Program-made: the position numbers and the translations under genes
Shown here: piece by piece, positions 1 to 64,000 of the stretch
How the letters are laid out: each line of letters starts with the position of its first letter
Position numbering within the stretch: position 1 is the first letter of the stretch
The notes under the pieces: model-generated
The model's database searches: none
What the model saw: the letters and a program-made list of their open reading frames with translations, nothing else
Told to the model about the DNA's origin: nothing
Source: Cecembia rubra
GTDB lineage: Bacteria > Bacteroidota > Bacteroidia > Cytophagales > Cyclobacteriaceae
NCBI RefSeq assembly: GCF_003014575.1
Contig: NZ_PYGF01000001.1
Span: 124,001 to 188,000 of the forward strand
Direction of reading: 5' to 3'
Length of the DNA stretch: 64,000 bases

Positions 1-1917
1 AATGTATTGCCATTATCAGCCTTTGCAGGCACAGCAGTGGGTTCTGGACATATTCTACTATTTGGAGGAGTGGAGGAATTGCCTTTCAATTCATTGGAAG
101 AAATTGCCGTTTTGCTATCTAGGGATAGCCTTGGATTTTCCGAAAGAGACTCCCTTTTGTTGGAAAGGGACCGAATCATCAATTCGCATCAGGGTTTCCA
201 AAATCAAGTACTCGCATTCCATACGGTTACCAAAGCCTGGACAGTATTAGAGGAACTTCCATTTCCTGCCCCTGCGGATTTTAATGTCGTCAATTTGGGA
301 AGTGATATCCTTTTGGTTTCAGGAGAAACATCGCCCGGAGTAAGAAGCTCAGCTATTCAAACCCTTTCTATACAAAACCATCAAAGGTTCGGCACCCTCA
401 ATTACATTGTGCTTGGAGGTTACCTTACTATACTGGTGATTATGGGCTTTTTTATTTCCAAAAAGCAACATAATGTTGCTGACTTTTTCAAGGCTGGTGG
501 AAGAGTGCCTTGGTGGGCAGCCGGAATCAGTGTTTTTGGCACCCAGCTCAGTGCCATAACCTTTATGGCAATACCTGCTAAAACATTCTCCACTGACTGG
601 ACACTTTTCTTCCTTTTGATGACCATAATAATGATTTCACCTGTCATAATTGCTTGGTTTTTGCCCTTTTTTAGACGCCTTAATTTGACGACAGCATATG
701 AGTACCTGGAACTAAGATTTAATAGGACTGTCAGGAATATTGGAAGTCTTATTTATGTAACCTTACAGTTCGGTAGGTTGGGAATTGTTCTGTTATTGCC
801 TTCATTGGCTCTATCTGTGGTCACAGGTATGAGTGTGGAGCTTTGTATATTGATCATGGGAGTCCTTAGTATCCTTTATACTGTCCTTGGTGGGATTGAG
901 GCAGTTATATGGACAGATGTGGTTCAGGTCTTAGTCCTTTTGGGTGGAGCATTGGTTTCTTTGGTTTTGATGTTGTATTCAATGGACATGGACTGGGCCA
1001 CTTTTCAAAAACAGGCTTGGAATTCAGGAAAAATGAAAGTTTTTGATACTTCATTTGATTTTTCTGGTACAGCAATTTGGGTAGTGTTGATTGGAGGGTT
1101 GGCTTCCAACTTGGTACAGTATGGGAGTGACCAGACTGTAATCCAACGATACCTTACTACAAAGGACGAAAAAACTGCAGCAAGGGGCATTGTAACAGGT
1201 GCCTGGTTGGCATTGCCCTCTGCCCTGATTTTCTTTGCCATTGGCACTGCTTTGTACCTCTTCTATCTACAGCGGCCAGAAGATCTTTCTCCCGTCATTC
1301 AAAATACAGACAGTATTTTTCCTTGGTATATCATTACCCAATTACCGCAAGGCGTTTCAGGATTATTGATTGCTGCTGTTTTTGCGGCAGCCATGTCAAG
1401 TCTTGATAGCAGTATGAATTCTGTAGCTACAGTGATCACAACAGACTTTTATAAGCGCTGGTTTCCAAAACAAGAAAAAGAAGGAAAGCAGCTTGGGTTT
1501 GCCAGATGGACAACCATTGTTGTTGGGTTGGGAGGAACAATATTAGCTTTAATGATGGCAAAAATGGGCATTCCTTCCTTGTGGGATCAGTTCAACATGC
1601 TTATAGGATTGTTTGCAGGTGGACTGGGTGGAATTTTCCTAATAGGCATTCTATCAAGATCAGCAAATGGCCAAGGTGCTATATTGGGTTTTTTGTCAAG
1701 TGCAATTGTGCAGATTTTAGTCAAATATCAAACCGCACTCAGCATTCATATGTATGCATTCACAGGATTGGTAAGTGCGATGTTGTTTACCTATCTTTTC
1801 AGCATGCTTTATCAGAAACCTAAAGGCAAAAGCTTAGAAGGATTGACGATTCATTCTCTAAAAAAAGGAAAGGAAGAAAAGGAGTTTGAAGGTGTGATGG
1901 CTTATAGAGGGAAATGA
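1..1917 (+). CDS. Kelch mutarotase / sodium:solute symporter fusion (5' truncated)
   Basis: The reading frame is open from the first base, so the start lies outside the window; about 638 residues are visible. The first ~125 residues look like the end of a Kelch beta-propeller of the cyclically permuted N-acetylneuraminate mutarotase (NanM-like) type, with LLFGG and a following GSDILLVSGE blade. From about residue 135 a sodium:solute symporter (SSS) domain follows with many membrane segments, an NVADFFKAGGR loop after the first helix, and SSLDSSMNSVATV near the sodium-site helix. Such fusions are known in Bacteroidota sialic-acid loci. The predicted role is anomer conversion of sialic acid followed by Na+-driven uptake across the inner membrane. 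Sialidase and epimerase genes follow on the same strand, which supports sialic acid as substrate. Not checked by search. Confidence 0.85.
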   Translation, partial: NVLPLSAFAGTAVGSGHILLFGGVEELPFNSLEEIAVLLSRDSLGFSERDSLLLERDRIINSHQGFQNQVLAFHTVTKAWTVLEELPFPAPADFNVVNLGSDILLVSGETSPGVRSSAIQTLSIQNHQRFGTLNYIVLGGYLTILVIMGFFISKKQHNVADFFKAGGRVPWWAAGISVFGTQLSAITFMAIPAKTFSTDWTLFFLLMTIIMISPVIIAWFLPFFRRLNLTTAYEYLELRFNRTVRNIGSLIYVTLQFGRLGIVLLLPSLALSVVTGMSVELCILIMGVLSILYTVLGGIEAVIWTDVVQVLVLLGGALVSLVLMLYSMDMDWATFQKQAWNSGKMKVFDTSFDFSGTAIWVVLIGGLASNLVQYGSDQTVIQRYLTTKDEKTAARGIVTGAWLALPSALIFFAIGTALYLFYLQRPEDLSPVIQNTDSIFPWYIITQLPQGVSGLLIAAVFAAAMSSLDSSMNSVATVITTDFYKRWFPKQEKEGKQLGFARWTTIVVGLGGTILALMMAKMGIPSLWDQFNMLIGLFAGGLGGIFLIGILSRSANGQGAILGFLSSAIVQILVKYQTALSIHMYAFTGLVSAMLFTYLFSMLYQKPKGKSLEGLTIHSLKKGKEEKEFEGVMAYRGK

Positions 1918-1972
1918 TCAATACAATTGAAATAAGTGGAAATAAGTAGAAATATATAGAAATAAAGGAAAT

Positions 1973-3514
1973 ATGAAAAAGCATAAGGCATTTGGATTGT
2001 TGACGATGATCATAGGCATGATGCTCAGCATCTCTTGCCAGTCTCAGAAACTGGAAAGTGGAAAGGCTCTCTCTTACGAACCCCGCTATGTGCCGCTCCT
2101 TCAGGGAGGGTTCAGCCATGTGGGGAGTATTCTACTGGAAGAAAATACCCCTGCTGACAAAGGTCAATTGACTTTGACAATTGTTGGGAATCAAGCGATG
2201 GACAGCGTAAAGCTTGTAGCGAGAGTCGGAGAAAAAGAAACGCAAGTGCTGGCCAAAACGGCTAAGGTCAAAGGCAAGACTACTTTAGAGTTTGAGGACT
2301 TACCTTCCGGAACACAATTCTTGGAAGTTCATGTCAAGGCCAATTCCGCACATGACCTGAAGGACAAGGTCACTATTTCGGTAGATAGTATAATGCTGGA
2401 TAAAAAGAAGATTGCTATAAACAGCACCAAACAAGTTCCTGCCTACAGACTTGCTACAGCCTTGAGAAGTTACGGTTTTGAAGGCGTACATTCTTACAGG
2501 ATACCTGGACTGGTTACTACCCCAAAGGGAACTATGTTGGCTGTGTATGATATCAGAAGAAAAAGCTCTGTGGACTTGCAGGGGGATATAGATGTGGGAC
2601 TTAGCAGAAGCACGGATGGTGGAAGAACTTGGGAGCCCATGAAAGTAATCATGGATATGGGTGAATGGGGAGGCCTGCCTGAAGATCAGAACGGTATAGG
2701 TGATCCGGCCATTTTGGTAGACCATGAAACTGGCCATATCTGGGTTGCTGCTTTATGGTTGCATGGCAAGCCCGGGAAAATGGCCTGGAATTCATCTGAA
2801 CAGGGTATGAAGCCAGAGGAGACCGGTCAGTTTATGCTCGTCAAGTCTGAAGATGATGGTCTTACCTGGTCTGAGCCCGTCAACATCACCCAACAGATGA
2901 AAGACCCTAAATGGCACCTATTTTTCAACGGCCCGGGTAAAGGCATTACCATGCAGGATGGCACCTTGGTTTTTCCGGCACAATACAAGGACGAAAATAA
3001 TATGCCTCACAGTACCATTATTTACAGCAAAGATAAAGGCAAGACCTGGTCTGTAGGTACAGGAGCAAGATCCAATACTACGGAGGCCCAGGTGGTCGAG
3101 CTTGCTGACGGTACTTTAATGCTCAATATGCGGGACAACCGTGGAGGTTCACGAGCTGTTGCAGTTACCAATGATTTTGGGAAAACCTGGACAGAACATG
3201 CTACTTCCAGAAGAGATTTGATAGAGCCTGTATGTATGGCCAGCATCATTGATAATCCTTACATAGACCAAATGCTGCTATTCTCCAATCCTGCACATGA
3301 AAAAAGAAGGGTCAATATGACCATCAAAGCAAGCAAGGATGAAGGCAATACCTGGCCGGAAGGCATGCAGCTGCTGTTGGATGAAGGACAGGGCTGGGGC
3401 TATTCCTGCCTGACCATGATCAATGAAAAAGAGGTAGGGATTCTTTATGAAAGCAGTGTGGCCAATATTACTTTTCAAATAGTGGATTTGGATGATGTTT
3501 TGAAGCAAAAATGA
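1973..3514 (+). CDS. Exo-alpha-sialidase (GH33), lipoprotein
   Basis: This 513-residue sialidase probably releases terminal sialic acid from glycoconjugates outside the cytoplasm. It starts with a lipoprotein signal (MKKHK, a hydrophobic run, then SISC with Cys around residue 22). An N-terminal domain of about 130 residues precedes the six-bladed catalytic propeller. The RIP motif is seen as YRIPGL near residue 175. Five Asp-box motifs of the S-x-D-x-G-x-T-W type follow near residues 210, 292, 352, 399 and 453 ([40 protein letters not shown]). It lies 55 bp after the transporter, and its stop overlaps the start of the epimerase gene by 4 bp (ATGA), so the three genes are probably one operon. 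Confidence 0.93.
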
Positions 3515-4668
3515 ACCAATACGCAAGAATATACAGAGATGCCCTTTTGAATGATGTGGTACCTTTTTGGGAAAAGCATTCGCTGGATAGGGAATATGGA
3601 GGGTACTTTACCTGCCTTGATAGAGAAGGGAAAGTCTTTGACACGGATAAGTTTGTGTGGCTGCAGGGCAGACAGGCCTGGACCTTTGCCATGTTGTACA
3701 ACAAGGTGGAAAAGAATCCTGCCTGGTTGGAAAGTTCGCGTTTGGGTATAGATTTCCTGAAAAAACATGGGATGGATGAGGAGGGGAATTTCTATTTTTC
3801 TTTAGATAGAAAAGGATCTCCTCTGGTAAAGCCTTACAATATATTTTCAGATTGCTTTGCGGCCATGGCCTTCAGTCAGTATGGTCAGGCTTCCGGAGAT
3901 CAGGAAAGTTTGGATTTGGCAGTAAGCACATTCAACAATATCCTCGAAAGGCAGCATAACCCAAAGGGTAAGTATTCCAAAATCATTTCCGATACCCGGA
4001 CTCTGAAAGGCTTCAGCCTTCCGATGATATTGAGCAATCTTTGTCTGGAACTCGAGCCTCTGCTGGAAAAAAGCTTGGTGGAAAAAACCATTGATGCCTG
4101 TGTCAAGGAAGTAATGGAGGTGTTTTTGGACAGAGAGAGCCTGATGGTCTACGAAAACCTGCTGGAAGACGGCAGTCTGAGTGACAGTTTCGAAGGCAGG
4201 CTGATCAATCCCGGACATGGGATAGAAGCCATGTGGTTTATGATGGATATCGCAAAGAGACGGGGAGACAAAGCTTTAGCTACTCTGGCTAAGGACGTTA
4301 CCCTGAATTTATTGGATTACGGATGGGACAAGGAATTTGGAGGGATATTTTATTTTCTCGATAGAAAAGGCCATCCACCGCAGCAATTGGAATGGGATCA
4401 GAAACTCTGGTGGGTCCACCTTGAAACACTTGTTGCCCTGGCCAAAGCGTATCAGATGACAGGAGACGCTGCCTGTATGGATTGGTTTGAAAAAGTTCAC
4501 AATTATAGCTGGAAGCATTTTGCAGATCCTGAATTTGGGGAGTGGTATGGTTACCTGAATAGGAGGGGAGAGGTCCTGTTGCAGCTCAAAGGTGGCAAAT
4601 GGAAAGGATGTTTTCATGTTCCAAGAGGGATGTTTCAAGTATGGAGAACTTTGGATAGCTGTGATTAG
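3511..4668 (+). CDS. N-acylglucosamine 2-epimerase family (AGE/RnBP)
   Basis: A 385-residue protein of the AGE (renin-binding protein) family, an alpha/alpha-barrel enzyme that interconverts N-acetylglucosamine or N-acetylmannosamine, or related sugars, in the cytoplasm. Visible family signatures are [11 protein letters not shown] near residue 50, the [10 protein letters not shown] histidine motif, [11 protein letters not shown], and [14 protein letters not shown] at the C-terminus. Length fits the family. The start overlaps the sialidase stop by 4 bp, implying translational coupling. In this setting the likely job is converting ManNAc, released from sialic acid by a lyase, to GlcNAc. No NanA-type lyase is visible here; it may lie upstream of the window. 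Cellobiose-epimerase relatives share the fold, so the exact substrate is inferred from context. Confidence 0.9.
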
Positions 4669-4771
4669 ATCAAGCGATCCTTAATTCTTTCTACATAGGA
4701 ACCTAAGTCTGAAAAGATGATTTGGATCACCTTTGCTTTATTGGAAGTTAGGTGGAAAATCAGGATAAAAT

Positions 4772-5053
4772 TTATTGGACATTATAAATCCTTTTTATTG
4801 GAATCACAAGGCCTTTTTTTATAAGGACACTTTCATCTGTAACAGCCCAGATAGTGGTATTGATAAAAAATTTATTACTAAAATCTTCAAAGAAAATCTT
4901 TACTTTCACTTGCTCCAAATTACCTAATGACATTGCTCTTTCTAATTCAATTTGCCTTTGGATTTTTTTCTTTTCAGTATAGAGAACATCCTGATCTGGA
5001 AAGCTTAACTCACCTACAAACTCTTTATCAATCTCCTTGAATTCCGGTTTCAT
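4772..5053 (-). CDS. Hypothetical protein, 93 aa
   Basis: A short, charged ORF with no recognised domain, signal peptide or membrane segment. The central part (about residues 28-50) is rich in Glu, Lys and Gln and probably helical; the C-terminal half has alternating hydrophobic residues (KVKIFFEDF, FFINTTIWAVTDESVLIKKG) suggesting beta strands. Its codon pattern and protein-like composition support real coding. It is convergent with the epimerase gene and has about 370 bp of sparse sequence on its 5' side. I cannot assign a function. Confidence 0.55.
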   Translation of the reverse strand: MKPEFKEIDKEFVGELSFPDQDVLYTEKKKIQRQIELERAMSLGNLEQVKVKIFFEDFSNKFFINTTIWAVTDESVLIKKGLVIPIKRIYNVQ

Positions 5054-5160
5054 AATTAAATTTTCATTAAAGGTTAATGGTCATTTCAATTTTGCTTTTA
5101 CCTGACTTTTTTATTCCATAATTGATTAGAACAAATTACCACTGGCCGGTGGAGTAAGAA

Positions 5161-5247
5161 CTATTGCGCTTGCCACTTACTGGGTTGGTTCTTTAAAGTT
5201 TCTAAGGTTTTTCCTCCAGTTGCTATTGTTGAAATGTTTATTTCCAT
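5161..5247 (-). CDS. Possible 28-aa peptide
   Basis: A very short ORF starting with MEINIST and containing a Gly-Gly pair at about residues 11-12, then KTLETLKNQPSKW. It lies about 105 bp upstream of the 93-aa hypothetical gene on the same strand. It could be a small secreted peptide precursor (double-glycine leader-like), the remnant of a larger gene, or chance. Only composition and position support it. Confidence 0.2.
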   Translation of the reverse strand: MEINISTIATGGKTLETLKNQPSKWQAQ

Positions 5248-5769
5248 TACAATGTGATTTAATAATACCAATTTGATGATAAGTTTTATTTGAATTTTTG
5301 ATTCTGGCCTGAAAAACTGTTTGTATGTAATAAGGCGGTTAAAAACTGTAACAAATAAGATTTAGAACTTTCTGAGAACGGAATCTTGAATAATGAATGT
5401 ATTTTGACCAATCGGCTAAATTTATATTATGGATTTACTTTTTGATAAGTTTTCTGGTACATCCTATGGAATACCCGTTTATTCTTACTTTAAGCAGATC
5501 TGCTTATTAACTCACATGCATAACAAATGCTGGCTAAATCATGATAAATGGTCAGAGAAATTCATACTTAGCCCAATGTCTAATCAATTGTTGAAGATGA
5601 AAAAGCAAAATTGATGTCAGGTTAAAGGAGATATTTGGGTTATACCTATGTAATACAATTTGATTTATTCCAGATTATGCTGAAAGGAAAGAAATTTTCG
5701 AAAAAGAATTGCAAAGTAGGCCTGCATCCGGGCTGATATAATCTTATATAGCTCAGCTGAACAGGTCAG
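5248..5769. other. Gene-poor intergenic stretch
   Basis: About 520 bp of AT-rich sequence. It contains one plus-strand ORF of 61 codons (5429-5614) rich in His, Lys and aromatic residues, with no recognisable domain and no clear ribosome-binding site; I do not call it a gene. No repeat or RNA gene was recognised. Confidence 0.5.
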
Positions 5770-6003
5770 TTATTGTATTTCACTCTCAGGAGGGGGTATT
5801 TTGATATTTGATACCTCTGAAAGGGACGCAATCTCCTTATGCTTTTTGATAGTTTCGATTTTTTTTTCGTCAATGGTACCTGTAATGACACCAAATTCAT
5901 AAATATCAACTATGTCCAACCCTTCGTTGCTAAGCATCTTGGCTATTTTTTCTCTCTGGCCAATGTATTCTTCAGAAAGCGTAATTATTAAATTCTTTTT
6001 CAT
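5770..6003 (-). CDS. Small I9/propeptide-like protein paired with subtilase
   Basis: A 77-residue protein starting at the ATG at 6003 (MKKNLIITL). An in-frame start further upstream would overlap the protease gene and gives an unlikely N-terminus. The order of elements, a first strand (NLIITL), a helix (REKIAKMLSNEG), then a VITGTID strand, a second helix and SLSEVSNI, resembles the small ferredoxin-like fold of subtilase propeptides and I9-type inhibitors. There is no signal peptide. It begins 10 bp after the stop of the S8 peptidase gene on the same strand, so the two are almost certainly co-transcribed. The inferred role is a stand-alone inhibitor or folding chaperone of the neighbouring protease; this is structural inference by eye, not homology evidence. 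Confidence 0.6.
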   Translation of the reverse strand: MKKNLIITLSEEYIGQREKIAKMLSNEGLDIVDIYEFGVITGTIDEKKIETIKKHKEIASLSEVSNIKIPPPESEIQ

Positions 6004-6013
6004 AGTTAACAAT

Positions 6014-7270
6014 TTATGGTGCAATAGACAAGCCCACACCAACGTCAATGCTTTGTAGAGGTAACCTTCTTGCGATGTTCTTTAATTCATTTGATATTTG
6101 ATAAGCAGTCGCATTGGGATATTTTTCCCAGAGTAAAGCCACAATTCCTGCAACATGGGGCGTTGCCATACTGGTCCCTGAAATTGTCCGATATCTTGTA
6201 GGCATTGTCCAAGACGAATATACCATTACTCCTGCAGAAGCAATATCAATTTGGCCACTTGGGTTAATCGAACGATTTGAAAAATCAGCCACATTTAAAT
6301 TTAAATCTAGTGCTGCAACAGCAAGGATGGATGGACAGTCTGCAGGGCTACTTACAGGACGGAACTGATTCAATGATCTCCTGCTATCATTTCCTGCAGC
6401 GGCAACCACCACAGTTCCGTTGGAGAGTGCAAACTGTGCAGCTCTTTCATAAGCCAAATCATAGGATTGTCCTGGAAAAACACGGGAACCCAATGACATG
6501 GAAATTACTTTACAGCCATTGTTGACAGCCCAAGTCATTGCATTTAATATCCAGGATTGTGCACCGCTTCCCTGATTGTTGAGCACCTTTCCAACATAAA
6601 TGATAGCATCTTTTGCCACTCCATACCTCAGATTGTTATTGTCTATATCTCCACAGGCAGTCCCTATACAATGGGTTCCATGTCCATGGAGGTCTTGAAC
6701 TGCTTCATTTGGAACAAAAGAGCAGGAAAAAATATTTCTATTATTGAAATCAGGATGGCTTAAATCAAGTCCCGTATCCAAAACAGCAACTTTGACATTT
6801 TTCCCGGTGTATTTGGAATTAATGACATTTGTTACATTAATGCCCCAAGTTGAGGGAGAATTTAATGATGCAGGTGCATCATCTGGTATATACACGATTT
6901 TTTCGGGTTCTAGAATGAAACCATTTGATGTTGATTCCAATAATCTGATTTGCTCACCTTCTCCACTCACTAAGGCGACTCCAAGTTCCTCGTAAATAAA
7001 TGCATCAGCATCTTTTATTTTCGCTTCTGTTATTTCTTCGTTTTTGAAATCAGTTGAATTTGCAATTTTGAATCCCAATTTTGATTCAAATAATTTTTTG
7101 ACATTTTCAAAAGTCTTACCTTCAGTCAGACAAATCAGGTACCTCCCAGTATATAATGGCTTTTCATCATTTTGACTCTCATAAACTTCCTTCATGAATT
7201 TTTCAAATGACTGTACATTATTGTTGTTTTCTTTGAGAAAAGTCTGCTTTCCTAGTATGGGCCTTTTCAT
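6014..7270 (-). CDS. S8 family serine peptidase (subtilase), no signal peptide
   Basis: A 418-residue subtilisin-like protease. Residues 1-140 have no signal peptide and look like a propeptide-type domain (YLICLTEGKTFENVKKLF, then VALVSGEGEQIRLL). The catalytic domain has Asp in VAVLDTGLDLSHPDF, His in DLHGHGTHCIGTACG, oxyanion Asn in VVVAAAGNDS and Ser in ISGTSMATPHVAGIVALL, so the triad is intact. The protein ends soon after the last catalytic helix and has no C-terminal sorting domain. The lack of an export signal suggests cytoplasmic action or a non-classical route. A small inhibitor-like gene follows 10 bp downstream. Substrate unknown. Confidence 0.9.
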   Translation of the reverse strand: MKRPILGKQTFLKENNNNVQSFEKFMKEVYESQNDEKPLYTGRYLICLTEGKTFENVKKLFESKLGFKIANSTDFKNEEITEAKIKDADAFIYEELGVALVSGEGEQIRLLESTSNGFILEPEKIVYIPDDAPASLNSPSTWGINVTNVINSKYTGKNVKVAVLDTGLDLSHPDFNNRNIFSCSFVPNEAVQDLHGHGTHCIGTACGDIDNNNLRYGVAKDAIIYVGKVLNNQGSGAQSWILNAMTWAVNNGCKVISMSLGSRVFPGQSYDLAYERAAQFALSNGTVVVAAAGNDSRRSLNQFRPVSSPADCPSILAVAALDLNLNVADFSNRSINPSGQIDIASAGVMVYSSWTMPTRYRTISGTSMATPHVAGIVALLWEKYPNATAYQISNELKNIARRLPLQSIDVGVGLSIAP

Positions 7271-8247
7271 GACTTTGAGTTTTGAAAGTTAGAGCACTTT
7301 ACTTTTTTACGGGGTCAATTTTTTCAATATAGCTTAGGTCAGGTTTCCATGTGATTATTCCATTCTTTGAGCCTAAATCATAATTTATTAACTAAAGGCT
7401 AAAATAACTTATGTACTTCTATGAACGAGTATGGGCCAAGAAATGGTATCCAAATTAATTTTAAATCACCCATGGCAGGCTTTTCTCGGAAATTAGTGGT
7501 TTATAAACTGAATAAATTATTCTGGAAGTTATAATGTTATTTTTTTTGGTGCATGTTGTCTTTTATAGGACTAAAACCATATGCCTGCCCTTGAAATGTA
7601 TTTGAGGAGGACTTTTATTGATTTTTATTCAAGACTGGAAAACTTATTCGGTAAATAATTTTTTTGACGGGTATTTTTTAATTCATTATCAGCATTAGAT
7701 TAATCTTTCAAAAGTTTATTCTTATCCAAAAGAAAAATTTATTGAAAAAATTAATTTGGACCAATTCTGAACTTCATCGAAAAATAAAAAAATAAAATTC
7801 AGAAGATTTGGTCATTGATATATCAATCTTGCAGGCGGTGTTAATTACCAGGCTCTAATTGCAAATATTCATTTATCTCCTGAAAATATATGAAATTTTA
7901 TTAGCCTTAATCCTTTTACTTAATTCCAATCGACAAATAATCTACTAAGCCCTTATGTTGACTAGGTAGATACTAGGAAGCTTTTTGAGAAAAGAAATTT
8001 TGAGAAACTCTTAAACTCATTAGTTTATTAGGGTTTTTGAATAATTCGGCCCTAAAAGGAACTAAAGTTTTTTCCTCTTTAAGGTAGTTAGTTTGAATTT
8101 GGAAAAAAATCACCTGTACAGGGGATTGTCCTTCTAACATATTTTTTAAAAATTACAAATCATAATCAATTGCAGAAATTTTGACAATTGGTGTCAATTA
8201 TTTGATTTCCTAATTCATAAAATATAGATTGCCTAAAACATATTGTT
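7271..8247. other. 977-bp AT-rich intergenic region upstream of cas operon
   Basis: No convincing gene is seen between the divergent subtilase and cas6 starts. A 25-codon plus-strand ORF (7581-7658) is too short to support. The region should contain the promoters of both transcription units. A short palindrome near the cas6 end is described separately. No repeat, tRNA or mobile-element end was recognised. Confidence 0.6.
8181..8204 (+). promoter_or_regulatory. Candidate operator/promoter of the cas operon
   Basis: A perfect 6-bp inverted repeat, TTGACA-N5-TGTCAA (8181-8197), is followed directly by TTATTTG. The first TTG and the TTTG at 8201-8204 are spaced much like the -33 (TTG) and -7 (TAnnTTTG) elements of Bacteroidota promoters, although the -7 match is imperfect. 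The site ends 43 bp before the cas6 start. A palindrome lying between the two elements would be well placed for a dimeric repressor. Confidence 0.35.
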
Positions 8248-9042
8248 ATGAGGTTCAAAATCAATCTTTTCAAAACAGGAAGCCGGAATTTTCTTCCTAT
8301 CAATTATCAATATGAGTTGTCCTCAGTTGTTTATAAAATCATCCATCAGGCGGACAGTGATTTTGCAAAATTTCTACATGGGCAAGGTTATCTAATTGGA
8401 GGGAAAGGCTTCAAATTTTTTACATTTTCCCACCTTAAGTTTGACAGATTCCAAGTCTATCCAAATGAGCAGCGAATTGAACACCATGGTGATTATGCCT
8501 ATTTCTATATCAGTTTTTTGATCGATAAGGCTGCGGAAGAGTTTATCAAAGGTCTTTTTATCAAACAAGCTTTTGGTTTGGGGGATAAAATCTCCCAAGT
8601 GGACTATGAAGTCAGCAGTATAGAGGCATGTGCGCCACCGGTTTTTAAAGAAAAGATGATTTACCGCTGTCTTTCTCCTTTCCTTTTAAAGGAAAAGAGG
8701 GCAGATGGAGGCGAAAATTACCTACATCCTGAGCATGCAGACTATCTAAGATTACTAATAAATAACCTTAGCAGTAAAGCGCAGGCTTTGGCTCTGGCTG
8801 TTGACACTATGCCTTTGCCAGAAGAATTACCCGATGCATCCATTCAGGTTTTGAGCAAGGTGTACAAAAAAGGCGTGCGAATAAAGCAGCATACCCCTCA
8901 AGCCACCCAATTGATTGGCTATATGTATGAGTTTGAACTCAGTGCCCCGGTAGAACTGCACGAAATAGGCTACCATGCCGGTTTTGGGCATCTGGGTAGT
9001 CAGGGATTTGGCTGTGTTGAGGTGAGAGGAGGTGGAATATGA
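8248..9042 (+). CDS. cas6: CRISPR pre-crRNA endoribonuclease Cas6
   Basis: A 264-residue Cas6 protein, which cuts the CRISPR transcript within each repeat to make crRNAs and leaves a repeat-derived 5' handle. It has the two ferredoxin-like (RAMP) domains typical of Cas6, beginning MRFKINLF, and the diagnostic glycine-rich C-terminal loop GFGHLGSQGFGCVEV. Length is normal. It is the first gene of the type I-B operon; its stop overlaps the ATG of the next small ORF by 4 bp. The likely 5' handle made from this array is ATTGAAAT, the repeat's last eight bases, as in other type I-B systems. Confidence 0.93.
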   Translation: MRFKINLFKTGSRNFLPINYQYELSSVVYKIIHQADSDFAKFLHGQGYLIGGKGFKFFTFSHLKFDRFQVYPNEQRIEHHGDYAYFYISFLIDKAAEEFIKGLFIKQAFGLGDKISQVDYEVSSIEACAPPVFKEKMIYRCLSPFLLKEKRADGGENYLHPEHADYLRLLINNLSSKAQALALAVDTMPLPEELPDASIQVLSKVYKKGVRIKQHTPQATQLIGYMYEFELSAPVELHEIGYHAGFGHLGSQGFGCVEVRGGGI

Positions 9043-9239
9043 TGGAGTTAAATGGATTTTTTGATGATGAGGGCAATAAAATTGACCCAATGACAGTGAA
9101 GAAGCCGAGTCTTTGCTTGCTATGCAAAAACAATGATACATCGGATAAAATCGAAAATACACTTTGTATGATGACAAGGTACGACCAAAGAAATGAAGAA
9201 AATTTTGAATGTGGAGCTTTTGACGAGGCTCTTAATTAA
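9039..9239 (+). CDS. Small Cys-containing protein inside cas operon
   Basis: A 66-residue ORF (a second ATG follows 3 bp later) that overlaps the cas6 stop by 4 bp and ends 11 bp before cas8b. The tight coupling on both sides argues that it is a real gene of the operon. It carries five cysteines: a CLLC pair near residues 26-29, one in TLCMM near 43, and one in FECGAF near 58. The spacing would allow a small zinc-binding unit. It is acidic, with no signal peptide or membrane segment. I do not recognise it as a core Cas protein; it is too short and unlike Cas11. It could be a lineage-specific accessory subunit, a regulator or an anti-toxin-like partner. Function unknown. Confidence 0.7.
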   Translation: MMELNGFFDDEGNKIDPMTVKKPSLCLLCKNNDTSDKIENTLCMMTRYDQRNEENFECGAFDEALN

Positions 9240-9250
9240 TCTATATCCTT

Positions 9251-11080
9251 ATGATTAAAGAACTAACACAATTCATAGATACTGTTCCAGATGTAATTAA
9301 AGAACGTGCGCTTGAGCCCAAGGCAGGTCTTCATATTCTCATAAAATTTGATCAGGAAGGTAATGCTGATATTCTTGGTAGTGAACGCTACCTAGGGAAA
9401 AAGCACGGTGAAACATCGCAATTCTTAAAGGAATGTACTAGAAAGCAGGAAGCAGCGTGGATGATAGATACTAATAAGTGTTTTGACTTACCTGCCAAAG
9501 GCATTCACTCTGCTAGCCCTTTTTGTGTAGCATTTAAAAGAGAATCTTGGATTGGTGGTGAGAAATACCCAACTGATAGTTCGAAACCTAATGTTTTAGA
9601 GCGCTTGGAAGGGTACTTTGCTAAAACATTCGATGAAAAGTTTAATCTGGATGATGCAGAGAGACAAAAGGCTATACAGTTCAAAAATTTCCTACAAAAG
9701 CAGTTAGATGAAATTATAAATAAACTACCAGCATATAAGGAGCTGGATGCTAGTGATTATATAGTTTTTTACAAAGATGAACCAATTGGAAAGTACATTG
9801 AATTTAAAGAACTATATATTGCTGACGGTCTTTTCAATACTTCTGAGTTCAATATTGAAGTAGAAGGACAGATATTGGGTACAAGTAATTTTTATAATGG
9901 ATTTAATAGTAAAAAACCTTTTTTGACACATCAAACTGCAGCTTTCGATATCACCTGTAGAATAAGTAACCAAGAAGCCAAAGCACTTACGGAGTTCCAA
10001 CTTTATGCCAACAAAAGGTTGTTACCTAATCCATTACCTATATTTATTGATGAACCAGAATTAACTCAGGATGCCATTAATATTTTCCACCGTGATGAAA
10101 ACATTAAGCCTAATCATAGAGAAATCATTTCCGAACTATGGAAGAGAAAGGGAGACCTTGGTAACTACTATCTAATTTATTTTGCAGGAGGGGCAATCAA
10201 AGATTTTGATTTTGTTTCCAAGTTTAATTACCACCTCAATAAAGAAAAAGAAACTGATGGTAGCAATAAGCCTTGGAAGGTTGAAAATGTAACGGAAATA
10301 AAAGATAAAAACAAGTCGATGCAATCGACCATTGAGTTGCACTCAGTTTTTGACTTTGAGCGGGTGGTAATTCGGCAGCTTTTCAATAACTCGTTGGTCA
10401 AGGTGGATGAGAAGAAAAATGAAGTCTCTATGAGATACTTTGATGATATTGATGCAAAGTATTATCGTCCTGCCCTTTACACTTTAATTTTAAAATACAG
10501 AAAACCCATATACGATTTCATCTACAAATCCATGCGCAATGGGATTGGCAGAGTACAATTCGAAGATATCTGCATGACAGGTATTATGGATGACCTCAAG
10601 GAAAACAAAGACTATTCAATCAAGGCTAAGCTAAATTTATACTTTAGTCTGTATCAATATTTTGACACTAATAAAACAACTCAAATCATGCCAAGTAAGA
10701 TAGAAGATTTAAAGCATCAACTGGCAAAAACACTAGATGATGTAGATGCCCATATTCAAACAGATGACCAATATGCTTTTGGGGCAGGGCAATTAATTTA
10801 TTATTTATTATCAAAAAGTGAGGCTGGTGAAAGGACACATGCTGTGCTTGAGCCCTTCCTGCAAAAAACGAATCATTCACATTTTAATGAAGCAATTGCC
10901 AATACCTTAATGAGGTATAAGCATGCCATTGGATTTGACCAGAAAAGATTTAACAAGTTATCTTCTGAGATTTTGGGGTACATTCCAGAAACAGGGTTGC
11001 AAGTATTAAGACCCTTATTATTGGCAGGCTATTTCTGTCCAAATATTTTCTACACTAAAAAAACTGAATCACAAAACTAA
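9251..11080 (+). CDS. cas8b: Type I-B Cascade large subunit Cas8b (Csh1/TM1802 family)
   Basis: A 609-residue protein in the position of the large Cascade subunit, which recognises the PAM and recruits Cas3. It begins with MIKELTQFIDTVPDVI and shows features I associate with TM1802/Csh1 proteins, namely an N-terminal ALEPKAGLHILIKFD segment and a central FAGGAIKDFDFVSKF stretch. The C-terminal 150 residues are helical and may include the fused small-subunit-like region. Residues 70-90 contain two Cys (TNKCFDLP, SPFCVAF), but no full zinc-finger was confirmed. It lies between the small Cys ORF and cas7 (12 bp gap). This is the most divergent Cas protein here, so the family name is mainly from size, context and these segments. 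Confidence 0.85.
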   Translation: MIKELTQFIDTVPDVIKERALEPKAGLHILIKFDQEGNADILGSERYLGKKHGETSQFLKECTRKQEAAWMIDTNKCFDLPAKGIHSASPFCVAFKRESWIGGEKYPTDSSKPNVLERLEGYFAKTFDEKFNLDDAERQKAIQFKNFLQKQLDEIINKLPAYKELDASDYIVFYKDEPIGKYIEFKELYIADGLFNTSEFNIEVEGQILGTSNFYNGFNSKKPFLTHQTAAFDITCRISNQEAKALTEFQLYANKRLLPNPLPIFIDEPELTQDAINIFHRDENIKPNHREIISELWKRKGDLGNYYLIYFAGGAIKDFDFVSKFNYHLNKEKETDGSNKPWKVENVTEIKDKNKSMQSTIELHSVFDFERVVIRQLFNNSLVKVDEKKNEVSMRYFDDIDAKYYRPALYTLILKYRKPIYDFIYKSMRNGIGRVQFEDICMTGIMDDLKENKDYSIKAKLNLYFSLYQYFDTNKTTQIMPSKIEDLKHQLAKTLDDVDAHIQTDDQYAFGAGQLIYYLLSKSEAGERTHAVLEPFLQKTNHSHFNEAIANTLMRYKHAIGFDQKRFNKLSSEILGYIPETGLQVLRPLLLAGYFCPNIFYTKKTESQN

Positions 11081-11092
11081 AAATGTAAAATT

Positions 11093-12034
11093 ATGAGCAA
11101 GTTTAATAAAAGAGCCTACGGAGCTGCCGTAATAAAAAGCATCAACTCCAATTACAATGCTGATTTCACCCATCAACCAAGAACTTTGCCTGACGGCCGT
11201 GTATATGCAACAGATAAAGCCTTGAAATATCTAGTAAGAAATTATCTTCAGCACGAGAGTGGGGAAAAAATTTTCTATTATAAAACGCTAAAGGAAGACA
11301 CTCTTAACCCAAGATCTCTAGATGAAACCTATGTGAAATATTTTGGAGAAATTCCTAAAGGTGAAGGGAAAGGCGCAGAAAAAGATGCATCGGTAAAAAG
11401 GAAAATGCTAGGTAACCTGCTCCAATGTCTTGATGTAAGGCTTTTTGGAGGAACCTATGCTGGAGCTACTAATCTATCCATGCACGGACCTGTGCAATTT
11501 ACACATGGCATTAATCAATTTGTAAGGGGAGAGATTTATTCTGAACAAATCATGTCTCCTTTTAGAAATTCTAATGATGACAAAGCAGACTCTGCTATGA
11601 CTACCCTGGGTTCACAGTCAAAACTTAGAGAAGGTCATTATGTACATGGTGTATCGGTTAATTCAAAAAACCTTGAAATGCTTACACAGCTTTCGGGTAC
11701 TGAAAATCATTTAAGTACGGATGATATTGAGAAACTTAAACTTGGACTGAGATGTGGAGCTACTTACTACAATTCCTCCGCAAAAGCTGGTACCGACAAT
11801 GAGATGCTTGTGTGGGTTGAACTAAAAGAAGGTTCTAAACTGGTACTTCCTTCTTTTACTGAGTTGATTCAAGTAAAAGATAATGACAAAAGGGATATAG
11901 ATTTAGCTGACCTATCCGGTTTATTAGAACAAAAGCATATTCTATCAGAGATTGAAAAAATTGAGGTTTTTTACAATAAAGCGACTACCTCAGTTATTAA
12001 CCTTCCCAACGGTTCTATTGAACTAGATCTTTGA
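11093..12034 (+). CDS. cas7: Type I-B Cascade backbone subunit Cas7 (Csh2 family)
   Basis: A 313-residue Cas7/Csh2 protein, the subunit that polymerises along the crRNA spacer. Typical features are the NKRAYGAAVIKSINSN start of the RRM strand, DVRLFGGTYAGATN in the core, HGPVQFTHGINQ, and the later HYVHGVSVN strand. The length agrees with the family. It follows cas8b by 12 bp and its TGA overlaps the upstream in-frame TTG of cas5, indicating translational coupling of stoichiometric Cascade subunits. All expected blocks appear intact. Confidence 0.93.
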   Translation: MSKFNKRAYGAAVIKSINSNYNADFTHQPRTLPDGRVYATDKALKYLVRNYLQHESGEKIFYYKTLKEDTLNPRSLDETYVKYFGEIPKGEGKGAEKDASVKRKMLGNLLQCLDVRLFGGTYAGATNLSMHGPVQFTHGINQFVRGEIYSEQIMSPFRNSNDDKADSAMTTLGSQSKLREGHYVHGVSVNSKNLEMLTQLSGTENHLSTDDIEKLKLGLRCGATYYNSSAKAGTDNEMLVWVELKEGSKLVLPSFTELIQVKDNDKRDIDLADLSGLLEQKHILSEIEKIEVFYNKATTSVINLPNGSIELDL

Positions 12035-12036
12035 TT

Positions 12037-12819
12037 ATGGAAAAATTAGTTTCTATAGATTTATATGCCGATTTTGGATTCTTAAGGAAGCCTGATACCA
12101 ATGACGGGATAGCAATGAGTTATAATATGCTCCACAAACCTGCTGTTATTGGGATATTTGGTGCTATCCTCGGATTGGAAGGCTATCAGAAAAGAGGTGA
12201 ACTGCCCCAATACTATCAAGTACTTCATGACCTAAAAATAGGAATTGAGCCAATTGGTGCTGAAAAAGGAAATTTCCCCAAAACTACCATAGTATATACC
12301 AACACCGTAGGCTATGCAAATAGGGATGGGAATTTTATTGCCTATGAAAATACTTTGATAAAGCCTTGCTATAGAGTTTATATTTCTTTACCATCCGATC
12401 ATTCGCTATATGACTACCTTAAAAGCGGTAAATCTGAGTATATCCCCTATTTAGGGAAAAATGAATTTCCAGTATGGTGGTATAAGGATAGTTTCAAGGA
12501 ATATGACCTAAAACCTTTTGGCTTTGATCGAGAATTTCAAGTGAAATCACTTTTTCGTAAGCATGAAGGTGATATAAGCCAAAAAAACCAAGCAAAGTCT
12601 GGAACTTTCAGCTTGATATCAGAACTCTCTGCAATTAATGACGCATTTTTCTATTTTGAGCGCTTACCCATTGGTTTTCATGAATTTAAAACCAAAAGAG
12701 GTAAAGAATATCAATATGAAATGGCTTCATTTGTATTCTCAAATGCGAAGTTTGCTTCAGATTACAAACTCGAAAATCTCTACTCGATTAATTCGAGTGA
12801 GGTGGTTCAATTAAACTGA
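12037..12819 (+). CDS. cas5: Type I-B Cascade subunit Cas5
   Basis: A 260-residue Cas5h protein, which caps the 5' handle of the crRNA in Cascade. I chose the ATG at 12037 (MEKLVSIDLYADFGFLRKP); a TTG two codons earlier overlaps the cas7 stop and is also possible. The start strand followed by an aromatic/GFLRKPD segment, then HKPAVIGIFGAILGLEGY, is characteristic of Cas5. The C-terminal half is less conserved and ends in strands around FVFSNAKFASDYKLENL. The next gene, cas3, starts 2 bp after its stop codon. Confidence 0.92.
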   Translation: MEKLVSIDLYADFGFLRKPDTNDGIAMSYNMLHKPAVIGIFGAILGLEGYQKRGELPQYYQVLHDLKIGIEPIGAEKGNFPKTTIVYTNTVGYANRDGNFIAYENTLIKPCYRVYISLPSDHSLYDYLKSGKSEYIPYLGKNEFPVWWYKDSFKEYDLKPFGFDREFQVKSLFRKHEGDISQKNQAKSGTFSLISELSAINDAFFYFERLPIGFHEFKTKRGKEYQYEMASFVFSNAKFASDYKLENLYSINSSEVVQLN

Positions 12820-12820
12820 T

Positions 12821-15484
12821 ATGCGATCTTTCTCAAAATTGATATTGGAGCTAAAAGTCAAATCGGTATTGAAGGATTGGGAAAAGTATTTGGCTCACAC
12901 TCCGGATGAAACATTGAGTGACCATATGGAATTGGTCGCACAATATTTTCAATTACTTATTGAAACCCATGGATTAGAACCCTTATTAAATAAGCAGTTT
13001 TCTAAGTTGGCAAGCAATGATGAAAATGTTGCTCAAATTGCTAAAAATTTATTTTGGCAAGCTATTCTGTATCATGACTTTGGAAAGGTAAATGAAAATT
13101 TTCAACGAAAACTTGAAAACATTGATTTATTCCCATCACAAAAAATTAATGGCATACAAAGTCAACACTCCGTTTTGAGTGCGTTTATTTTTGTTGTTCA
13201 TCAACTTTCGGAATTAGCAAAAATTGAAAAAGAGTTAGGTGAACAAAATTTAAAATTACTTATTAAATGGATTATCGCACTTGCCCATAATATCATAAGA
13301 CATCATAGCCCTCGTCTAGATGACTTGTCCAAAAAAGAAACCTTTTCCTCCTTGAACTTTGAGCTATGTACAAAATTAACTACATACTTAGATTGTTATC
13401 AATTCGAATTCAATCAAAGAATAATTGAAAACGTACCGCTAATTACTAACCAAATTGTTTCATTCCAAGAGTTAGGATTTGAGTGGTTTTCATTGATTCG
13501 CTTAAATTTTTCCCTGCTCACGGCATCTGATTATTATGCTACCTCACACTACTGCAATAAATGGTCAAAGTTATATAGTGAGTTTGGAGTACTATCTACT
13601 GAACAAAAAAATCGGCACTTTCAAAATTTGCAAGAAACCCAACCCCATAATAGGAATCTCTATTTAAAAAAGAAAGATTTTTACAGCCAACTATTGGATG
13701 AACTTCAGGAGCCTTCAAATACCAACCTAAACAAGCTGCGCTCTAAAATGGCTGCTGAAACGATTGAAAATATACGAATAAATGCAGATAAGAAACTTTT
13801 CTACATTGAAGCACCAACGGGAGGAGGAAAGACCAATATGGCTTTTATAGCCACTCAAGAATTACTCCAAGTGAATCCAGAATTGAATAAGGTTTTCTAT
13901 GTGTTTCCTTTTACAACTTTAGTCACTCAAACACAGAAATCAGCAATTCAAACACTAGGACTGCAATCAGATGAATGGATGGAGTTGCATGGTCGGGCTG
14001 TATGGAAACAAAAAGAAGATCCTGAAAAAGATAAAGATGGACTGTTTGGTAACGAGCGACTTGACGATATCCACAATCAATTTGTAAACTATCCATATAC
14101 CTTTCTCAGTCATGTTAGATTTTTTGATATTCTAAAAGCCAATGAAAAGAGCAGTATCTACTTAATGCACCGACTTGCAAATAGCATTGTTGTAATTGAT
14201 GAAGTCCAAGCGTACAACCCTATACTTTGGGACAAAATGGCATATTTACTTCGAGAGTATGCAGAAGCTCTTAATATAAGATTCATTGTAATGTCTGCAA
14301 CTTTGCCAAAGATTGGTGAACTAGCTGCTTCTGAATTCTGCTACCTTATTCCCAATGCCATCAAGCGTTTTTTTGTGAATCCAAATTTCGCTGGTCGGGT
14401 ATGCTTTAGTGATGAACTACTCCAAAAAAAGCGTCCTGAGAAAGAAGAAAGGGAATCATATCTTGATTGGTTGGCAAAGGTAGTTTTTGAAAAGTCGGAG
14501 CAATACAGACAAACTAATGGTCAAGTTCGAACAATCATTGAGTTCATATTTAAAAAATCTACAAGTGAATTTGCAGTCATAGCAGAAAAATTTTTTCAAG
14601 ATTATGAAATCAAAATTTTGAGTGGAACTATTCTAGAGCCGAGAAGAAAACAAATTATCGAAGAGCTTAAAAACGAAGAAAATAAAAGCAAAAATGTTCT
14701 TTTAATTACAACTCAGGTAGTTGAGGCGGGAGTGGATATTGATATGGATCTCGGTTTTAAAAACCGTTCCATTATAGACTCAGAGGAACAATTGGCAGGC
14801 AGAGTCAACAGAAATGTTAATAAGAAAAACTGCATTGTTTATCTCTTTGAACTTGATGATGCCTCAGTTATTTATGGTAAGGATAGAAGGTTTAAGGAAA
14901 CAAGATCACATCTTGAAGATGAATACTTCGATATTCTTAAAAACAAGAGCTTTGATAGGCTTTATGAAAAAGTTAAGGAATGGCTAGGTAGTACCAATCA
15001 AGTAAGTAATTTAGCCGGAACAGCCTCTTCATATGAGAAAGAGTTAATAGGGAAACTAAATTTCCCAAAGATTGATGAAGAATTTACGCTGATTGGACAT
15101 TCGAATACAAGTGTCTTTGTTCCACTTGATCTACCTGATGCATCTTCAGTTTTTTCGGATCAACAATTACAATTTTTAGAAGAATTTGGGGTAGAAATTT
15201 ATGAGGATAAACTTTCCGGAGAAGCGGTTTTTAATCTTTACAAAAATTTGATTATCAGTTACTCAGAAAGTTTAACTTCTAAAAAAAGAAATCTGAAAAT
15301 CCTTCAATCAATAATGTCTATGTACACATTCTCTCTCTTCTCAGAAAGTAAGGTGGTGAAAGAACTTATATCTGGCGGGAATCAGGAAGAGTACGGATTC
15401 CTATATTTAACTTCACACAAAGAAGTTTATGACATTCAAATGGGATTACAGGATCAAAAATTTAGTGAAATGATATTCTTGTAA
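12821..15484 (+). CDS. cas3: CRISPR effector nuclease-helicase Cas3 (HD + SF2 helicase)
   Basis: An 887-residue Cas3, which unwinds and degrades target DNA after Cascade binding. The N-terminal HD nuclease has His35 (LSDHMEL), the metal-binding pair His85-Asp86 (YHDFGKVN), SQHSVLSA and RHHS motifs. The SF2 helicase domain has Walker A APTGGGKT near residue 330, a DEVQ box in VVIDEVQAYNP near 459, motif III VMSATLP, motif V TTQVVEAGVDID and motif VI EEQLAGRVNR. All catalytic motifs are present, so target degradation is likely functional. It starts one base after the cas5 stop, inside one long cas6-to-cas2 transcription unit. Confidence 0.96.
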   Translation: MRSFSKLILELKVKSVLKDWEKYLAHTPDETLSDHMELVAQYFQLLIETHGLEPLLNKQFSKLASNDENVAQIAKNLFWQAILYHDFGKVNENFQRKLENIDLFPSQKINGIQSQHSVLSAFIFVVHQLSELAKIEKELGEQNLKLLIKWIIALAHNIIRHHSPRLDDLSKKETFSSLNFELCTKLTTYLDCYQFEFNQRIIENVPLITNQIVSFQELGFEWFSLIRLNFSLLTASDYYATSHYCNKWSKLYSEFGVLSTEQKNRHFQNLQETQPHNRNLYLKKKDFYSQLLDELQEPSNTNLNKLRSKMAAETIENIRINADKKLFYIEAPTGGGKTNMAFIATQELLQVNPELNKVFYVFPFTTLVTQTQKSAIQTLGLQSDEWMELHGRAVWKQKEDPEKDKDGLFGNERLDDIHNQFVNYPYTFLSHVRFFDILKANEKSSIYLMHRLANSIVVIDEVQAYNPILWDKMAYLLREYAEALNIRFIVMSATLPKIGELAASEFCYLIPNAIKRFFVNPNFAGRVCFSDELLQKKRPEKEERESYLDWLAKVVFEKSEQYRQTNGQVRTIIEFIFKKSTSEFAVIAEKFFQDYEIKILSGTILEPRRKQIIEELKNEENKSKNVLLITTQVVEAGVDIDMDLGFKNRSIIDSEEQLAGRVNRNVNKKNCIVYLFELDDASVIYGKDRRFKETRSHLEDEYFDILKNKSFDRLYEKVKEWLGSTNQVSNLAGTASSYEKELIGKLNFPKIDEEFTLIGHSNTSVFVPLDLPDASSVFSDQQLQFLEEFGVEIYEDKLSGEAVFNLYKNLIISYSESLTSKKRNLKILQSIMSMYTFSLFSESKVVKELISGGNQEEYGFLYLTSHKEVYDIQMGLQDQKFSEMIFL

Positions 15485-15532
15485 TAAAGTCATCATGATT
15501 ATTATCCAAAATAATTAATCGGTTGTAAACAT

Positions 15533-16036
15533 ATGCAAATCAACGCCACCCTTATTAACCTTTATCATGTTTGCAAGCGCCAAATGTGGCTACATGCACA
15601 TGGAATCAGGATGGAACACAATTCAGAGGTGGTAGCCGAAGGCAAACTTATAGGAGAAACCACTTACCAAGATCGGTCGCAGAAATATACTGAACTGCAA
15701 ATCGGTAAAATTAAAATAGACTACTACGACAACAAAAACAAGGTTATTCATGAAGTGAAGAAGTCTAATAAAGCGGAGTATGCCCATATCGCTCAAGTGA
15801 AATTTTATAAGTATGTATTGTTGCAGCATGGTATTGAGGGAGCATCTGCTATATTGGAGTATCCAAAATTGCGCCAACGACACGTAGTTGAATGGGAAAA
15901 AGGGGATGAGTCAGTGGTGCAAAGTTGGATGATGGAAATCCAAAAACTTATAGCACAAGAAAACTGCCCTCCGTTAGAAAAAAAGAATATTTGCCGCTCA
16001 TGCAGCTACTATGATTTTTGCTTTTCAGGGGAGTAG
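15533..16036 (+). CDS. cas4: CRISPR adaptation exonuclease Cas4
   Basis: A 167-residue Cas4, a RecB-fold iron-sulphur nuclease that trims prespacers and helps select PAM-proximal ends. The four cluster cysteines are visible: Cys14 (YHVCKRQMW) and a C-terminal group near residues 154, 157 and 163 (ICRSCSYYDFC). The RecB nuclease core shows KIDYYD, VIHEVKKS with the catalytic Glu-x-Lys, and a following QVKFYKYVL helix. Length is standard for stand-alone Cas4. It lies 48 bp after cas3 and upstream of cas1, the usual I-B order. With Cas4 present, spacers should have been acquired with a defined PAM. Confidence 0.95.
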   Translation: MQINATLINLYHVCKRQMWLHAHGIRMEHNSEVVAEGKLIGETTYQDRSQKYTELQIGKIKIDYYDNKNKVIHEVKKSNKAEYAHIAQVKFYKYVLLQHGIEGASAILEYPKLRQRHVVEWEKGDESVVQSWMMEIQKLIAQENCPPLEKKNICRSCSYYDFCFSGE

Positions 16037-16118
16037 AGTACTGAAATGAAGGATGGGCTGGGCAAAATCGCTAATTAAAGGTTGTAATTTCATCTACTCA
16101 AGGATATCCATAAACTGT

Positions 16119-17123
16119 ATGAAAAAAACCTACTATCTTTTTAACCCAGGACGACTAACCAGGAAAGACAATACGCTAAAATTCACGCCTGTTGATGAAT
16201 CAGGAAAGGAAGGAATGCCCAAGTATATTCCAATTGAAGGGGTATCAGATCTTTATTGCTTTGGGAGCCTTGATGCAAATAGTGCTTTGTATAACTTCCT
16301 TGGCAAGGCGGGCATCAGTGTTCACTTTTTTGATTATTACGAGCATTATACAGGAAGTTTCCAGCCCAAAGAATATCTCCTAGCAGGAAAGATGCAGATT
16401 CAGCAAACCCTTCACCACTCAAAACCTGATAAAAGGCTCAAAATTGCCAAAAAATTTGTAGAAGGAGCCTCATTTAATATCAGTAAAAACCTGAAGTATT
16501 ATCTCAACAGGGACAAGCCTTTGGAAAATCACCTTGAAAAAATAAATGTCCTAACAGAGAAAATAAGTTTGTGTAATCTAATCCCAGAATTGATGGGAAT
16601 TGAGGGAAATATTCGACAGGTTTACTATGAGGCTTTTGACATTATACTTAATGAACATTCCATGGAGGGCAGAAGCAAGCAGCCTCCTTTAAATGAAGTG
16701 AATGCCTTGGTTTCTTTTGGGAACATGATGTGCTACACCATGTGTTTGGATCAGATTTACCATACCCAATTGAACCCTACTATAAGTTTTCTTCATGAAC
16801 CAGGATACAGGCGTTATTCCCTTGCCCTTGATTTGGCAGAGATATTCAAGCCTATTTTGGTTGATCGGGTGATTTTTAGGGTATTGAATAAAAAAGAAAT
16901 CCAATCTAAAGATTTTGATATCCATGTCAACAAAGTTATTCTAAAGGAATCAGGTAAAAAGGCCTTTATCAAAGCATTTGAAGAACGCTTGAATGAAACA
17001 ATAAAGCACAGAACGCTTAAAAAGCATGTCAGTTACAAGCATTTAGTCAAACTGGAGTGTTACAAACTGAGCAAGCATTTGTTAGAAATTGAAACTTATC
17101 AACCATTCAAAATTTGGTGGTAA
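16119..17123 (+). CDS. cas1: CRISPR integrase Cas1
   Basis: A 334-residue type I-B Cas1, the catalytic half of the spacer integrase. I place the start at the ATG at 16119 (MKKTYYLFNPGRLTRKDNTLKF), a typical Cas1b N-terminus; an in-frame ATG at 16053 would add 22 atypical residues. The metal ligands appear in MGIEGN (Glu near residue 161), FLHEPGY (His near 226) and the following LALDLAEIFKP acidic segment. The beta-sheet N-domain and helical C-domain are both complete. An 82-bp gap separates it from cas4 and a 53-bp gap from cas2. Confidence 0.95.
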   Translation: MKKTYYLFNPGRLTRKDNTLKFTPVDESGKEGMPKYIPIEGVSDLYCFGSLDANSALYNFLGKAGISVHFFDYYEHYTGSFQPKEYLLAGKMQIQQTLHHSKPDKRLKIAKKFVEGASFNISKNLKYYLNRDKPLENHLEKINVLTEKISLCNLIPELMGIEGNIRQVYYEAFDIILNEHSMEGRSKQPPLNEVNALVSFGNMMCYTMCLDQIYHTQLNPTISFLHEPGYRRYSLALDLAEIFKPILVDRVIFRVLNKKEIQSKDFDIHVNKVILKESGKKAFIKAFEERLNETIKHRTLKKHVSYKHLVKLECYKLSKHLLEIETYQPFKIWW

Positions 17124-17176
17124 ATCCAGTACCCAATGAAAATAAAAATTGAAATTAGTCAATAAGTCAGTTTGAT

Positions 17177-17440
17177 ATGTATGTTATTTTAGTATATGAT
17201 ATTGGTGAAAGGCGTGTGATCAAAATGCTGAAATTATGCAGGGAATACTTAAATTGGATTCAAAATTCTGTGTTTGAGGGAGAAATAACAGAGGTAAAAC
17301 TTAAAGAGTTGATTTCAAGGGCCAAAAAATTCATGAAAGAGGAAGAGGACAGTTTGATAATATTTAAAAGTAGGGAGGAAAGATGGCTTGAAAAGGAAAT
17401 AATTGGTCAGGAAAAAAATGATCTTGATACTTTTATTTAA
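17177..17440 (+). CDS. cas2: CRISPR adaptation protein Cas2
   Basis: An 87-residue Cas2, the dimeric scaffold of the Cas1-Cas2 integrase. It has the ferredoxin-fold start MYVILVYDIGERRV with Asp8, then LKLCREYLNWIQNSVFEGEIT, which matches the conserved first helix and second strand. Length is normal. It is the last cas gene, and the leader and CRISPR array start about 210 bp downstream on the same strand. Completeness of Cas1, Cas2 and Cas4 is consistent with an array that could grow to 100 repeats. Confidence 0.95.
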   Translation: MYVILVYDIGERRVIKMLKLCREYLNWIQNSVFEGEITEVKLKELISRAKKFMKEEEDSLIIFKSREERWLEKEIIGQEKNDLDTFI

Positions 17441-17652
17441 GGGATTTGGTCGTCAACCTTCAAGTTTTTTTAAAAAGGCAAATGAAATCTTAGAATTTTT
17501 TTTCAAAAAACAGTGATTTTGTAGTGCAATCAAGGTTGTCAAACCCCAGTCAAAATCGAGGTATTTGAGGTCGACGATTAAAGTATAAAAATTTCTTTAG
17601 CAATAGGCCTAATTTTTAAAAATTAGACCTATTTTTATTGCCAAGGCCACGG
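17441..17652 (+). promoter_or_regulatory. CRISPR leader
   Basis: The 212 bp between cas2 and repeat 1 are AT-rich and hold no gene. The leader is placed at this end because the repeat's conserved ATTGAAAT end faces away from it and degenerate repeats cluster at the far end. A GTCGTCAACCTT motif near 17449 recurs in inverted form as AAGGTTGTC (17532-17540) and again as GAGGTCGACGA (17567-17577). A hairpin with a T tract lies just before the array and is listed separately. Confidence 0.75.
17602..17638 (+). terminator. Terminator-like hairpin immediately before the CRISPR array
   Basis: The sequence AATAGGCCTAATTTTT pairs with AAAAATTAGACCTATT (one mismatch) and is followed by a TTTTTATTG run. 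It resembles a rho-independent terminator for the cas operon and ends only about 15-20 bp before repeat 1. The array would then need its own promoter inside this short leader, or read-through. Confidence 0.5.
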
Positions 17653-20600
17653 CCATCAATCGCACCATACAGGAATTGAAATATTGAAGGAAACCAAAAA
17701 GACGCTGCAGACGGATGCCATCAATCGCACCATACAGGAATTGAAATATATTTATAATCATGTAATGTTAACAGGGAATAACCCATCAATCGCACCATAC
17801 AGGAATTGAAATGGGATTATAACCGATAAAACACAAGTGGATGGATGGCCATCAATCGCACCATACAGGAATTGAAATTAACTGAGCCATCTGTTTCCAA
17901 TGCTAAGTTCAACCATCAATCGCACCATACAGGAATTGAAATAGATCTGTCAGTCCTCCTGTGGATGGGCCTGGGCCACCATCAATCGCACCATACAGGA
18001 ATTGAAATCTGATATCCTGTAATCTCTCCACCCTGATGTCCTCTCCATCAATCGCACCATACAGGAATTGAAATAATTTTTCTTAATGGCCGGCTGATCA
18101 CCGAGCGGCCCATCAATCGCACCATACAGGAATTGAAATAGGCTTCTGAATCTCCATTCTTTTACCGCCCTTGTCCCATCAATCGCACCATACAGGAATT
18201 GAAATATGGTAATAGATGTTCCCTCCTCTATCCATATAACACCATCAATCGCACCATACAGGAATTGAAATTTTCTTAGGATTCTTACAGATTTAGCCAT
18301 GGCCTCAACCATCAATCGCACCATACAGGAATTGAAATCCGTAAACCAGGTGCAGACATTCCCGAACCCCCCAACCATCAATCGCACCATACAGGAATTG
18401 AAATGTTCAAAAAAGGAAACCTCTATGTGCCAACCGAAGCCATCAATCGCACCATACAGGAATTGAAATACGATTTCAGCCGGGCTGTTTTTTTCAGAAT
18501 CAACCCATCAATCGCACCATACAGGAATTGAAATCTGCATTTGCCGCAATTGAAAAACTTCAAGATGAAACCATCAATCGCACCATACAGGAATTGAAAT
18601 TCCAGATACCTATCGATCTGTTGCTCAATTTGCCGGCCATCAATCGCACCATACAGGAATTGAAATTGTGTACTTTTTAATCAGATCCTTAACAGCGGAA
18701 ACCATCAATCGCACCATACAGGAATTGAAATCCGATGGGTACTACTATGTGGTTGGCACTGACATCACCATCAATCGCACCATACAGGAATTGAAATAAG
18801 AAAAATTCGCCCAATCGCTGATTTTCGGAAATACCATCAATCGCACCATACAGGAATTGAAATTTGAAAAAGCAAACATTAAATTAAAAGAAGATGAGCC
18901 ATCAATCGCACCATACAGGAATTGAAATTGGCATTAAGCATTTCCTTAAGAGCAATTTCGGACCATCAATCGCACCATACAGGAATTGAAATATCTTAGA
19001 GGCAATTTGTAAAGAACGCCCCCCTTTCCATCAATCGCACCATACAGGAATTGAAATATCGGAGATGGCGCAACAACAATAACTGACTTAACCATCAATC
19101 GCACCATACAGGAATTGAAATAAAGGATATATGACCCTTGATAAGTCAGACTTACAGACCATCAATCGCACCATACAGGAATTGAAATAGGTATGCAGAA
19201 TACAAGTTTCTAAACAACCGTGTCCATCAATCGCACCATACAGGAATTGAAATAAGCCAAAATACAGTGATATTACGGCAAATGGATTGCCATCAATCGC
19301 ACCATACAGGAATTGAAATACTTTTATTGATGCTTCTTTCAATGATAAGTACTTTCCATCAATCGCACCATACAGGAATTGAAATAGAATTGGATAATGA
19401 GATAAAACAATTGGATGCAACCATCAATCGCACCATACAGGAATTGAAATTGCTTTGCAACCGATCCAGCAGATGCCGAAGCAAAACCATCAATCGCACC
19501 ATACAGGAATTGAAATAAGCAAAGAAGAATCTGGAAGCTGCCGATGCGATTAACCATCAATCGCACCATACAGGAATTGAAATTTGTTTTGTTTTCAGCA
19601 GTCTGCCCGGTTTGGGCTTCCCATCAATCGCACCATACAGGAATTGAAATACAACATCCAGCGCATCGGATTTATCATCATAACTTCCATCAATCGCACC
19701 ATACAGGAATTGAAATTACACAATCAATGCCCCCGTACTATTTATAGTACACCATCAATCGCACCATACAGGAATTGAAATGAAACGCTGTAGAGAAAAA
19801 GTAATGACAAACCTAGACCATCAATCGCACCATACAGGAATTGAAATAAGCATCATGCAAGGTGCTTTCATCCCTCTTGGTGCCATCAATCGCACCATAC
19901 AGGAATTGAAATATAATCGGATACCTGCTTCATTCTTACAAGACAAGCCCATCAATCGCACCATACAGGAATTGAAATAATCGTATTAAAATAAATTACA
20001 AGTCAAGATATTTTGCCATCAATCGCACCATACAGGAATTGAAATACACCTAAGATAAACATATTCGAAATCGGGGAACAGCCATCAATCGCACCATACA
20101 GGAATTGAAATTTGTCCACAATATTCCAGATCCTGCCCTTGTAGCCCCATCAATCGCACCATACAGGAATTGAAATAGTTTTTCCCGCACCTCTTCCACT
20201 TTGGCCCTCCCGCCATCAATCGCACCATACAGGAATTGAAATGCAATAGCGGCATTCAGTATGCCAATTGATGCCCAGCCATCAATCGCACCATACAGGA
20301 ATTGAAATAGGTCAACCATGACATTGAGATCAATTTTCTAATTGCCATCAATCGCACCATACAGGAATTGAAATATGGCTAAGCTTATTTACATTAAAGT
20401 CATAGAGGACGCCATCAATCGCACCATACAGGAATTGAAATATGGCATGAACCAATTGTCCAAGGGAGGAAAAGAACCATCAATCGCACCATACAGGAAT
20501 TGAAATATCTTTAATCTTAACCCTTATTTTTTTTGTCTTTACCATCAATCGCACCATACAGGAATTGAAATGGAGTTAAGGGATGCGGCAAAACAGGCCG

Positions 20601-23600
20601 GATTGGGCCTTCAATCGCACCATACAGGAATTGAAATAATATTGCCCTTGAAGGTTTCCTCGATTTTCCCGAAACCATCAATCGCACCATACAGGAATTG
20701 AAATCCAGCTTTAGACATTCTTACCCCAACCCAAGATGACCATCAATCGCACCATACAGGAATTGAAATTTTTTGTGTTTAGGGATTTTTCCTTCTTTCA
20801 TGATCCATCAATCGCACCATACAGGAATTGAAATAGGGTAAACAATGGAGGGGTTGCGGCTGCAACAAGCCATCAATCGCACCATACAGGAATTGAAATG
20901 TTAATCTCATCTTCGCCTCCTCTTTTTGCCGGAACCATCAATCGCACCATACAGGAATTGAAATCAGTAATAGGAAAACTGCTTTCCAGAACCTACACTT
21001 ACCATCAATCGCACCATACAGGAATTGAAATTGAACATTACCTTATTGGCGAAATTTGATTTTCCTGTCCATCAATCGCACCATACAGGAATTGAAATTA
21101 CATTTTTTCCGACCATTTTCGGCTTTTTCGGTTCCCATCAATCGCACCATACAGGAATTGAAATACTCCCACCCTATTTTGAACCTAGGATCCTTTGCTC
21201 CATCAATCGCACCATACAGGAATTGAAATGTAGTCCATGGCTAATAAGAAGCTTTTAAAGGAAATCCATCAATCGCACCATACAGGAATTGAAATTTATC
21301 ACTTAATAATGTTTGGAGTCCAGAACGCCCAGCCATCAATCGCACCATACAGGAATTGAAATATAACCTGGAGTGCATTTTCATAACTTCCGATTGCCCA
21401 TCAATCGCACCATACAGGAATTGAAATAGTGATTTAGATAATTATCCGTTTCACCCGTAAGCTCCATCAATCGCACCATACAGGAATTGAAATTAAGCAA
21501 AGCCACCACTATAATCACTAACACAACTCCATCAATCGCACCATACAGGAATTGAAATACGTAAGGGCGAAGTTTACGGTACTTCCCGAACCATCCATCA
21601 ATCGCACCATACAGGAATTGAAATATAATCGGCGAATCCCTTTCCCAACTTGGCCAGAAACCATCAATCGCACCATACAGGAATTGAAATATCTTTTTCT
21701 GGAAAAAGCCGCTTAGAGCGTCGATGCCATCAATCGCACCATACAGGAATTGAAATATGCCAAATCAGGAAATAGAACTCAGCACAATAAGCCATCAATC
21801 GCACCATACAGGAATTGAAATTATATTACAACACCCCGGCGGAACTCGAAGCTCTGGCCATCAATCGCACCATACAGGAATTGAAATAACTTATCCAATT
21901 TTTCCAACTGATCTATAGGAAACCATCAATCGCACCATACAGGAATTGAAATGCCTCGGTTGCACGATTGTCATTTCCACGCGTTCTACCATCAATCGCA
22001 CCATACAGGAATTGAAATTATATTTCGTCCTTGTTATAAACGTGCCTTACATATCCATCAATCGCACCATACAGGAATTGAAATGTGAAAATCTGAACCT
22101 GTCTTTTTTGCGTCTCGATACCATCAATCGCACCATACAGGAATTGAAATCCGCATAATGTTGATGAATGGCATATTGGAGATGCCCATCAATCGCACCA
22201 TACAGGAATTGAAATTATTTATTAAGGCCGTGTTAAGGTCCGAAGCGGTTTCCATCAATCGCACCATACAGGAATTGAAATACGCCATGACTATATTACC
22301 GGAATGGGCGAAGGGGCCCATCAATCGCACCATACAGGAATTGAAATAAGAAAAGACAGGCCCCAACAGTTGGGAAATAATTAAACCATCAATCGCACCA
22401 TACAGGAATTGAAATTATTTAAGGTCCTGGATCTTGTTTTCATTCTCAATGCCATCAATCGCACCATACAGGAATTGAAATATGTATTTTGTTGATGAAA
22501 ATGGTAATAGAATAGCCCATCAATCGCACCATACAGGAATTGAAATATGTAAGGCCTCAGTTTACGGTACTTTCCGAACCATCCATCAATCGCACCATAC
22601 AGGAATTGAAATAAGAGTTTTATAAATTGGAGATAATTAGACTTGGTCCATCAATCGCACCATACAGGAATTGAAATATCCCTATGGCCCCAACGACCTT
22701 GCCGGAGCACTGACCATCAATCGCACCATACAGGAATTGAAATTTGATAAACTTCCGTAAAGCAAGATTTTTTGGAGTAGCCATCAATCGCACCATACAG
22801 GAATTGAAATAAGACAAACAATGGATATTAATAATAATTCAAGTGTCCATCAATCGCACCATACAGGAATTGAAATGTGCATATAGCTTATACAGGAGGA
22901 ATGCATCAGGACCATCAATCGCACCATACAGGAATTGAAATCCTGTTCAGAATCAAGCATATTCATCTGGTTTTTTGCCATCAATCGCACCATACAGGAA
23001 TTGAAATAGTACGCCAGCTAATAGATTTGCTTTACCCGGAGCACCATCAATCGCACCATACAGGAATTGAAATTTTTGCACCCGGTTAATATCGCTTATT
23101 TTAGCTACACCATCAATCGCACCATACAGGAATTGAAATTTGGCAAGTACCGCAAGGGTGCCAATAGAGCCTACTCCATCAATCGCACCATACAGGAATT
23201 GAAATTTTACTATAATAGATTATACAAGTGTTGAAGCTATTCCATCAATCGCACCATACAGGAATTGAAATGCACTTGGGAAATAAGCGCCGAGGAGCTT
23301 ATAAAACCATCAATCGCACCATACAGGAATTGAAATTAAGTTCGTTTTCTGTCTCCGCCTTGTCGCTTAGGCCATCAATCGCACCATACAGGAATTGAAA
23401 TTATATTTTGCCGTGCGTTGCAAATACATCTAAGCGCCCATCAATCGCACCATACAGGAATTGAAATTCGGTTAGGTTGAATGCCCGTATTACAGGCAGC
23501 TCTCCATCAATCGCACCATACAGGAATTGAAATAAGCTTTCGCTAGCTTCTTTTGCTTTTTCGATTTTTCCATCAATCGCACCATACAGGAATTGAAATC

Positions 23601-24190
23601 ATAATCCTCGTCCACAACCGAATATGTTTCATCGGCCATCAATCGCACCATACAGGAATTGAAATACCAATATCTGCCTACCAACAAGGAACCCCACGTC
23701 CATCAATCGCACCATACAGGAATTGAAATAGTCTTTTGCCTGCATTTTGTCTGATCTTTCGGTTTCCATCAATCGCACCATACAGGAATTGAAATTGGAA
23801 TGGCAGTTGCAGGATTGGGAACAATAGGTGCCCATCAATCGCACCATACAGGAATTGAAATAACTTACAAAAGATAAATCCATAAATCAAGGCAAACCAT
23901 CAATCGCGCCATACAGGAATTGAAATTGGATTATACCTTTTGCGAAATTAACATAGGTGTTTCCATCAATCGCACCATACAGGAATTGAAATGAGTCATA
24001 TATCCTTTTGGACTGATCGGGACCGAATCCATCAATCGCACCATACAGGAATTGAAATGTTTCTTCCAGGGGTTAACATAGTGTCGCCCACTCTCCATCA
24101 ATCGCAACATACAGGAATTGAAATTTTTTAGCACCTGACCCTCCGTAAATTTCTCCTACTCCATCAATCGCACCATACAGGAATTGAAAT
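17653..24190 (+). CRISPR. Type I-B CRISPR array, 100 repeats and 99 spacers
   Basis: The repeat is 30 bp, beginning CCATCAATCGCACC and ending CAGGAATTGAAAT. Counting repeat starts by hand gives 100 copies at 64-68 bp intervals, so spacers are 34-38 bp. Three repeats carry substitutions: at 20608 (CCTTC for CCATC), 23897 (CGCGCC) and 24095 (CGCAACA). Two of the three are within the last five repeats, as expected for the old, leader-distal end. The final repeat (24161-24190) is intact. The 3' end ATTGAAAT fits a type I-B 5' handle. Transcription is expected on the plus strand from the leader next to cas2. Long apparent ORFs across the array are translations of the repeat and are not genes. Confidence 0.99.
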
Positions 24191-24730
24191 TTATTTTGAT
24201 TTATATATTAATAATGAGCATGGCCATTAACTACAAAAAATTATTTTAAATCACTAAATTCTAGATTTAAAACTTCTTCATTTAATTCCATTTTAAAATA
24301 ATACGGAGTCCACATTTAATAGATCATTCTTATTAAGTGCTAAAACCTCATTTTCTAATCTCCAGAAATCCGAATTATATCTTAATACCGTTAAAATTAT
24401 TTCGAATGTTATTGACTTTGATCTATAATTTTGAAAATTATTATTGAAAAATTAAATGTCATTTTACTAAACCTAAAGGCATGGAATTTCAAATTTCTCC
24501 TATCTTATTTAACAAATTTAATCTTGTTTTTTTGTGTCAGATTTTTGTACTAGAAACAAAATCAGGAGAAGTATTTTCCAACCTTTTGCTCCTAGTTTAA
24601 TTTATTAAATGCTTTTCCAAAGCAACAATCCATTTAAAATAACCTTTAAGAAAAATTTAAAAAAGGGGGGGGGAGCTTACAGCTGTTTTGTTCTTTTTTA
24701 TCGATTGTCCTATCAAGTTTTGACAGAAGA
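24191..24730. other. AT-rich stretch after the array
   Basis: No intact gene is seen. It contains a probable decayed ORF on the minus strand (24241-24450, listed separately) and a run of nine Gs at 24665-24673 followed by AGCTTACAGCT. No terminator for the array could be assigned with confidence. Confidence 0.5.
24241..24450 (-). pseudogene. Decayed ORF remnant downstream of the CRISPR array
   Basis: Reading the minus strand gives about 45 protein-like codons (containing YRSKSITFEIIL and DFWRLENEVLALNKND), then a stop in that frame; the next frame continues without a gap as TPYYFKMELNEEVLNLEFSDLK up to a TAA at 24241-24243. One single-base shift near 24305 would join the two into a continuous C-terminal segment. 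No start codon in a suitable place was found. The family is not recognised. The evidence is composition and smooth continuation only. Confidence 0.35.
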
Positions 24731-24762
24731 AAAATAAAAAAGCCTAATGTTATACATTAGGC
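24731..24762 (-). terminator. Rho-independent terminator of tRNA-Ser
   Basis: On the minus strand GCCTAATGT-ATA-ACATTAGGC forms a perfect 9-bp stem followed by TTTTTTATTTTT. It begins about 10 bp after the tRNA 3' end and is oriented to end that transcript. Confidence 0.85.
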
Positions 24763-24772
24763 CCTGATTCCG

Positions 24773-24861
24773 CAGAGAGTGGGGGATTCGAACCCCCGGT
24801 ACGGAATTACCCGTACGACAGTTTAGCAAACTGCTGGTTTAAGCCACTCACCCAACTCTCT
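24773..24861 (-). tRNA. tRNA-Ser (anticodon GCT)
   Basis: An 89-nt serine tRNA on the minus strand. The acceptor stem AGAGAGT pairs perfectly with ACTCTCT, followed by discriminator G. The anticodon arm is CAGTT-TGCTAA-ACTG with anticodon GCT, reading AGC/AGU. The long variable arm GTACGGGTAATTCCGTAC is typical of serine tRNAs, and the T arm GGGGGTTCGAATCCCCC is perfect. CCA is not encoded. Two broken copies of its 5' half lie directly upstream in the direction of transcription. Confidence 0.95.
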
Positions 24862-24877
24862 ATAATTTTATATTCTG

Positions 24878-25005
24878 CCCGTACGACAGTTTATCCGCCG
24901 CGGCGGATGGTTTAAGCCACTCACCCAACTCTCTATAATTTTATATTCTGCCCGTACGACAGTTTATCCGCCGAGACGGATGGTTTAAGCCATTCACCCA
25001 ACGCT
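24878..25005 (-). repeat. Two tandem partial tRNA-Ser copies (5' halves)
   Basis: Two copies of the tRNA-Ser 5' half lie upstream of the gene at 73-bp spacing: 24878-24934 and 24951-25005. Each has the acceptor 5' strand, D arm and the start of the variable arm (GTACGGG), but the T arm and acceptor 3' strand are missing, so neither can fold as a tRNA. In both, the first part of the anticodon arm is replaced by a palindrome: ATCCGCCGCGGCGGAT in the nearer copy and ATCCGTCTCGGCGGAT in the farther one. The linker TATAATTTTATATTCTG is shared between copies. The far copy also has a degraded acceptor. Confidence 0.85.
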
Positions 25006-25416
25006 ATAACTTGATGCAAATATAAATCAATATTGAAGAATTAAACAAAATGTGCCAGCCAATTAATCAACTATTTTTAACAAATTATTGGAAATCCTTG
25101 TAGTTCAATAAGAAATATTTGTGGAGTTTTCAAAGAAAAGAATTAGGAGTGATAAGGATAGTCTCCTGCTGAAATGTAAAATTTAATTTTTTCTTTTTTG
25201 TTCAATCCCAAGCCAATATTTGAAATTCAATTTAGCTCATTCAAATGGAAAAAAATGATATTCGAAATTTTTAACATAAAACATCTTTATGTAAAGAATA
25301 AAATTCTGACAAAAAATGATATTCAATAATTTATTTTATTGTTCCTAATTGTTATTTTTACAGCTTCTGGTCAAGGTCAATTGATCGGAATCACCTAATA
25401 TTGCGAACACAATAGG
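25006..25416. other. AT-rich intergenic region
   Basis: About 410 bp with no recognisable gene or RNA. It should hold the promoter of the tRNA-Ser unit (minus strand) and of the PAS-domain gene (plus strand). A short GGTCAAGGTCAATTGATC segment shortly before the PAS gene contains overlapping direct and inverted TCAA/TTGA elements; no regulator can be named. Confidence 0.4.
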
Positions 25417-26730
25417 ATGTTAAAAATAAAAGAGTTAGAGTTTCTAGTACCTGATTATCTAAAAAATTCAGACTTATTGTATGTTGGAATTCTCGACATT
25501 GAAGGACAGATATTTTTTGCAGGGAAGCAGTTTATAACGCTCTTTGAGCCTAACGGCGCTGATATATTTGAGAAGAATTTCAGAGAAACCCTTCATGAAG
25601 GCAACAAATTTGATCTGAATGATTTTTTATTGCAAGTCAGTGAAAAACCTAATCATCAGACCCAGATACAGCTCATACATGGCAATAAAATGATCAAATG
25701 GGAGTTTTCTGTATTGAAAAATGCTGAAGGTGACTTCTCAGGTATTATGGCTGTAGGTCATAAAATTTCTGCAGTTCTCCCTCAGCCAGACTTTTTGTTA
25801 TGCTCTGATAATTCTGATTCACAGACTGATATTTTTATTCAGTTGAACAGCAGATGGGAAATTGTACATTTAAACTCAAAGGCTGTTGAATTTTTTGATC
25901 GGAAAGCAAAAGAACTTATAGGAAAAACCATTTGGCAGGTTTATCCGGACCAGAGTTTTTATAAACATGCCCTGGAATTCAAGAATGCAAAAGAATCTAA
26001 GAAGCCGAGGATTTTTGAAGAGTTCAACAGTATGAATGGCAGGTATTACAAAATATTTGTAAATCCTAAATCTTCTGGTATCGATCTGTTATTAAAAGAT
26101 GTAACAGATATCCAAAAGGTTTCTGAAGATTACAGAATGGTTAATTTAACCCTTCAAACCGTTTTGGATTTTTCTGATGAGCATATTTTTATTGTAAGTA
26201 AGGACCTCAGAATTTTTGGTTTTAATAACAAAGCTGAGCAATTGATTAAATCTATTTTTGGTAAAACGCTCAAAAAGGGGGATAAGTTTTTGGCCTATCT
26301 TATGGATGACATGGATGAGTTCTTTCTGAAGCATGTAGAAGATATTCTTCAAGGGAAAAAATTTTATTTAGAAAGGGAAATTCATTTAAACAAATTGGGT
26401 CAAAAAATCTGGTACAGCCATAAATTTCATCCATTAAAAGATTTGGATGGTCAGGTCAAAGGCTTTCTTTATTCCTGTAAAGATATCCATCAGGAAAGAA
26501 TTGGTTTTGAAAAACTTGCCAAGCAGAACAAAGTTATGCGGGAAGTTTTATACCAACAATCCTCTACCCTGAGGTCTCCATTGTCTTCCATTTTGGGGCT
26601 ACTTGAGCTGATTGATAAAGAAAAATTGGATAAAGAAAACCGCAAATATTTCTCTTATTTGAAACCATTGGCCCAGGAATTGGATCAATTGATCAGAAAC
26701 AATTCAAAGCAGATTTCAGATTTGGATTAA
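25417..26730 (+). CDS. Triple-PAS protein with degenerate histidine-kinase dimerisation domain
   Basis: A 437-residue cytoplasmic sensor-like protein. Three PAS-type domains are suggested: about residues 15-120 (VGILDIEGQIFFAG), 135-235 (FIQLNSRWEIVHLNSKAVEFF, ending LLKDVTDIQ) and 245-370 (IFIVSKDLRIFGFNNKAEQL, ending CKDIHQER). Residues 375-435 resemble the HisKA dimerisation helix pair (EVLYQQSSTLRSPLSSILGLLELI). Relatives have QSHxxRxPL there; here the phospho-acceptor His is Ser383. No HATPase domain follows. It cannot act as a normal kinase and may sense a ligand or redox signal and act through protein contacts. A LytTR regulator lies 247 bp downstream on the same strand. Confidence 0.75.
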   Translation: MLKIKELEFLVPDYLKNSDLLYVGILDIEGQIFFAGKQFITLFEPNGADIFEKNFRETLHEGNKFDLNDFLLQVSEKPNHQTQIQLIHGNKMIKWEFSVLKNAEGDFSGIMAVGHKISAVLPQPDFLLCSDNSDSQTDIFIQLNSRWEIVHLNSKAVEFFDRKAKELIGKTIWQVYPDQSFYKHALEFKNAKESKKPRIFEEFNSMNGRYYKIFVNPKSSGIDLLLKDVTDIQKVSEDYRMVNLTLQTVLDFSDEHIFIVSKDLRIFGFNNKAEQLIKSIFGKTLKKGDKFLAYLMDDMDEFFLKHVEDILQGKKFYLEREIHLNKLGQKIWYSHKFHPLKDLDGQVKGFLYSCKDIHQERIGFEKLAKQNKVMREVLYQQSSTLRSPLSSILGLLELIDKEKLDKENRKYFSYLKPLAQELDQLIRNNSKQISDLD

Positions 26731-26977
26731 TACAGTTGAGGAAAATCCAAAAAACAGTAGTCTCATGACCTGATTTCCTGCCATCATAATCCAAATAGTA
26801 TTCCTTTTATTGTTTATCCTTCAGATTTTTTTCCCGGGTCCAGAATTACCTTTTCGTATTAATATTCTTAGCTTTTTGATTTTTAAGCCAATGTTCAGGC
26901 AGAGATGCAATGACAAAGTTCAGGGTTATCTTAAACAAAAACCCGATCAAACTGTTTCCATTGTAAAATAAAGAGTC

Positions 26978-27397
26978 ATGAAAGATGTTTTAAAAGCTTA
27001 CAATGGAAAGTCCAATGGAAACAGCAACGGTAATGGGACTCTGGAAAATGAAAACAAACTTTTGATCAAAGACGCGCTTTTTGTGAGATATAAAGGCAAT
27101 TTGGTAAAAGTGAAGTTCACAGATATTATCTGGATGAAAGGAGATGGTAATTATACCACTTTGGTTACCAATGATAATGTTTACTCCTTAAGAAATATTT
27201 TAAAGGAATTTGAAACTGTACTCCCGGGAGATGATTTTATCCGTATCCATAAAAGTTATATTGTCAGATTGGATCAAATCAATACAATCAATCCCAGGGA
27301 AGTGACAGTAGGTAAGGATACGGTCCCAGTGGGTAGGACTTATTTTCAAAATTTACTGAATGGTATCAATAAACTGGGCTCAGGAAACGGTGATTGA
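26978..27397 (+). CDS. LytTR DNA-binding protein without receiver domain
   Basis: A 139-residue transcription regulator. Residues 1-25 are a low-complexity Asn/Gly/Ser-rich tail (NGKSNGNSNGNG). Residues ~30-135 form a LytTR domain with FVRYKGNLVKVKFTDIIWMKGDGNYTT, the conserved FIRIHKSYIV and the strand-like VPVGRTYFQ end. There is no response-regulator receiver, so it cannot be switched by phosphorylation in the usual way. Its neighbour is a PAS protein lacking a kinase core, which suggests the two may work together without phosphotransfer. It is convergent with queA, whose stop lies 2 bp away. Confidence 0.88.
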   Translation: MKDVLKAYNGKSNGNSNGNGTLENENKLLIKDALFVRYKGNLVKVKFTDIIWMKGDGNYTTLVTNDNVYSLRNILKEFETVLPGDDFIRIHKSYIVRLDQINTINPREVTVGKDTVPVGRTYFQNLLNGINKLGSGNGD

Positions 27398-27399
27398 AA

Positions 27400-28626
27400 T
27401 CACCGTTTCCAAAGCAAACTGCTATCTCCATAACTGAGGAATCTGTAATCATTACTTAGTGCTTCTTCGTAGATTTTCCGCCAATTTCCTTCAGTAAAGG
27501 CTGCTACCAATAAAATCAATGTGGAGGAAGGTTGGTGGAAATTTGTAACCAGTGCATCGCAGACCTTAAAATCATAGCCCGGCATAATAAACACTTCAGT
27601 AGAACCGGTAATTTCTTTAAGATTACTTTTTTTCATCATCTCCAGTACAGCCTTGAAACTTTCCGTTCTTTCAGGAAGGTTATAAGCTTTGTGTTCGTAT
27701 GGGTATAATTTGGGGATAAAAAACTGCTTATCACCTCCTCTAATCAACTTAACGCCATACCAATACAAGCTTTCTAATGTTCTCATGGAGGTTGTGCCCA
27801 CTGCAATGATTTTTTCGGGATGGGCAGCCAGCCTTTCCAAAGTGCTCAATTCAATGACTACCTGCTCACTGTGCATGGCGTGGTCGGTAACTTTTTCACT
27901 CTTTATGGGTTGGAAGGTTCCAGCACTCACGTGAAGGGTAAGGAACTCCTTGTTCACGCCTTTGTTTTCTAAGTTGTCCAGTACTTCTTCTGTAAAGTGC
28001 AGGCCTGCAGTTGGCGCAGCTACTGCCCCTTCCTTTTTGGAATAGACTGTCTGATACCTTGGTCTGTCCTCTTCAGTAGCTTCCCTGTTTAGGTAGGGAG
28101 GAAGTGGGACTTCCCCAGAGGCCTCCACTATCGAAACAAAAGGTATATTGTCACCTGTCCAAGAAAAAGATACCACTTTGTTTTCCCTGTCTGTTAGCTT
28201 AGCGCTGATGATGATACTTTGCCCTTGGATATCAATTTGCCCCTGTAGGACTTCTCCATCTTTCCATTTTTTAAGATTACCTATCATGGTTTCCCAAGAC
28301 ACTTCATCTGTACAAATCATCACCTCATTGATAACCGGACTCGGAGCAAGAGGCTTTAATAGAAAAATCTCTATTTTAGCTCCCGTATCCCTTTGGAAAA
28401 TCAATCTGGCAGGAATTACTTTCGTATTGTTAAAAACCATCAAACTTCCGGAGGGAAGCAAATCAGGAAGTTCAAAAAACCTGTGGTGTGAAACATCACC
28501 ATTTAAATATTGTAATAATTTGGAATGATCCCTTTTTTCCAAGGGAAATTTGGCAATCCTCTCCTCCGGTAAAGTATAATCGTAATCAGATAATCTGATT
28601 TCTTCAATGGATGAAATTTTAAACAT
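27400..28626 (-). CDS. queA: S-adenosylmethionine:tRNA ribosyltransferase-isomerase
   Basis: A 408-residue QueA, which transfers and isomerises the ribose of SAM onto preQ1-modified tRNA to give epoxyqueuosine. Recognisable blocks are LSDYDYTLPEERIAKFPLEKRDHSKL at the N-terminus, VFNNTKVIPARL, APTAGLHFTEEVL, THVSAGTF-type segment (LHVSAGTFQPIKSE), AVGTTSMRTLES and TNFHQPSSTLILLVAAF. These cover the whole family length. It is divergent from menC with a 39-bp gap between starts, so the two promoters overlap. The two enzymes have no known metabolic link. Confidence 0.96.
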   Translation of the reverse strand: MFKISSIEEIRLSDYDYTLPEERIAKFPLEKRDHSKLLQYLNGDVSHHRFFELPDLLPSGSLMVFNNTKVIPARLIFQRDTGAKIEIFLLKPLAPSPVINEVMICTDEVSWETMIGNLKKWKDGEVLQGQIDIQGQSIIISAKLTDRENKVVSFSWTGDNIPFVSIVEASGEVPLPPYLNREATEEDRPRYQTVYSKKEGAVAAPTAGLHFTEEVLDNLENKGVNKEFLTLHVSAGTFQPIKSEKVTDHAMHSEQVVIELSTLERLAAHPEKIIAVGTTSMRTLESLYWYGVKLIRGGDKQFFIPKLYPYEHKAYNLPERTESFKAVLEMMKKSNLKEITGSTEVFIMPGYDFKVCDALVTNFHQPSSTLILLVAAFTEGNWRKIYEEALSNDYRFLSYGDSSLLWKR

Positions 28627-28665
28627 CAGGGTTCAGTTTTCAATTAATTGGCAAATATAATCCCA

Positions 28666-29766
28666 ATGACAGAATATTTTCACATACCAAAATTCAACTA
28701 TTTACCTCATCATTTAAGATTCCGATTTGATGCAGGCACCTCAAGAGGGGTCTTAAAAAGCAAAACCACGTTTTTTCTGAGTGCTCATGAAGCAGAAAAC
28801 CCAAAGGTCAAAGGCTGGGGTGAGGCCGCACCACTTCCAAAATTAAGTGTGGATGATATCCCTGACTTTGAAATTCAACTTAGTAATTTATGTGCTAAGT
28901 TTTCAGGAAATGATATTCCAAAGTCAGAGCAGGGGATATTGAATTGGGTTTCAGATAATATTCCAGCCGAACTTCCAAGTATACGCTTTGCGTTTGAAGT
29001 GGCATTGTTGGATCTCTTTTGGGGAGGTAGAAAGAAAATATTTGAAAATGCATTCTTTGATAATGAAAAATCAATTCCTATCAATGGATTGATTTGGATG
29101 GGGGATAGGGATTTCATGCTGCAGCAGATTGATAAAAAGATAGCCGAAGGTTATGATTGTATCAAAATGAAAATCGGGGCTATTGATTTTGATCAGGAAT
29201 GTGAACTTTTAGAATATATCAGGAATAGCTTTTCTCAGGAAAAAATAACGCTTAGGGTAGATGCAAATGGTGCTTTTTCTGCTGAGGAGGCCATGAAGAA
29301 ATTGGAAAAGCTGGCCCAATTTGACCTGCATAGTATTGAGCAGCCCATCAGACAAGGTCAATCAAAAGCTATGGCCGAATTATGCAAGCAAACGCCTCTT
29401 CCAATTGCATTGGATGAAGAATTGATCAATTTATCGGAATATGCGGAGAAGAAAAAACTGTTGGAACAAATAATGCCCCAATATATCATATTAAAGCCGA
29501 CCTTATTGGGGGGAATCAAAGCCTCAAAAGAATGGATTGATCTAGCAGAGGAACTTGGGATAGGTTGGTGGATGACTTCAGCTTTGGAAAGCAATATAGG
29601 ACTCAATGCCATTGCCCAGTTTACCTCAACTTACCATATCAGTATGCCTCAAGGTCTCGGTACAGGCCAGCTGTATCATAACAATATTGATTCTCCGCTT
29701 AGGATTGATAATGGATTTATTTTTTACGATCATAACAAAAATTGGTCTGAGGGGATGTGTTATTGA
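28666..29766 (+). CDS. menC: o-Succinylbenzoate synthase
   Basis: A 366-residue enolase-superfamily enzyme, most like MenC, which dehydrates SHCHC to o-succinylbenzoate in menaquinone synthesis. I use the ATG at 28666 (MTEYFHIPKF) rather than a TTG 18 bp upstream. The barrel motifs are KMKIGAIDF (catalytic Lys), LRVDANGAFS, SIEQPI, LDEEL, LKPTLLGG (second Lys) and TSALESNIGLNAIAQ, and a C-terminal QGLGTGQLY, typical of MenC. Dipeptide epimerases share the fold, but TSALES and GLGTG favour MenC. A menA gene at 51757-52671 in the same window also supports a menaquinone pathway. Confidence 0.9.
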   Translation: MTEYFHIPKFNYLPHHLRFRFDAGTSRGVLKSKTTFFLSAHEAENPKVKGWGEAAPLPKLSVDDIPDFEIQLSNLCAKFSGNDIPKSEQGILNWVSDNIPAELPSIRFAFEVALLDLFWGGRKKIFENAFFDNEKSIPINGLIWMGDRDFMLQQIDKKIAEGYDCIKMKIGAIDFDQECELLEYIRNSFSQEKITLRVDANGAFSAEEAMKKLEKLAQFDLHSIEQPIRQGQSKAMAELCKQTPLPIALDEELINLSEYAEKKKLLEQIMPQYIILKPTLLGGIKASKEWIDLAEELGIGWWMTSALESNIGLNAIAQFTSTYHISMPQGLGTGQLYHNNIDSPLRIDNGFIFYDHNKNWSEGMCY

Positions 29767-29784
29767 GGATAGTGTAAAAAAAGT

Positions 29785-29812
29785 AAAGCCCCGTTTACCG
29801 GGGCTTTTTACT
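29785..29812. terminator. Bidirectional terminator between menC and csp
   Basis: AAAGCCCCG-TTTAC-CGGGGCTTT forms a 9-bp GC-rich stem, with a T tract on the plus side and an A tract before the stem, so it can stop menC on the plus strand and the cold-shock gene on the minus strand. Confidence 0.9.
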
Positions 29813-29836
29813 AATTGTCAATGTGTAATATATAGA

Positions 29837-30028
29837 TTAAACTACTTTTACATTCACTGCATTTAGGCCTTTTCTTCCTTCTTTAAGGTCGAAAGTAACT
29901 TCGTCATCCTCTCTGATTTCGTCGATCAAACCTGTAACGTGAACGAAATACTCTTTGGAAGACTCGTTGTCAATAATAAAACCGAATCCTTTGGACTCAT
30001 TAAAAAATTTTACTTTTCCTGTGTTCAT
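29837..30028 (-). CDS. Cold-shock domain protein (CspA family)
   Basis: A 63-residue single-domain OB-fold RNA/DNA-binding protein. I use the ATG at 30028 (MNTGKVKFFNESKGFGFI), since an upstream in-frame start adds an unlikely 11-residue leader. RNP1 is KGFGFI and RNP2 is YFVHV; the C-terminus GLNAVNVKVV is typical. These proteins melt RNA structure and act as chaperones in cold or growth-phase adaptation. It appears monocistronic, closed by the shared terminator with menC. The AT-rich upstream 150 bp could hold a long, structured 5' UTR as in other csp genes, but I see no diagnostic cold box. Confidence 0.93.
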   Translation of the reverse strand: MNTGKVKFFNESKGFGFIIDNESSKEYFVHVTGLIDEIREDDEVTFDLKEGRKGLNAVNVKVV

Positions 30029-30185
30029 GATAATTGTATTGTAATTGAATAATTTCCCCAAAGGTAAGGATTGTTTTTACAATATGATGGTTTTGTGTAA
30101 AATATTTTTTAAGTTTTCCTTATGCTTGACAAAAAAATATTTTATGATTTTTTATGAGAGCTAATTTTTTTTCAATTTTTACGTT

Positions 30186-31340
30186 CTAATCCAGTCCAAA
30201 CAAGTAAACAGGTTTATTGAATTCCGCCTCTATTTCCAACTTGTGGAGTTTGCCGGATTTTAGTTCTCTTTCAAACACCGTGATGTTATTTGAACCTTGA
30301 TGAGCAACTAGCAGGTAATTGCCATCTTTGGTAATAATAAAGTTTCTTGGCATTTCTCCTCCTGTTTTGACCCTTTCAATGAATTTAAGCGATTCATCTT
30401 TTTGGATTTCAAAGACACTTATTTCATTGGCCTCTCCTCTGTTGGATGCATATACAAAACGGGCATCCGGCGAGATGCGGACCTCTGCTGCACCAACCGT
30501 TCCAATAAAATCAGGTGCTGTCAAGGGTAGAATTTGTTTTTTGGACATCTTTCCCTTGTCAAAACCATAAACCCCCAGTTCAGCACTCAGCTCATGGACC
30601 AGGTAAACAGTATTTCCTTCAGGATGAATTGCCAAATGTCTTGGTCCTGCCCCTCCGTCCACCTCAAAATATTGGATTGATGCATGGTTAAATGGAACCG
30701 CAAATCCGGGATTGAAGTTGTAAAGATGGATTTTGTCAGTACCTAAGTCAGCTACCAACAGAAAGTGGCCATCAGGATGGAAAACAGTACTGTGGACATG
30801 GGGACCTGCCTGACGGTTGCTGACTATGCTCTGCCCTTCGTGCTGTATTGTCTGAACATGTTCTAGATTTCCCTGATTGATTTTATAAGCTGAAAAATTT
30901 CCTCCGCTGTAGTTTCCAACTACCAAAAACTCCTCCTTTTCATCCAAAGCGAGATAGCAGGGATGGTCACCGAAAGAATCCTTTGTGTCCAATAAAACCA
31001 GTTTATTGTTTTCCCTTTCAAATTTAAAGGACTTGATTTTCCCTCCATTTTCTCCAGCAGTTTCCTCAACAGCAAATACCAATGTTTGGGCTTTGTTACT
31101 GATGACAAATGAGGGATTTGTAATTCCTGCTCCGATAATCTTGGTTTCCAGTTTCTTATTTTCATGATCAAAAACCAACAATCCTATACCCTGACTGTCA
31201 TCGTTGGTATAGGCTCCCAATAAAAATGAATAGTTTTGGTTAATCATTTTTTCACTTTGGATTTCCTGTTCACATGAGCCCATTAAGATGCCCAGGAAGA
31301 GGAATAAATAGCTTTTAAGTTTGAGGGCTGTTTTTGTCAT
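30186..31340 (-). CDS. Lactonase-family beta-propeller, lipoprotein (6-phosphogluconolactonase-like)
   Basis: A 384-residue seven-bladed propeller of the YbhE/lactonase family. I place the start at 31340 (MTKTALKLKSYLF), which gives a clean lipoprotein signal with GILMGSC and Cys near residue 23; the longer in-frame ORF would bury this. Family signatures are LLGAYTN, NPSFVISN, GDHPCYLALDE, GPHVHSTVFHPDG, GAGPRHLAIHPEG, AEVRISPDARFVYASNRG and MPRNFIITKDG. It is probably exported and tethered, unlike the cytoplasmic Pgl of E. coli, so its substrate may not be 6-phosphogluconolactone. Its start overlaps the 3' end of mnhG by 26 bp, so it may be the last gene of the mnh operon. Confidence 0.88.
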   Translation of the reverse strand: MTKTALKLKSYLFLFLGILMGSCEQEIQSEKMINQNYSFLLGAYTNDDSQGIGLLVFDHENKKLETKIIGAGITNPSFVISNKAQTLVFAVEETAGENGGKIKSFKFERENNKLVLLDTKDSFGDHPCYLALDEKEEFLVVGNYSGGNFSAYKINQGNLEHVQTIQHEGQSIVSNRQAGPHVHSTVFHPDGHFLLVADLGTDKIHLYNFNPGFAVPFNHASIQYFEVDGGAGPRHLAIHPEGNTVYLVHELSAELGVYGFDKGKMSKKQILPLTAPDFIGTVGAAEVRISPDARFVYASNRGEANEISVFEIQKDESLKFIERVKTGGEMPRNFIITKDGNYLLVAHQGSNNITVFERELKSGKLHKLEIEAEFNKPVYLFGLD

Positions 31341-31725
31341 AATCCACAGGAGGTTCAAATGAAGTGTTTTTTTTCTCACTGTAAAGTACTTTACTTTTTG
31401 GATCATATTGACCTGCAAGGTCATCTATTTTCATCCCTTCCCATTTTTTTGTTTTGTTAAGGTAAGCTGCTCTGGCCAGCATATGGCCCCCGATAGGAGC
31501 GGTAAGTATGATGAAAATTATAGTGGCCAATACCCTGGTAGTCACCGAATACTCCTGAAAGAATATTGCGGCAGATGCCAGCAGCAATCCCAGACCCAAG
31601 GTTGCTGTTTTGGTGGTGACATTTATCCTCAAGTAAACATCTCTCTTTCTGAACATGGCCACAGAAGTTGATAGTACAAATAGAGAGCCGATGGTGCTGA
31701 GAACCATGATAATTAACTCATTCAT
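31315..31725 (-). CDS. mnhG: Na+/H+ antiporter subunit G
   Basis: A 136-residue MnhG/MrpG, a small three-helix subunit of the Mrp multisubunit cation/proton antiporter. The start is the ATG at 31725 (MNELIIMVLSTIGSLFVLS); the upstream in-frame start overlaps mnhF further. The signature MFRKRDVYLRINVTTKTATLGLGLLL matches the conserved RxxDxxxRxHxxTKxxTLG region, with Asn in place of His at one position. The hydrophilic C-terminal tail of about 40 residues extends beyond the last helix. It overlaps mnhF by 8 bp. Confidence 0.93.
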   Translation of the reverse strand: MNELIIMVLSTIGSLFVLSTSVAMFRKRDVYLRINVTTKTATLGLGLLLASAAIFFQEYSVTTRVLATIIFIILTAPIGGHMLARAAYLNKTKKWEGMKIDDLAGQYDPKSKVLYSEKKNTSFEPPVDYDKNSPQT

Positions 31726-31996
31726 TTCTTTTTCTCCTTTCTTCCAGATAATAAGCAAATGCTACTGTACCCAAGAAAGCAATCAGTGCAAAAAGCATGG
31801 CAATGTCCAAAAAGGTGCTTTGGTCATAAATGATGCTGTAAATCACCACTATACCTATAGCCATTAGTATCAGCATATCCAGGGAAATTACCCTATCAGC
31901 TAGGCTTGGGCCTTTTAAGAACCTGATAAACACCAGGATTACGGAAATCCCTAAAATGGGAATGACCACATATTGATAATATTCTACAAGTGTCAT
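31718..31996 (-). CDS. mnhF: Na+/H+ antiporter subunit F
   Basis: A 92-residue MnhF with three membrane helices. The conserved FLKGPSLADRVISLDMLILMAIG segment matches the family's RGPxxxDRVxALD motif. It overlaps mnhE by 4 bp and mnhG by 8 bp, consistent with strict co-translation of the complex. MnhF has been linked to bile-salt/cholate efflux in other bacteria, but no separate role is inferred here. Confidence 0.93.
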   Translation of the reverse strand: MTLVEYYQYVVIPILGISVILVFIRFLKGPSLADRVISLDMLILMAIGIVVIYSIIYDQSTFLDIAMLFALIAFLGTVAFAYYLEERRKRNE

Positions 31997-32472
31997 CTTA
32001 CCAGATCTAATATGCGTTTTTCAAATACTTCCTTTAATTGCTTGACATAAGCCTCCTTGTCATCACAGTGTACGACATGCACAAACAGGGCCTTTTTATC
32101 ATCCGAAATATCAATTACGAGTGTTCCTGGTGTAATATTCAGGAGGTGTGAAAAAAAGGTGATTTCACCATCGGTTTTTACACTAAGCGGAACCTTTAAT
32201 ATCGCAGGCGATAATTTTGATTTAGAGTATAAAGACTCTATTAATGTCTGTATATTGGATTTAATGATCTGATACAAAACAAAAACTGAAAAAGAAATCA
32301 GTTTAGGTACTATCGTGAAATAGTTGTTTTTCCTTCTGTCAGGAGAAATGATCCACAAAATCCCGAAACTGATAAGAAATCCAAATACAAAATTTTCCTG
32401 AGTTAAAGTTCCAGTTGCCAAAACCCAAATTGTAGCCAACAAAATATTTGCTAAAAGAAGTGCCTTGATCAT
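31993..32472 (-). CDS. mnhE: Na+/H+ antiporter subunit E
   Basis: A 159-residue MnhE. Two N-terminal helices with FLISFGILWI are followed by a cytoplasmic domain with VLYQIIKSNIQTL, KLSPAILKVPL, and the signature LLNITPGTLVIDISDDKKALFVHVV. These are typical MrpE blocks. It overlaps mnhD and mnhF by 4 bp each. The product is needed for full assembly of the Mrp antiporter in the inner membrane. Confidence 0.94.
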   Translation of the reverse strand: MIKALLLANILLATIWVLATGTLTQENFVFGFLISFGILWIISPDRRKNNYFTIVPKLISFSVFVLYQIIKSNIQTLIESLYSKSKLSPAILKVPLSVKTDGEITFFSHLLNITPGTLVIDISDDKKALFVHVVHCDDKEAYVKQLKEVFEKRILDLVR

Positions 32473-33986
32473 GGTAGTTGGTTTTGAAGTACAAGCTGAA
32501 TATACAATGAGGGATCTACTAATTCAGAAGCTATCTTCTGGGACAATGTAATGATGCGGCCGGCCCCTAAACCAATATACAAAGAAATTATCGAAAGTAG
32601 CAGCATTGGTACGATATAGGCCCATTGCTGAAGATTGGATAAGGCATCAAAATAGACTCCATTAGCTTGTTTGGGTAGGTTTTCCCCCTTTTTCCAGAAA
32701 ACTTCTGACCATACCCTGGCAATTACCCAAAGAGTAAGGAAACTGCCAATTACCACAGAGCCTACCAAAAGGTAATTCTGTGCGGATAAGGCACCCTGGA
32801 TAAAGAAGATTTTGGCCCAGAATCCAGAAAGGGGCGGGATCCCCACCAGCGAAAATAAAGGTACTGCCATCAACAAAGAAAGCAAAGGATGGGATTGGTA
32901 TAATCCCCCCAATGCTTTTATGTCCTGGCTTCCATTGATTTTCATGACCAATCCCGAAACCATAAATAAGTTAGTCTTGACAATAATGTCATGGATCAAA
33001 TAAAACACAGTGCCTACTAATACCGCTTCCGAAAAAATAGAAATGCCAACCATCATGAATCCAATATGGGAGATGATCAGGAAGCCAAAGATTTTACTCA
33101 TATGCTTTCTGCTCATGGCACCAAAAGCACCTGCCAAAATGGTAAGGGCAGCAATGATGGAAGTTATAAATGTCATGAATTCATCCCCACCAAAAATCAA
33201 GGAGAAAGTCCTCAGCATAGCATAAATCCCAACTTTTGTCAAGAGTCCTCCAAATATTGCAGTTACAGCCGGGGGAGGGGTATGGTAAGATGCCGGCAGC
33301 CAAAAGTACATAGGAAAAATGGCGGATTTGATACCAAAGGCTACTAGGAATAAACTCCCCGTAACATTGACAAGTCCACTGTTTTCTATCAGTTTCATTT
33401 TGACAGCCAGGTCAGCCATATTGAGGGTTCCTGTCAGGCCATATAGAAAACCTATTCCTGTTAGGAAAAAGGAAGATGCCAATAAGTTGAGTGAAACATA
33501 CTTTATTGTACCTTCCAATTGGGCCTTTTTGCCACCAAGAGTCATCAATACGAAAGAGGAAATGATGATGACTTCAAACCACACATATAAATTGAAAATA
33601 TCTCCTGTAAGAAATGCTCCCTGCAGCCCCATCACCAGGAAGTGGAAAACCGGGTAATACCCGAATTTCAACCTTTCTTCCCTCATGCTACCTGCTGAAA
33701 AAATGGAGACACCCAAGGCGGCGATGGATGAAATGAGGATCAATGTCATGGCCAATAAGTCCGCCACGAATGTGATTCCAAATGGGGCTTTCCAATTGCC
33801 TGAGTGGGTGATCTGGATGCCATGATGCCAGACAGAATGGAGCATATACACTCCAACAGCAACTGCCGCGGTTGAAAACAGGATGCTTATAGTTTTTTGG
33901 GCCTTGGTCTTTGTCCAAAAGAACATCAAAACCACTGCTGCAACCAACTGCAATATGATCGGTAATACTATATACGGATTACTCAT
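32469..33986 (-). CDS. mnhD: Na+/H+ antiporter subunit D
   Basis: A 505-residue membrane protein homologous to respiratory complex I subunit NuoN/NuoM. The proton-conducting transporter domain includes FNLYVWFEVIIISSFVLMTLGG (conserved Glu in the WFE motif), KSAIFPMYFWLPASYHTPPPAVTAIFGGLLTKVGIYAMLR (key Lys residues and the HTPPPAVTA motif, the second half written separately here as LLTKVGIYA), and PPLSGFWAKIFF. About 14 helices are expected. Overlap with mnhC and mnhE is 4 bp at each end. Confidence 0.95.
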   Translation of the reverse strand: MSNPYIVLPIILQLVAAVVLMFFWTKTKAQKTISILFSTAAVAVGVYMLHSVWHHGIQITHSGNWKAPFGITFVADLLAMTLILISSIAALGVSIFSAGSMREERLKFGYYPVFHFLVMGLQGAFLTGDIFNLYVWFEVIIISSFVLMTLGGKKAQLEGTIKYVSLNLLASSFFLTGIGFLYGLTGTLNMADLAVKMKLIENSGLVNVTGSLFLVAFGIKSAIFPMYFWLPASYHTPPPAVTAIFGGLLTKVGIYAMLRTFSLIFGGDEFMTFITSIIAALTILAGAFGAMSRKHMSKIFGFLIISHIGFMMVGISIFSEAVLVGTVFYLIHDIIVKTNLFMVSGLVMKINGSQDIKALGGLYQSHPLLSLLMAVPLFSLVGIPPLSGFWAKIFFIQGALSAQNYLLVGSVVIGSFLTLWVIARVWSEVFWKKGENLPKQANGVYFDALSNLQQWAYIVPMLLLSIISLYIGLGAGRIITLSQKIASELVDPSLYIQLVLQNQLP

Positions 33987-34336
33987 ATCTCTTCGTCAGT
34001 TGAATTAAGTTCATCCAGGTCGTCAGTCTTTAGGACCTGATATACCCTTTTGATCAAAATAATAGCGAATGATTGAAGCCCAAAGCCAATTACAATCGCT
34101 GTCAAAATCAAAGCCTGTGGAAGTGGATCTGCATAAATCTCAGTAAAGATTTTGGCACCATCCTCAATAACCGGAGGATGGCCTTTTGTAAGTTTTCCTA
34201 ATAAGAAAATAAGCATATTGACCCCATTGCCAAGTAATATCAGCCCGATGATCATTTTGAACATGCTCCTTCTAAGAAGCATGTATATGCCTGAAGCGTG
34301 AAGGAGGCCTATGATAAATATCAGCAATAATTCCAT
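33983..34336 (-). CDS. mnhC: Na+/H+ antiporter subunit C
   Basis: A 117-residue MnhC, homologous to NuoK. It has three helices with the signature MIIGLILLGNGVNMLIFLLG, then the loop with DPLPQALILTAIVIGFGLQSF, the family's most conserved segment. It starts one base after mnhB and overlaps mnhD by 4 bp. Confidence 0.95.
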   Translation of the reverse strand: MELLLIFIIGLLHASGIYMLLRRSMFKMIIGLILLGNGVNMLIFLLGKLTKGHPPVIEDGAKIFTEIYADPLPQALILTAIVIGFGLQSFAIILIKRVYQVLKTDDLDELNSTDEEI

Positions 34337-34337
34337 T

Positions 34338-34748
34338 TCAAATAATTTCTCTTATTGAAAACATGACTGTCAAAACCGAACCTATAACCACAAAATATAC
34401 CCCAATATCAAATAATAAAGCAGTACCTACCATCCCTATCATTCTTAGAGGTTCACCATACCAAAGTCCGGTCATAAATGGCTCCTGGTAAATCCATGGT
34501 GCTAGTCCTGCTATCAGGGCAAACACCAGCCCCATGGGCATGAGAAATCCGGGATGTATTTTGATGATGTTCTTGGTTTCTTCAAGCCCAAAGGCAAACG
34601 AATGGAGAATAAATGCCAATGCAGCCATTAAACCTCCGACAAAGCCTCCTCCGGGTAAATAATGTCCCCTAAGTAGGATAAAAACCGAAAAGATCAACAA
34701 GATCGGTAGTAAGTATTTGGATGAGGTTCTAAATATAATTGATTTCAT
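34338..34748 (-). CDS. mnhB: Na+/H+ antiporter subunit B
   Basis: A 136-residue MnhB with four helices. Typical segments are FSVFILLRGHYLPGGGFVGGLMAA, written in parts as LLRGHYLPGGGFVGG, and FDIGVYFVVIGSVLTVM at the C-terminus. The gene lies one base after mnhA and one before mnhC. In other Mrp systems a separate MrpB carries only this domain, as here. Confidence 0.95.
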   Translation of the reverse strand: MKSIIFRTSSKYLLPILLIFSVFILLRGHYLPGGGFVGGLMAALAFILHSFAFGLEETKNIIKIHPGFLMPMGLVFALIAGLAPWIYQEPFMTGLWYGEPLRMIGMVGTALLFDIGVYFVVIGSVLTVMFSIREII

Positions 34749-34749
34749 G

Positions 34750-37056
34750 TCAGTCTTTCTTTTCAGGGTTAAGGTTCAGGTACATAAGGCTAAATACACC
34801 GATAGCTGCAATTACTAATACCGCAGTTTCCACCATGGTGTCAAATCCCCTGAAATCCACCAAAATTACATTTACCACATTTCTACCTTTTGCCAAGATA
34901 TAGGCATTGTCTGCATAGTAATCAGAAACCTCCCTGATACTTGATTCTTCAAAAACCTCTAAAGCCAAAATAGCAATCAAGGCCCCGAAAAACAGGGAAA
35001 TAACGGCATCCCTTATCCGTATAGGAACGCTGGAAAATGTTTTGTTCAAGGGAAGTTTGAAAAGTACCAGCATAAATAACAATACGGTTAGTGTATCTAT
35101 GGAAAATTGGGTCATTGCCAAATCCGGAGCGGAGTAATACAAAAAGAAAAGACAATTTGAAAAACCGATAACTCCCAGGGCAACTATTGCAGCAGTCCTG
35201 GATTTGGAAAAGACAACAAAGAATATAGAAGTCACCATCAAGAAGACCACAACGAATTCAGAAGTGGTGATTTCAGAAATCTGATTCCAATCTAGATAAA
35301 TCACAACTCCCGAAAAAAGGCGGTAACCAACCATAATGCTCAAAAATAAAAGGATGGTAATCACATAATTTCGAAGGTATCCATTTTGAAAAAAGGAAGT
35401 CCATTTTTCAGCAAAGGCCTGAAAACCTTTTCCCAGAACATTTACCAGATTTTCAGGTGAAAGTGATGCATATCGTTCGATTGCCTTTATTTTGCCAGGA
35501 CTTGGTTTCCAATAAATGAAAAGCAGGGTACCTAAAACCAAGGTCAAAATACTTAGTCCTAAAGCTAAATTGAATCCATGCCATATGGCCAGGTATGTGT
35601 CAGCCTCATATCCGGCTATACTGTTCAGAACAGGCAGTATCAGTGTTTTATCTATCAGTCCTGGGAAAATCCCGAATGCAAGACTAAGGCATCCCAATAA
35701 TATTGTTGGAATCCACAGTTTTGGAGAGGGCATTTTGGCTGAAATTGAAGCTTCTGAAATCTTTCCTGAAAAAGGTTTGAACCCTGCCCAGAGCCCTGCT
35801 ACCAATAAGCAGATTTTGGTTAGAACTACCAGAAATGTCAATAATCCAGCTGCCGTGGGAAGCTGTAATGTAGCATCATACATTGCCTCCTTGGAAAGAA
35901 ATCCCAATAAAAAAGGAAGGCCAGCACTTGACAAAGCAGCGATATAGCCAGCAATTGCAACCGGCATCATTTTGGTTTTAAGGCCGGAAAGTTGGAGGAT
36001 TTCCCTTGTACCTGTCTCATGGTCAATAATTCCCGTGATAAGGAATAAGGCTGCTTTATAAAGTGCATGGGTAAGGATAAATAAGGCAGCAGCCAATAAG
36101 GCACCCTCGGTTCCCAGACCGATCAGAAATACCAATATCCCTAAAGCTGAAATGGTAGAATAAGCCAAAATACTTTTGAGGTCCGTTCTAAATAAAGAAT
36201 GGACAGCAGCATAAGTCATAGTTACTGCACCAATAATAGTCAGTGTCCAATTCCATTCCGGGCTGTCTCCAAGGATTGGGGTAAAACGGGCAAGGAGGAA
36301 TATGCCTGCCTTTACCATAGTTGCTGAATGGAGATAAGTGCTCACTGGAGTAGGGGCTTTCATGGCACCAGGCAGCCAAAAATGAAAGGGGAATTGGGCA
36401 GATTTGGTAAATGCCCCGATGAAAATCAGAATAATAATCCAAAAATATGCAGAGCTGTTTTTCAGTACCTCTGGCTGACTCATCATTTCTGTTAAGGAAT
36501 ATGTACCTGATATTGCACCTATCCAGATAAAAGCCACTAACATGAACAATCCTCCCAAACCTGTGATACCTAAAGCAGTCAGTGCAGACTTGCGGGAAGA
36601 TTCTTCCTCATTGTTGAATCCAATCAGAAAGAAAGAACTGATACTGGTCAATTCCCAAAAAATAAAAAGTGTTATCAGGTTATCAGAAAGTACCACGCCC
36701 AACATCGAGGCCATAAACATGGATAAATAAGCATAAAACCTATCCAGGTAGTTATGACCTTTGAGGTAATAACTGGTGTAAATGAAAACCAAAGAACCAA
36801 TTCCTGTGATCATCAGGGAAAAAAGCATGGAAAGTCCATCCAATCTAAAATTCAGATCAATTCCCAGTTGGGGAATCCAACTGTTTGTTTCAATAAGGAA
36901 GTTTGATCCATTTATTTCTGGGAGCTTTGATACAAAATAAATGAAAAGCAGTACGGGGACCGCTGAATAGAGGTAAGGGAAAGTCTTAAATAGGATTCTA
37001 CGCCATAAGGGAGTCCCAATTGCAAAAATAAACCCTAACAGAACGGCCAATATCAT
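34750..37056 (-). CDS. mnhA: Na+/H+ antiporter subunit A
   Basis: A 768-residue MnhA, the largest Mrp subunit. The NuoL-like transporter domain (residues ~1-490) has FIFWELTSISSFFLIGFNN, KSAQFPFHFWLPGAMKAPTPVS and HSATMVKAGIFLLAR. The C-terminal part has the DUF4040 (MbhD-like) segment with FLYYSAPDLAMTQFSIDTL and an MbhE-like end (ILVDFRGFDTMVETAVLVIA). It is the first gene of mnhABCDEFG, which is complete. The complex exchanges Na+ (or K+) for protons and supports alkaline and salt tolerance. The 200-bp upstream gap to ppc holds the operon promoter. Confidence 0.96.
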   Translation of the reverse strand: MILAVLLGFIFAIGTPLWRRILFKTFPYLYSAVPVLLFIYFVSKLPEINGSNFLIETNSWIPQLGIDLNFRLDGLSMLFSLMITGIGSLVFIYTSYYLKGHNYLDRFYAYLSMFMASMLGVVLSDNLITLFIFWELTSISSFFLIGFNNEEESSRKSALTALGITGLGGLFMLVAFIWIGAISGTYSLTEMMSQPEVLKNSSAYFWIIILIFIGAFTKSAQFPFHFWLPGAMKAPTPVSTYLHSATMVKAGIFLLARFTPILGDSPEWNWTLTIIGAVTMTYAAVHSLFRTDLKSILAYSTISALGILVFLIGLGTEGALLAAALFILTHALYKAALFLITGIIDHETGTREILQLSGLKTKMMPVAIAGYIAALSSAGLPFLLGFLSKEAMYDATLQLPTAAGLLTFLVVLTKICLLVAGLWAGFKPFSGKISEASISAKMPSPKLWIPTILLGCLSLAFGIFPGLIDKTLILPVLNSIAGYEADTYLAIWHGFNLALGLSILTLVLGTLLFIYWKPSPGKIKAIERYASLSPENLVNVLGKGFQAFAEKWTSFFQNGYLRNYVITILLFLSIMVGYRLFSGVVIYLDWNQISEITTSEFVVVFLMVTSIFFVVFSKSRTAAIVALGVIGFSNCLFFLYYSAPDLAMTQFSIDTLTVLLFMLVLFKLPLNKTFSSVPIRIRDAVISLFFGALIAILALEVFEESSIREVSDYYADNAYILAKGRNVVNVILVDFRGFDTMVETAVLVIAAIGVFSLMYLNLNPEKKD

Positions 37057-37294
37057 AAAACAGAATTTATGTTTTCTAAATTAGAATATTTATTCCCGAA
37101 ATTATTCAAAGCATGTAACTTCTACGACTTTACGCAAGAGAAAAATTTTGGTTTTTCTTTGTCTTTTTGTTAAAAAAATGCATTCCTTTTAATTTTTTTC
37201 ACGGAGTTATGGGTTTTTGTTGACAAAAAATTAAACATAAATCGTATTTGTTGTTTTTTTGTTAAATTCAGCCTTTCAAAACCTTAAACCTATC

Positions 37295-39850
37295 ATGTCA
37301 AAAAATAATTACGAAACCGAAGTAGCCAAAAGATTTACCATTTACAACAGTCTGTTTTTGGATTTACCCTTTAGTGATATCCACAGGACTGGAACCTTGT
37401 TGCCGATTTTGGCTTCCAAATGCCATGAAGGATTTCAGAATAAGAAGACACCAAAGGAAATTATTCATGGTTTTTTTGATGAATTGATGGCCAAAAATAC
37501 CGAGGAAGAAAGGCATGAATTGCTATTTAAGATGGTGCAGTACGTAGAGCGGCAAGTAGTACTATTCGATTCTATAGAGGATGCGGCCTTTGACAAAATT
37601 CATGATGTCAAGGGAAAAGGAAGTCTTCAGGCATTGGTGGCAAGGGTAGACAATGACCGAAAAAGGGAAGAATTGATTAAGAAACTGAAAGATTTTTCAG
37701 TGAGGCTTACTTTGACTGCTCACCCAACGCAATTTTATCCAGGCAATGTATTAGGAATAATTACAGACCTTGAATCTGCTATAAAGGAAAATGATCTGGG
37801 TAACATCAATCTGCTTTTACAGCAATTAGGGAAAACCCCTTTTATAAATAGAGAAAAACCAACACCATTGGATGAGGCAGTAAGTTTGATCTGGTTTTTG
37901 GTCAATGTTTTTTATGTGACTATTCCTGATATTCTTACCCGCCTGCTCAATATGTTGGAATTCCCACTCCATGAATGGGAAAATACCGGTTTGTTAAAAG
38001 TTGGGTTTTGGCCAGGTGGAGATCGGGATGGAAATCCTTTTGTGACCCATGATATAACCATAAAGGTAGCCGAAAGACTTCAAAAATGGATTTTGAGATG
38101 TTATTACCGTGATGTGAGAAAAATACGTAAGAGGCTAACCTTTAAGCATGTAGAGCCGATTATGCTGAAGGTTGAAAATGGACTCTTTAATTCCTTATTT
38201 GAAAACCAAAATTATTATAAGAGCAAAGAGGAGTTATTGTTTGATCTGATGGAGGCCAGAAAAGGGCTGGTCGAGCATCACGATGGCTTATTCTTGGAAC
38301 AATTGGATGAATTTATCCTGAAAGTTAAAATCTTTGGTTTTCATTTTGCCAATATGGATGTCCGTCAGGACAGTAGGAAGCATGATGGGCTTTGGAATGA
38401 GATCATTGGTATCCAGTTAGGGGAGGAGGCATTGGAAACATTTCAACAGCTTCATGAAAAAGATAAAGAAAAGTTTATTCTGGATTTTGAATCCCTTCCG
38501 GATATCAGCCTGCTGAAGGATGAATTTCATCAGGAAATGTTGAAATCTTTTGATGCTATACGTACGGTCCAGAAGAACAATGGGGAAGATGGTCTCCACC
38601 GTTACATCATTTCCAACTGTCAGTCGGCTTTGCATGTGATGGAGGTATTCCAATTGGGAAGGCTTACCTTGGGCAAAGACCATGAAGAGCTTTGTTTGGA
38701 TATTGTTCCTTTATTTGAAACCATAGATGATCTTGCGGAAGCCCCAAAAATCATGGAGCTGCTTTACCAAAATCCTGCTTACAAAAAGCATTTGCTCAAC
38801 AGAAAATCCAAGCAGACCATTATGTTGGGCTTTTCTGATGGGACCAAAGACGGAGGGTATATACGTGCCAATTGGTCTATTTTGCGGGCCAAAGAGGAAT
38901 TGACCAAAATATCCAGACAATATGATGTAGATGTGGTCTTTTTTGACGGGAGAGGGGGACCACCTGCTAGGGGAGGGGGTAACATGCACAATTTCTATGC
39001 TTCCCATGGCCCTCAGGTAGAAAACAAGGAAATCCAGGTAACCATTCAGGGACAGACCATTTCTGCCAATTATGGAAAGCCTGTCTCCTGTAGTTACAAT
39101 CTTGAACAGCTTTTGTGTGCGGGGATTGAAAATGAGCTTTATTTAAATTCAGATAAAACACTCAATGCCTATCAGAGGGCACTGATTGATGAAATGGCAG
39201 ATGTGTCCTATAACTTTTACAAAGACTTCAAAAGCCATCCCCAATTTCTAAGCTATCTTGAACATGTCACGCCTCTGAAATATTTTGGTCAAGTCAATAT
39301 CGGTTCGAGACCACTTAAGCGTGGTAAGGATTCCGGTTTGAAATTCGACGACCTTAGGGCCATACCTTTTGTAGGCTCCTGGGCGCAGATGAAGCAGAAT
39401 ATACCGGGATTTTTTGGGGTTGGAGCAGCTTTGGATGCCTTAAAAAGAGAAGGGAAGTTTGAAGCGGTCAAGCAGTTATATAATGATTCGCTCTTCTTCC
39501 GGTCCCTTCTTGGAAATTCCATGCAGTCATTGGCAAAGTCTTTTTATGAGGCTACGGCTTATCTGAAGAAAAACAAAAGGTATTCAGAGTTTTGGCAATT
39601 GATGTTTGAAGAGTATGAAAGGACCATTAGATTGTTGCTTGAAGTATCTGGAATGGAGACCTTGTTGGAAGACAATCCAACTTCCAAACAATCCATTGCT
39701 ATTAGAGAGAAAATCGTATTGCCAGTGATTACTATTCAGCAATATGCCATTCAGACTATGCTGGAAAAAGGGGTGGATGATCCAGTTTTACAAAAACTCA
39801 TCCTGCGCACCATGTTTGGCATTATCAATGCTGCTAGAAATGCAGCTTAA
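37295..39850 (+). CDS. ppc: Phosphoenolpyruvate carboxylase
   Basis: An 851-residue PEP carboxylase, which makes oxaloacetate from PEP and bicarbonate to refill the TCA cycle. I use the ATG at 37295 (MSKNNYETEV), not a TTG 36 bp upstream. Catalytic blocks are LTAHPTQF (His; most family members have TAHPTE), GFWPGGDRDGNPFV, MLGFSDGTKDGGYIRANW, FFDGRGGPPARGGGN, IGSRPLKRG and FVGSWAQMKQNIPGFFGVG. The C-terminus is slightly shorter than in E. coli and ends in IINAARNAA rather than the classic NTG; allosteric aspartate binding may differ. It is divergent from mnhA and ends at a strong shared terminator. Confidence 0.95.
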   Translation: MSKNNYETEVAKRFTIYNSLFLDLPFSDIHRTGTLLPILASKCHEGFQNKKTPKEIIHGFFDELMAKNTEEERHELLFKMVQYVERQVVLFDSIEDAAFDKIHDVKGKGSLQALVARVDNDRKREELIKKLKDFSVRLTLTAHPTQFYPGNVLGIITDLESAIKENDLGNINLLLQQLGKTPFINREKPTPLDEAVSLIWFLVNVFYVTIPDILTRLLNMLEFPLHEWENTGLLKVGFWPGGDRDGNPFVTHDITIKVAERLQKWILRCYYRDVRKIRKRLTFKHVEPIMLKVENGLFNSLFENQNYYKSKEELLFDLMEARKGLVEHHDGLFLEQLDEFILKVKIFGFHFANMDVRQDSRKHDGLWNEIIGIQLGEEALETFQQLHEKDKEKFILDFESLPDISLLKDEFHQEMLKSFDAIRTVQKNNGEDGLHRYIISNCQSALHVMEVFQLGRLTLGKDHEELCLDIVPLFETIDDLAEAPKIMELLYQNPAYKKHLLNRKSKQTIMLGFSDGTKDGGYIRANWSILRAKEELTKISRQYDVDVVFFDGRGGPPARGGGNMHNFYASHGPQVENKEIQVTIQGQTISANYGKPVSCSYNLEQLLCAGIENELYLNSDKTLNAYQRALIDEMADVSYNFYKDFKSHPQFLSYLEHVTPLKYFGQVNIGSRPLKRGKDSGLKFDDLRAIPFVGSWAQMKQNIPGFFGVGAALDALKREGKFEAVKQLYNDSLFFRSLLGNSMQSLAKSFYEATAYLKKNKRYSEFWQLMFEEYERTIRLLLEVSGMETLLEDNPTSKQSIAIREKIVLPVITIQQYAIQTMLEKGVDDPVLQKLILRTMFGIINAARNAA

Positions 39851-39854
39851 TAAT

Positions 39855-39890
39855 AGAAAAACGGCACTGAATACCCAGTGCCGTTTTTCT
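39855..39890. terminator. Bidirectional terminator between ppc and antiporter gene
   Basis: AGAAAAACGGCACTG-AATACC-CAGTGCCGTTTTTCT is a perfect 15-bp stem with A and T tracts inside both arms, so it can terminate ppc (plus) and the CPA1 antiporter (minus). It overlaps the last bases of the antiporter gene. Confidence 0.92.
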
Positions 39891-41370
39891 AATCATCCCC
39901 AAAATCAGGGGTCGGTAAATTCAAAACTTCATATACATTTTTTAAGTGATCGTAATTTTCTGCCAATACGATCAAGGTGTCGTTACCAAGGATTTTCGTA
40001 GTTCCATTTGGTGTTATGTAATTTTTATTTCTCTTGATCATTGCTATGATGGCATTCTTGGGAAAACCTAATTCAAGGATTTTTTTTCCTACGACTACAT
40101 TTTCCTCAGGAATATTGATTTCCACCATTGCCGTTTTAGGATCTTCTTTGAGAAAGCTATCCAATGGTGACACAGGTTTGGCTTTTTCCGGTAAAGCCAC
40201 TTTAAACCAAGTTGCCACTTTCGAAAGTGTTGTACCTTGAATAAGCACAGAGCTTACTGAAATAAAAAATACGACATTGAAAATTACAGGTGCTTTTTCT
40301 ATGTCTGCAATCAAAGGATATGTTGCAAAAACTATTGGCACGGCTCCTCTAAGACCTACCCAAGAAATATACCATCTCCTTCTGTTTTTCATATTGAAAG
40401 GTAAAAGAGATAAAAATACACCTAGTGGTCTTGATACAAATATCAAAAATAAGGAAGCAGCCAGACCCAAGCCAGCTAAGGGAATAACTTCATTTGGGTT
40501 GACCAAAAGTCCTAAGGTCAAAAATAGCACAATCTGCATGAGCCATGCCGCTCCATCGTATATTTTAAGTATTGTTTTTTTATGGATAAAGTCATGGTTG
40601 CCTATATAAACTGCGCAAAGGTAGACAGCAAGGAAACCATTTCCACCTACAAGATCTGTAAAGGAAAAAGTTATAAACATTAAAGCTATCACCAAGGCAG
40701 GGTATAGGCCATCAAATCCAATGTTGATTTTATTGATGGTATGGATGCTTATCCAGCCAAAGAGTAAACCTAAAGTTGCTCCCAGGATCATTTGTAAAAA
40801 AAATGTAGAGATAAGTGAAGCAAAAGAAGTCTCTGGATTAGTGACAAGTCCAAGAAAAGCGATGGTCAAAACATAGGCCATAGGATCATTACTTCCACTT
40901 TCTAATTCCAGAACTGACCTTAATTTGTATTTTAATGCGACGCTTTTTGACCTCAAAATAGAAAATACAGCAGCAGCATCTGTTGAAGATACAATTGCCC
41001 CAAGCAGTAAAGCCTCGTATACTGTGAAATCAGAAATTTGCCAAAAGAAAAGGCCTAAGGATACTGCTGTTATCAGAACTCCAAGAGTAGAAAGCGATAT
41101 GCCCTGCCAAAGTACGGGTTTGATGGACTTCCAGTTTGTATCTAGTCCACCTGAGAAAAGGATAAAATTCAATGAAACAATTCCTATAAACTGAGCTGTA
41201 GAGGGGCTGTCAAACTGAATTCCAAGACCATCACTTCCTGCCAACATTCCTAATCCCAAAAAAAGGATAAGGGTAGGGACGCCAAATTTATAAGAGGTTT
41301 TTCCTGCTAGGATACTTAAAAAAAGCAGAATAGACCCAATAAACAAAATATTTTCAGAAGTAAGGCTCAT
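39889..41370 (-). CDS. Monovalent cation/proton antiporter with RCK_C domain (NhaP2/CvrA-like)
   Basis: A 493-residue CPA1-type antiporter. About twelve helices cover residues 1-385, with the GLGMLAGSDGLG and GAIVSSTDAAAVFSIL segments (the Asp-containing cation site) and ESGSNDPMAYVLTI (second conserved Asp). Residues ~405-493 form a TrkA-C/RCK_C regulatory domain (VEINIPEENVVVGKKILELGFPKN, written as VVGKKILELGFPKN) ending ENYDHLKNVYEVL. This layout matches K+(Na+)/H+ antiporters of the NhaP2/CvrA type. Its placement beside Mrp and a K+ channel fits pH and cation control. The transported ion is not certain. Confidence 0.9.
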   Translation of the reverse strand: MSLTSENILFIGSILLFLSILAGKTSYKFGVPTLILFLGLGMLAGSDGLGIQFDSPSTAQFIGIVSLNFILFSGGLDTNWKSIKPVLWQGISLSTLGVLITAVSLGLFFWQISDFTVYEALLLGAIVSSTDAAAVFSILRSKSVALKYKLRSVLELESGSNDPMAYVLTIAFLGLVTNPETSFASLISTFFLQMILGATLGLLFGWISIHTINKINIGFDGLYPALVIALMFITFSFTDLVGGNGFLAVYLCAVYIGNHDFIHKKTILKIYDGAAWLMQIVLFLTLGLLVNPNEVIPLAGLGLAASLFLIFVSRPLGVFLSLLPFNMKNRRRWYISWVGLRGAVPIVFATYPLIADIEKAPVIFNVVFFISVSSVLIQGTTLSKVATWFKVALPEKAKPVSPLDSFLKEDPKTAMVEINIPEENVVVGKKILELGFPKNAIIAMIKRNKNYITPNGTTKILGNDTLIVLAENYDHLKNVYEVLNLPTPDFGDD

Positions 41371-41518
41371 GCTATTTTTGGCTTTGTTATTTAAAATTAG
41401 TTTTTAGCGGGTTTTTTTTCCAAATCATTGACATTTTTAATACATTTTAGGTAATAAAATTCATTATTCCATTCCCTGATTTCTTATATTTAATTCTTAT
41501 GCTTGTTAATTTGATTTT

Positions 41519-42355
41519 ATGAAAAGTAACTCAGGTGAAAAACCCAAATTATGGGTTTTAGTGGATTTCTCAGATTATTCCAAAAAAGTATTACAGGTTG
41601 CAAGGCGATGGTCAGAAAATTTAGAGCTGGAAGTCCAAGTTTTTCATGAACTGGATTTTCAGGTTCCTACCTTAGCAAATCATGAGTTGAGGTTAAAAAT
41701 GAAATATGGACATATTCATGAAATCAACAGGACCTGGTTAAGGATGAAGAAACTGATTTTTGGAGAAGAAGCTCGGATCGGTTTTGAAATCTTAGAAGAA
41801 CCTATCATTGAATTTCTTAAGAAAAATCATCCCTCTGTTCCTGCATTCATATTAATGGGATTAAAAGGTGGGGGCTTGTTGAAACAAGTTTTTCTAGGTA
41901 GCATGGTCAATGAGGTGGTTGAAAAAATTAACCAAATCACAGTGGCAGTTCCAAAGCATTTGCATGAATTCCAGCCAAAAAAGATAGTGATAAGTGTTCA
42001 TCCGAAATATGAATTGAATCTCAAGGAATTGGAGCGCTTGCTATTCTACCTACCAAATACCGTGACCTCCATTCAATGGATTAGTATTGCTATGGAAAAT
42101 GATAAAGTAGAGGAACTGAATGATTATTTAGTAGCTATTTCAAAAAAAGTGGATACCAATCTGATGGTTGAAACTGCTGTTTTTTCTGGTGAAGACCTTT
42201 TTACAAAGTTGAAATCCTTTGTCTCAGGAGATAATAGTCAGATTTTGGTTGTCCAGAGGGGAAGCCGAACATTCAAAGATAAACTCTTCAGAAAATTTCT
42301 CGTCAATGAGTTGGTTTATGATGGTTCAATTCCTTTGATAATACTTCCTTTTTGA
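41519..42355 (+). CDS. Universal stress protein-like, two-domain
   Basis: A 278-residue protein with the Usp fold, probably duplicated. The N-half starts LWVLVDFSDYSKKVLQVAR, a typical Usp first strand and helix, and has FILMGLKGGGLLKQVFLGSMV, close to the usual GSRG-xxxxxx-GSVS ATP loop but with changes (MGLKGGG). The second half has KIVISVHPKYEL and ends ILVVQRGSRTFKDKLFRKFLVNELV. It is divergent from the antiporter and 78 bp upstream of a K+ channel on the same strand, and may modulate either. The exact ligand is unknown. Confidence 0.75.
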   Translation: MKSNSGEKPKLWVLVDFSDYSKKVLQVARRWSENLELEVQVFHELDFQVPTLANHELRLKMKYGHIHEINRTWLRMKKLIFGEEARIGFEILEEPIIEFLKKNHPSVPAFILMGLKGGGLLKQVFLGSMVNEVVEKINQITVAVPKHLHEFQPKKIVISVHPKYELNLKELERLLFYLPNTVTSIQWISIAMENDKVEELNDYLVAISKKVDTNLMVETAVFSGEDLFTKLKSFVSGDNSQILVVQRGSRTFKDKLFRKFLVNELVYDGSIPLIILPF

Positions 42356-42432
42356 CAATTGGTGATTTAGAAACATTTATTGCCTTATACTGATTCTTAA
42401 AGTATTATGAAGTAAGTTCAAATTCAGAGTAG

Positions 42433-43110
42433 ATGAGCAATTTATTACACAAGACCAAAAAGTATTGGGAATCCGATGTTTCCTTTATTTCCTTATTGGT
42501 CATGTTACTGATCATTGTTTTTATCCTGCCTGTGATAATTGACAAGTGGGAAAATACTTTCCTTTTAAACTTCATGTTCATAGCCTTATTTTTTATAGGT
42601 ACTTTTTCGGCAAGAGAAAAGGTCTTTGTAATTTCTTCTATGATCATGCTTTCGCTCCATCTCGGACTAAGAATTATCAGGTTCGCTAATAATCCCTATG
42701 AATTTTATGATCTTGAAAGAGTTGTCATTATTCTGAATCTCATTCACTTTATGATTATCAATTTACGCTTATTGTTCAGGGATGAGGAAGTCAATGCTTA
42801 TAGAATAATTGGAGCGGTCAATGTATACCTTTGCATGGCATTGGTGGGAGCCTTTGGGATGGAATTGATCCAATTATATTCAGGGTCTTCCATAGAAGGA
42901 AATATTCAATTGTCGGGCGCGGATCAGGATTTTGGTGATTTTATGTATTTCAGCCTTGTTAGTTTAAGTACTGTGGGTTTTGGGGATGTTCACCCAGTAA
43001 ATACTTTGGCAAAAATGTTATCTTCCTTCCTTTCTGTTGTTGGTATCCTTTACCCTGCGGTAGTTATTGCCAAACTGGTTTCTTATGCTTCAAAATATCA
43101 AAACAATTAA
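42433..43110 (+). CDS. Potassium channel family protein
   Basis: A 225-residue membrane protein with about six predicted helices. The pore loop SLVSLSTVGFGDVHPVNTLAKML contains the K+-selectivity filter TVGFGD, followed by the inner helix SFLSVVGILYPAVVIAKLV. There is no cytoplasmic RCK domain, and the preceding helices lack an obvious run of regularly spaced Arg, so voltage sensing is doubtful. It lies 78 bp after the Usp-like gene on the same strand and ends at a hairpin shared with the convergent OsmC gene. Confidence 0.88.
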   Translation: MSNLLHKTKKYWESDVSFISLLVMLLIIVFILPVIIDKWENTFLLNFMFIALFFIGTFSAREKVFVISSMIMLSLHLGLRIIRFANNPYEFYDLERVVIILNLIHFMIINLRLLFRDEEVNAYRIIGAVNVYLCMALVGAFGMELIQLYSGSSIEGNIQLSGADQDFGDFMYFSLVSLSTVGFGDVHPVNTLAKMLSSFLSVVGILYPAVVIAKLVSYASKYQNN

Positions 43111-43167
43111 ATTTCCGTATTTCAAAACTTTTTCAAGGCAACTTTATTTTCTCCATTTATAGAAATA

Positions 43168-43198
43168 GGCTTTTGGAAATTTATTATCCAAAAGCCTA
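43168..43198. terminator. Terminator-like hairpin between K+ channel and OsmC genes
   Basis: AGGCTTTTGGA-AATTTATTA-TCCAAAAGCCT is a perfect 11-bp inverted repeat placed between convergent genes. T tracts after the stem are weak, so it may be only partly rho-independent. Confidence 0.6.
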
Positions 43199-43208
43199 AA
43201 TCGATTAT

Positions 43209-43619
43209 TTAATTAAGGGTGTATTCTACCACAATTTCCGTATTCAAAAGCCTGGAAATAGGACAGTTTTTTTCAGCATCTTTTACCAATTCCGCAAATT
43301 TATCCTCAGCGATTCCATCCACTTTTGCCTTCAAAATTAATTTGGACTGTTTTACAGTTCCTTCTTCAAAGGTGATAATACATTGGGTTTCCAGTGCCTT
43401 AGGAGGGAAATTTGCCCCACTTAGGTTAAAACTGAGTTTCATTGAAAAACAACCCGCATGGGCTGCTGCAATCAATTCTTCCGGATTGGTGCCGGTTCCT
43501 TCTTCAAATCTTGAGCTGAAAGAATATTGGGTTTTATTCAATACTCCTGTTTCTGTGGTCAAGTGTCCCTTGCCCTCTTTTCCTGAACCTTGCCATACGG
43601 CAGTAGCTTTTCTTTTCAT
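43209..43619 (-). CDS. OsmC family peroxidase
   Basis: A 136-residue OsmC/Ohr-family protein, thiol peroxidases that reduce organic hydroperoxides. Both reactive cysteines are present: AAHAGCFSMKL (peroxidatic, near residue 57) and EKNCPISRLL (near 120). The N-terminal TAVWQGSGKEGKGHLTTETG is typical of OsmC rather than Ohr. Length is normal. It is convergent with the K+ channel gene. It was probably induced by osmotic or oxidative stress in relatives; no operator is recognised here. Confidence 0.93.
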   Translation of the reverse strand: MKRKATAVWQGSGKEGKGHLTTETGVLNKTQYSFSSRFEEGTGTNPEELIAAAHAGCFSMKLSFNLSGANFPPKALETQCIITFEEGTVKQSKLILKAKVDGIAEDKFAELVKDAEKNCPISRLLNTEIVVEYTLN

Positions 43620-43809
43620 ATGTTTTTTTGTTTTTTAGTGGTCATCCCGACAATTCAGTTGGGGAAGTATTTGAAATCTTGCATGAAAATATCCCTGAGT
43701 GTGGTTTAATTCATTCCCGATTTCATAAATTCATTTGTTTTTACAATCCTGCGATCAATAAAATATCAATTTGTTGATCAATCCTAAAAATAAGATTTAA
43801 ATTCAAGGA

Positions 43810-44259
43810 ATGGAAGATTACGAAGACTTAATTATTGTTCAATTATCGGATGCCCAAATGGCACTTGCAATTGAATTGATGGAAATGGTTTTTTCATTAG
43901 AGCAAAATATTCCCTCTTCTTACCTTCCTGTGAAGTTTTTACCACAAAAAAGTTGGGGAGCTTTTCATAAACAAAAGCTAATTGCACTGGCCACAGCTTG
44001 GTGGGAAGGCAATATCTGGCATTGGGGCAGGTATGCAGTCGCACCGGACTGGAGAGGAAAGGGCATAGGTAAAAAACTAGCAGAACAGAGCATTAAAGAG
44101 CTTTTAGATGATGGGGTTAATGAAATCCATATTGATGCAAGGGATATTACAGTAAGCCTATTGTCAAAGTTGGGAGCAAAAATAATAGGAGAAACCTTCG
44201 ATTTTTATGGTAATGTGACTCCGATGAGGCTAACAAACCAAGACTTTGTGAATAGATAA
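43810..44259 (+). CDS. GNAT family N-acetyltransferase
   Basis: A 149-residue acetyltransferase. The acetyl-CoA motif A is seen as GRYAVAPDWRGKGIGKKLAEQSIKELLD (RGKGIG near residue 85), preceded by a central strand (ALATAWWEGNIWHWGRYAV). The C-terminal strand DARDITVSLLSKLGAKIIGETF is typical of the fold. Substrate cannot be told. It is closed by a strong terminator shared with the convergent TonB receptor gene. Confidence 0.88.
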   Translation: MEDYEDLIIVQLSDAQMALAIELMEMVFSLEQNIPSSYLPVKFLPQKSWGAFHKQKLIALATAWWEGNIWHWGRYAVAPDWRGKGIGKKLAEQSIKELLDDGVNEIHIDARDITVSLLSKLGAKIIGETFDFYGNVTPMRLTNQDFVNR

Positions 44260-44330
44260 ACAGAATGTATAAAAAGTCAAATGAAGGCCATTAAATTTGG
44301 CTAATTGAAATTTGATTCAGATGCCAACCT

Positions 44331-44375
44331 GTAAAAAAAGAGGCTGTTCCATAAATGGACAGCCTCTTTTTTTAC
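44331..44375. terminator. Bidirectional terminator between GNAT and TonB receptor genes
   Basis: GTAAAAAAAGAGGCTGT pairs with ACAGCCTCTTTTTTTAC around an 11-base loop, a perfect 17-bp stem with A/T tracts at both sides. It can stop convergent transcripts from both strands. Confidence 0.93.
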
Positions 44376-44390
44376 CAGTTTGATTTTCTT

Positions 44391-47357
44391 TTAATTCAAG
44401 AATTCATCAAAAGTTAAGGACACAAAGTACATTGTACCTACAGTTGGGTTACCCCAAGCCTGACGGTATCCTGAACTGTTGAATAGGTTCTGTCCACCCA
44501 ATTTGACGATTGATTTGATGCTTTTCACCTTGTAACTTACCTGGGCATCCAAAGTACTGAATGCAGGCATTACAGAAAGCTGTTGGGTATTTACAGCAGG
44601 TGATACGAAAGAAGACTGCCATACAAATTCACCTTGCCATCTCCATGCTAAAGCAAAACCGATGTTTTTGTTGTTGATGTTTCTGTTGGCAAAGGTTAGG
44701 TTGGTTCTGTAGTCAGGGGTGTTGAAAGAAGGAATAAAGCCCACTTCTGCCAATTCATCCAAATTAGCCAATTTGTTGAAGGAAACGTTACCACCAATAG
44801 TGTAGTTTTTAGGCAACTGATAATCAGCTCCTAAAGCCCATCCATAAGATTTGATTACTTCTTCCCTGTTAACAGGCATAGAATAAATATTTCTTGAATT
44901 TGCGCTCAGCAAATTCAGGCCTAAATCTGAAGCAATTCCAGAACCTGGGAACCTATCCTGCACCAATATCTGACCTCCAATAAAATTCTCAAACCTGTTG
45001 TAGTAGAAATAACCGTCTATAAGCAAACGGTTATTTGCCAATAAACTTTTGTAACCTACTTCATAAGACCTTACAATTTCCGGTTGGAATCTGGTGAATC
45101 GGTAAGGAGTTTTAAGTCCCTGATTTTGCTGTGCAGCTACTACTGGTATAGCTTGTGCTACAGCTGCCAACACAGCAGGATCATTTGGAGGTGTTCCTTG
45201 AGGGAACTGGCTATAAACTTGTTGGAATACCTGTTGTTGGAATTGAGGATTAGCAGCCAAGGTTTGGATTGCAGTTCCAAACTGGGTAACAGTAGCTAAG
45301 GAATAAGCAGGATTGTTGTTCAGATTATATCTTTCTCTAAATAGAGGAAGACCACCGATCAATCTTGCCTGAGGGGTTAATAAATCTATGTATTGATCTT
45401 GAGTAGTCGGGATGCGGAAACCTGTCTGATAGGAAGCTCTGAAATTATGCTTTCCTGCTGTGTAAACAGCCGCAACCCTTGGTGACCACTGACCGTCAAA
45501 ATTTTCGTTTTTGTCATAACGTACTGAAGCAGTTACTTTCAATTTATCCGCAATGGTTTTGCTACCTTGGGCATATCCACCAAATTCTCTGATATTGAAC
45601 TCATTGCCATCGTCATCAGTTGCAAATAACGTTCTTTCTGAGTTAAGAGCATATACTCTGTAGTTGGCTCCCACTACGAAATCAGCAAATTTGATGTCTT
45701 TGAAGGCATAAGATCCTTCCAAGTGGTAGAGGTTGGTTTTGTCAACAAATCTTGCTCCGACGCCCTGAGCATTACCTGGAATAGGTCTGGACCTAACATC
45801 TTCAAGAGCTTGATTGAATTGAGGAGTTCCAGGTAAAAACCTTCCTTGGTCTGCAACTCCCCTTGCTGTAGCATGTGCCTGAGCTTCATTTTAACCAAGA
45901 CTTCTAGCTTGAACAAAAGCACCTACGTATTGACCGAACCATTGTTGGCTAGGTTTCCATGCCTCATTGATACCTTGACCTGCAATTCCGATTGCATAAG
46001 AGTCACCTGACCTCTCTTGGGTGGTATAAGCCCTTAAGAACCAATTGGCTCCTCTTAATTCTGCTTTATATTGTCCAATATTGAATCCAGTTATGGAATA
46101 TCTGTCAGCTCCTGTGTATACTGTAGTTCCTGCACCATAGTTACCTTGGAAAATCGCTTCTACATTATCGTTTAGTCTCCAATGCAATGCAGCATTCAAT
46201 TTCAATGATTTGGTTCCATAATCTGCCAAATCTCTTTCCAAATAACCTGTCCTTGAAACAAAGGTCTGTGGCACCAAAGCCAAAGCAGCTTGAGGAAGTA
46301 CACCTGCACCTACCAGACTTTGAGCTACACTGAACATGTTAACATTGGTTTCGTCACCATAAATGTTCACACCGTTGAAGCCTGGGTTAGTTTCTCTTGT
46401 ACCATTTTCTATTCCAAAACCATTCAACAAAGATTGGTCGCGGAAATCATTGGCCTGCCAATCGTCTGCTCTCAGATAGTTGACATTGAATTTCATGGCT
46501 ACTTTGTCAGAGAAGGCAGTAGCGTATCTCGCAGCAAAATCATAGAATCCGGTGGTTGGATTGGATCTGGTATTTTGATCCATGATACCACTTTTGATTT
46601 GAGCAGAGAATCCTTGGTATTGGAATGGGTTTTTTGAATTCATCAACAAAATACCATTGATGGCATTTGGTCCATAAAGTGCAGATGCAGCACCTGGAAG
46701 CAATTCCACACTTTCCAGATCCAGTTCAGAGATACCGGCAATGTTTCCAACAGAGAAGTTCAAACCCGGAGCCTGGTTATCCATACCATCAATAAGCTGA
46801 ACTGTCCTTACGTTACCATTGGCATTGAAGCCTCTAGTGTTAAAAGATTGGAAAGTGAGTGACTGGGTACTCATTTCTACCCCTTTCATGTTTTTCAGTC
46901 CGTCGTAAAAATTCGCCTGTGGAGCCTCCCGGATAGAAATGATATCCATTCTTTCCACTGTTACTGGAGATTGAAGAACACTTTCCTCCACCCTTGAGGC
47001 GGATACTACTATCTCCTGACCAAGAATGCTGGCTTCAGTTAAAGTAACCTGTAAGTTGGAGACATTGGATTCAGTGATCTCAATTTCCTTGCTGGTAAAT
47101 CCGATCATAGAAAAAACCAAAGTAAAGGGAGGGGCTTGGTTGACTCTAAGGTTAAAATTACCATTGAGATCAGTGATGGTACCTACAACCCGACCTTTGA
47201 CCACAATATTAACCCCTACAAGGGTTTCTTTGGTCTTGTCTTCTGTGACTTTTCCAGAAATGGAGGTCGTCTGGGCAAATGCCTCATGACTACATAAGGA
47301 AACTATGACAAGCAATAAAAAAACTACTTGCCATAAACTTTTGGTAAAATTTTGCAT
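44391..47357 (-). pseudogene. TonB-dependent receptor interrupted by an in-frame stop
   Basis: A 988-codon outer-membrane receptor broken by one TAA at 45893-45891 (codon 489). Before it are a signal peptide (residues 1-28, ending EAFAQ), a CarboxypepD_reg domain (SGKVTEDKTKETLVGVNIVV, VGTITDLNGNFNLRV) at about 30-115, and a plug domain (RTVQLIDGMDN, SVELLPGAASALYGPNAING). After it the same frame continues as NEAQAHATARGVADQGRF and runs as barrel sequence to the C-terminal strand ending LTFDEFLN. There is no frameshift, and both halves keep good protein composition. The truncated product would lack most of the barrel. Either a recent nonsense mutation, a base-call error, or read-through explains it. 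The ligand is unknown. Confidence 0.85.
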
Positions 47358-47720
47358 AAGCTATGTTGGGTTAATTGTTTTTGATTTTAATCCCTTCAGT
47401 ATATTCCTGAATACCACGGAAAATTAGTTTAAAATCACAATTATTAATCAAAATGCAAAAAAAAATATTTTAACTTTTTTTAAAACTTTTCAAGAATTTT
47501 GGAAACTGCTTCATTATCAAAAGAAAATGATCGTGTATGAGAAAAAAATACACTGAAAAGATGAGCTCAATTCTTATTTTATCTTAGCTAGGATTGAAGA
47601 TTTTCCAGTATTTAACCTGGATTGGAAAAAATAGATGTTGGTTTTAGATTATGTTAAAAAGACGCATTTTTTTTTCAGAATTACCCTAAAACCAACATCC
47701 AGATTGCCAAATCAAAATGT
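47358..47720. other. Intergenic region with long inverted repeat
   Basis: About 360 bp between gldC and the TonB receptor gene, with no ORF of note. It holds the receptor promoter near 47360-47450 and the inverted repeat at 47634-47699 listed separately. Confidence 0.5.
47625..47699 (-). terminator. Long-loop inverted repeat downstream of gldC
   Basis: GATGTTGGTTTTAG (47634-47647) and CTAAAACCAACATC (47686-47699) are perfect 14-bp complements around a 38-base loop. On the minus strand, the direction of gldC, the second arm is followed by TATTTTTTCC, so it could act as the gldC terminator despite the long loop. Confidence 0.55.
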
Positions 47721-48065
47721 TTATTTACTCATTTTCTTATTTTCCTCATTGACATGTTTGACTAGCCTGTCACATAGATCCTTCATTTCCTCTGCCATGA
47801 ATTCATCACCGGTACTATTGAGAATGGTTTGGGCCATTCCACCCAAGATGTCAATGTAAAATCTTTTCATTTCAACCACAGACATATCTTCCGTCCAAAG
47901 ATCAATCCGTAAAGTGTTGTGATTCAGATTATCCCATACATTTAAACTAATGCTTTTGGTAGATTCCAGTCCCTCGGATTCCTTATCAGAAGCATCCCAT
48001 TGAATGGCTTTTGGTAGATTTTTATCGTCCAGCTGGACTACAAATTTGATTTCAGAATTTTTCAT
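47721..48065 (-). CDS. gldC: Gliding motility-associated protein GldC
   Basis: A 114-residue cytoplasmic protein matching GldC of Bacteroidota: KNSEIKFVVQLDDKNLPKAIQWDASD at the start, then SISLNVWDNLNHNTLRIDLWTEDMSVVEMKRFY and a helical end EEMKDLCDRLVKHV. The WDASD and LWTxDMxVxEMK blocks are diagnostic. In Flavobacterium GldC is associated with gliding but not essential, and it occurs in non-gliding relatives too. No other gld gene is visible here. It is divergent from the GSCFA gene 92 bp away. Confidence 0.92.
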   Translation of the reverse strand: MKNSEIKFVVQLDDKNLPKAIQWDASDKESEGLESTKSISLNVWDNLNHNTLRIDLWTEDMSVVEMKRFYIDILGGMAQTILNSTGDEFMAEEMKDLCDRLVKHVNEENKKMSK

Positions 48066-48157
48066 TGATTTTCAGAATTTCATCACAAAACTAGTTAAAA
48101 TAAATTTTTGTCCATTTTTGTTCCCCAGTTACCTTTCTTTATTTCTATTTTTAGGTC

Positions 48158-49144
48158 ATGCATTGGACAATTTCTTTTGATATTCCGGAGGGTAAGGCCA
48201 AAATCAATCATCATTCAGGCCTTTTTTCTATTGGTTCATGTTTTTCTTCTGTGATGGGAGACAAATTGGCAGATAGAAAATTTACTGTATTGAACAACCC
48301 GTTTGGTACACTTTTCAATCCGATTTCCATCGCTCAGGTGATGGAGGATTCCCTTTTGGAAATGCCTGTCAATTCTGATTTAATTCTCGTGCGGGATGGC
48401 TTATACCTTTATTTTGGAATGCATTCTGATGTTGTGGCCTATTCTAAAGAATCATTGCTGAGGTTGATCCAAAAAAAGCAGGCCCAGGCCAAACAGGTGC
48501 TAGAATCTGCAACCCATATTTTGATCACCCTTGGTACATCTTGGGTCTATGAATTTGGTGCCCAAGGGCAAATCGTAGCCAATTGCCATAAACAGCCCTC
48601 CAGCCTCTTTGAAAAGCGGTTGCTTAATCCCGATGAAATAAAAAAAGCATTAGGAAGCTTTTTCAACTTATTTAAACAATTCAACCCTAATGCCATTGTT
48701 TTACTCACAGTAAGTCCGGTCAGGCATATAAAGGATGGCATACCTGAAAACCAGCTGAGCAAGTCCATTCTTCGGCTTGCAGCCCACAATTTATCAGAAG
48801 ACTTTGATTTTGTCCACTATTTTCCAAGTTATGAAATCATGATGGATGAGCTAAGGGACTATCGGTATTACAAAGAAGACCTTATTCATCCCAACAGTCA
48901 AGCCGAAGATTATATTTGGGAAAGGTTTAAGCACACATGGATAGATCCTAAATCCTATCCTTTGATTCAGGAATTTGAAGGTATAAGAAGGGACTTGGAC
49001 CATAGACCTTTTAATCCTGAAAGTCCGACCCATCAGAAGTTTTTGGATAACCTTCAAAAGAAAATTGAAAAATACAGTAGGGATTTTGATTTTTCCAAAG
49101 AAATAGATCACTTGAGAAAGCAAACTAGGTATAGGGGAAAATAG
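48158..49144 (+). CDS. GSCFA domain-containing protein
   Basis: A 328-residue protein with the GSCFA domain, a family related to SGNH-type lipases/esterases and named for its motif, here LFSIGSCFSSVMGDKL near residue 24. Further signatures are NPFGTLFNPISI, ILITLGTSWVYE, TVSPVRHIKDG and the late YYKEDLIHPNSQAEDYIWERF containing the Asp/His pair. No signal peptide is seen. The substrate is unknown. Its last 20 bp overlap the 3' end of the convergent PAP2-like gene. Confidence 0.9.
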   Translation: MHWTISFDIPEGKAKINHHSGLFSIGSCFSSVMGDKLADRKFTVLNNPFGTLFNPISIAQVMEDSLLEMPVNSDLILVRDGLYLYFGMHSDVVAYSKESLLRLIQKKQAQAKQVLESATHILITLGTSWVYEFGAQGQIVANCHKQPSSLFEKRLLNPDEIKKALGSFFNLFKQFNPNAIVLLTVSPVRHIKDGIPENQLSKSILRLAAHNLSEDFDFVHYFPSYEIMMDELRDYRYYKEDLIHPNSQAEDYIWERFKHTWIDPKSYPLIQEFEGIRRDLDHRPFNPESPTHQKFLDNLQKKIEKYSRDFDFSKEIDHLRKQTRYRGK

Positions 49145-49721
49145 GGGATTGGAGTAGTTTAAAACTTATTATTCCAAATAATAAGCCTGCCATCATGCCG
49201 GTTAGGACCTCAATCCTAGAATGCTTTTTTAATTCTAATCTTGACCAAGTTGTGCCCATAGCCAATATCAAGACAAGAATTCCTATGCTACAGGAAATAC
49301 TTAAGAATCCCATTCCTGCAAAGAATGAAATGGCTGCATGTAATGAAGCCTTGATTTTTAAGTTAACCAAAGCCAGTAGTAACAACATCATAAAAAATAT
49401 GAGGGTATTGACAACCACGGTTTTTGGGAAGTTCAAAAAATAGCATGCAAACAATAAAATCAGAAAAAGCAATACCGCAAAGGGATAGAATCCTTTTCTT
49501 TGGTTTTGATCAGATACATCAAAATTGGTGTAACTACCTTTTTTAATTTTTCTCAAATTATGAATGATAATCGGGAAGGTAATTAATCCCAAAACTAAAA
49601 TTGACAATAGACAAGCCTTATCTTTTGGAAGATTGGCCATTCCCATCACAAGTACATAGGTGGTTCCCAAAATCAGAGGGTGGCCGATTATGGTCAGGAA
49701 CCATGCAATTTTTTGTTTCAT
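49125..49721 (-). CDS. PAP2-superfamily-like membrane protein
   Basis: A 198-residue protein with about six membrane helices. The segment IKASLHAAISFFAGMG resembles the PAP2 SGH region with His, and TTWSRLELKKHSRIEVLTGMMAGLLFG resembles the SRxxxxxHxxxDVxxG motif, but the Asp is Glu here. PAP2 enzymes remove phosphate from lipids such as undecaprenyl pyrophosphate or phosphatidic acid. The fit is good but not canonical, so activity is uncertain. Its start overlaps the SGNH hydrolase stop by 4 bp. Confidence 0.72.
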   Translation of the reverse strand: MKQKIAWFLTIIGHPLILGTTYVLVMGMANLPKDKACLLSILVLGLITFPIIIHNLRKIKKGSYTNFDVSDQNQRKGFYPFAVLLFLILLFACYFLNFPKTVVVNTLIFFMMLLLLALVNLKIKASLHAAISFFAGMGFLSISCSIGILVLILAMGTTWSRLELKKHSRIEVLTGMMAGLLFGIISFKLLQSPIFPYT

Positions 49722-50437
49722 GAATGAATACTTCCAAGGGCTTCTTCAGCGAGTTTTTGATATCCAAGGTCTGATGGATGAATCCCATCAGCTGCAAAAA
49801 ATTCTTTTGGGAAATTGTCTTTAAGAGGCAAATAAACTAAAATATCATTCTCTTTTGCTAAATCTTGGATTTCCATGGTCAGCATTTTCCTATGCCAAAA
49901 CAGGAAAAATCTTATTATTGCAGGAAGTGCAGGGAAAAGATGGACCGGAGGAACGGAAGGTATAATTATTTTCTTCGTTCTATAGGTCTGTGAAAGTAAT
50001 TGAATAAAGCCTTTCAGTTCTCTTCGGAACTTTGAAGGTGGGGTAAATTTGAAGCAATCATTTGCTCCGATAAGTAGAATTGCTTTTTCAATAGGGAAGG
50101 GTATTTCTTGTTTGCCATGCGCCAAAAGTCTTTTAAGTTTATTGGCCTGCTGTCCATTCTTTCCCAAGTTGTAAACCGATAATTCTTTTCCCAATAACTG
50201 GTAGAGTTGATGGGCATAGGTTGATTCTTGTTTGCTTGCACCTACCCCTGCAGCTGTGGATTCTCCAATAATGAGTAAATTGGCTTGATTTTGTTTGCCT
50301 TGTAATGACAAAAACTCAGAATGAGCAGGCAATCTGCCAATTTTCTGTCTTAGTTTTTTTCCAAATAAGTAAAGTATAGGAAAAATGGGAATCAACAAAA
50401 TCAATTCAAAAAAGTAAAGAATTCTGTTTACAATCAT
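49718..50437 (-). CDS. SGNH/GDSL hydrolase family protein
   Basis: A 239-residue esterase-like protein. An N-terminal hydrophobic segment (ILYFFELILLIPIFPILYLFG) may anchor it in the membrane. The SGNH blocks are seen: IGESTAAGVGAS (nucleophile Ser near residue 59), LIGANDCFK with the Gly/Asn pair, and ADGIHPSDLGYQKLAEEAL containing the Asp-x-x-His dyad. Substrate is unknown; acylated cell-surface sugars or lipids are usual. Likely co-transcribed with the PAP2 gene. Confidence 0.88.
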   Translation of the reverse strand: MIVNRILYFFELILLIPIFPILYLFGKKLRQKIGRLPAHSEFLSLQGKQNQANLLIIGESTAAGVGASKQESTYAHQLYQLLGKELSVYNLGKNGQQANKLKRLLAHGKQEIPFPIEKAILLIGANDCFKFTPPSKFRRELKGFIQLLSQTYRTKKIIIPSVPPVHLFPALPAIIRFFLFWHRKMLTMEIQDLAKENDILVYLPLKDNFPKEFFAADGIHPSDLGYQKLAEEALGSIHS

Positions 50438-50466
50438 TATTCTGCTATTATCATTTTATAACAAAA

Positions 50467-50486
50467 GGGTTGAATTGCTTCAACCC
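50467..50486 (-). terminator. Terminator hairpin at the end of yciH/sui1
   Basis: GGGTTGAA-GCAA-TTCAACCC on the minus strand, followed by TTTTGTT, forms an 8-bp stem that overlaps the stop codon of the SUI1 gene. Confidence 0.65.
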
Positions 50487-50836
50487 CCTGATTTTTTAGC
50501 TTTGTAACCTTCCTGAAGTAAAACCTGGAGAACTTTTTCCCTATGGTCACCTTGTATGAGGATATCGCCATCTTTGGCACTTCCTCCTACACCACATTTT
50601 GTTTTAAGTAATTTCCCCAATGTTTTAAGATCATCTTCCGAACCGATAAAACCTTCTATAAGTGTTACCTGTTTTCCCCCTCTTGATTTTTTATCCAACA
50701 TAACTTTTAGGTTTTGTTGCTGTGGGGCTAAGGTTTCCTGTTCTGATTCGGCATCCAAGCTGTATTCAAAATCTTCACTGGTAGAATAGACTACTCCATC
50801 CCTTTTTTTCCAGTCATTGTTTTTCTTTTTACTCAT
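50480..50836 (-). CDS. SUI1/YciH family translation factor
   Basis: A 118-residue protein with an N-terminal charged extension (MSKKKNNDWKKRDGVVYST) and a C-terminal SUI1/eIF1 domain with LDKKSRGGKQVTLIEGFIG, LLKTKCGVGGSAKDGDILIQGDHREKVLQVL. The KCGVGGSxKDGxIxIQGDxR block is diagnostic for YciH. Bacterial YciH binds the 30S subunit and can influence start-site fidelity. It lies one base after the Usp gene, suggesting co-transcription. Confidence 0.95.
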   Translation of the reverse strand: MSKKKNNDWKKRDGVVYSTSEDFEYSLDAESEQETLAPQQQNLKVMLDKKSRGGKQVTLIEGFIGSEDDLKTLGKLLKTKCGVGGSAKDGDILIQGDHREKVLQVLLQEGYKAKKSGG

Positions 50837-50837
50837 T

Positions 50838-51689
50838 TTACTTTTTGGATTTCATGGTCCATACCGGTCTTTTGGCGGCATTGACCACGTCTTCTGCAAT
50901 ACTGCCACTCAATAAATGAAGGAAACCTGTCCTTCCATGAGTGGCCATGGCAATCATATCAGCATCAATATCTTCTGCATATTCCAAAATACCGTCTTCT
51001 TCGGTGGAACTGTTGTAGACAACTTTTGATGCGGCATTGATCTCAAAATCATCGATAAAATCTTCCATTTTGCCCATAGAGGTTCTAGTACTTTCAAACA
51101 TGCTGGGAGTATTGATTTTGACAAGATGTAATTCTGCATCAATGGTTTCAATAGCCGATTTGAGCCTTTTGATAACATCTGATGGCACATCATTGAAATC
51201 ACTGGCGAATACCACCTTTTTGATTTCTTCCGGAGATACTGGGCCTTTGATCGTTATCACTGGGCATGTTGCATTTCTTACAACTTTCTCAGTATTGCTT
51301 CCTATCAAAACTTCTTCAAGTCCTGAGGAGCCTTTACTCCCCATAACTACAATATCTGCCTTGATTTCAGCTATCTCCTTCGCGATACCCGCAAAGGGGT
51401 TCCCGAAAACCATTTTGGTTTCGAATGTATAGCCCTCATTTTTAAGCTCTTCTTCAAAAGCAGCCATCTGCTTTTTTCTTTTTTCAATGAGTTCGATCAT
51501 AAAAATCTGGGTTCCTTCACTGCTAAAAGCTCCCACCTCTCCATAAGAATTAAAACTTTGCGGAGTAGGCAATTCAATCACATGGAAAAGTTTTAGTTTA
51601 TTTTTGGATTTTTTTGCAAGGCCTTTTGCAAATTCCAATGCATAGCCCGCTTCTTCTGAAAAATCGTAGGGTACGAGAATTGTCTTCAT
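50838..51689 (-). CDS. Universal stress protein, tandem two-domain
   Basis: A 283-residue protein with two Usp domains. The first begins MKTILVPYDFSEEAGYALEFA and has VVMGSKGSSGLEEVLIGSNTEKVVRNATCPV, the classic ATP-binding GxxGxGxxxxxxGS region. The second starts KKVVFASDFNDVP and ends MIAMATHGRTGFLHLLSGSIAEDVVNAAKRPV, also with a full ATP-loop. Both loops are intact, unlike the Usp-like gene at 41519-42355. It lies 67 bp downstream of menA on the same strand. Confidence 0.93.
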   Translation of the reverse strand: MKTILVPYDFSEEAGYALEFAKGLAKKSKNKLKLFHVIELPTPQSFNSYGEVGAFSSEGTQIFMIELIEKRKKQMAAFEEELKNEGYTFETKMVFGNPFAGIAKEIAEIKADIVVMGSKGSSGLEEVLIGSNTEKVVRNATCPVITIKGPVSPEEIKKVVFASDFNDVPSDVIKRLKSAIETIDAELHLVKINTPSMFESTRTSMGKMEDFIDDFEINAASKVVYNSSTEEDGILEYAEDIDADMIAMATHGRTGFLHLLSGSIAEDVVNAAKRPVWTMKSKK

Positions 51690-51756
51690 ATGGTTGGTTT
51701 TTGAATGATTTTGGAAAATACAAAAAATCCATCAATACATATAATCTGATGAGAAT

Positions 51757-52671
51757 TTATGTGAAAAATATTAGTCCTAAACCAAAAAGTATTACCCAGA
51801 ATAAGGTTGAGAGGGCCATTTTCTTCAAGTATGGATCCAGTTCTATAGCTATGGTTTTGGACTGTACAGCTTTGCCTACTGAAATCATTAAAGGTAATAC
51901 CAATAAGGCCAATAAGCTGCCCCAGGCTTGATTTGCCCATGCAAACAAAAGGATTGCAAAATTGCCTGATAGGATGAGCAGCCAATTGTAGGTAATGGCC
52001 TTTTTCCTTCCAATCCTTACAGGAATCGATCGCTTCCCGGCTTTTTTGTCAGATTCAATGTCCCGGATATTATTGATGTTCAGGACAGCAGTACTGAAAC
52101 AGCCCAAAGAAACTGCCGGCAAAAGAATGCTTGTACTAAATTCTAGGTGGTGCAGGAAATAACTACCGGCTACCCCTAATAATCCGAAAAAGATAAATAC
52201 GGAAATGTCTCCCAATCCCACATAACCATAGGGGTTATTGCCTGCAGTATATGTTATGGCTGCCCAGATAGCAGCCAAGCCAAACACCAAGAATAACAAA
52301 AACAATTTGATATCCTGCAATGACAGGTACAACAATAAGAGGCCAGAAATTAAGGAAAGCAAACTCAATAATATGATGGCCTTTTTCATTTCATGAAGTT
52401 GGATGACTCCGGATTGTACCGCTCGGACAGGACCCTCTCTTTCTGCACTGTCAGCACCATGTATACTGTCCCCGTAATCATTGGAAAGATTGGAAAGAAC
52501 TTGCAGGAATATGGTTGTAAGCGCTGCCAATACTAGTACTTCCCACCTAAATGCTTGATGGTAAGCCGCCAAAAAAGAGCCCATTAAAATACTGGATAGG
52601 GCCAGGGGCAATGTTCTCAAACGAAGGGCATGAAGCCAGGCCTGCTTTTTGTTTTGAAGGGTAACTTGCAC
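51757..52671 (-). CDS. menA: 1,4-dihydroxy-2-naphthoate polyprenyltransferase
   Basis: A 304-residue UbiA-superfamily membrane enzyme that attaches the prenyl tail to DHNA in menaquinone synthesis. N-terminal WLHALRLRTLPLALSSILMG is typical of MenA. The two Asp-rich metal sites are NLSNDYGDSIHGAD and NNIRDIESDKKAGKRSIPVRIG. About eight helices are predicted. It begins 82 bp after the glutathione peroxidase gene but a terminator lies in that gap, so it probably has its own promoter. With menC it shows a menaquinone pathway. Confidence 0.95.
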   Translation of the reverse strand: MQVTLQNKKQAWLHALRLRTLPLALSSILMGSFLAAYHQAFRWEVLVLAALTTIFLQVLSNLSNDYGDSIHGADSAEREGPVRAVQSGVIQLHEMKKAIILLSLLSLISGLLLLYLSLQDIKLFLLFLVFGLAAIWAAITYTAGNNPYGYVGLGDISVFIFFGLLGVAGSYFLHHLEFSTSILLPAVSLGCFSTAVLNINNIRDIESDKKAGKRSIPVRIGRKKAITYNWLLILSGNFAILLFAWANQAWGSLLALLVLPLMISVGKAVQSKTIAIELDPYLKKMALSTLFWVILFGLGLIFFT

Positions 52672-52695
52672 TTTGTGTTTTTTTGTAAAACTAAT

Positions 52696-52727
52696 AAAAA
52701 ACCTGCATCCTTATCACAGAATGCAGG
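52696..52727 (-). terminator. Terminator after the glutathione peroxidase gene
   Basis: On the minus strand CCTGCAT-TCTGTGATAAGG-ATGCAGG forms a 7-bp stem followed by TTTTTTATTAG, placed 27 bp beyond the gpx stop codon. Confidence 0.8.
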
Positions 52728-52753
52728 CTGAATCATATTGTAGTAATCAAGAA

Positions 52754-53335
52754 TCAAGCTGTAACCAAATCAATGATTTCTTTATCGGTTGGTTTGACAG
52801 ATGATGGGAAGAACTTCACCAATTCACCTTTTTCATTGATAAAGTATTTGCAGAAATTCCAGCTAGGCTCCTTTTCATTCCAACCGTTCAGGTCCTTATC
52901 TGATAGCCACCTGTACAAGGGGTGTTTATCAGCCCCTTTGACTGAGATTTTATCCATCATTTTGAATGTGACCCCATAATTTTCTGAACAGAATTGCTTG
53001 ATTTCTTCATTGTTGCCTGGTTCCTGACCACCAAAATTATTGGCAGGGAAACCAAGGATCAATACCTTGTCTCCATGCATTTCATGGAGTTTTTGTAGGT
53101 CTGCATATTGTGGGGTAAAGCCACATTTAGACGCCACATTGACCAGAAGAAGCTTTTTGCCTTTGAATTGGGAAAAGTCAACTTCTTCTCCATTGATATC
53201 ATTCAATTTAAAATCGTAAATAGATTTTTCCATAAGCAATTGCTCAAGGGTTGAGATAAATTCAGGATTTTGTTTCTGTACACTGGAGGTACAGGCAATG
53301 GAAATAACGGCTAAAGCAAATAAGATTTTTTTCAT
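52754..53335 (-). CDS. Glutathione peroxidase-like thiol peroxidase, lipoprotein
   Basis: A 193-residue peroxidase with a lipoprotein signal (MKKILFALAVISIAC, Cys15) and a peroxidase domain. The catalytic residues are present: Cys in NVASKCGFTPQY, Gln in FGGQEPGNN, and Trp in EPSWNFCKYF; GFPANNFGGQ is the family signature. It is a Cys, not selenocysteine, enzyme and probably uses thioredoxin. The lipoprotein signal puts it in the periplasm or at the outer membrane. It starts one base after the argS stop, so it is read from the same transcript. Confidence 0.93.
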   Translation of the reverse strand: MKKILFALAVISIACTSSVQKQNPEFISTLEQLLMEKSIYDFKLNDINGEEVDFSQFKGKKLLLVNVASKCGFTPQYADLQKLHEMHGDKVLILGFPANNFGGQEPGNNEEIKQFCSENYGVTFKMMDKISVKGADKHPLYRWLSDKDLNGWNEKEPSWNFCKYFINEKGELVKFFPSSVKPTDKEIIDLVTA

Positions 53336-53336
53336 A

Positions 53337-55127
53337 TTACATTCTGTCTGGGACTTTAATGCCTAATAAACTCATTCCTTTTCTGATTGTTTTCGCAGTA
53401 AGAGCAGAAAGTGCAATCCTGAAAGCCTGAATAGAGCTGTTTTTTTCATTAAATATCGGTAATTCTGCGTAGAATTTATTGTATTCCTTGGCCAGATCAA
53501 ATAAATACTGAGCCAAAACAGAAGGTGAATATTCTTCACCAGCCTGCCTGATTTTTTTCTCAAAATCATTAAGAATTACAATCAGGTCCCTTTCGGAATC
53601 TTCCAATTGGTTGATTTCCTCAAAGCCCTTGGAAGAATAATCAACCCCTATTTGATCTGCTTTTCTCAAAATTGAAGCAATTCGGGCATGCGAATATTGG
53701 ATAAATGGACCGGTATTTCCCTGGAATTCGATGGATTCCTGAGGATTGAAGAGCATGCGTTTTTTTGGATCTACTTTCAATAGGAAATATTTCAGTGCAC
53801 CCAAACCCAAGATCTCATACAATTCTGCAGCCTGATCGGCAGTGAAACCATCTATTTTCCCTAATTCTTTGGTATGACTCTCGGCAGTTTCAACCATTTC
53901 CTGGATCAGGTCGTCAGCATCGACCACTGTTCCTTCTCTGGATTTCATTTTTCCGGTAGGCAGGTCTACCATGCCATAGGACAGGTGGTAAAGCCCATCT
54001 CCGTAGGGTCTCCCTAGTTTGCGCATTATTTTGAATAGGACATCAAAATGATAATCCTGCTCATTTCCTACCACATATACGGATTTGTTGATCTGGAAAT
54101 CATTGTATTTTAGGTCACATGTTCCCATATCTTGGGTGATATATACCGAGGTGCCATCAGCCCTGAGGACAAGCTTCTCATCCAACCCCTCATCAGAGAG
54201 ATCCACCCAAACGGAGCCATTTTCCTTTTTATAGAAAACTCCTTTTTCAAGACCTTCTTCCACAATATTCTTGCCTAATAGATAGGTGTCTGACTCATAA
54301 TAAAACTTATCAAAATCTACCCCCATCTTTTTGTATGTGACATCAAAACCTTCATAAACCCAGGAATTCATCAATTTCCAAAGGCTTACAACCTCTTTGT
54401 CGCCAGCTTCCCATAGTCTCAGCATTTCTTGAGCCTCCAACATAAGGGGAGCGTTTTTCTTAGCTTCATCTTCGGAAAGGCCTTTTTCTACCAGTTGATT
54501 GATCTGCTTTTTGTATTCCTTGTCAAATATCACATAGTACTTCCCAGCTAAATGGTCACCTTTTAATCCGGAAGACTCAGGGGTTTCACTATTGCCAAAG
54601 TGCCTGTAGGCTACCATTGATTTGCAGATATGAATTCCTCTGTCATTAACCAGGTTGGCTTTGATTACTTCATAGCCGTTGGCTTTCATGATTTCAGATA
54701 CCGCAAATCCGAGGAAATTATTTCTTAAATGTCCCAAATGCAAGGGCTTATTGGTGTTAGGCGAAGAATATTCAACCATAACACGCTTTCCCTTGGTTGA
54801 AAGCTGACCAAAAGAAGGATTGTTGTATAATTGACCAAAGATCTCAATCCATGAATTTTGGCTTACGCTGATATTGAGGAACCCTTTTACAACATTGAAA
54901 GCTGGCACAACAGCACAGTTTTGCAGCAAATATTCACCCAACTTTTGACCTGAAGCCTCAGGATTGAGTTTGGTTAACTTTAGATAAGGGAAAACCACAA
55001 ATGTAAAAGTGCCTTCAAACTCCTTCCTTGTGGGTTGGAGTGAGAGCTCATTTATACTGATTTCTTGGTCAAACAGGTCTTTGAATGCCTGGTGTAAACT
55101 GGAAATTATTTGTTCTTCTAGATTCAT
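53337..55127 (-). CDS. argS: Arginyl-tRNA synthetase
   Basis: A 596-residue class I synthetase. I use the ATG at 55127 (MNLEEQIISSL); an upstream TTG is less likely. The HIGH motif is LHLGHLRNNFLG in NTNKPLHLGHLRN, and the KMSKS region reads GKMKSREGTVVDADDL, as in the many ArgS proteins that lack a canonical KMSKS Lys. The C-terminal anticodon-binding DALR domain ends MSLLGIKVPDRM, with QYSHARIASIL in it. The gene runs into the gpx gene one base later. Upstream is the tandem repeat block. Confidence 0.97.
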   Translation of the reverse strand: MNLEEQIISSLHQAFKDLFDQEISINELSLQPTRKEFEGTFTFVVFPYLKLTKLNPEASGQKLGEYLLQNCAVVPAFNVVKGFLNISVSQNSWIEIFGQLYNNPSFGQLSTKGKRVMVEYSSPNTNKPLHLGHLRNNFLGFAVSEIMKANGYEVIKANLVNDRGIHICKSMVAYRHFGNSETPESSGLKGDHLAGKYYVIFDKEYKKQINQLVEKGLSEDEAKKNAPLMLEAQEMLRLWEAGDKEVVSLWKLMNSWVYEGFDVTYKKMGVDFDKFYYESDTYLLGKNIVEEGLEKGVFYKKENGSVWVDLSDEGLDEKLVLRADGTSVYITQDMGTCDLKYNDFQINKSVYVVGNEQDYHFDVLFKIMRKLGRPYGDGLYHLSYGMVDLPTGKMKSREGTVVDADDLIQEMVETAESHTKELGKIDGFTADQAAELYEILGLGALKYFLLKVDPKKRMLFNPQESIEFQGNTGPFIQYSHARIASILRKADQIGVDYSSKGFEEINQLEDSERDLIVILNDFEKKIRQAGEEYSPSVLAQYLFDLAKEYNKFYAELPIFNEKNSSIQAFRIALSALTAKTIRKGMSLLGIKVPDRM

Positions 55128-55189
55128 TTTATTCAAATGCCTTATAGGCTATATAAATTTATTTTTAAACCGAAAATCCTGCAAAGAAA

Positions 55190-55635
55190 GGTTTAGAATC
55201 TTCCTAATCACCATCCATTGCGGTTTATTTTTTTTTTACCGCCAAGTCCGCAAAGGAGGTTATACATTGATTTCCTTAGCGTTCATTGCGGATTTATTTT
55301 CCGCTAAGCCCGCAGAGGAATGATCATATTCCGTCTTTCTCTAAGTCCATTGCGGTTTATTTTTTTACCGCCAAGTCCGCAAAGGAGGTTTTACATTGAT
55401 TTCCTTAGCGTCCATTGCGGTTTTAATTTATCCGCCAAGCTCTCAGAGGAATGATCATATTCCGTCTTACCCTGCGTCCATTGCGGTTTATTTTTTTTTA
55501 CCGCCAAGTCCGCAAAGTAAAACTTTCACTACATTTTTCCTTAGCGTTCATTGCGGTTTTGATTTATCCGCCAAGCCCGCAAAGGAGGTTTTACATTGAT
55601 TTCCTTAGCGTCCATTGCGGTTTATGGTTTTCCCT
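55190..55635. repeat. Tandem ~65-bp repeat array between argS and arginase
   Basis: Seven units of about 65 bp can be aligned, starting near 55207, 55281, 55345, 55410, 55475, 55545 and 55610. Each begins with a CATTGCGG core and most contain a complementary CCGCCAAG or CCGCAAAGG segment 15-20 bp later, so each unit can fold as a hairpin around a T-rich loop. Units alternate between an AGTCCGCAAAGGAGG form and an AGAGGAATGATCATATTCC form. Short ORFs across it are repeat translations. Similar CCGCAAAG-type intergenic repeats are common in Bacteroidota genomes, as far as I recall. Confidence 0.85.
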
Positions 55636-55659
55636 TCACATCAACCTGCAAAATGAGGA

Positions 55660-56610
55660 TTAGAAATTTTCAACCAAGGATTTGGTGGTGGCTTCAAGAA
55701 TATCAAAAGCATTTTCTGCCATGATATTTTCTGTGTCCAAAGTTGGATTTACTTCCACAATTTCCCAGCAACATACCCTTTTATCCTTGATGAGTTCGGC
55801 ATTCAATTTCAAAGCCTCTTCAACAGTAAGACCATTGGGAACCGGGGTTCCGGTACCTACAGAAATAGAAGAGTCCAGGCTGTCCACATCAAAGGAAATA
55901 TAAATCTGTTCGCAATCCTGCAGGATATGCAAAGCTTCTTTAGCCACTTTGTCGACACCCAAAGTCCTTACATCATCAGTGGTGAAGTTCCTGATGCCAT
56001 ATTTTTTTATTAGGAAATCTTCCGGCTCCTCAGTGTCCCTCACAGAAATAAATACAATATCCTCAGGCTTAATTTTAGGGAATTCACCTCCGATTTTCTT
56101 AATTTTTTCCCAAAACAGGATAGTATCTTCTAAAGGGTCATTCACTTGGCATTCAATGTTATCTGCCTGAATGCACATTGCCAGAGGCATACCATGCATA
56201 TTACCAGATGGAGTAGTATAGGGAGTGTGTAGGTCAGCATGTGCATCAATCCAGATTACACCCAGTCTCTTTTCCGGATTGGCAGATTTAATTCCCATGA
56301 TGGTACCTGCTGCGGTAGAGTGGTCTCCGGCCAGCACGATAGGGAATTTCTTTTCCAATCTAAGTGATTCAATGGTGCTGTACACATTTTTCAATACCTG
56401 ATACACACCATCAATGTATTTGGCATGAGGGTGTCTGTTGCCCTTCCACAAAAAGCTGTTGGCATCAGGTACATTAATTGGGTCAAACTGGGTAAAAAAA
56501 TCTGAAGTTTTGTCCAGGCTGGCAATTTTTAACGCATCGATTCCCATGCTGGCACCTCTTGTACCTGCTGCGATTTCCGAGCGGACTTCAACCAATTTGA
56601 TATCTCTCAT
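55660..56610 (-). CDS. Arginase family protein
   Basis: A 316-residue ureohydrolase. The metal ligands are all visible: VLAGDHSTAAG, WIDAHADLHTPYTTPSGNMHGMPLA, and YISFDVDSLDSS, plus Glu in WEIVEVNPTLD. The long loop with NMHGMPLA is typical of arginases rather than agmatinases. The predicted reaction is arginine to ornithine and urea in the cytoplasm. It is near argS but separated by the repeat array and on the same strand; no shared regulation is evident. Confidence 0.92.
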   Translation of the reverse strand: MRDIKLVEVRSEIAAGTRGASMGIDALKIASLDKTSDFFTQFDPINVPDANSFLWKGNRHPHAKYIDGVYQVLKNVYSTIESLRLEKKFPIVLAGDHSTAAGTIMGIKSANPEKRLGVIWIDAHADLHTPYTTPSGNMHGMPLAMCIQADNIECQVNDPLEDTILFWEKIKKIGGEFPKIKPEDIVFISVRDTEEPEDFLIKKYGIRNFTTDDVRTLGVDKVAKEALHILQDCEQIYISFDVDSLDSSISVGTGTPVPNGLTVEEALKLNAELIKDKRVCCWEIVEVNPTLDTENIMAENAFDILEATTKSLVENF

Positions 56611-57161
56611 TTTATTTCTTTGGGTTTATCTCAATCAAACAATTAAGTGCCCCAAAAGTAGCTATTTGAGCATCAAGCACCAAGCAATTGAAATATTAGT
56701 AGGAGAGAGAAAAGGTATTTTCCTTTACCATTGACAAAATTCAGCGTCGTACTGAGAATTTAACATTTAGGAAAATGTACAAAAAGAGAATGGTGTCTTA
56801 TGAGCTGCATCATTCTAAGACGGAGCCTGCAGAGTCGAAGAATCTCCCATAAAATCGGCGAATCTTCACTTCACTCAAAGTAATGTACATTTCTATCATT
56901 GGTAGTTAAGTGAAGTATCCCCTAAAGTCAGGGGGACACTTTATCCTCTTACCTCGGATTCAGGATGACGACCCTATATCTTATTTCCTATCAGAATTTC
57001 ATCCAATTTTCAAAAATCATTGATCGATGCAGAGAATTATTTTATTCCTAAAATTAATTGGTTAAGGTAGGGAACATTAGACCAAATTTATGCTCTTGTA
57101 AACTGCGTGGTATTTATTTCCCGAAAAATTTTAAATTGAGCCGTTAATTAATTCCCTTATT
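56611..57161. other. Intergenic region with a possible dispersed-repeat remnant
   Basis: About 550 bp without genes between divergent arginase and permease genes. The block at about 56815-56970 contains CGGAGCCTGCAGAGTCGAAGAATCTC and later TCGGATTCAGGATGACGAC, written in parts as GAGTCGAAGAATCTC and GGATTCAGGATGACG, that look like halves of the imperfect dispersed repeats found in many Bacteroidota. A small hairpin CCCCTAAAGTCAGGGG lies near 56920. Promoters of both genes should be here. Confidence 0.4.
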
Positions 57162-58475
57162 GTGAACATTAGAGATAAAATAGGTTGGAAAACTGCAGCT
57201 GGACTCGTTGTTGCCAATATGATCGGAACCGGAGTTTTTACCAGTTTGGGTTTTCAAGTTGCTGTCAGTCAGAATACATGGAGCATTATCCTTCTTTGGT
57301 TGATAGGTGGAATGATGGCTTTGATCGGTGCATTTGTTTATGCTGAATTAGGTACACATTTTAAGAAATCCGGGGGAGATTATATTTTCCTGTCCAGGTC
57401 TATTAATCCATCTGTAGGGTACCTTTATGCATGGATTTCCCTGACTATTGGGTTTCCAGCTCCTGTGGCTATCGCTTCTATGGCTATGGTCCAATATTGG
57501 CAACCATTAATCGGTCCTGAATTCAGTTTAGTGATGGGTATAGTTTCCATCATTGCCATGAGCATCTTCCATTCCTATTCTGTACATCAGTCCGGCACTG
57601 TTCAAAATGTTCTTACCGCAATAAAAGTTGTTTTTGTTTTTTCTTTGATTGTCATTGGTGTCTGGTGGGCATCAACACTATCCGTACCTTCTTTCGACTT
57701 CAGTCCAACTTGGAAAACTGAAATGTTGAAGCCTGGCTTTGCCGTATCCCTAATTTATGTGTTTTATGCCTATACAGGCTGGAATTCTGCGGCCTATATA
57801 GTAGAAGAAATAGACCAACCCAGGAAAAACCTACCGAAGGCATTGATTTCGGCTACAATTTTGGTAATGGTAGTTTATGTATTGCTTCAATTGATATTTC
57901 TTAAGCATGCTAGCATAGATCAACTTACAGGGAAAGTTCAGGTTGCAACATTGGCATTTGGCAATATTTTTGGGACTCAAGGTGTCTTTTGGGTGAGTTT
58001 GTTTATTGGAATTCAATTGATTGCCACCATAAGTGGCTATACTTGGGTTGGACCTAGGATTACCAACGCCATGGCTAAGGAATTTAGATTATGGAAGCCT
58101 TTGGCCAAGACCAATAAAAATGGAATACCTGTAAGGGCTGTTTGGTTCAATACTTTTTTAAGCTTTTTGCTGATGTTGACCGGCTCCTTTGAAACAGTCC
58201 TCTTGTATGTGGGTTTTGTGTTGCAGTTGATGGGGACCTTTACCATAGCCTCATCCTTATTGGTTAAAAAGGCAGAGGGATTCAAAAGCCCTTTGAGACC
58301 TTGGTTACAGATTATTTATATCATATTCAGCCTTTGGGTAATGATATTTATGTTTTATGACAGACCTAAAGAAAGTCTCATAGGGCTTGGGTTTATCATA
58401 ATCGGATTTGTCCTGTATTTATTTGATAGCAAAACAATAAACCAAAAGATTTTAAAGAATAATGATAGGCTCTAA
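57162..58475 (+). CDS. APC family amino-acid permease
   Basis: A 437-residue transporter starting at a GTG (MNIRDKIGWKTAAGLVVANMIGTGVF). The GxGIF-type motif is MIGTGVFTSLG in helix 1, and the KKSGGDYIFL plus NPSVGYLYAW segments are typical of the APC/LAT family. About twelve helices are predicted. Helix 6 shows FYAYTGWNSAAYIVEEIDQPRKNLPKAL. The substrate is probably an amino acid. Its 3' end overlaps the aminotransferase start by 14 bp, and that neighbour suggests methionine or another neutral amino acid. Confidence 0.9.
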   Translation: MNIRDKIGWKTAAGLVVANMIGTGVFTSLGFQVAVSQNTWSIILLWLIGGMMALIGAFVYAELGTHFKKSGGDYIFLSRSINPSVGYLYAWISLTIGFPAPVAIASMAMVQYWQPLIGPEFSLVMGIVSIIAMSIFHSYSVHQSGTVQNVLTAIKVVFVFSLIVIGVWWASTLSVPSFDFSPTWKTEMLKPGFAVSLIYVFYAYTGWNSAAYIVEEIDQPRKNLPKALISATILVMVVYVLLQLIFLKHASIDQLTGKVQVATLAFGNIFGTQGVFWVSLFIGIQLIATISGYTWVGPRITNAMAKEFRLWKPLAKTNKNGIPVRAVWFNTFLSFLLMLTGSFETVLLYVGFVLQLMGTFTIASSLLVKKAEGFKSPLRPWLQIIYIIFSLWVMIFMFYDRPKESLIGLGFIIIGFVLYLFDSKTINQKILKNNDRL

Positions 58476-59607
58476 ATTACCTGATATCGGGACAACCATT
58501 TTTACTGTGATGTCTAAGTTGGCCTTAGACTATAATGCAATCAATCTTTCTCAGGGTTTTCCAGGGTTTGACACTTATCCTTATCTAAAAGATTTGGTAG
58601 AGGAGTTTATAAACCAGGGATACAATCAATATGCACCGATGAGCGGTGTGCCTGAACTCAAAAGCAGGATCGCTTCAAAGGTTTTGAACTTACATGATGT
58701 GGAGTTCGATCCTGAAGATGAGGTCACTGTGGTCTCAGGTGCAACTGAGGCCCTTTATGCAGCAGTAACCGCAACAGTTAGGAGAGGGGATGAGGTCATA
58801 ATTCTTGAGCCTGCATATGATAGTTATGCTCCTGCAGTTAGACTCAATGGGGGTATTCCGGTATTTGTACCTTTAAATATTCCGGATTTCTCTGTGGATT
58901 GGCAAAAGGTCAAGGATGCCATCACGGAAAAAACACGTCTGATCATGGTAAATACACCCCATAACCCTTGTGGTTATGTCTGGACACAAGAAGATTTAGA
59001 TCAGCTAGCCGAAATAACCAGAGATAAAGAAATATACTTTGTCAGCGATGAGGTATATGAGCATATTGTGTTTGATGGAAGAAAACATTTGCCACTTTTA
59101 TCCCATCCGGAATTGAGGGAAAAGACCTTTTCATGTGGTTCCTTCGGAAAGACTTTTCATATTACAGGATGGAAAATCGGTTACTGCCTCGCCCCCAAAC
59201 CATTGAGTGTTGAATTCAGGAAAATTCACCAATTTCTCACTTTCAGTACCAGCACTCCAATGCAATATGCCCTTGCAGAATTCCTGGAAGATCCCAGCAG
59301 GTACCTTTTTTTAGATCAGTTTTATCAAGAGAAAAGAGACTTATTTTGTAATGGTTTGAAGCAGACAGCATTTAGGTTTACTCCCACCCGGGGCAGTTTT
59401 TTTCAGATTGTCTCATATGCCCATCTTTCAGAGGAAAGGGATTATGATCTAGCAGTAAGGATGACCAAAGAAATTGGAGTTGCCAGTATTCCGGTATCCG
59501 TTTTTTATCATGACAATAAGGACCACAAATTGTTGAGGTTTTGTTTTGCTAAAGGCAATGATATACTGGAGGAAGCATTGGGAAAACTTCAAAAGCTTAC
59601 TTTTTGA
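58462..59607 (+). CDS. Methionine aminotransferase (class I/II, YbdL/KAT-like)
   Basis: A 381-residue PLP enzyme of the kynurenine/methionine aminotransferase type. The N-terminus MIGSKLPDIGTTIFTVMSKLA and NLSQGFPGFD are typical of YbdL-type enzymes. The PLP core has VVSGATEALYAA, NTPHNPCG, VSDEVYEHIVFDG and SFGKTFHITGWKIGY containing the Schiff-base Lys. The C-terminal Arg is in LLRFCFAK. It probably returns ketomethiobutyrate to methionine or degrades aromatic amino acids. It overlaps the permease gene by 14 bp and is convergent with glgX, overlapping it by 11 bp. Confidence 0.92.
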   Translation: MIGSKLPDIGTTIFTVMSKLALDYNAINLSQGFPGFDTYPYLKDLVEEFINQGYNQYAPMSGVPELKSRIASKVLNLHDVEFDPEDEVTVVSGATEALYAAVTATVRRGDEVIILEPAYDSYAPAVRLNGGIPVFVPLNIPDFSVDWQKVKDAITEKTRLIMVNTPHNPCGYVWTQEDLDQLAEITRDKEIYFVSDEVYEHIVFDGRKHLPLLSHPELREKTFSCGSFGKTFHITGWKIGYCLAPKPLSVEFRKIHQFLTFSTSTPMQYALAEFLEDPSRYLFLDQFYQEKRDLFCNGLKQTAFRFTPTRGSFFQIVSYAHLSEERDYDLAVRMTKEIGVASIPVSVFYHDNKDHKLLRFCFAKGNDILEEALGKLQKLTF

Positions 59608-61702
59608 TAGTCCCCAATTGGGTCAGCAAAATAACTGTTGAATGGGCCTGGGCCAAGTATTTTCCATTTTTAATGGGTTTGGCTTCATCCCATAAACATA
59701 TATCTCTGGGATAATCCTGGGCAGTATCTATCCAAGCCTTCCATTTTGTTTTGTATTTACCAATTGAAGTAGGCAGTTCAAACTCAATTTCTTGGTGGAA
59801 GGCATTAAAAATGTAATGTAAGGCCATTTCTCTATTGATTGAAATGACTGTTACAGCAATACTGTGGGAATTATAGGACCAATCTGGTTGATGGAGTTTA
59901 GCACCATGCCAAGTGATCAATGGTTGATTGAGGAGGTCTTTTAAGCTCATATTGAATTCTGGATGAGCCGTTCCTCTTTTGAGGCGTGTCTGTATAAGCA
60001 TTTTAGTAAAGCGTAACATGTCAGGATGCTTTTCTATAAGACTCCAATCAAACCATGCAATCTCATTATCCTGACAGTATGCATTATTGTTGCCCAATTG
60101 GGTACGGCAAACCTCATCACCCATGAGGATCATCGGCGCTCCCATAGAGAGTAGGTTGACCACATGGAAATTTTTTATCTGCCTTTTTCTCAAGGCTAAG
60201 ATTGTTGGATTGTCCGTGGGCCCTTCTGTTCCAAAATTCCAACTCAAATTTTCATTATGCCCATCCCTGTTTTCTTCCTTGTTGGCGAGGTTGTGTTTTT
60301 CGTTATATGAAACCAAATCATTTAAAGTAAACCCATCATGACAGGTGACAAAGTTGATGCTTTGTTCGGGGATGCTGTCTTTTTTCTGGTAGAGATCAGG
60401 ACTACCTATAAGCCGGGTCACAAATTCACTTACCTTTCCTTTGTAACCGTTTAAAAATCCCCTGATATCATCTCTGAATTTACCATTCCATTCCTTCCAG
60501 CTGTCCCCAATGAATTTACCTACTTGGTAGAGACCTGCCGCATCCCAGGCTTCTGCAATCAATTTGGTGCCTGCAAATACCGGATCTGATTCAATGTCCC
60601 ATAAAATTGGGGGATTTTCAACTGGATTGCCATTCTCATCTCTGGAAAGGATGGATGCCAGGTCAAATCTAAAACCATCAACGTGCATGTCCCTTACCCA
60701 AAAATGAAGGCTGGAAAGGATTAATCTCCGTACAATGGATTGATTGGCATTTAGGGTATTTCCTGTACCGGAATAGTCCAAATATTTGGACTTGTCCCCA
60801 TTGAGGAGGTAATAGACACTGTTGTCGATGCCTTTAAAAGAATAAGTCGGCCCATCCTCCTTGTTTTCGCCCGTATGGTTGAAAACTACATCAAGTATTA
60901 CTTCTATTCCAGCTTTGTGAAATGCTTTTACCATATCCCTGAAATCATCCAATACCTGCAAGGGATTGTCAGGGTCAGAGCTATAGCCTTGATGCAATGA
61001 AAAGAATGAAACCGGACTATATCCCCAATAATTACTTAACCCTTCAGGAGCATCCTGGACATCAAATTGGAAAACAGGCAAAAGCTCCACAGCGGTTACT
61101 CCCAGTTCTTTTAAATAGGGAATTTTCTCAATTAATCCCAGAAAAGTACCTCTTTTGAAGGAATCAACTCCTGAATTTTGGTTTTTGGTAAAGCCCCCAA
61201 CATGAAGCTCGTAGATGATAGTCTGTGAAAAAGGAGTTTTGGGATGATGATCATCTTCCCAATCATATTTTTCAAGGTCCACTATAACGCTCTTCATGCT
61301 TGGAACCTGATCCAGTCCAAATTTTGCCAAGGCCTTTCTGTCATAATTTTTAGGAATGGATACCGATTTCCCATAAGGGTCTAATATCAACTTTGATGGA
61401 TCAAATCGATGGCCCTTTTCAGGTAGATAGGGTCCATAAATTCTGTAACCATACAATTGGCCTGTGGGGACACCTTCAATAAAAATATGCCAATAATGGT
61501 AAGTTTTGTTTTTTGATTTATCAAGATTGAAAACTTGGGAAGGATTGATATCATCAACATGGTCAAAAAAGAGTAAATCTACTCCTGTAGCATGTTTGGA
61601 ATAAATTACAAAGTTAATCCCACCGTCCAATTTTGTGGCGCCAATAGGAAAACTTTGTCCGAATTTTGCTTCAAAATTTCGATTCAAATTTTTGTTCTTC
61701 AA
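59597..61702 (-). CDS. glgX: Glycogen debranching enzyme GlgX
   Basis: A 701-residue GH13 isoamylase-type enzyme that removes alpha-1,6 branches from glycogen. It likely starts at a TTG at 61702 (MKNKNLNRNFEAKFGQSFPIGA), as no upstream ATG is available. The N-terminal CBM48 domain has FVIYSKHATGVDLLFFD. GH13 conserved regions are VILDVVFNHTGE, DGFRFDLASIL (nucleophile Asp), LIAEAWD (acid/base Glu) and NFVTCHDGFTLND (third Asp). GDEVCRTQLGNNNAYCQDN is a GlgX/isoamylase signature, here written in parts as GDEVCRTQ and NNAYCQDN. No other glycogen gene is adjacent. Confidence 0.95.
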   Translation of the reverse strand: MKNKNLNRNFEAKFGQSFPIGATKLDGGINFVIYSKHATGVDLLFFDHVDDINPSQVFNLDKSKNKTYHYWHIFIEGVPTGQLYGYRIYGPYLPEKGHRFDPSKLILDPYGKSVSIPKNYDRKALAKFGLDQVPSMKSVIVDLEKYDWEDDHHPKTPFSQTIIYELHVGGFTKNQNSGVDSFKRGTFLGLIEKIPYLKELGVTAVELLPVFQFDVQDAPEGLSNYWGYSPVSFFSLHQGYSSDPDNPLQVLDDFRDMVKAFHKAGIEVILDVVFNHTGENKEDGPTYSFKGIDNSVYYLLNGDKSKYLDYSGTGNTLNANQSIVRRLILSSLHFWVRDMHVDGFRFDLASILSRDENGNPVENPPILWDIESDPVFAGTKLIAEAWDAAGLYQVGKFIGDSWKEWNGKFRDDIRGFLNGYKGKVSEFVTRLIGSPDLYQKKDSIPEQSINFVTCHDGFTLNDLVSYNEKHNLANKEENRDGHNENLSWNFGTEGPTDNPTILALRKRQIKNFHVVNLLSMGAPMILMGDEVCRTQLGNNNAYCQDNEIAWFDWSLIEKHPDMLRFTKMLIQTRLKRGTAHPEFNMSLKDLLNQPLITWHGAKLHQPDWSYNSHSIAVTVISINREMALHYIFNAFHQEIEFELPTSIGKYKTKWKAWIDTAQDYPRDICLWDEAKPIKNGKYLAQAHSTVILLTQLGTIKK

Positions 61703-62149
61703 TGGTAAAAAATGGTTGACTCTGCATGCATTTATTTTTCAAAGTGGAAATTAAGAAAAATTATGGGCTTGAAGCCAGCTTTTCAATATTTATAATCAAT
61801 CTGCATGATTGTCCGCTTTCTTGTCAGTAGAATAATCACAATAGAATAAACCTTCGATTTCAAACCAATATCAATGAATAACTTGTCCGCAGAGGCGGAT
61901 CCAATATCTGTTAATATCAGATTGATTCAAGACCCAATTTAAATTGGTTACTGGTCTAATTGCGGATTTACATATCAATCTGTATGATCCCCCTTATAAA
62001 TGATTACCCTGAAGAAATAAGGATTTCTATTTAAACTACTCACATAATGTTAAAAATTGCTTTTTTTGGCTAAGAAAAGATGCTCAGGTTATGGAAAGGA
62101 AGTGGGATCTTAATTGTTCCTGCCCTAAGATCCCACCTGTTTCTTTGGT
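61703..62149. other. Intergenic region with short palindrome copy
   Basis: About 450 bp without genes. It contains TCCGCAGAGGCGGA (61886-61899), a variant of the palindrome found in the partial tRNA-Ser copies, and two diverged copies of an ATATCAATCTGYATGAT-like segment near 61794-61811 and 61971-61988. A hairpin near the right end is listed separately. Confidence 0.5.
62102..62136 (-). terminator. Hairpin downstream of the right-hand TonB receptor gene
   Basis: GTGGGATCTTA and TAAGATCCCAC form a perfect 11-bp stem with a 13-base loop, 14 bp beyond the receptor stop codon. T tracts are weak on both sides, so it could be a terminator or an mRNA-stabilising hairpin. Confidence 0.55.
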
Positions 62150-64000
62150 TTAATTGAAAATATACCTAAGTCCAAGCTGCATTTGCCAGACGTCACCAAT
62201 GTTTGCTGTTCTTACAAATGACCGGGAAGTAAATCCATTTCCTGCAAGGTTTAGACGGTATGTTGGCACATTGCTGACCGGATCAATCTCAACTATTCCG
62301 ATAGGGCTTTCGTTCGCTAAGATTTGTCCAACTCCCCAATTGTTATTCAGTAAATTGGTGAAATTGAAAATATCTGCCCGAAGTTGTAAAGTGTTTCTTT
62401 TGCCACCTGAATTAATAAAAAACTCCTGCATAAAGGACAAATCCATCCTGCCTACTAATGGAAATTGAACAGCATTCCTTATAGCGTACATTCCCCTTCT
62501 GGAACTTAAATGAGCGTCCTGCATTATAAAATCATTGAAAATTCTCCTTTGATCGTCAGCAGATAGGGTAGTTCCATTAAGGCTCAAAGGGGCAAACTGC
62601 ATTTCCTGTAATTGTGTCTCTGTCGGTACAAAAATCAGATCATTCCCTGCGATCAAGTCCCCATTGATATCTGTATTGTAAACATAAGAATCTACCCCCT
62701 GATTTCTTAACTCATAGAACAATGATAATGCAGTCGCATAATTTTTGCCATACTCTTTTCTATACCCTATTGAACTGATCAGCCTGTTTCTTTGATCATC
62801 TAAAGAAAATCCAAGCTGAGGAAAATTACCACCTCTTACCGAATGGATGTTTTCGTAAGACAGGAAATGCTGGGTATTGCCATCTACCATATTTTTTGCG
62901 ACGGCATAAGTATAGGCTGCCATTGCATGAAGCCCATTATCAAAGTATTTTTTCAACTGGAATGTCAAGCTGTAGGAATATCCCTGAGAGGTATTGTCCA
63001 TTACTACAGCATTGGTGATGTTAGGGTTTCGTCTATTGGCCTCATCTGAAAATCCATACAGAGGCCTATTATCCGGACCGGCCATATTTCGGCTTGGAGG
63101 CAACAGATTGGAGTCATAAAAAATAAGATCATTAACTTGGGCTGTATAAATCCCTTCAAGGGTACCCACTATGCCACCAAAGATTTCTTTATCAATACCG
63201 ATATTAGTTCTCCAAACCTGTGGATTTCTGAAACGTGGGTCGATGTAAGCCAGATCATAGGTTTCAGGAGAACCGCCATTGACAGGAATATAGGCGTTAG
63301 GATCTGGGTTAAAGGGAAAATTGGTTGTATTATCTTCTCTTATCTGGCCTTGCAAGATTCCGTTGGTATTGACCATGTTTGAAATATTGACATATATCGG
63401 TCTACCTGAGAAAAGCCCTGTACCACCTCTTATCTGGAATGTCCTGTCCCCGAGTACATCCCAATTGAAACCCAGGCGCGGGCTCCACATAAATTGTGGA
63501 TCAGGCAACCTGTCTGTCCTTATCGAAATAGGTTCTCCATTGGGCCTTCTAAAGTCAAGGTCAGCAGCTTCAGGATTGAACCTGGCAGTTTGGTTATAAA
63601 AAGGCACATCCAATCTTAGGCCCAAGGTCAATTTGAAATCAGTGGAAAGGTTGATTTCATCCTGGATGTAGGCACTTGCGATGTGAGCTCTGGTAATAGC
63701 TGTAGGTATGGACCCATCAGGTAATGCGGAATATTGTCTTTGGAACCTCCTTAATTCAACCTCTTCTCCTGCTACATCCCTATAAAAATCTTCTAGAGAA
63801 TTGTATACATAATGGCCAAAAAATGTGGGAGTGAAGGTATATTCAAAATTAAAAAACTCATAATTTATACCCGCTGTGATGCTGTGGTTATTTAGATAAG
63901 CTGAGAAATTGTTTTGAAATTGCCAGACATCTGAATCCAATGCCCTGTTTGGGGATAATAAATCAGTTCCAAATGTAATATAGTTTCTTCCATCCTGAAG
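62150..64000 (-). CDS. TonB-dependent receptor, Oar-like (5' truncated)
   Basis: The frame is open to the window edge, so the N-terminus (signal, CarboxypepD_reg and plug domains) lies outside. About 616 residues of beta-barrel are visible, with alternating strands, long extracellular loops and many Asn, Tyr and Asp. Segments such as HIASAYIQDEINLSTDFKLTLGLRLD, SPRLGFNWDV and QLRADIFNFTNLLNNNWGVGQ fit Oar-type/TonB receptors of Bacteroidota. It ends with an aromatic residue-rich strand (LGLRYIFN), as expected for outer-membrane insertion. The ligand cannot be told. Confidence 0.9.
   Translation of the reverse strand, partial: LQDGRNYITFGTDLLSPNRALDSDVWQFQNNFSAYLNNHSITAGINYEFFNFEYTFTPTFFGHYVYNSLEDFYRDVAGEEVELRRFQRQYSALPDGSIPTAITRAHIASAYIQDEINLSTDFKLTLGLRLDVPFYNQTARFNPEAADLDFRRPNGEPISIRTDRLPDPQFMWSPRLGFNWDVLGDRTFQIRGGTGLFSGRPIYVNISNMVNTNGILQGQIREDNTTNFPFNPDPNAYIPVNGGSPETYDLAYIDPRFRNPQVWRTNIGIDKEIFGGIVGTLEGIYTAQVNDLIFYDSNLLPPSRNMAGPDNRPLYGFSDEANRRNPNITNAVVMDNTSQGYSYSLTFQLKKYFDNGLHAMAAYTYAVAKNMVDGNTQHFLSYENIHSVRGGNFPQLGFSLDDQRNRLISSIGYRKEYGKNYATALSLFYELRNQGVDSYVYNTDINGDLIAGNDLIFVPTETQLQEMQFAPLSLNGTTLSADDQRRIFNDFIMQDAHLSSRRGMYAIRNAVQFPLVGRMDLSFMQEFFINSGGKRNTLQLRADIFNFTNLLNNNWGVGQILANESPIGIVEIDPVSNVPTYRLNLAGNGFTSRSFVRTANIGDVWQMQLGLRYIFN

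Follow-up and report, generated by a model that had tools for sequence, protein, structure and literature searches.

The 64,000-nucleotide stretch of DNA analysed here (the window) holds two tandem partial copies of a tRNA-Ser(GCU) gene, located immediately upstream of the intact gene on the minus strand, in which a palindrome stands in the place of a short inverted repeat. In the preferred reading, to which a probability of about 0.55 is assigned, these copies are non-functional, the inverted repeat has been exchanged for a mobile palindrome of the REP-like type, and the array represents one case of a process that is recurrent in the Cyclobacteriaceae and scattered in other Bacteroidota.

Point change, duplication and integration are generally taken to be the main ways in which essential RNA genes evolve. 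In several of these genes, and in different genera, broken copies have undergone the same kind of internal change, in which a small fold-back becomes a larger one, and this pattern points to an undescribed joint working of tiny mobile hairpins and gene duplication. Small mobile palindromes and partial tRNA duplications are both known, and their combination is taken as new because no description of it was found in the literature searched: the texts covered—mostly outside subscription journals, and accessible in part—did not describe the exchange of an inverted repeat for a palindrome in tandem copies of stable-RNA genes. A text search of the literature with five of the palindrome strings retrieved one unrelated match only.

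Organization of the tRNA-Ser(GCU) locus

The locus reads, along the minus strand, from a probable promoter through nine bases into the first unit (A), the second unit (B), the intact tRNA-Ser(GCU) and a terminator-like site, with unit A starting 9 nt past the promoter-like TATATTTG. The genome of the window is referred to as G000, and its features are as follows:

25017-25050, minus strand: probable promoter, with TTTTG at 25046-25050, 21 nt, and TATATTTG at 25017-25024
24935-25007, minus strand: unit A, promoter-proximal and decayed (sequence and repeat search)
24982-25007, minus strand: tRNA 5' segment of unit A, 23 of 26 nt matching the intact gene
24966-24981, minus strand: hairpin of unit A, the imperfect palindrome ATCCGTCTCGGCGGAT, at the same site as in unit B
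24951-24965, minus strand: AAACTGTCGTACGGG retained in unit A
24935-24950, minus strand: spacer of unit A
24862-24934, minus strand: unit B, tRNA-proximal (sequence and repeat search)
24909-24934, minus strand: tRNA 5' segment of unit B, 26 of 26 nt identical to the intact gene
24893-24908, minus strand: hairpin of unit B, the perfect 16-bp palindrome ATCCGCCGCGGCGGAT in place of AGCAGTTTGCT
24878-24892, minus strand: tRNA sequence AAACTGTCGTACGGG retained in unit B
24862-24877, minus strand: spacer of unit B
24772-24861, minus strand: intact tRNA-Ser(GCU) (ARAGORN; Rfam, 55 bits; sequence)
24739-24765, minus strand: intrinsic-terminator-like site 3' of the intact tRNA-Ser (1 found versus 0.7 expected in shuffled sequences)

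The combination of TTTTG and TATATTTG is presumably a Bacteroidota-type promoter motif. A scan of 24600-25200 for sigma-70-type promoters, with a model that does not cover Bacteroidota promoters, gave no match.

Each 73-nt unit is composed of 26 nt of tRNA 5' sequence, the 16-nt hairpin, the 15 nt of AAACTGTCGTACGGG and a 16-nt AT-rich spacer. The repeat search reported 73-nt repeats at 24835-24907 and 24908-24980, spaced at 73 bp and 97% identical, and found the tRNA 5' segment three times at the locus. With the intact tRNA as query, BLAST recovered copy B (E = 2e-9) and copy A (E = 1e-6) from the window, while neither ARAGORN nor Rfam, at its gathering threshold, scored the half copies as tRNA, the intact gene being the only one reported in the window. 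The pattern ATCCGNNNNGGCGGAT, with two mismatches or fewer, has nine matches in the window versus 1.4 expected; four of them fall on the two array sites, and the other five, each with one or two mismatches, lie outside the array.

The initial annotation had described two 5' halves, spaced at 73 bp upstream of the intact gene and on its strand, with a 16-bp palindrome in place of the same part of the anticodon arm in both. Their number, spacing and orientation stand. The copies are, however, more than simple 5' halves, as each also keeps AAACTGTCGTACGGG, which comprises the 3' strand of the anticodon arm and the 5' strand of the variable arm. Since this segment is retained in each copy, just the internal 11 nt have been replaced (9 without the shared end bases A and T). 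Likewise, the palindrome is perfect in unit B but imperfect in unit A, where two of the eight position pairs of ATCCGTCTCGGCGGAT are mismatched as DNA and the RNA folds into a 6-bp hairpin with one G-U pair. The hairpin site and the spacer are common to both units, in agreement with the earlier proposal that the palindrome was in place before the local tandem duplication.

Comparison with a sister genome (G001, same genus) clarifies the starting state. In G001, a near-identical promoter and the same nine bases run directly into an intact tRNA-Ser, without units, so unit A occupies the ancestral start position of the gene; the intact copy of G000 lies 146 bp further down. Because no second GCU gene was found in G000 among 39 ARAGORN calls in 29 regions around its other tRNA matches, tRNA-Ser(GCU) is probably transcribed through the array. 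To judge from the sequence, it is plausible that the half copies and the intact tRNA-Ser belong to one precursor transcript.

Downstream of the tRNA-Ser of G001 (L041:2935-2980), a TTCGATTCGCCGCGGCGAATCGAATCCCCC palindrome lies in a possible T-loop fragment, and it is the sole match to that palindrome pattern in this genome; this 3' tRNA-Ser-like piece is suggestive only. On the plus strand of the window, an array with a period of approximately 66 bp and 100 regular repeats ending in ATACAGGAATTGAAAT (17667-24190) is evidently a long CRISPR array, the end of which is found about 550 bp from the tRNA-Ser terminator.

Swapped copies in other genomes and other RNA genes

Two pattern searches combined recovered tRNA-Ser copies swapped at the same site in 12 genomes of the family Cyclobacteriaceae, belonging to 8 genera, one of them decayed. 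A pattern that accepts any insert of 12–42 nt at the site matched 10 of 390 family genomes, one of which, G003, was set aside as a chance match (its sequence is identical to L071). A search blind to the insert, based on two tandem D-arm segments, matched 10 of 334 family genomes in 7 of 76 genera; the site bears a strong hairpin in nine of these ten genomes and is decayed in the other (G130). Counted by match, 14 of the 15 have a strong hairpin and one is decayed, and the original AGCAGTTTGCT is present in the first unit of none of them. Different palindromes are found at this one site, namely ATCCGCCGCGGCGGAT, ATTCGCCGCGGCGAAT, ATCCGCCTCAGGCGGAT, ATCCGCCTGTGGCGAGAT, ATCCCGATAGCTATCGGGGT, AGTCCCGTACATACGGGACT, AATCCCGTATGTACGGGACT, AATCCCGATTGATCGGGACT and AACCACGCCTAAGGCGTGGCT. 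When 14 distinct Ser inserts were folded, 11 gave hairpins of 6–8 pairs and three were weak or unfolded, one copy each in G025 (copy 1), G226 (copy 1) and G130.

A further search, of named genomes, returned 22 records, which upon inspection resolved into 12 genuine arrays (L061, L063, L065-L067, L069, L073, L075, L077, L078, L081 and L082, with L069 and L075 representing one assembly), nine chance matches (L062, L064, L068, L070-L072, L076, L079 and L080) and one assembly gap (L074). The carriers include Algoriphagus hitonicola, with three units, A. marincola, Belliella pelovolcani, B. aquatica, B. alkalica and Cecembia lonarensis, together with a Cyclobacteriaceae assembly, two Bacteroidales, one Bacteroidetes and one Lewinella assembly. 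In the Bacteroidales and Lewinella carriers, the swap is at the same site and involves other palindromes. The units lie upstream of the intact tRNA-Ser in most carriers, the exceptions being a piece in B. alkalica and a nearly full copy in Lewinella, both downstream. The same spacers are found in G000 and C. lonarensis (G147), so at least these two arrays share ancestry, and their palindromes differ by a paired change. Across the phylum, the tandem-half pattern matched one of 392 genomes, G000 itself, and the D-arm-swap pattern matched none of 392; tandem swapped arrays are thus rare outside the family. A tandem arrangement of another kind was observed in G011 (L039:2278-3290), where four tRNA-Ser(GCU) genes, apparently intact and without palindromes, alternate with tRNA-Pro-like genes.

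The phenomenon extends to other stable-RNA genes. Additional half-copies of the kind that the initial annotation considered worth looking for do exist in G000, where swapped copies adjoin tRNA-Val(TAC), Val(GAC), Met, Arg(ACG) and Leu(CAA), in addition to Ser(GCU). The least secure of these are the short Leu(CAA) and Arg(ACG) pieces, and the tandem pieces of tRNA-Ser(GGA), devoid of this hairpin type, are not counted as a swap. All nine listed swapped hairpins of G000 fit T(N)CCG...CGG(N)A. The clearest case is the Val(TAC) copy, which aligns, upstream flank included, to the intact tRNA-Val of G001. The swapped Val(GAC) copy is common to both genomes, which agree in its stem but not in its loop.

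In G107, tandem half copies accompany tRNA-Lys and tRNA-Ala, and tRNA-Val(GAC) is flanked by a half copy on its upstream side and by a full-length copy on its downstream side; in all of them, GCTCAGC (or GCTCAGT) is replaced by TCCCGATAGCTATCGGGA or TCCCGATAGTTATCGGGA, while TACCGATAGCTATCGGTA occurs in two more full-length tRNA-Lys copies. The tRNA-Met copies of G288, as read from their sequence, have several arms swapped. Finally, A. marincola and G130 hold incomplete 5S-like copies (L099:1480-1640 and L104:62-360; tandem in G130) in which palindromes have taken the place of several loops: ATCCGCCG(C/T)GGCGGAT stands where AACAGAGCAGTT would be, and another hairpin is swapped as well. The intact 5S of A. 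marincola scores 88.9 bits with Rfam, while its broken copies, assigned to 5S by reading of the sequence, have no Rfam match at the gathering score.

The replaced stretch in tRNA-Ser, -Lys, -Ala and the anticodon region of -Met is a short inverted repeat of the DNA and not a stem of the RNA (AGCA-GTT-TGCT in tRNA-Ser), whereas in the Val copies of G000 it is the anticodon arm. Substrings of equal length with as many or more end pairs are infrequent in the same gene: 4 of 82 for Ser, 1 of 69 for Lys, 2 of 69 for Ala, 1 of 60 for Val(TAC), 1 of 61 for Val(GAC) of G000 and 3 of 67 for Met; Val(GAC) of G107 qualifies only when G-T pairs are counted (7 of 70). The replaced segments thus tend to be inverted repeats, a tendency that is suggestive and not blind, because the segment ends were chosen by the authors, the D-arm sites of Lys, Ala and Val are one motif, and 5S falls outside the test.

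Mobile palindromes and the proposed origin of the arrays

The view of the palindromes as scars of mobile elements, one of those offered in the initial annotation, is supported in part: palindromes of a similar kind are scattered through some relatives, and present or absent between two congeneric genomes. Palindromes of the TCCCG type (TCCCGNTN{0,6}ANCGGGA), compared with the reversed pattern as a control, number 51 versus 3 in G107, 26 versus 2 in G002 and 24 versus 0 in G288, and are weakly dispersed in G000 (8 versus 3). The four genomes to which the Bacteroidales, Bacteroidetes and Lewinella loci belong have 1 versus 2, 8 versus 0, 14 versus 0 and 3 versus 7, with no excess in two of them (1 versus 2 and 3 versus 7). 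Five of eight palindrome sites of G107 could be aligned with the congeneric G002 (the remaining three gave partial or multi-copy matches and were left unaligned); three of these five are clean insertions of 21–35 bp, another (L132) replaces a few bases, and the last (L133) is complex. The clean insertions replace no inverted repeat, so an exchange rule for all dispersed palindromes is rejected, and the rule is visible only in RNA genes.

The 16-nt ATCCGCC-type palindrome of the Ser array has no match outside the Ser array in G000 or G288, with a pattern that misses the 14-nt core; this core, TCCGCCGCGGCGGA, is also found in the swapped Met pieces of both genomes. The search for the palindrome elsewhere in the genome, as envisaged in the initial annotation, thus locates the 16-nt form in the array alone and its core at a tRNA-Met piece too.

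The palindromes resemble REPs and other small palindromic repeats in being short, GC-rich and, in some relatives, dispersed and mobile. They differ from them in that, within partial RNA-gene copies, they occupy the site of a short inverted repeat, and in that many dispersed copies of the 16-nt Ser palindrome, as would be expected of a REP, are not found in G000, where it is confined to the array apart from the core at tRNA-Met. REPs are described with a GTAG/CGTC tag in the accessible part of PMC3733652; in the RNA-gene copies, the flanks of the hairpins are fixed by the gene itself. Palindromes inside RNA genes are also known from Rickettsia, where the accessible text of PMC2229807 places the 105–146-bp RPEs within tmRNA and M1 RNA genes, and a comparable location is seen in G288, where a palindrome lies in a putative RNase P RNA. 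The palindromes described here are nonetheless shorter (16–35 bp) and mark broken tandem copies, which that text does not describe for RPEs. The G288 palindrome, TCCCGATAGCTATCGGGA, is located on C29 (L140), and the RNase P RNA gene around it was recognized by reading of the sequence.

According to the preferred model of mobile-hairpin scars, a short inverted repeat of a stable-RNA gene would be the entry point of a hairpin, the intact copy would come from a duplicate of the gene, and the unit formed by the 5' part, the hairpin and the spacer would then be copied or lost through unequal recombination, for which the 5' end of the intact gene offers an identical partner. Mobile palindromes would be the donors of the Ser hairpin, the exchange would occur on DNA hairpins, and recombination would have changed the copy number of the array. 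The exchange may be started by a GIY-YIG or Y1 nuclease. The presence of Y1 transposases (PF01797, with RAYT and IS200 types counted together; seven matches in G000) does not discriminate, as all 17 genomes tested have them, whether they carry arrays or not. If a defined enzyme were responsible, the arrays would reveal a new means by which tiny selfish DNA persists next to essential genes; if it were replication, tRNA leaders would naturally record the mutations that hairpins drive.

The most decayed or truncated copy is the promoter-proximal one in four of seven multi-copy family arrays (G000, G226, G073 and G025) and the tRNA-proximal one in none of the seven. G288 and G063 lack this gradient, and G107 departs from it, its middle copy having changed most; the L073 array, with three copies on a contig without the intact gene, was left out of the count. 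The stems are also subject to paired changes that preserve them, such as C-G to T-A between Ser arrays and, likewise, between the Val copies of G000 and G002. Such changes could reflect selection on the hairpin, and thus function. Palindromes can also stay symmetrical via template switching during replication, which would explain the paired changes without selection.

Nuclease genes and competing explanations

One alternative is a homing mechanism. A small, free-standing GIY-YIG nuclease would cut stable-RNA genes at short dyads, repair by recombination would duplicate the segment, and the cut copy would receive an uncuttable palindrome, the Ser array being formed in trans. In G000, five of the six small GIY-YIG matches are found no more than 400 bp downstream of a tRNA gene, distributed over three loci. 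Two of these, Met and Val(TAC), hold two tandem nuclease copies each, in the order tRNA, nuclease ORF, swapped tRNA piece, copied terminator and second nuclease copy (GIY-YIG loci L146 on C9, at tRNA-Val, and L147 on C1, at tRNA-Met). The Met order of tRNA, terminator, GIY-YIG gene, swapped tRNA piece and terminator is common to G000 and G002, a related gene follows tRNA-Met in G288 with swapped copies upstream, and GIY-YIG-like ORFs follow both the tRNA-Ala with swapped copies in G107 and the tRNA cluster of G025 that begins with the Ser array. A precedent is provided by SegB, a GIY-YIG nuclease of phage T6 reported, in the accessible part of PMC13096335, to drive the tandem amplification of tRNA segments. 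The likeness lies in the tandem tRNA pieces accompanied by a GIY-YIG gene at two G000 loci; the Ser array, however, has no such gene and resides in a bacterial chromosome, and a palindrome swap is not described for SegB in that part of the source. Moreover, GIY-YIG (PF01541) has no match in the window, so a local GIY-YIG cause at the Ser array is not supported, and such genes are present at just two of the six swapped tRNA loci of G000. The Asp locus has a degenerate GIY-YIG gene, with two stop codons and below the Pfam cut-off, next to an unswapped tRNA, and the sixth small gene (C3:39065) is away from tRNAs. Homing is regarded as an unlikely origin of the array. The same degree of doubt attaches to a bolder proposal, a dedicated DNA hairpin-exchange process in Bacteroidota in which short inverted repeats of tRNA and 5S genes would be recognised, perhaps by the small GIY-YIG proteins encoded at some of these tRNA genes, one copy would get the palindrome while the duplicate stays intact, and swapped copies would escape further attack; the Ser array would then be a minimal, ORF-less selfish form.

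It is somewhat less probable that the array serves as a functional leader, in which the half copies and hairpins would regulate or aid the maturation of tRNA-Ser(GCU), for instance by competition for the 3' acceptor strand or as RNase III sites. The array probably lies inside the precursor of the only GCU gene found, and in the predicted precursor fold the 3' acceptor strand pairs with the 5' strand of copy B with a probability of about 0.74, against about 0.22 for its own partner, in a model that ignores tertiary structure, proteins and co-transcriptional order. The persistence of the stems through paired changes, and the constant stem of the Val(GAC) copy, would also fit a function. Against it stand the decay of the promoter-proximal copy in four of seven multi-copy family arrays, the loss or weakening of the hairpin in three copies (G226 copy 1, G130 and G025 copy 1), and the lack of an insert-blind match in 324 of 334 family genomes. 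Folding, the one approach applied to this question, gave no evidence of the tRNA-like fragments or of the capture of maturation enzymes that the initial annotation had suggested. A plain tandem duplication relic, with an unrelated palindrome and unique to this strain, is very improbable: the rarity of the arrays outside the family would suit it, but the same-site hairpin recurs in the 12 family genomes and in other orders. The initial annotation had associated a simple relic with the lack of any related arrangement elsewhere; related arrays occur in many genomes, which refutes the uniqueness of this one. Least credible of all, and close to negligible, is an origin as remnants of integrase or phage attachment, which the initial annotation had also put forward. 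tRNA genes are common integration targets, at which partial copies are left behind next to the intact gene, as stated in the accessible part of PMC9897764, and this resembles the present locus. No element was found in the viral, phage and plasmid searches, though, and the fragments are 5' parts with an internal swap, arranged as short tandem units, in a phenomenon that also affects 5S rRNA. The array pattern has no match in viral contigs, BLAST against phages gave none, and the best five of ten plasmid matches cover only the intact-tRNA part of the query; a tRNA segment shared with an integrative element was not found among these viral, phage and plasmid matches, and a phage or plasmid origin lacks support.

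Some of these structures have practical consequences. Swapped pseudo-tRNAs can be mistaken for genes by annotation tools, as in the case of the swapped tRNA-Val copy at L146:1336-1413, which ARAGORN and Rfam (34 bits) both accept as a tRNA even though the end of the nuclease gene extends into the 5' strand of its acceptor stem. Two assemblies also break within arrays, the contigs of the Cyclobacteriaceae and Bacteroidetes assemblies ending inside them. Finally, intergenic clusters of multiple hairpins, in which ATTCGCCGCGGCGAAT is accompanied by GCAGTCTGAAGACTGC-like repeats, recur across genomes (L100, L101 and L111).
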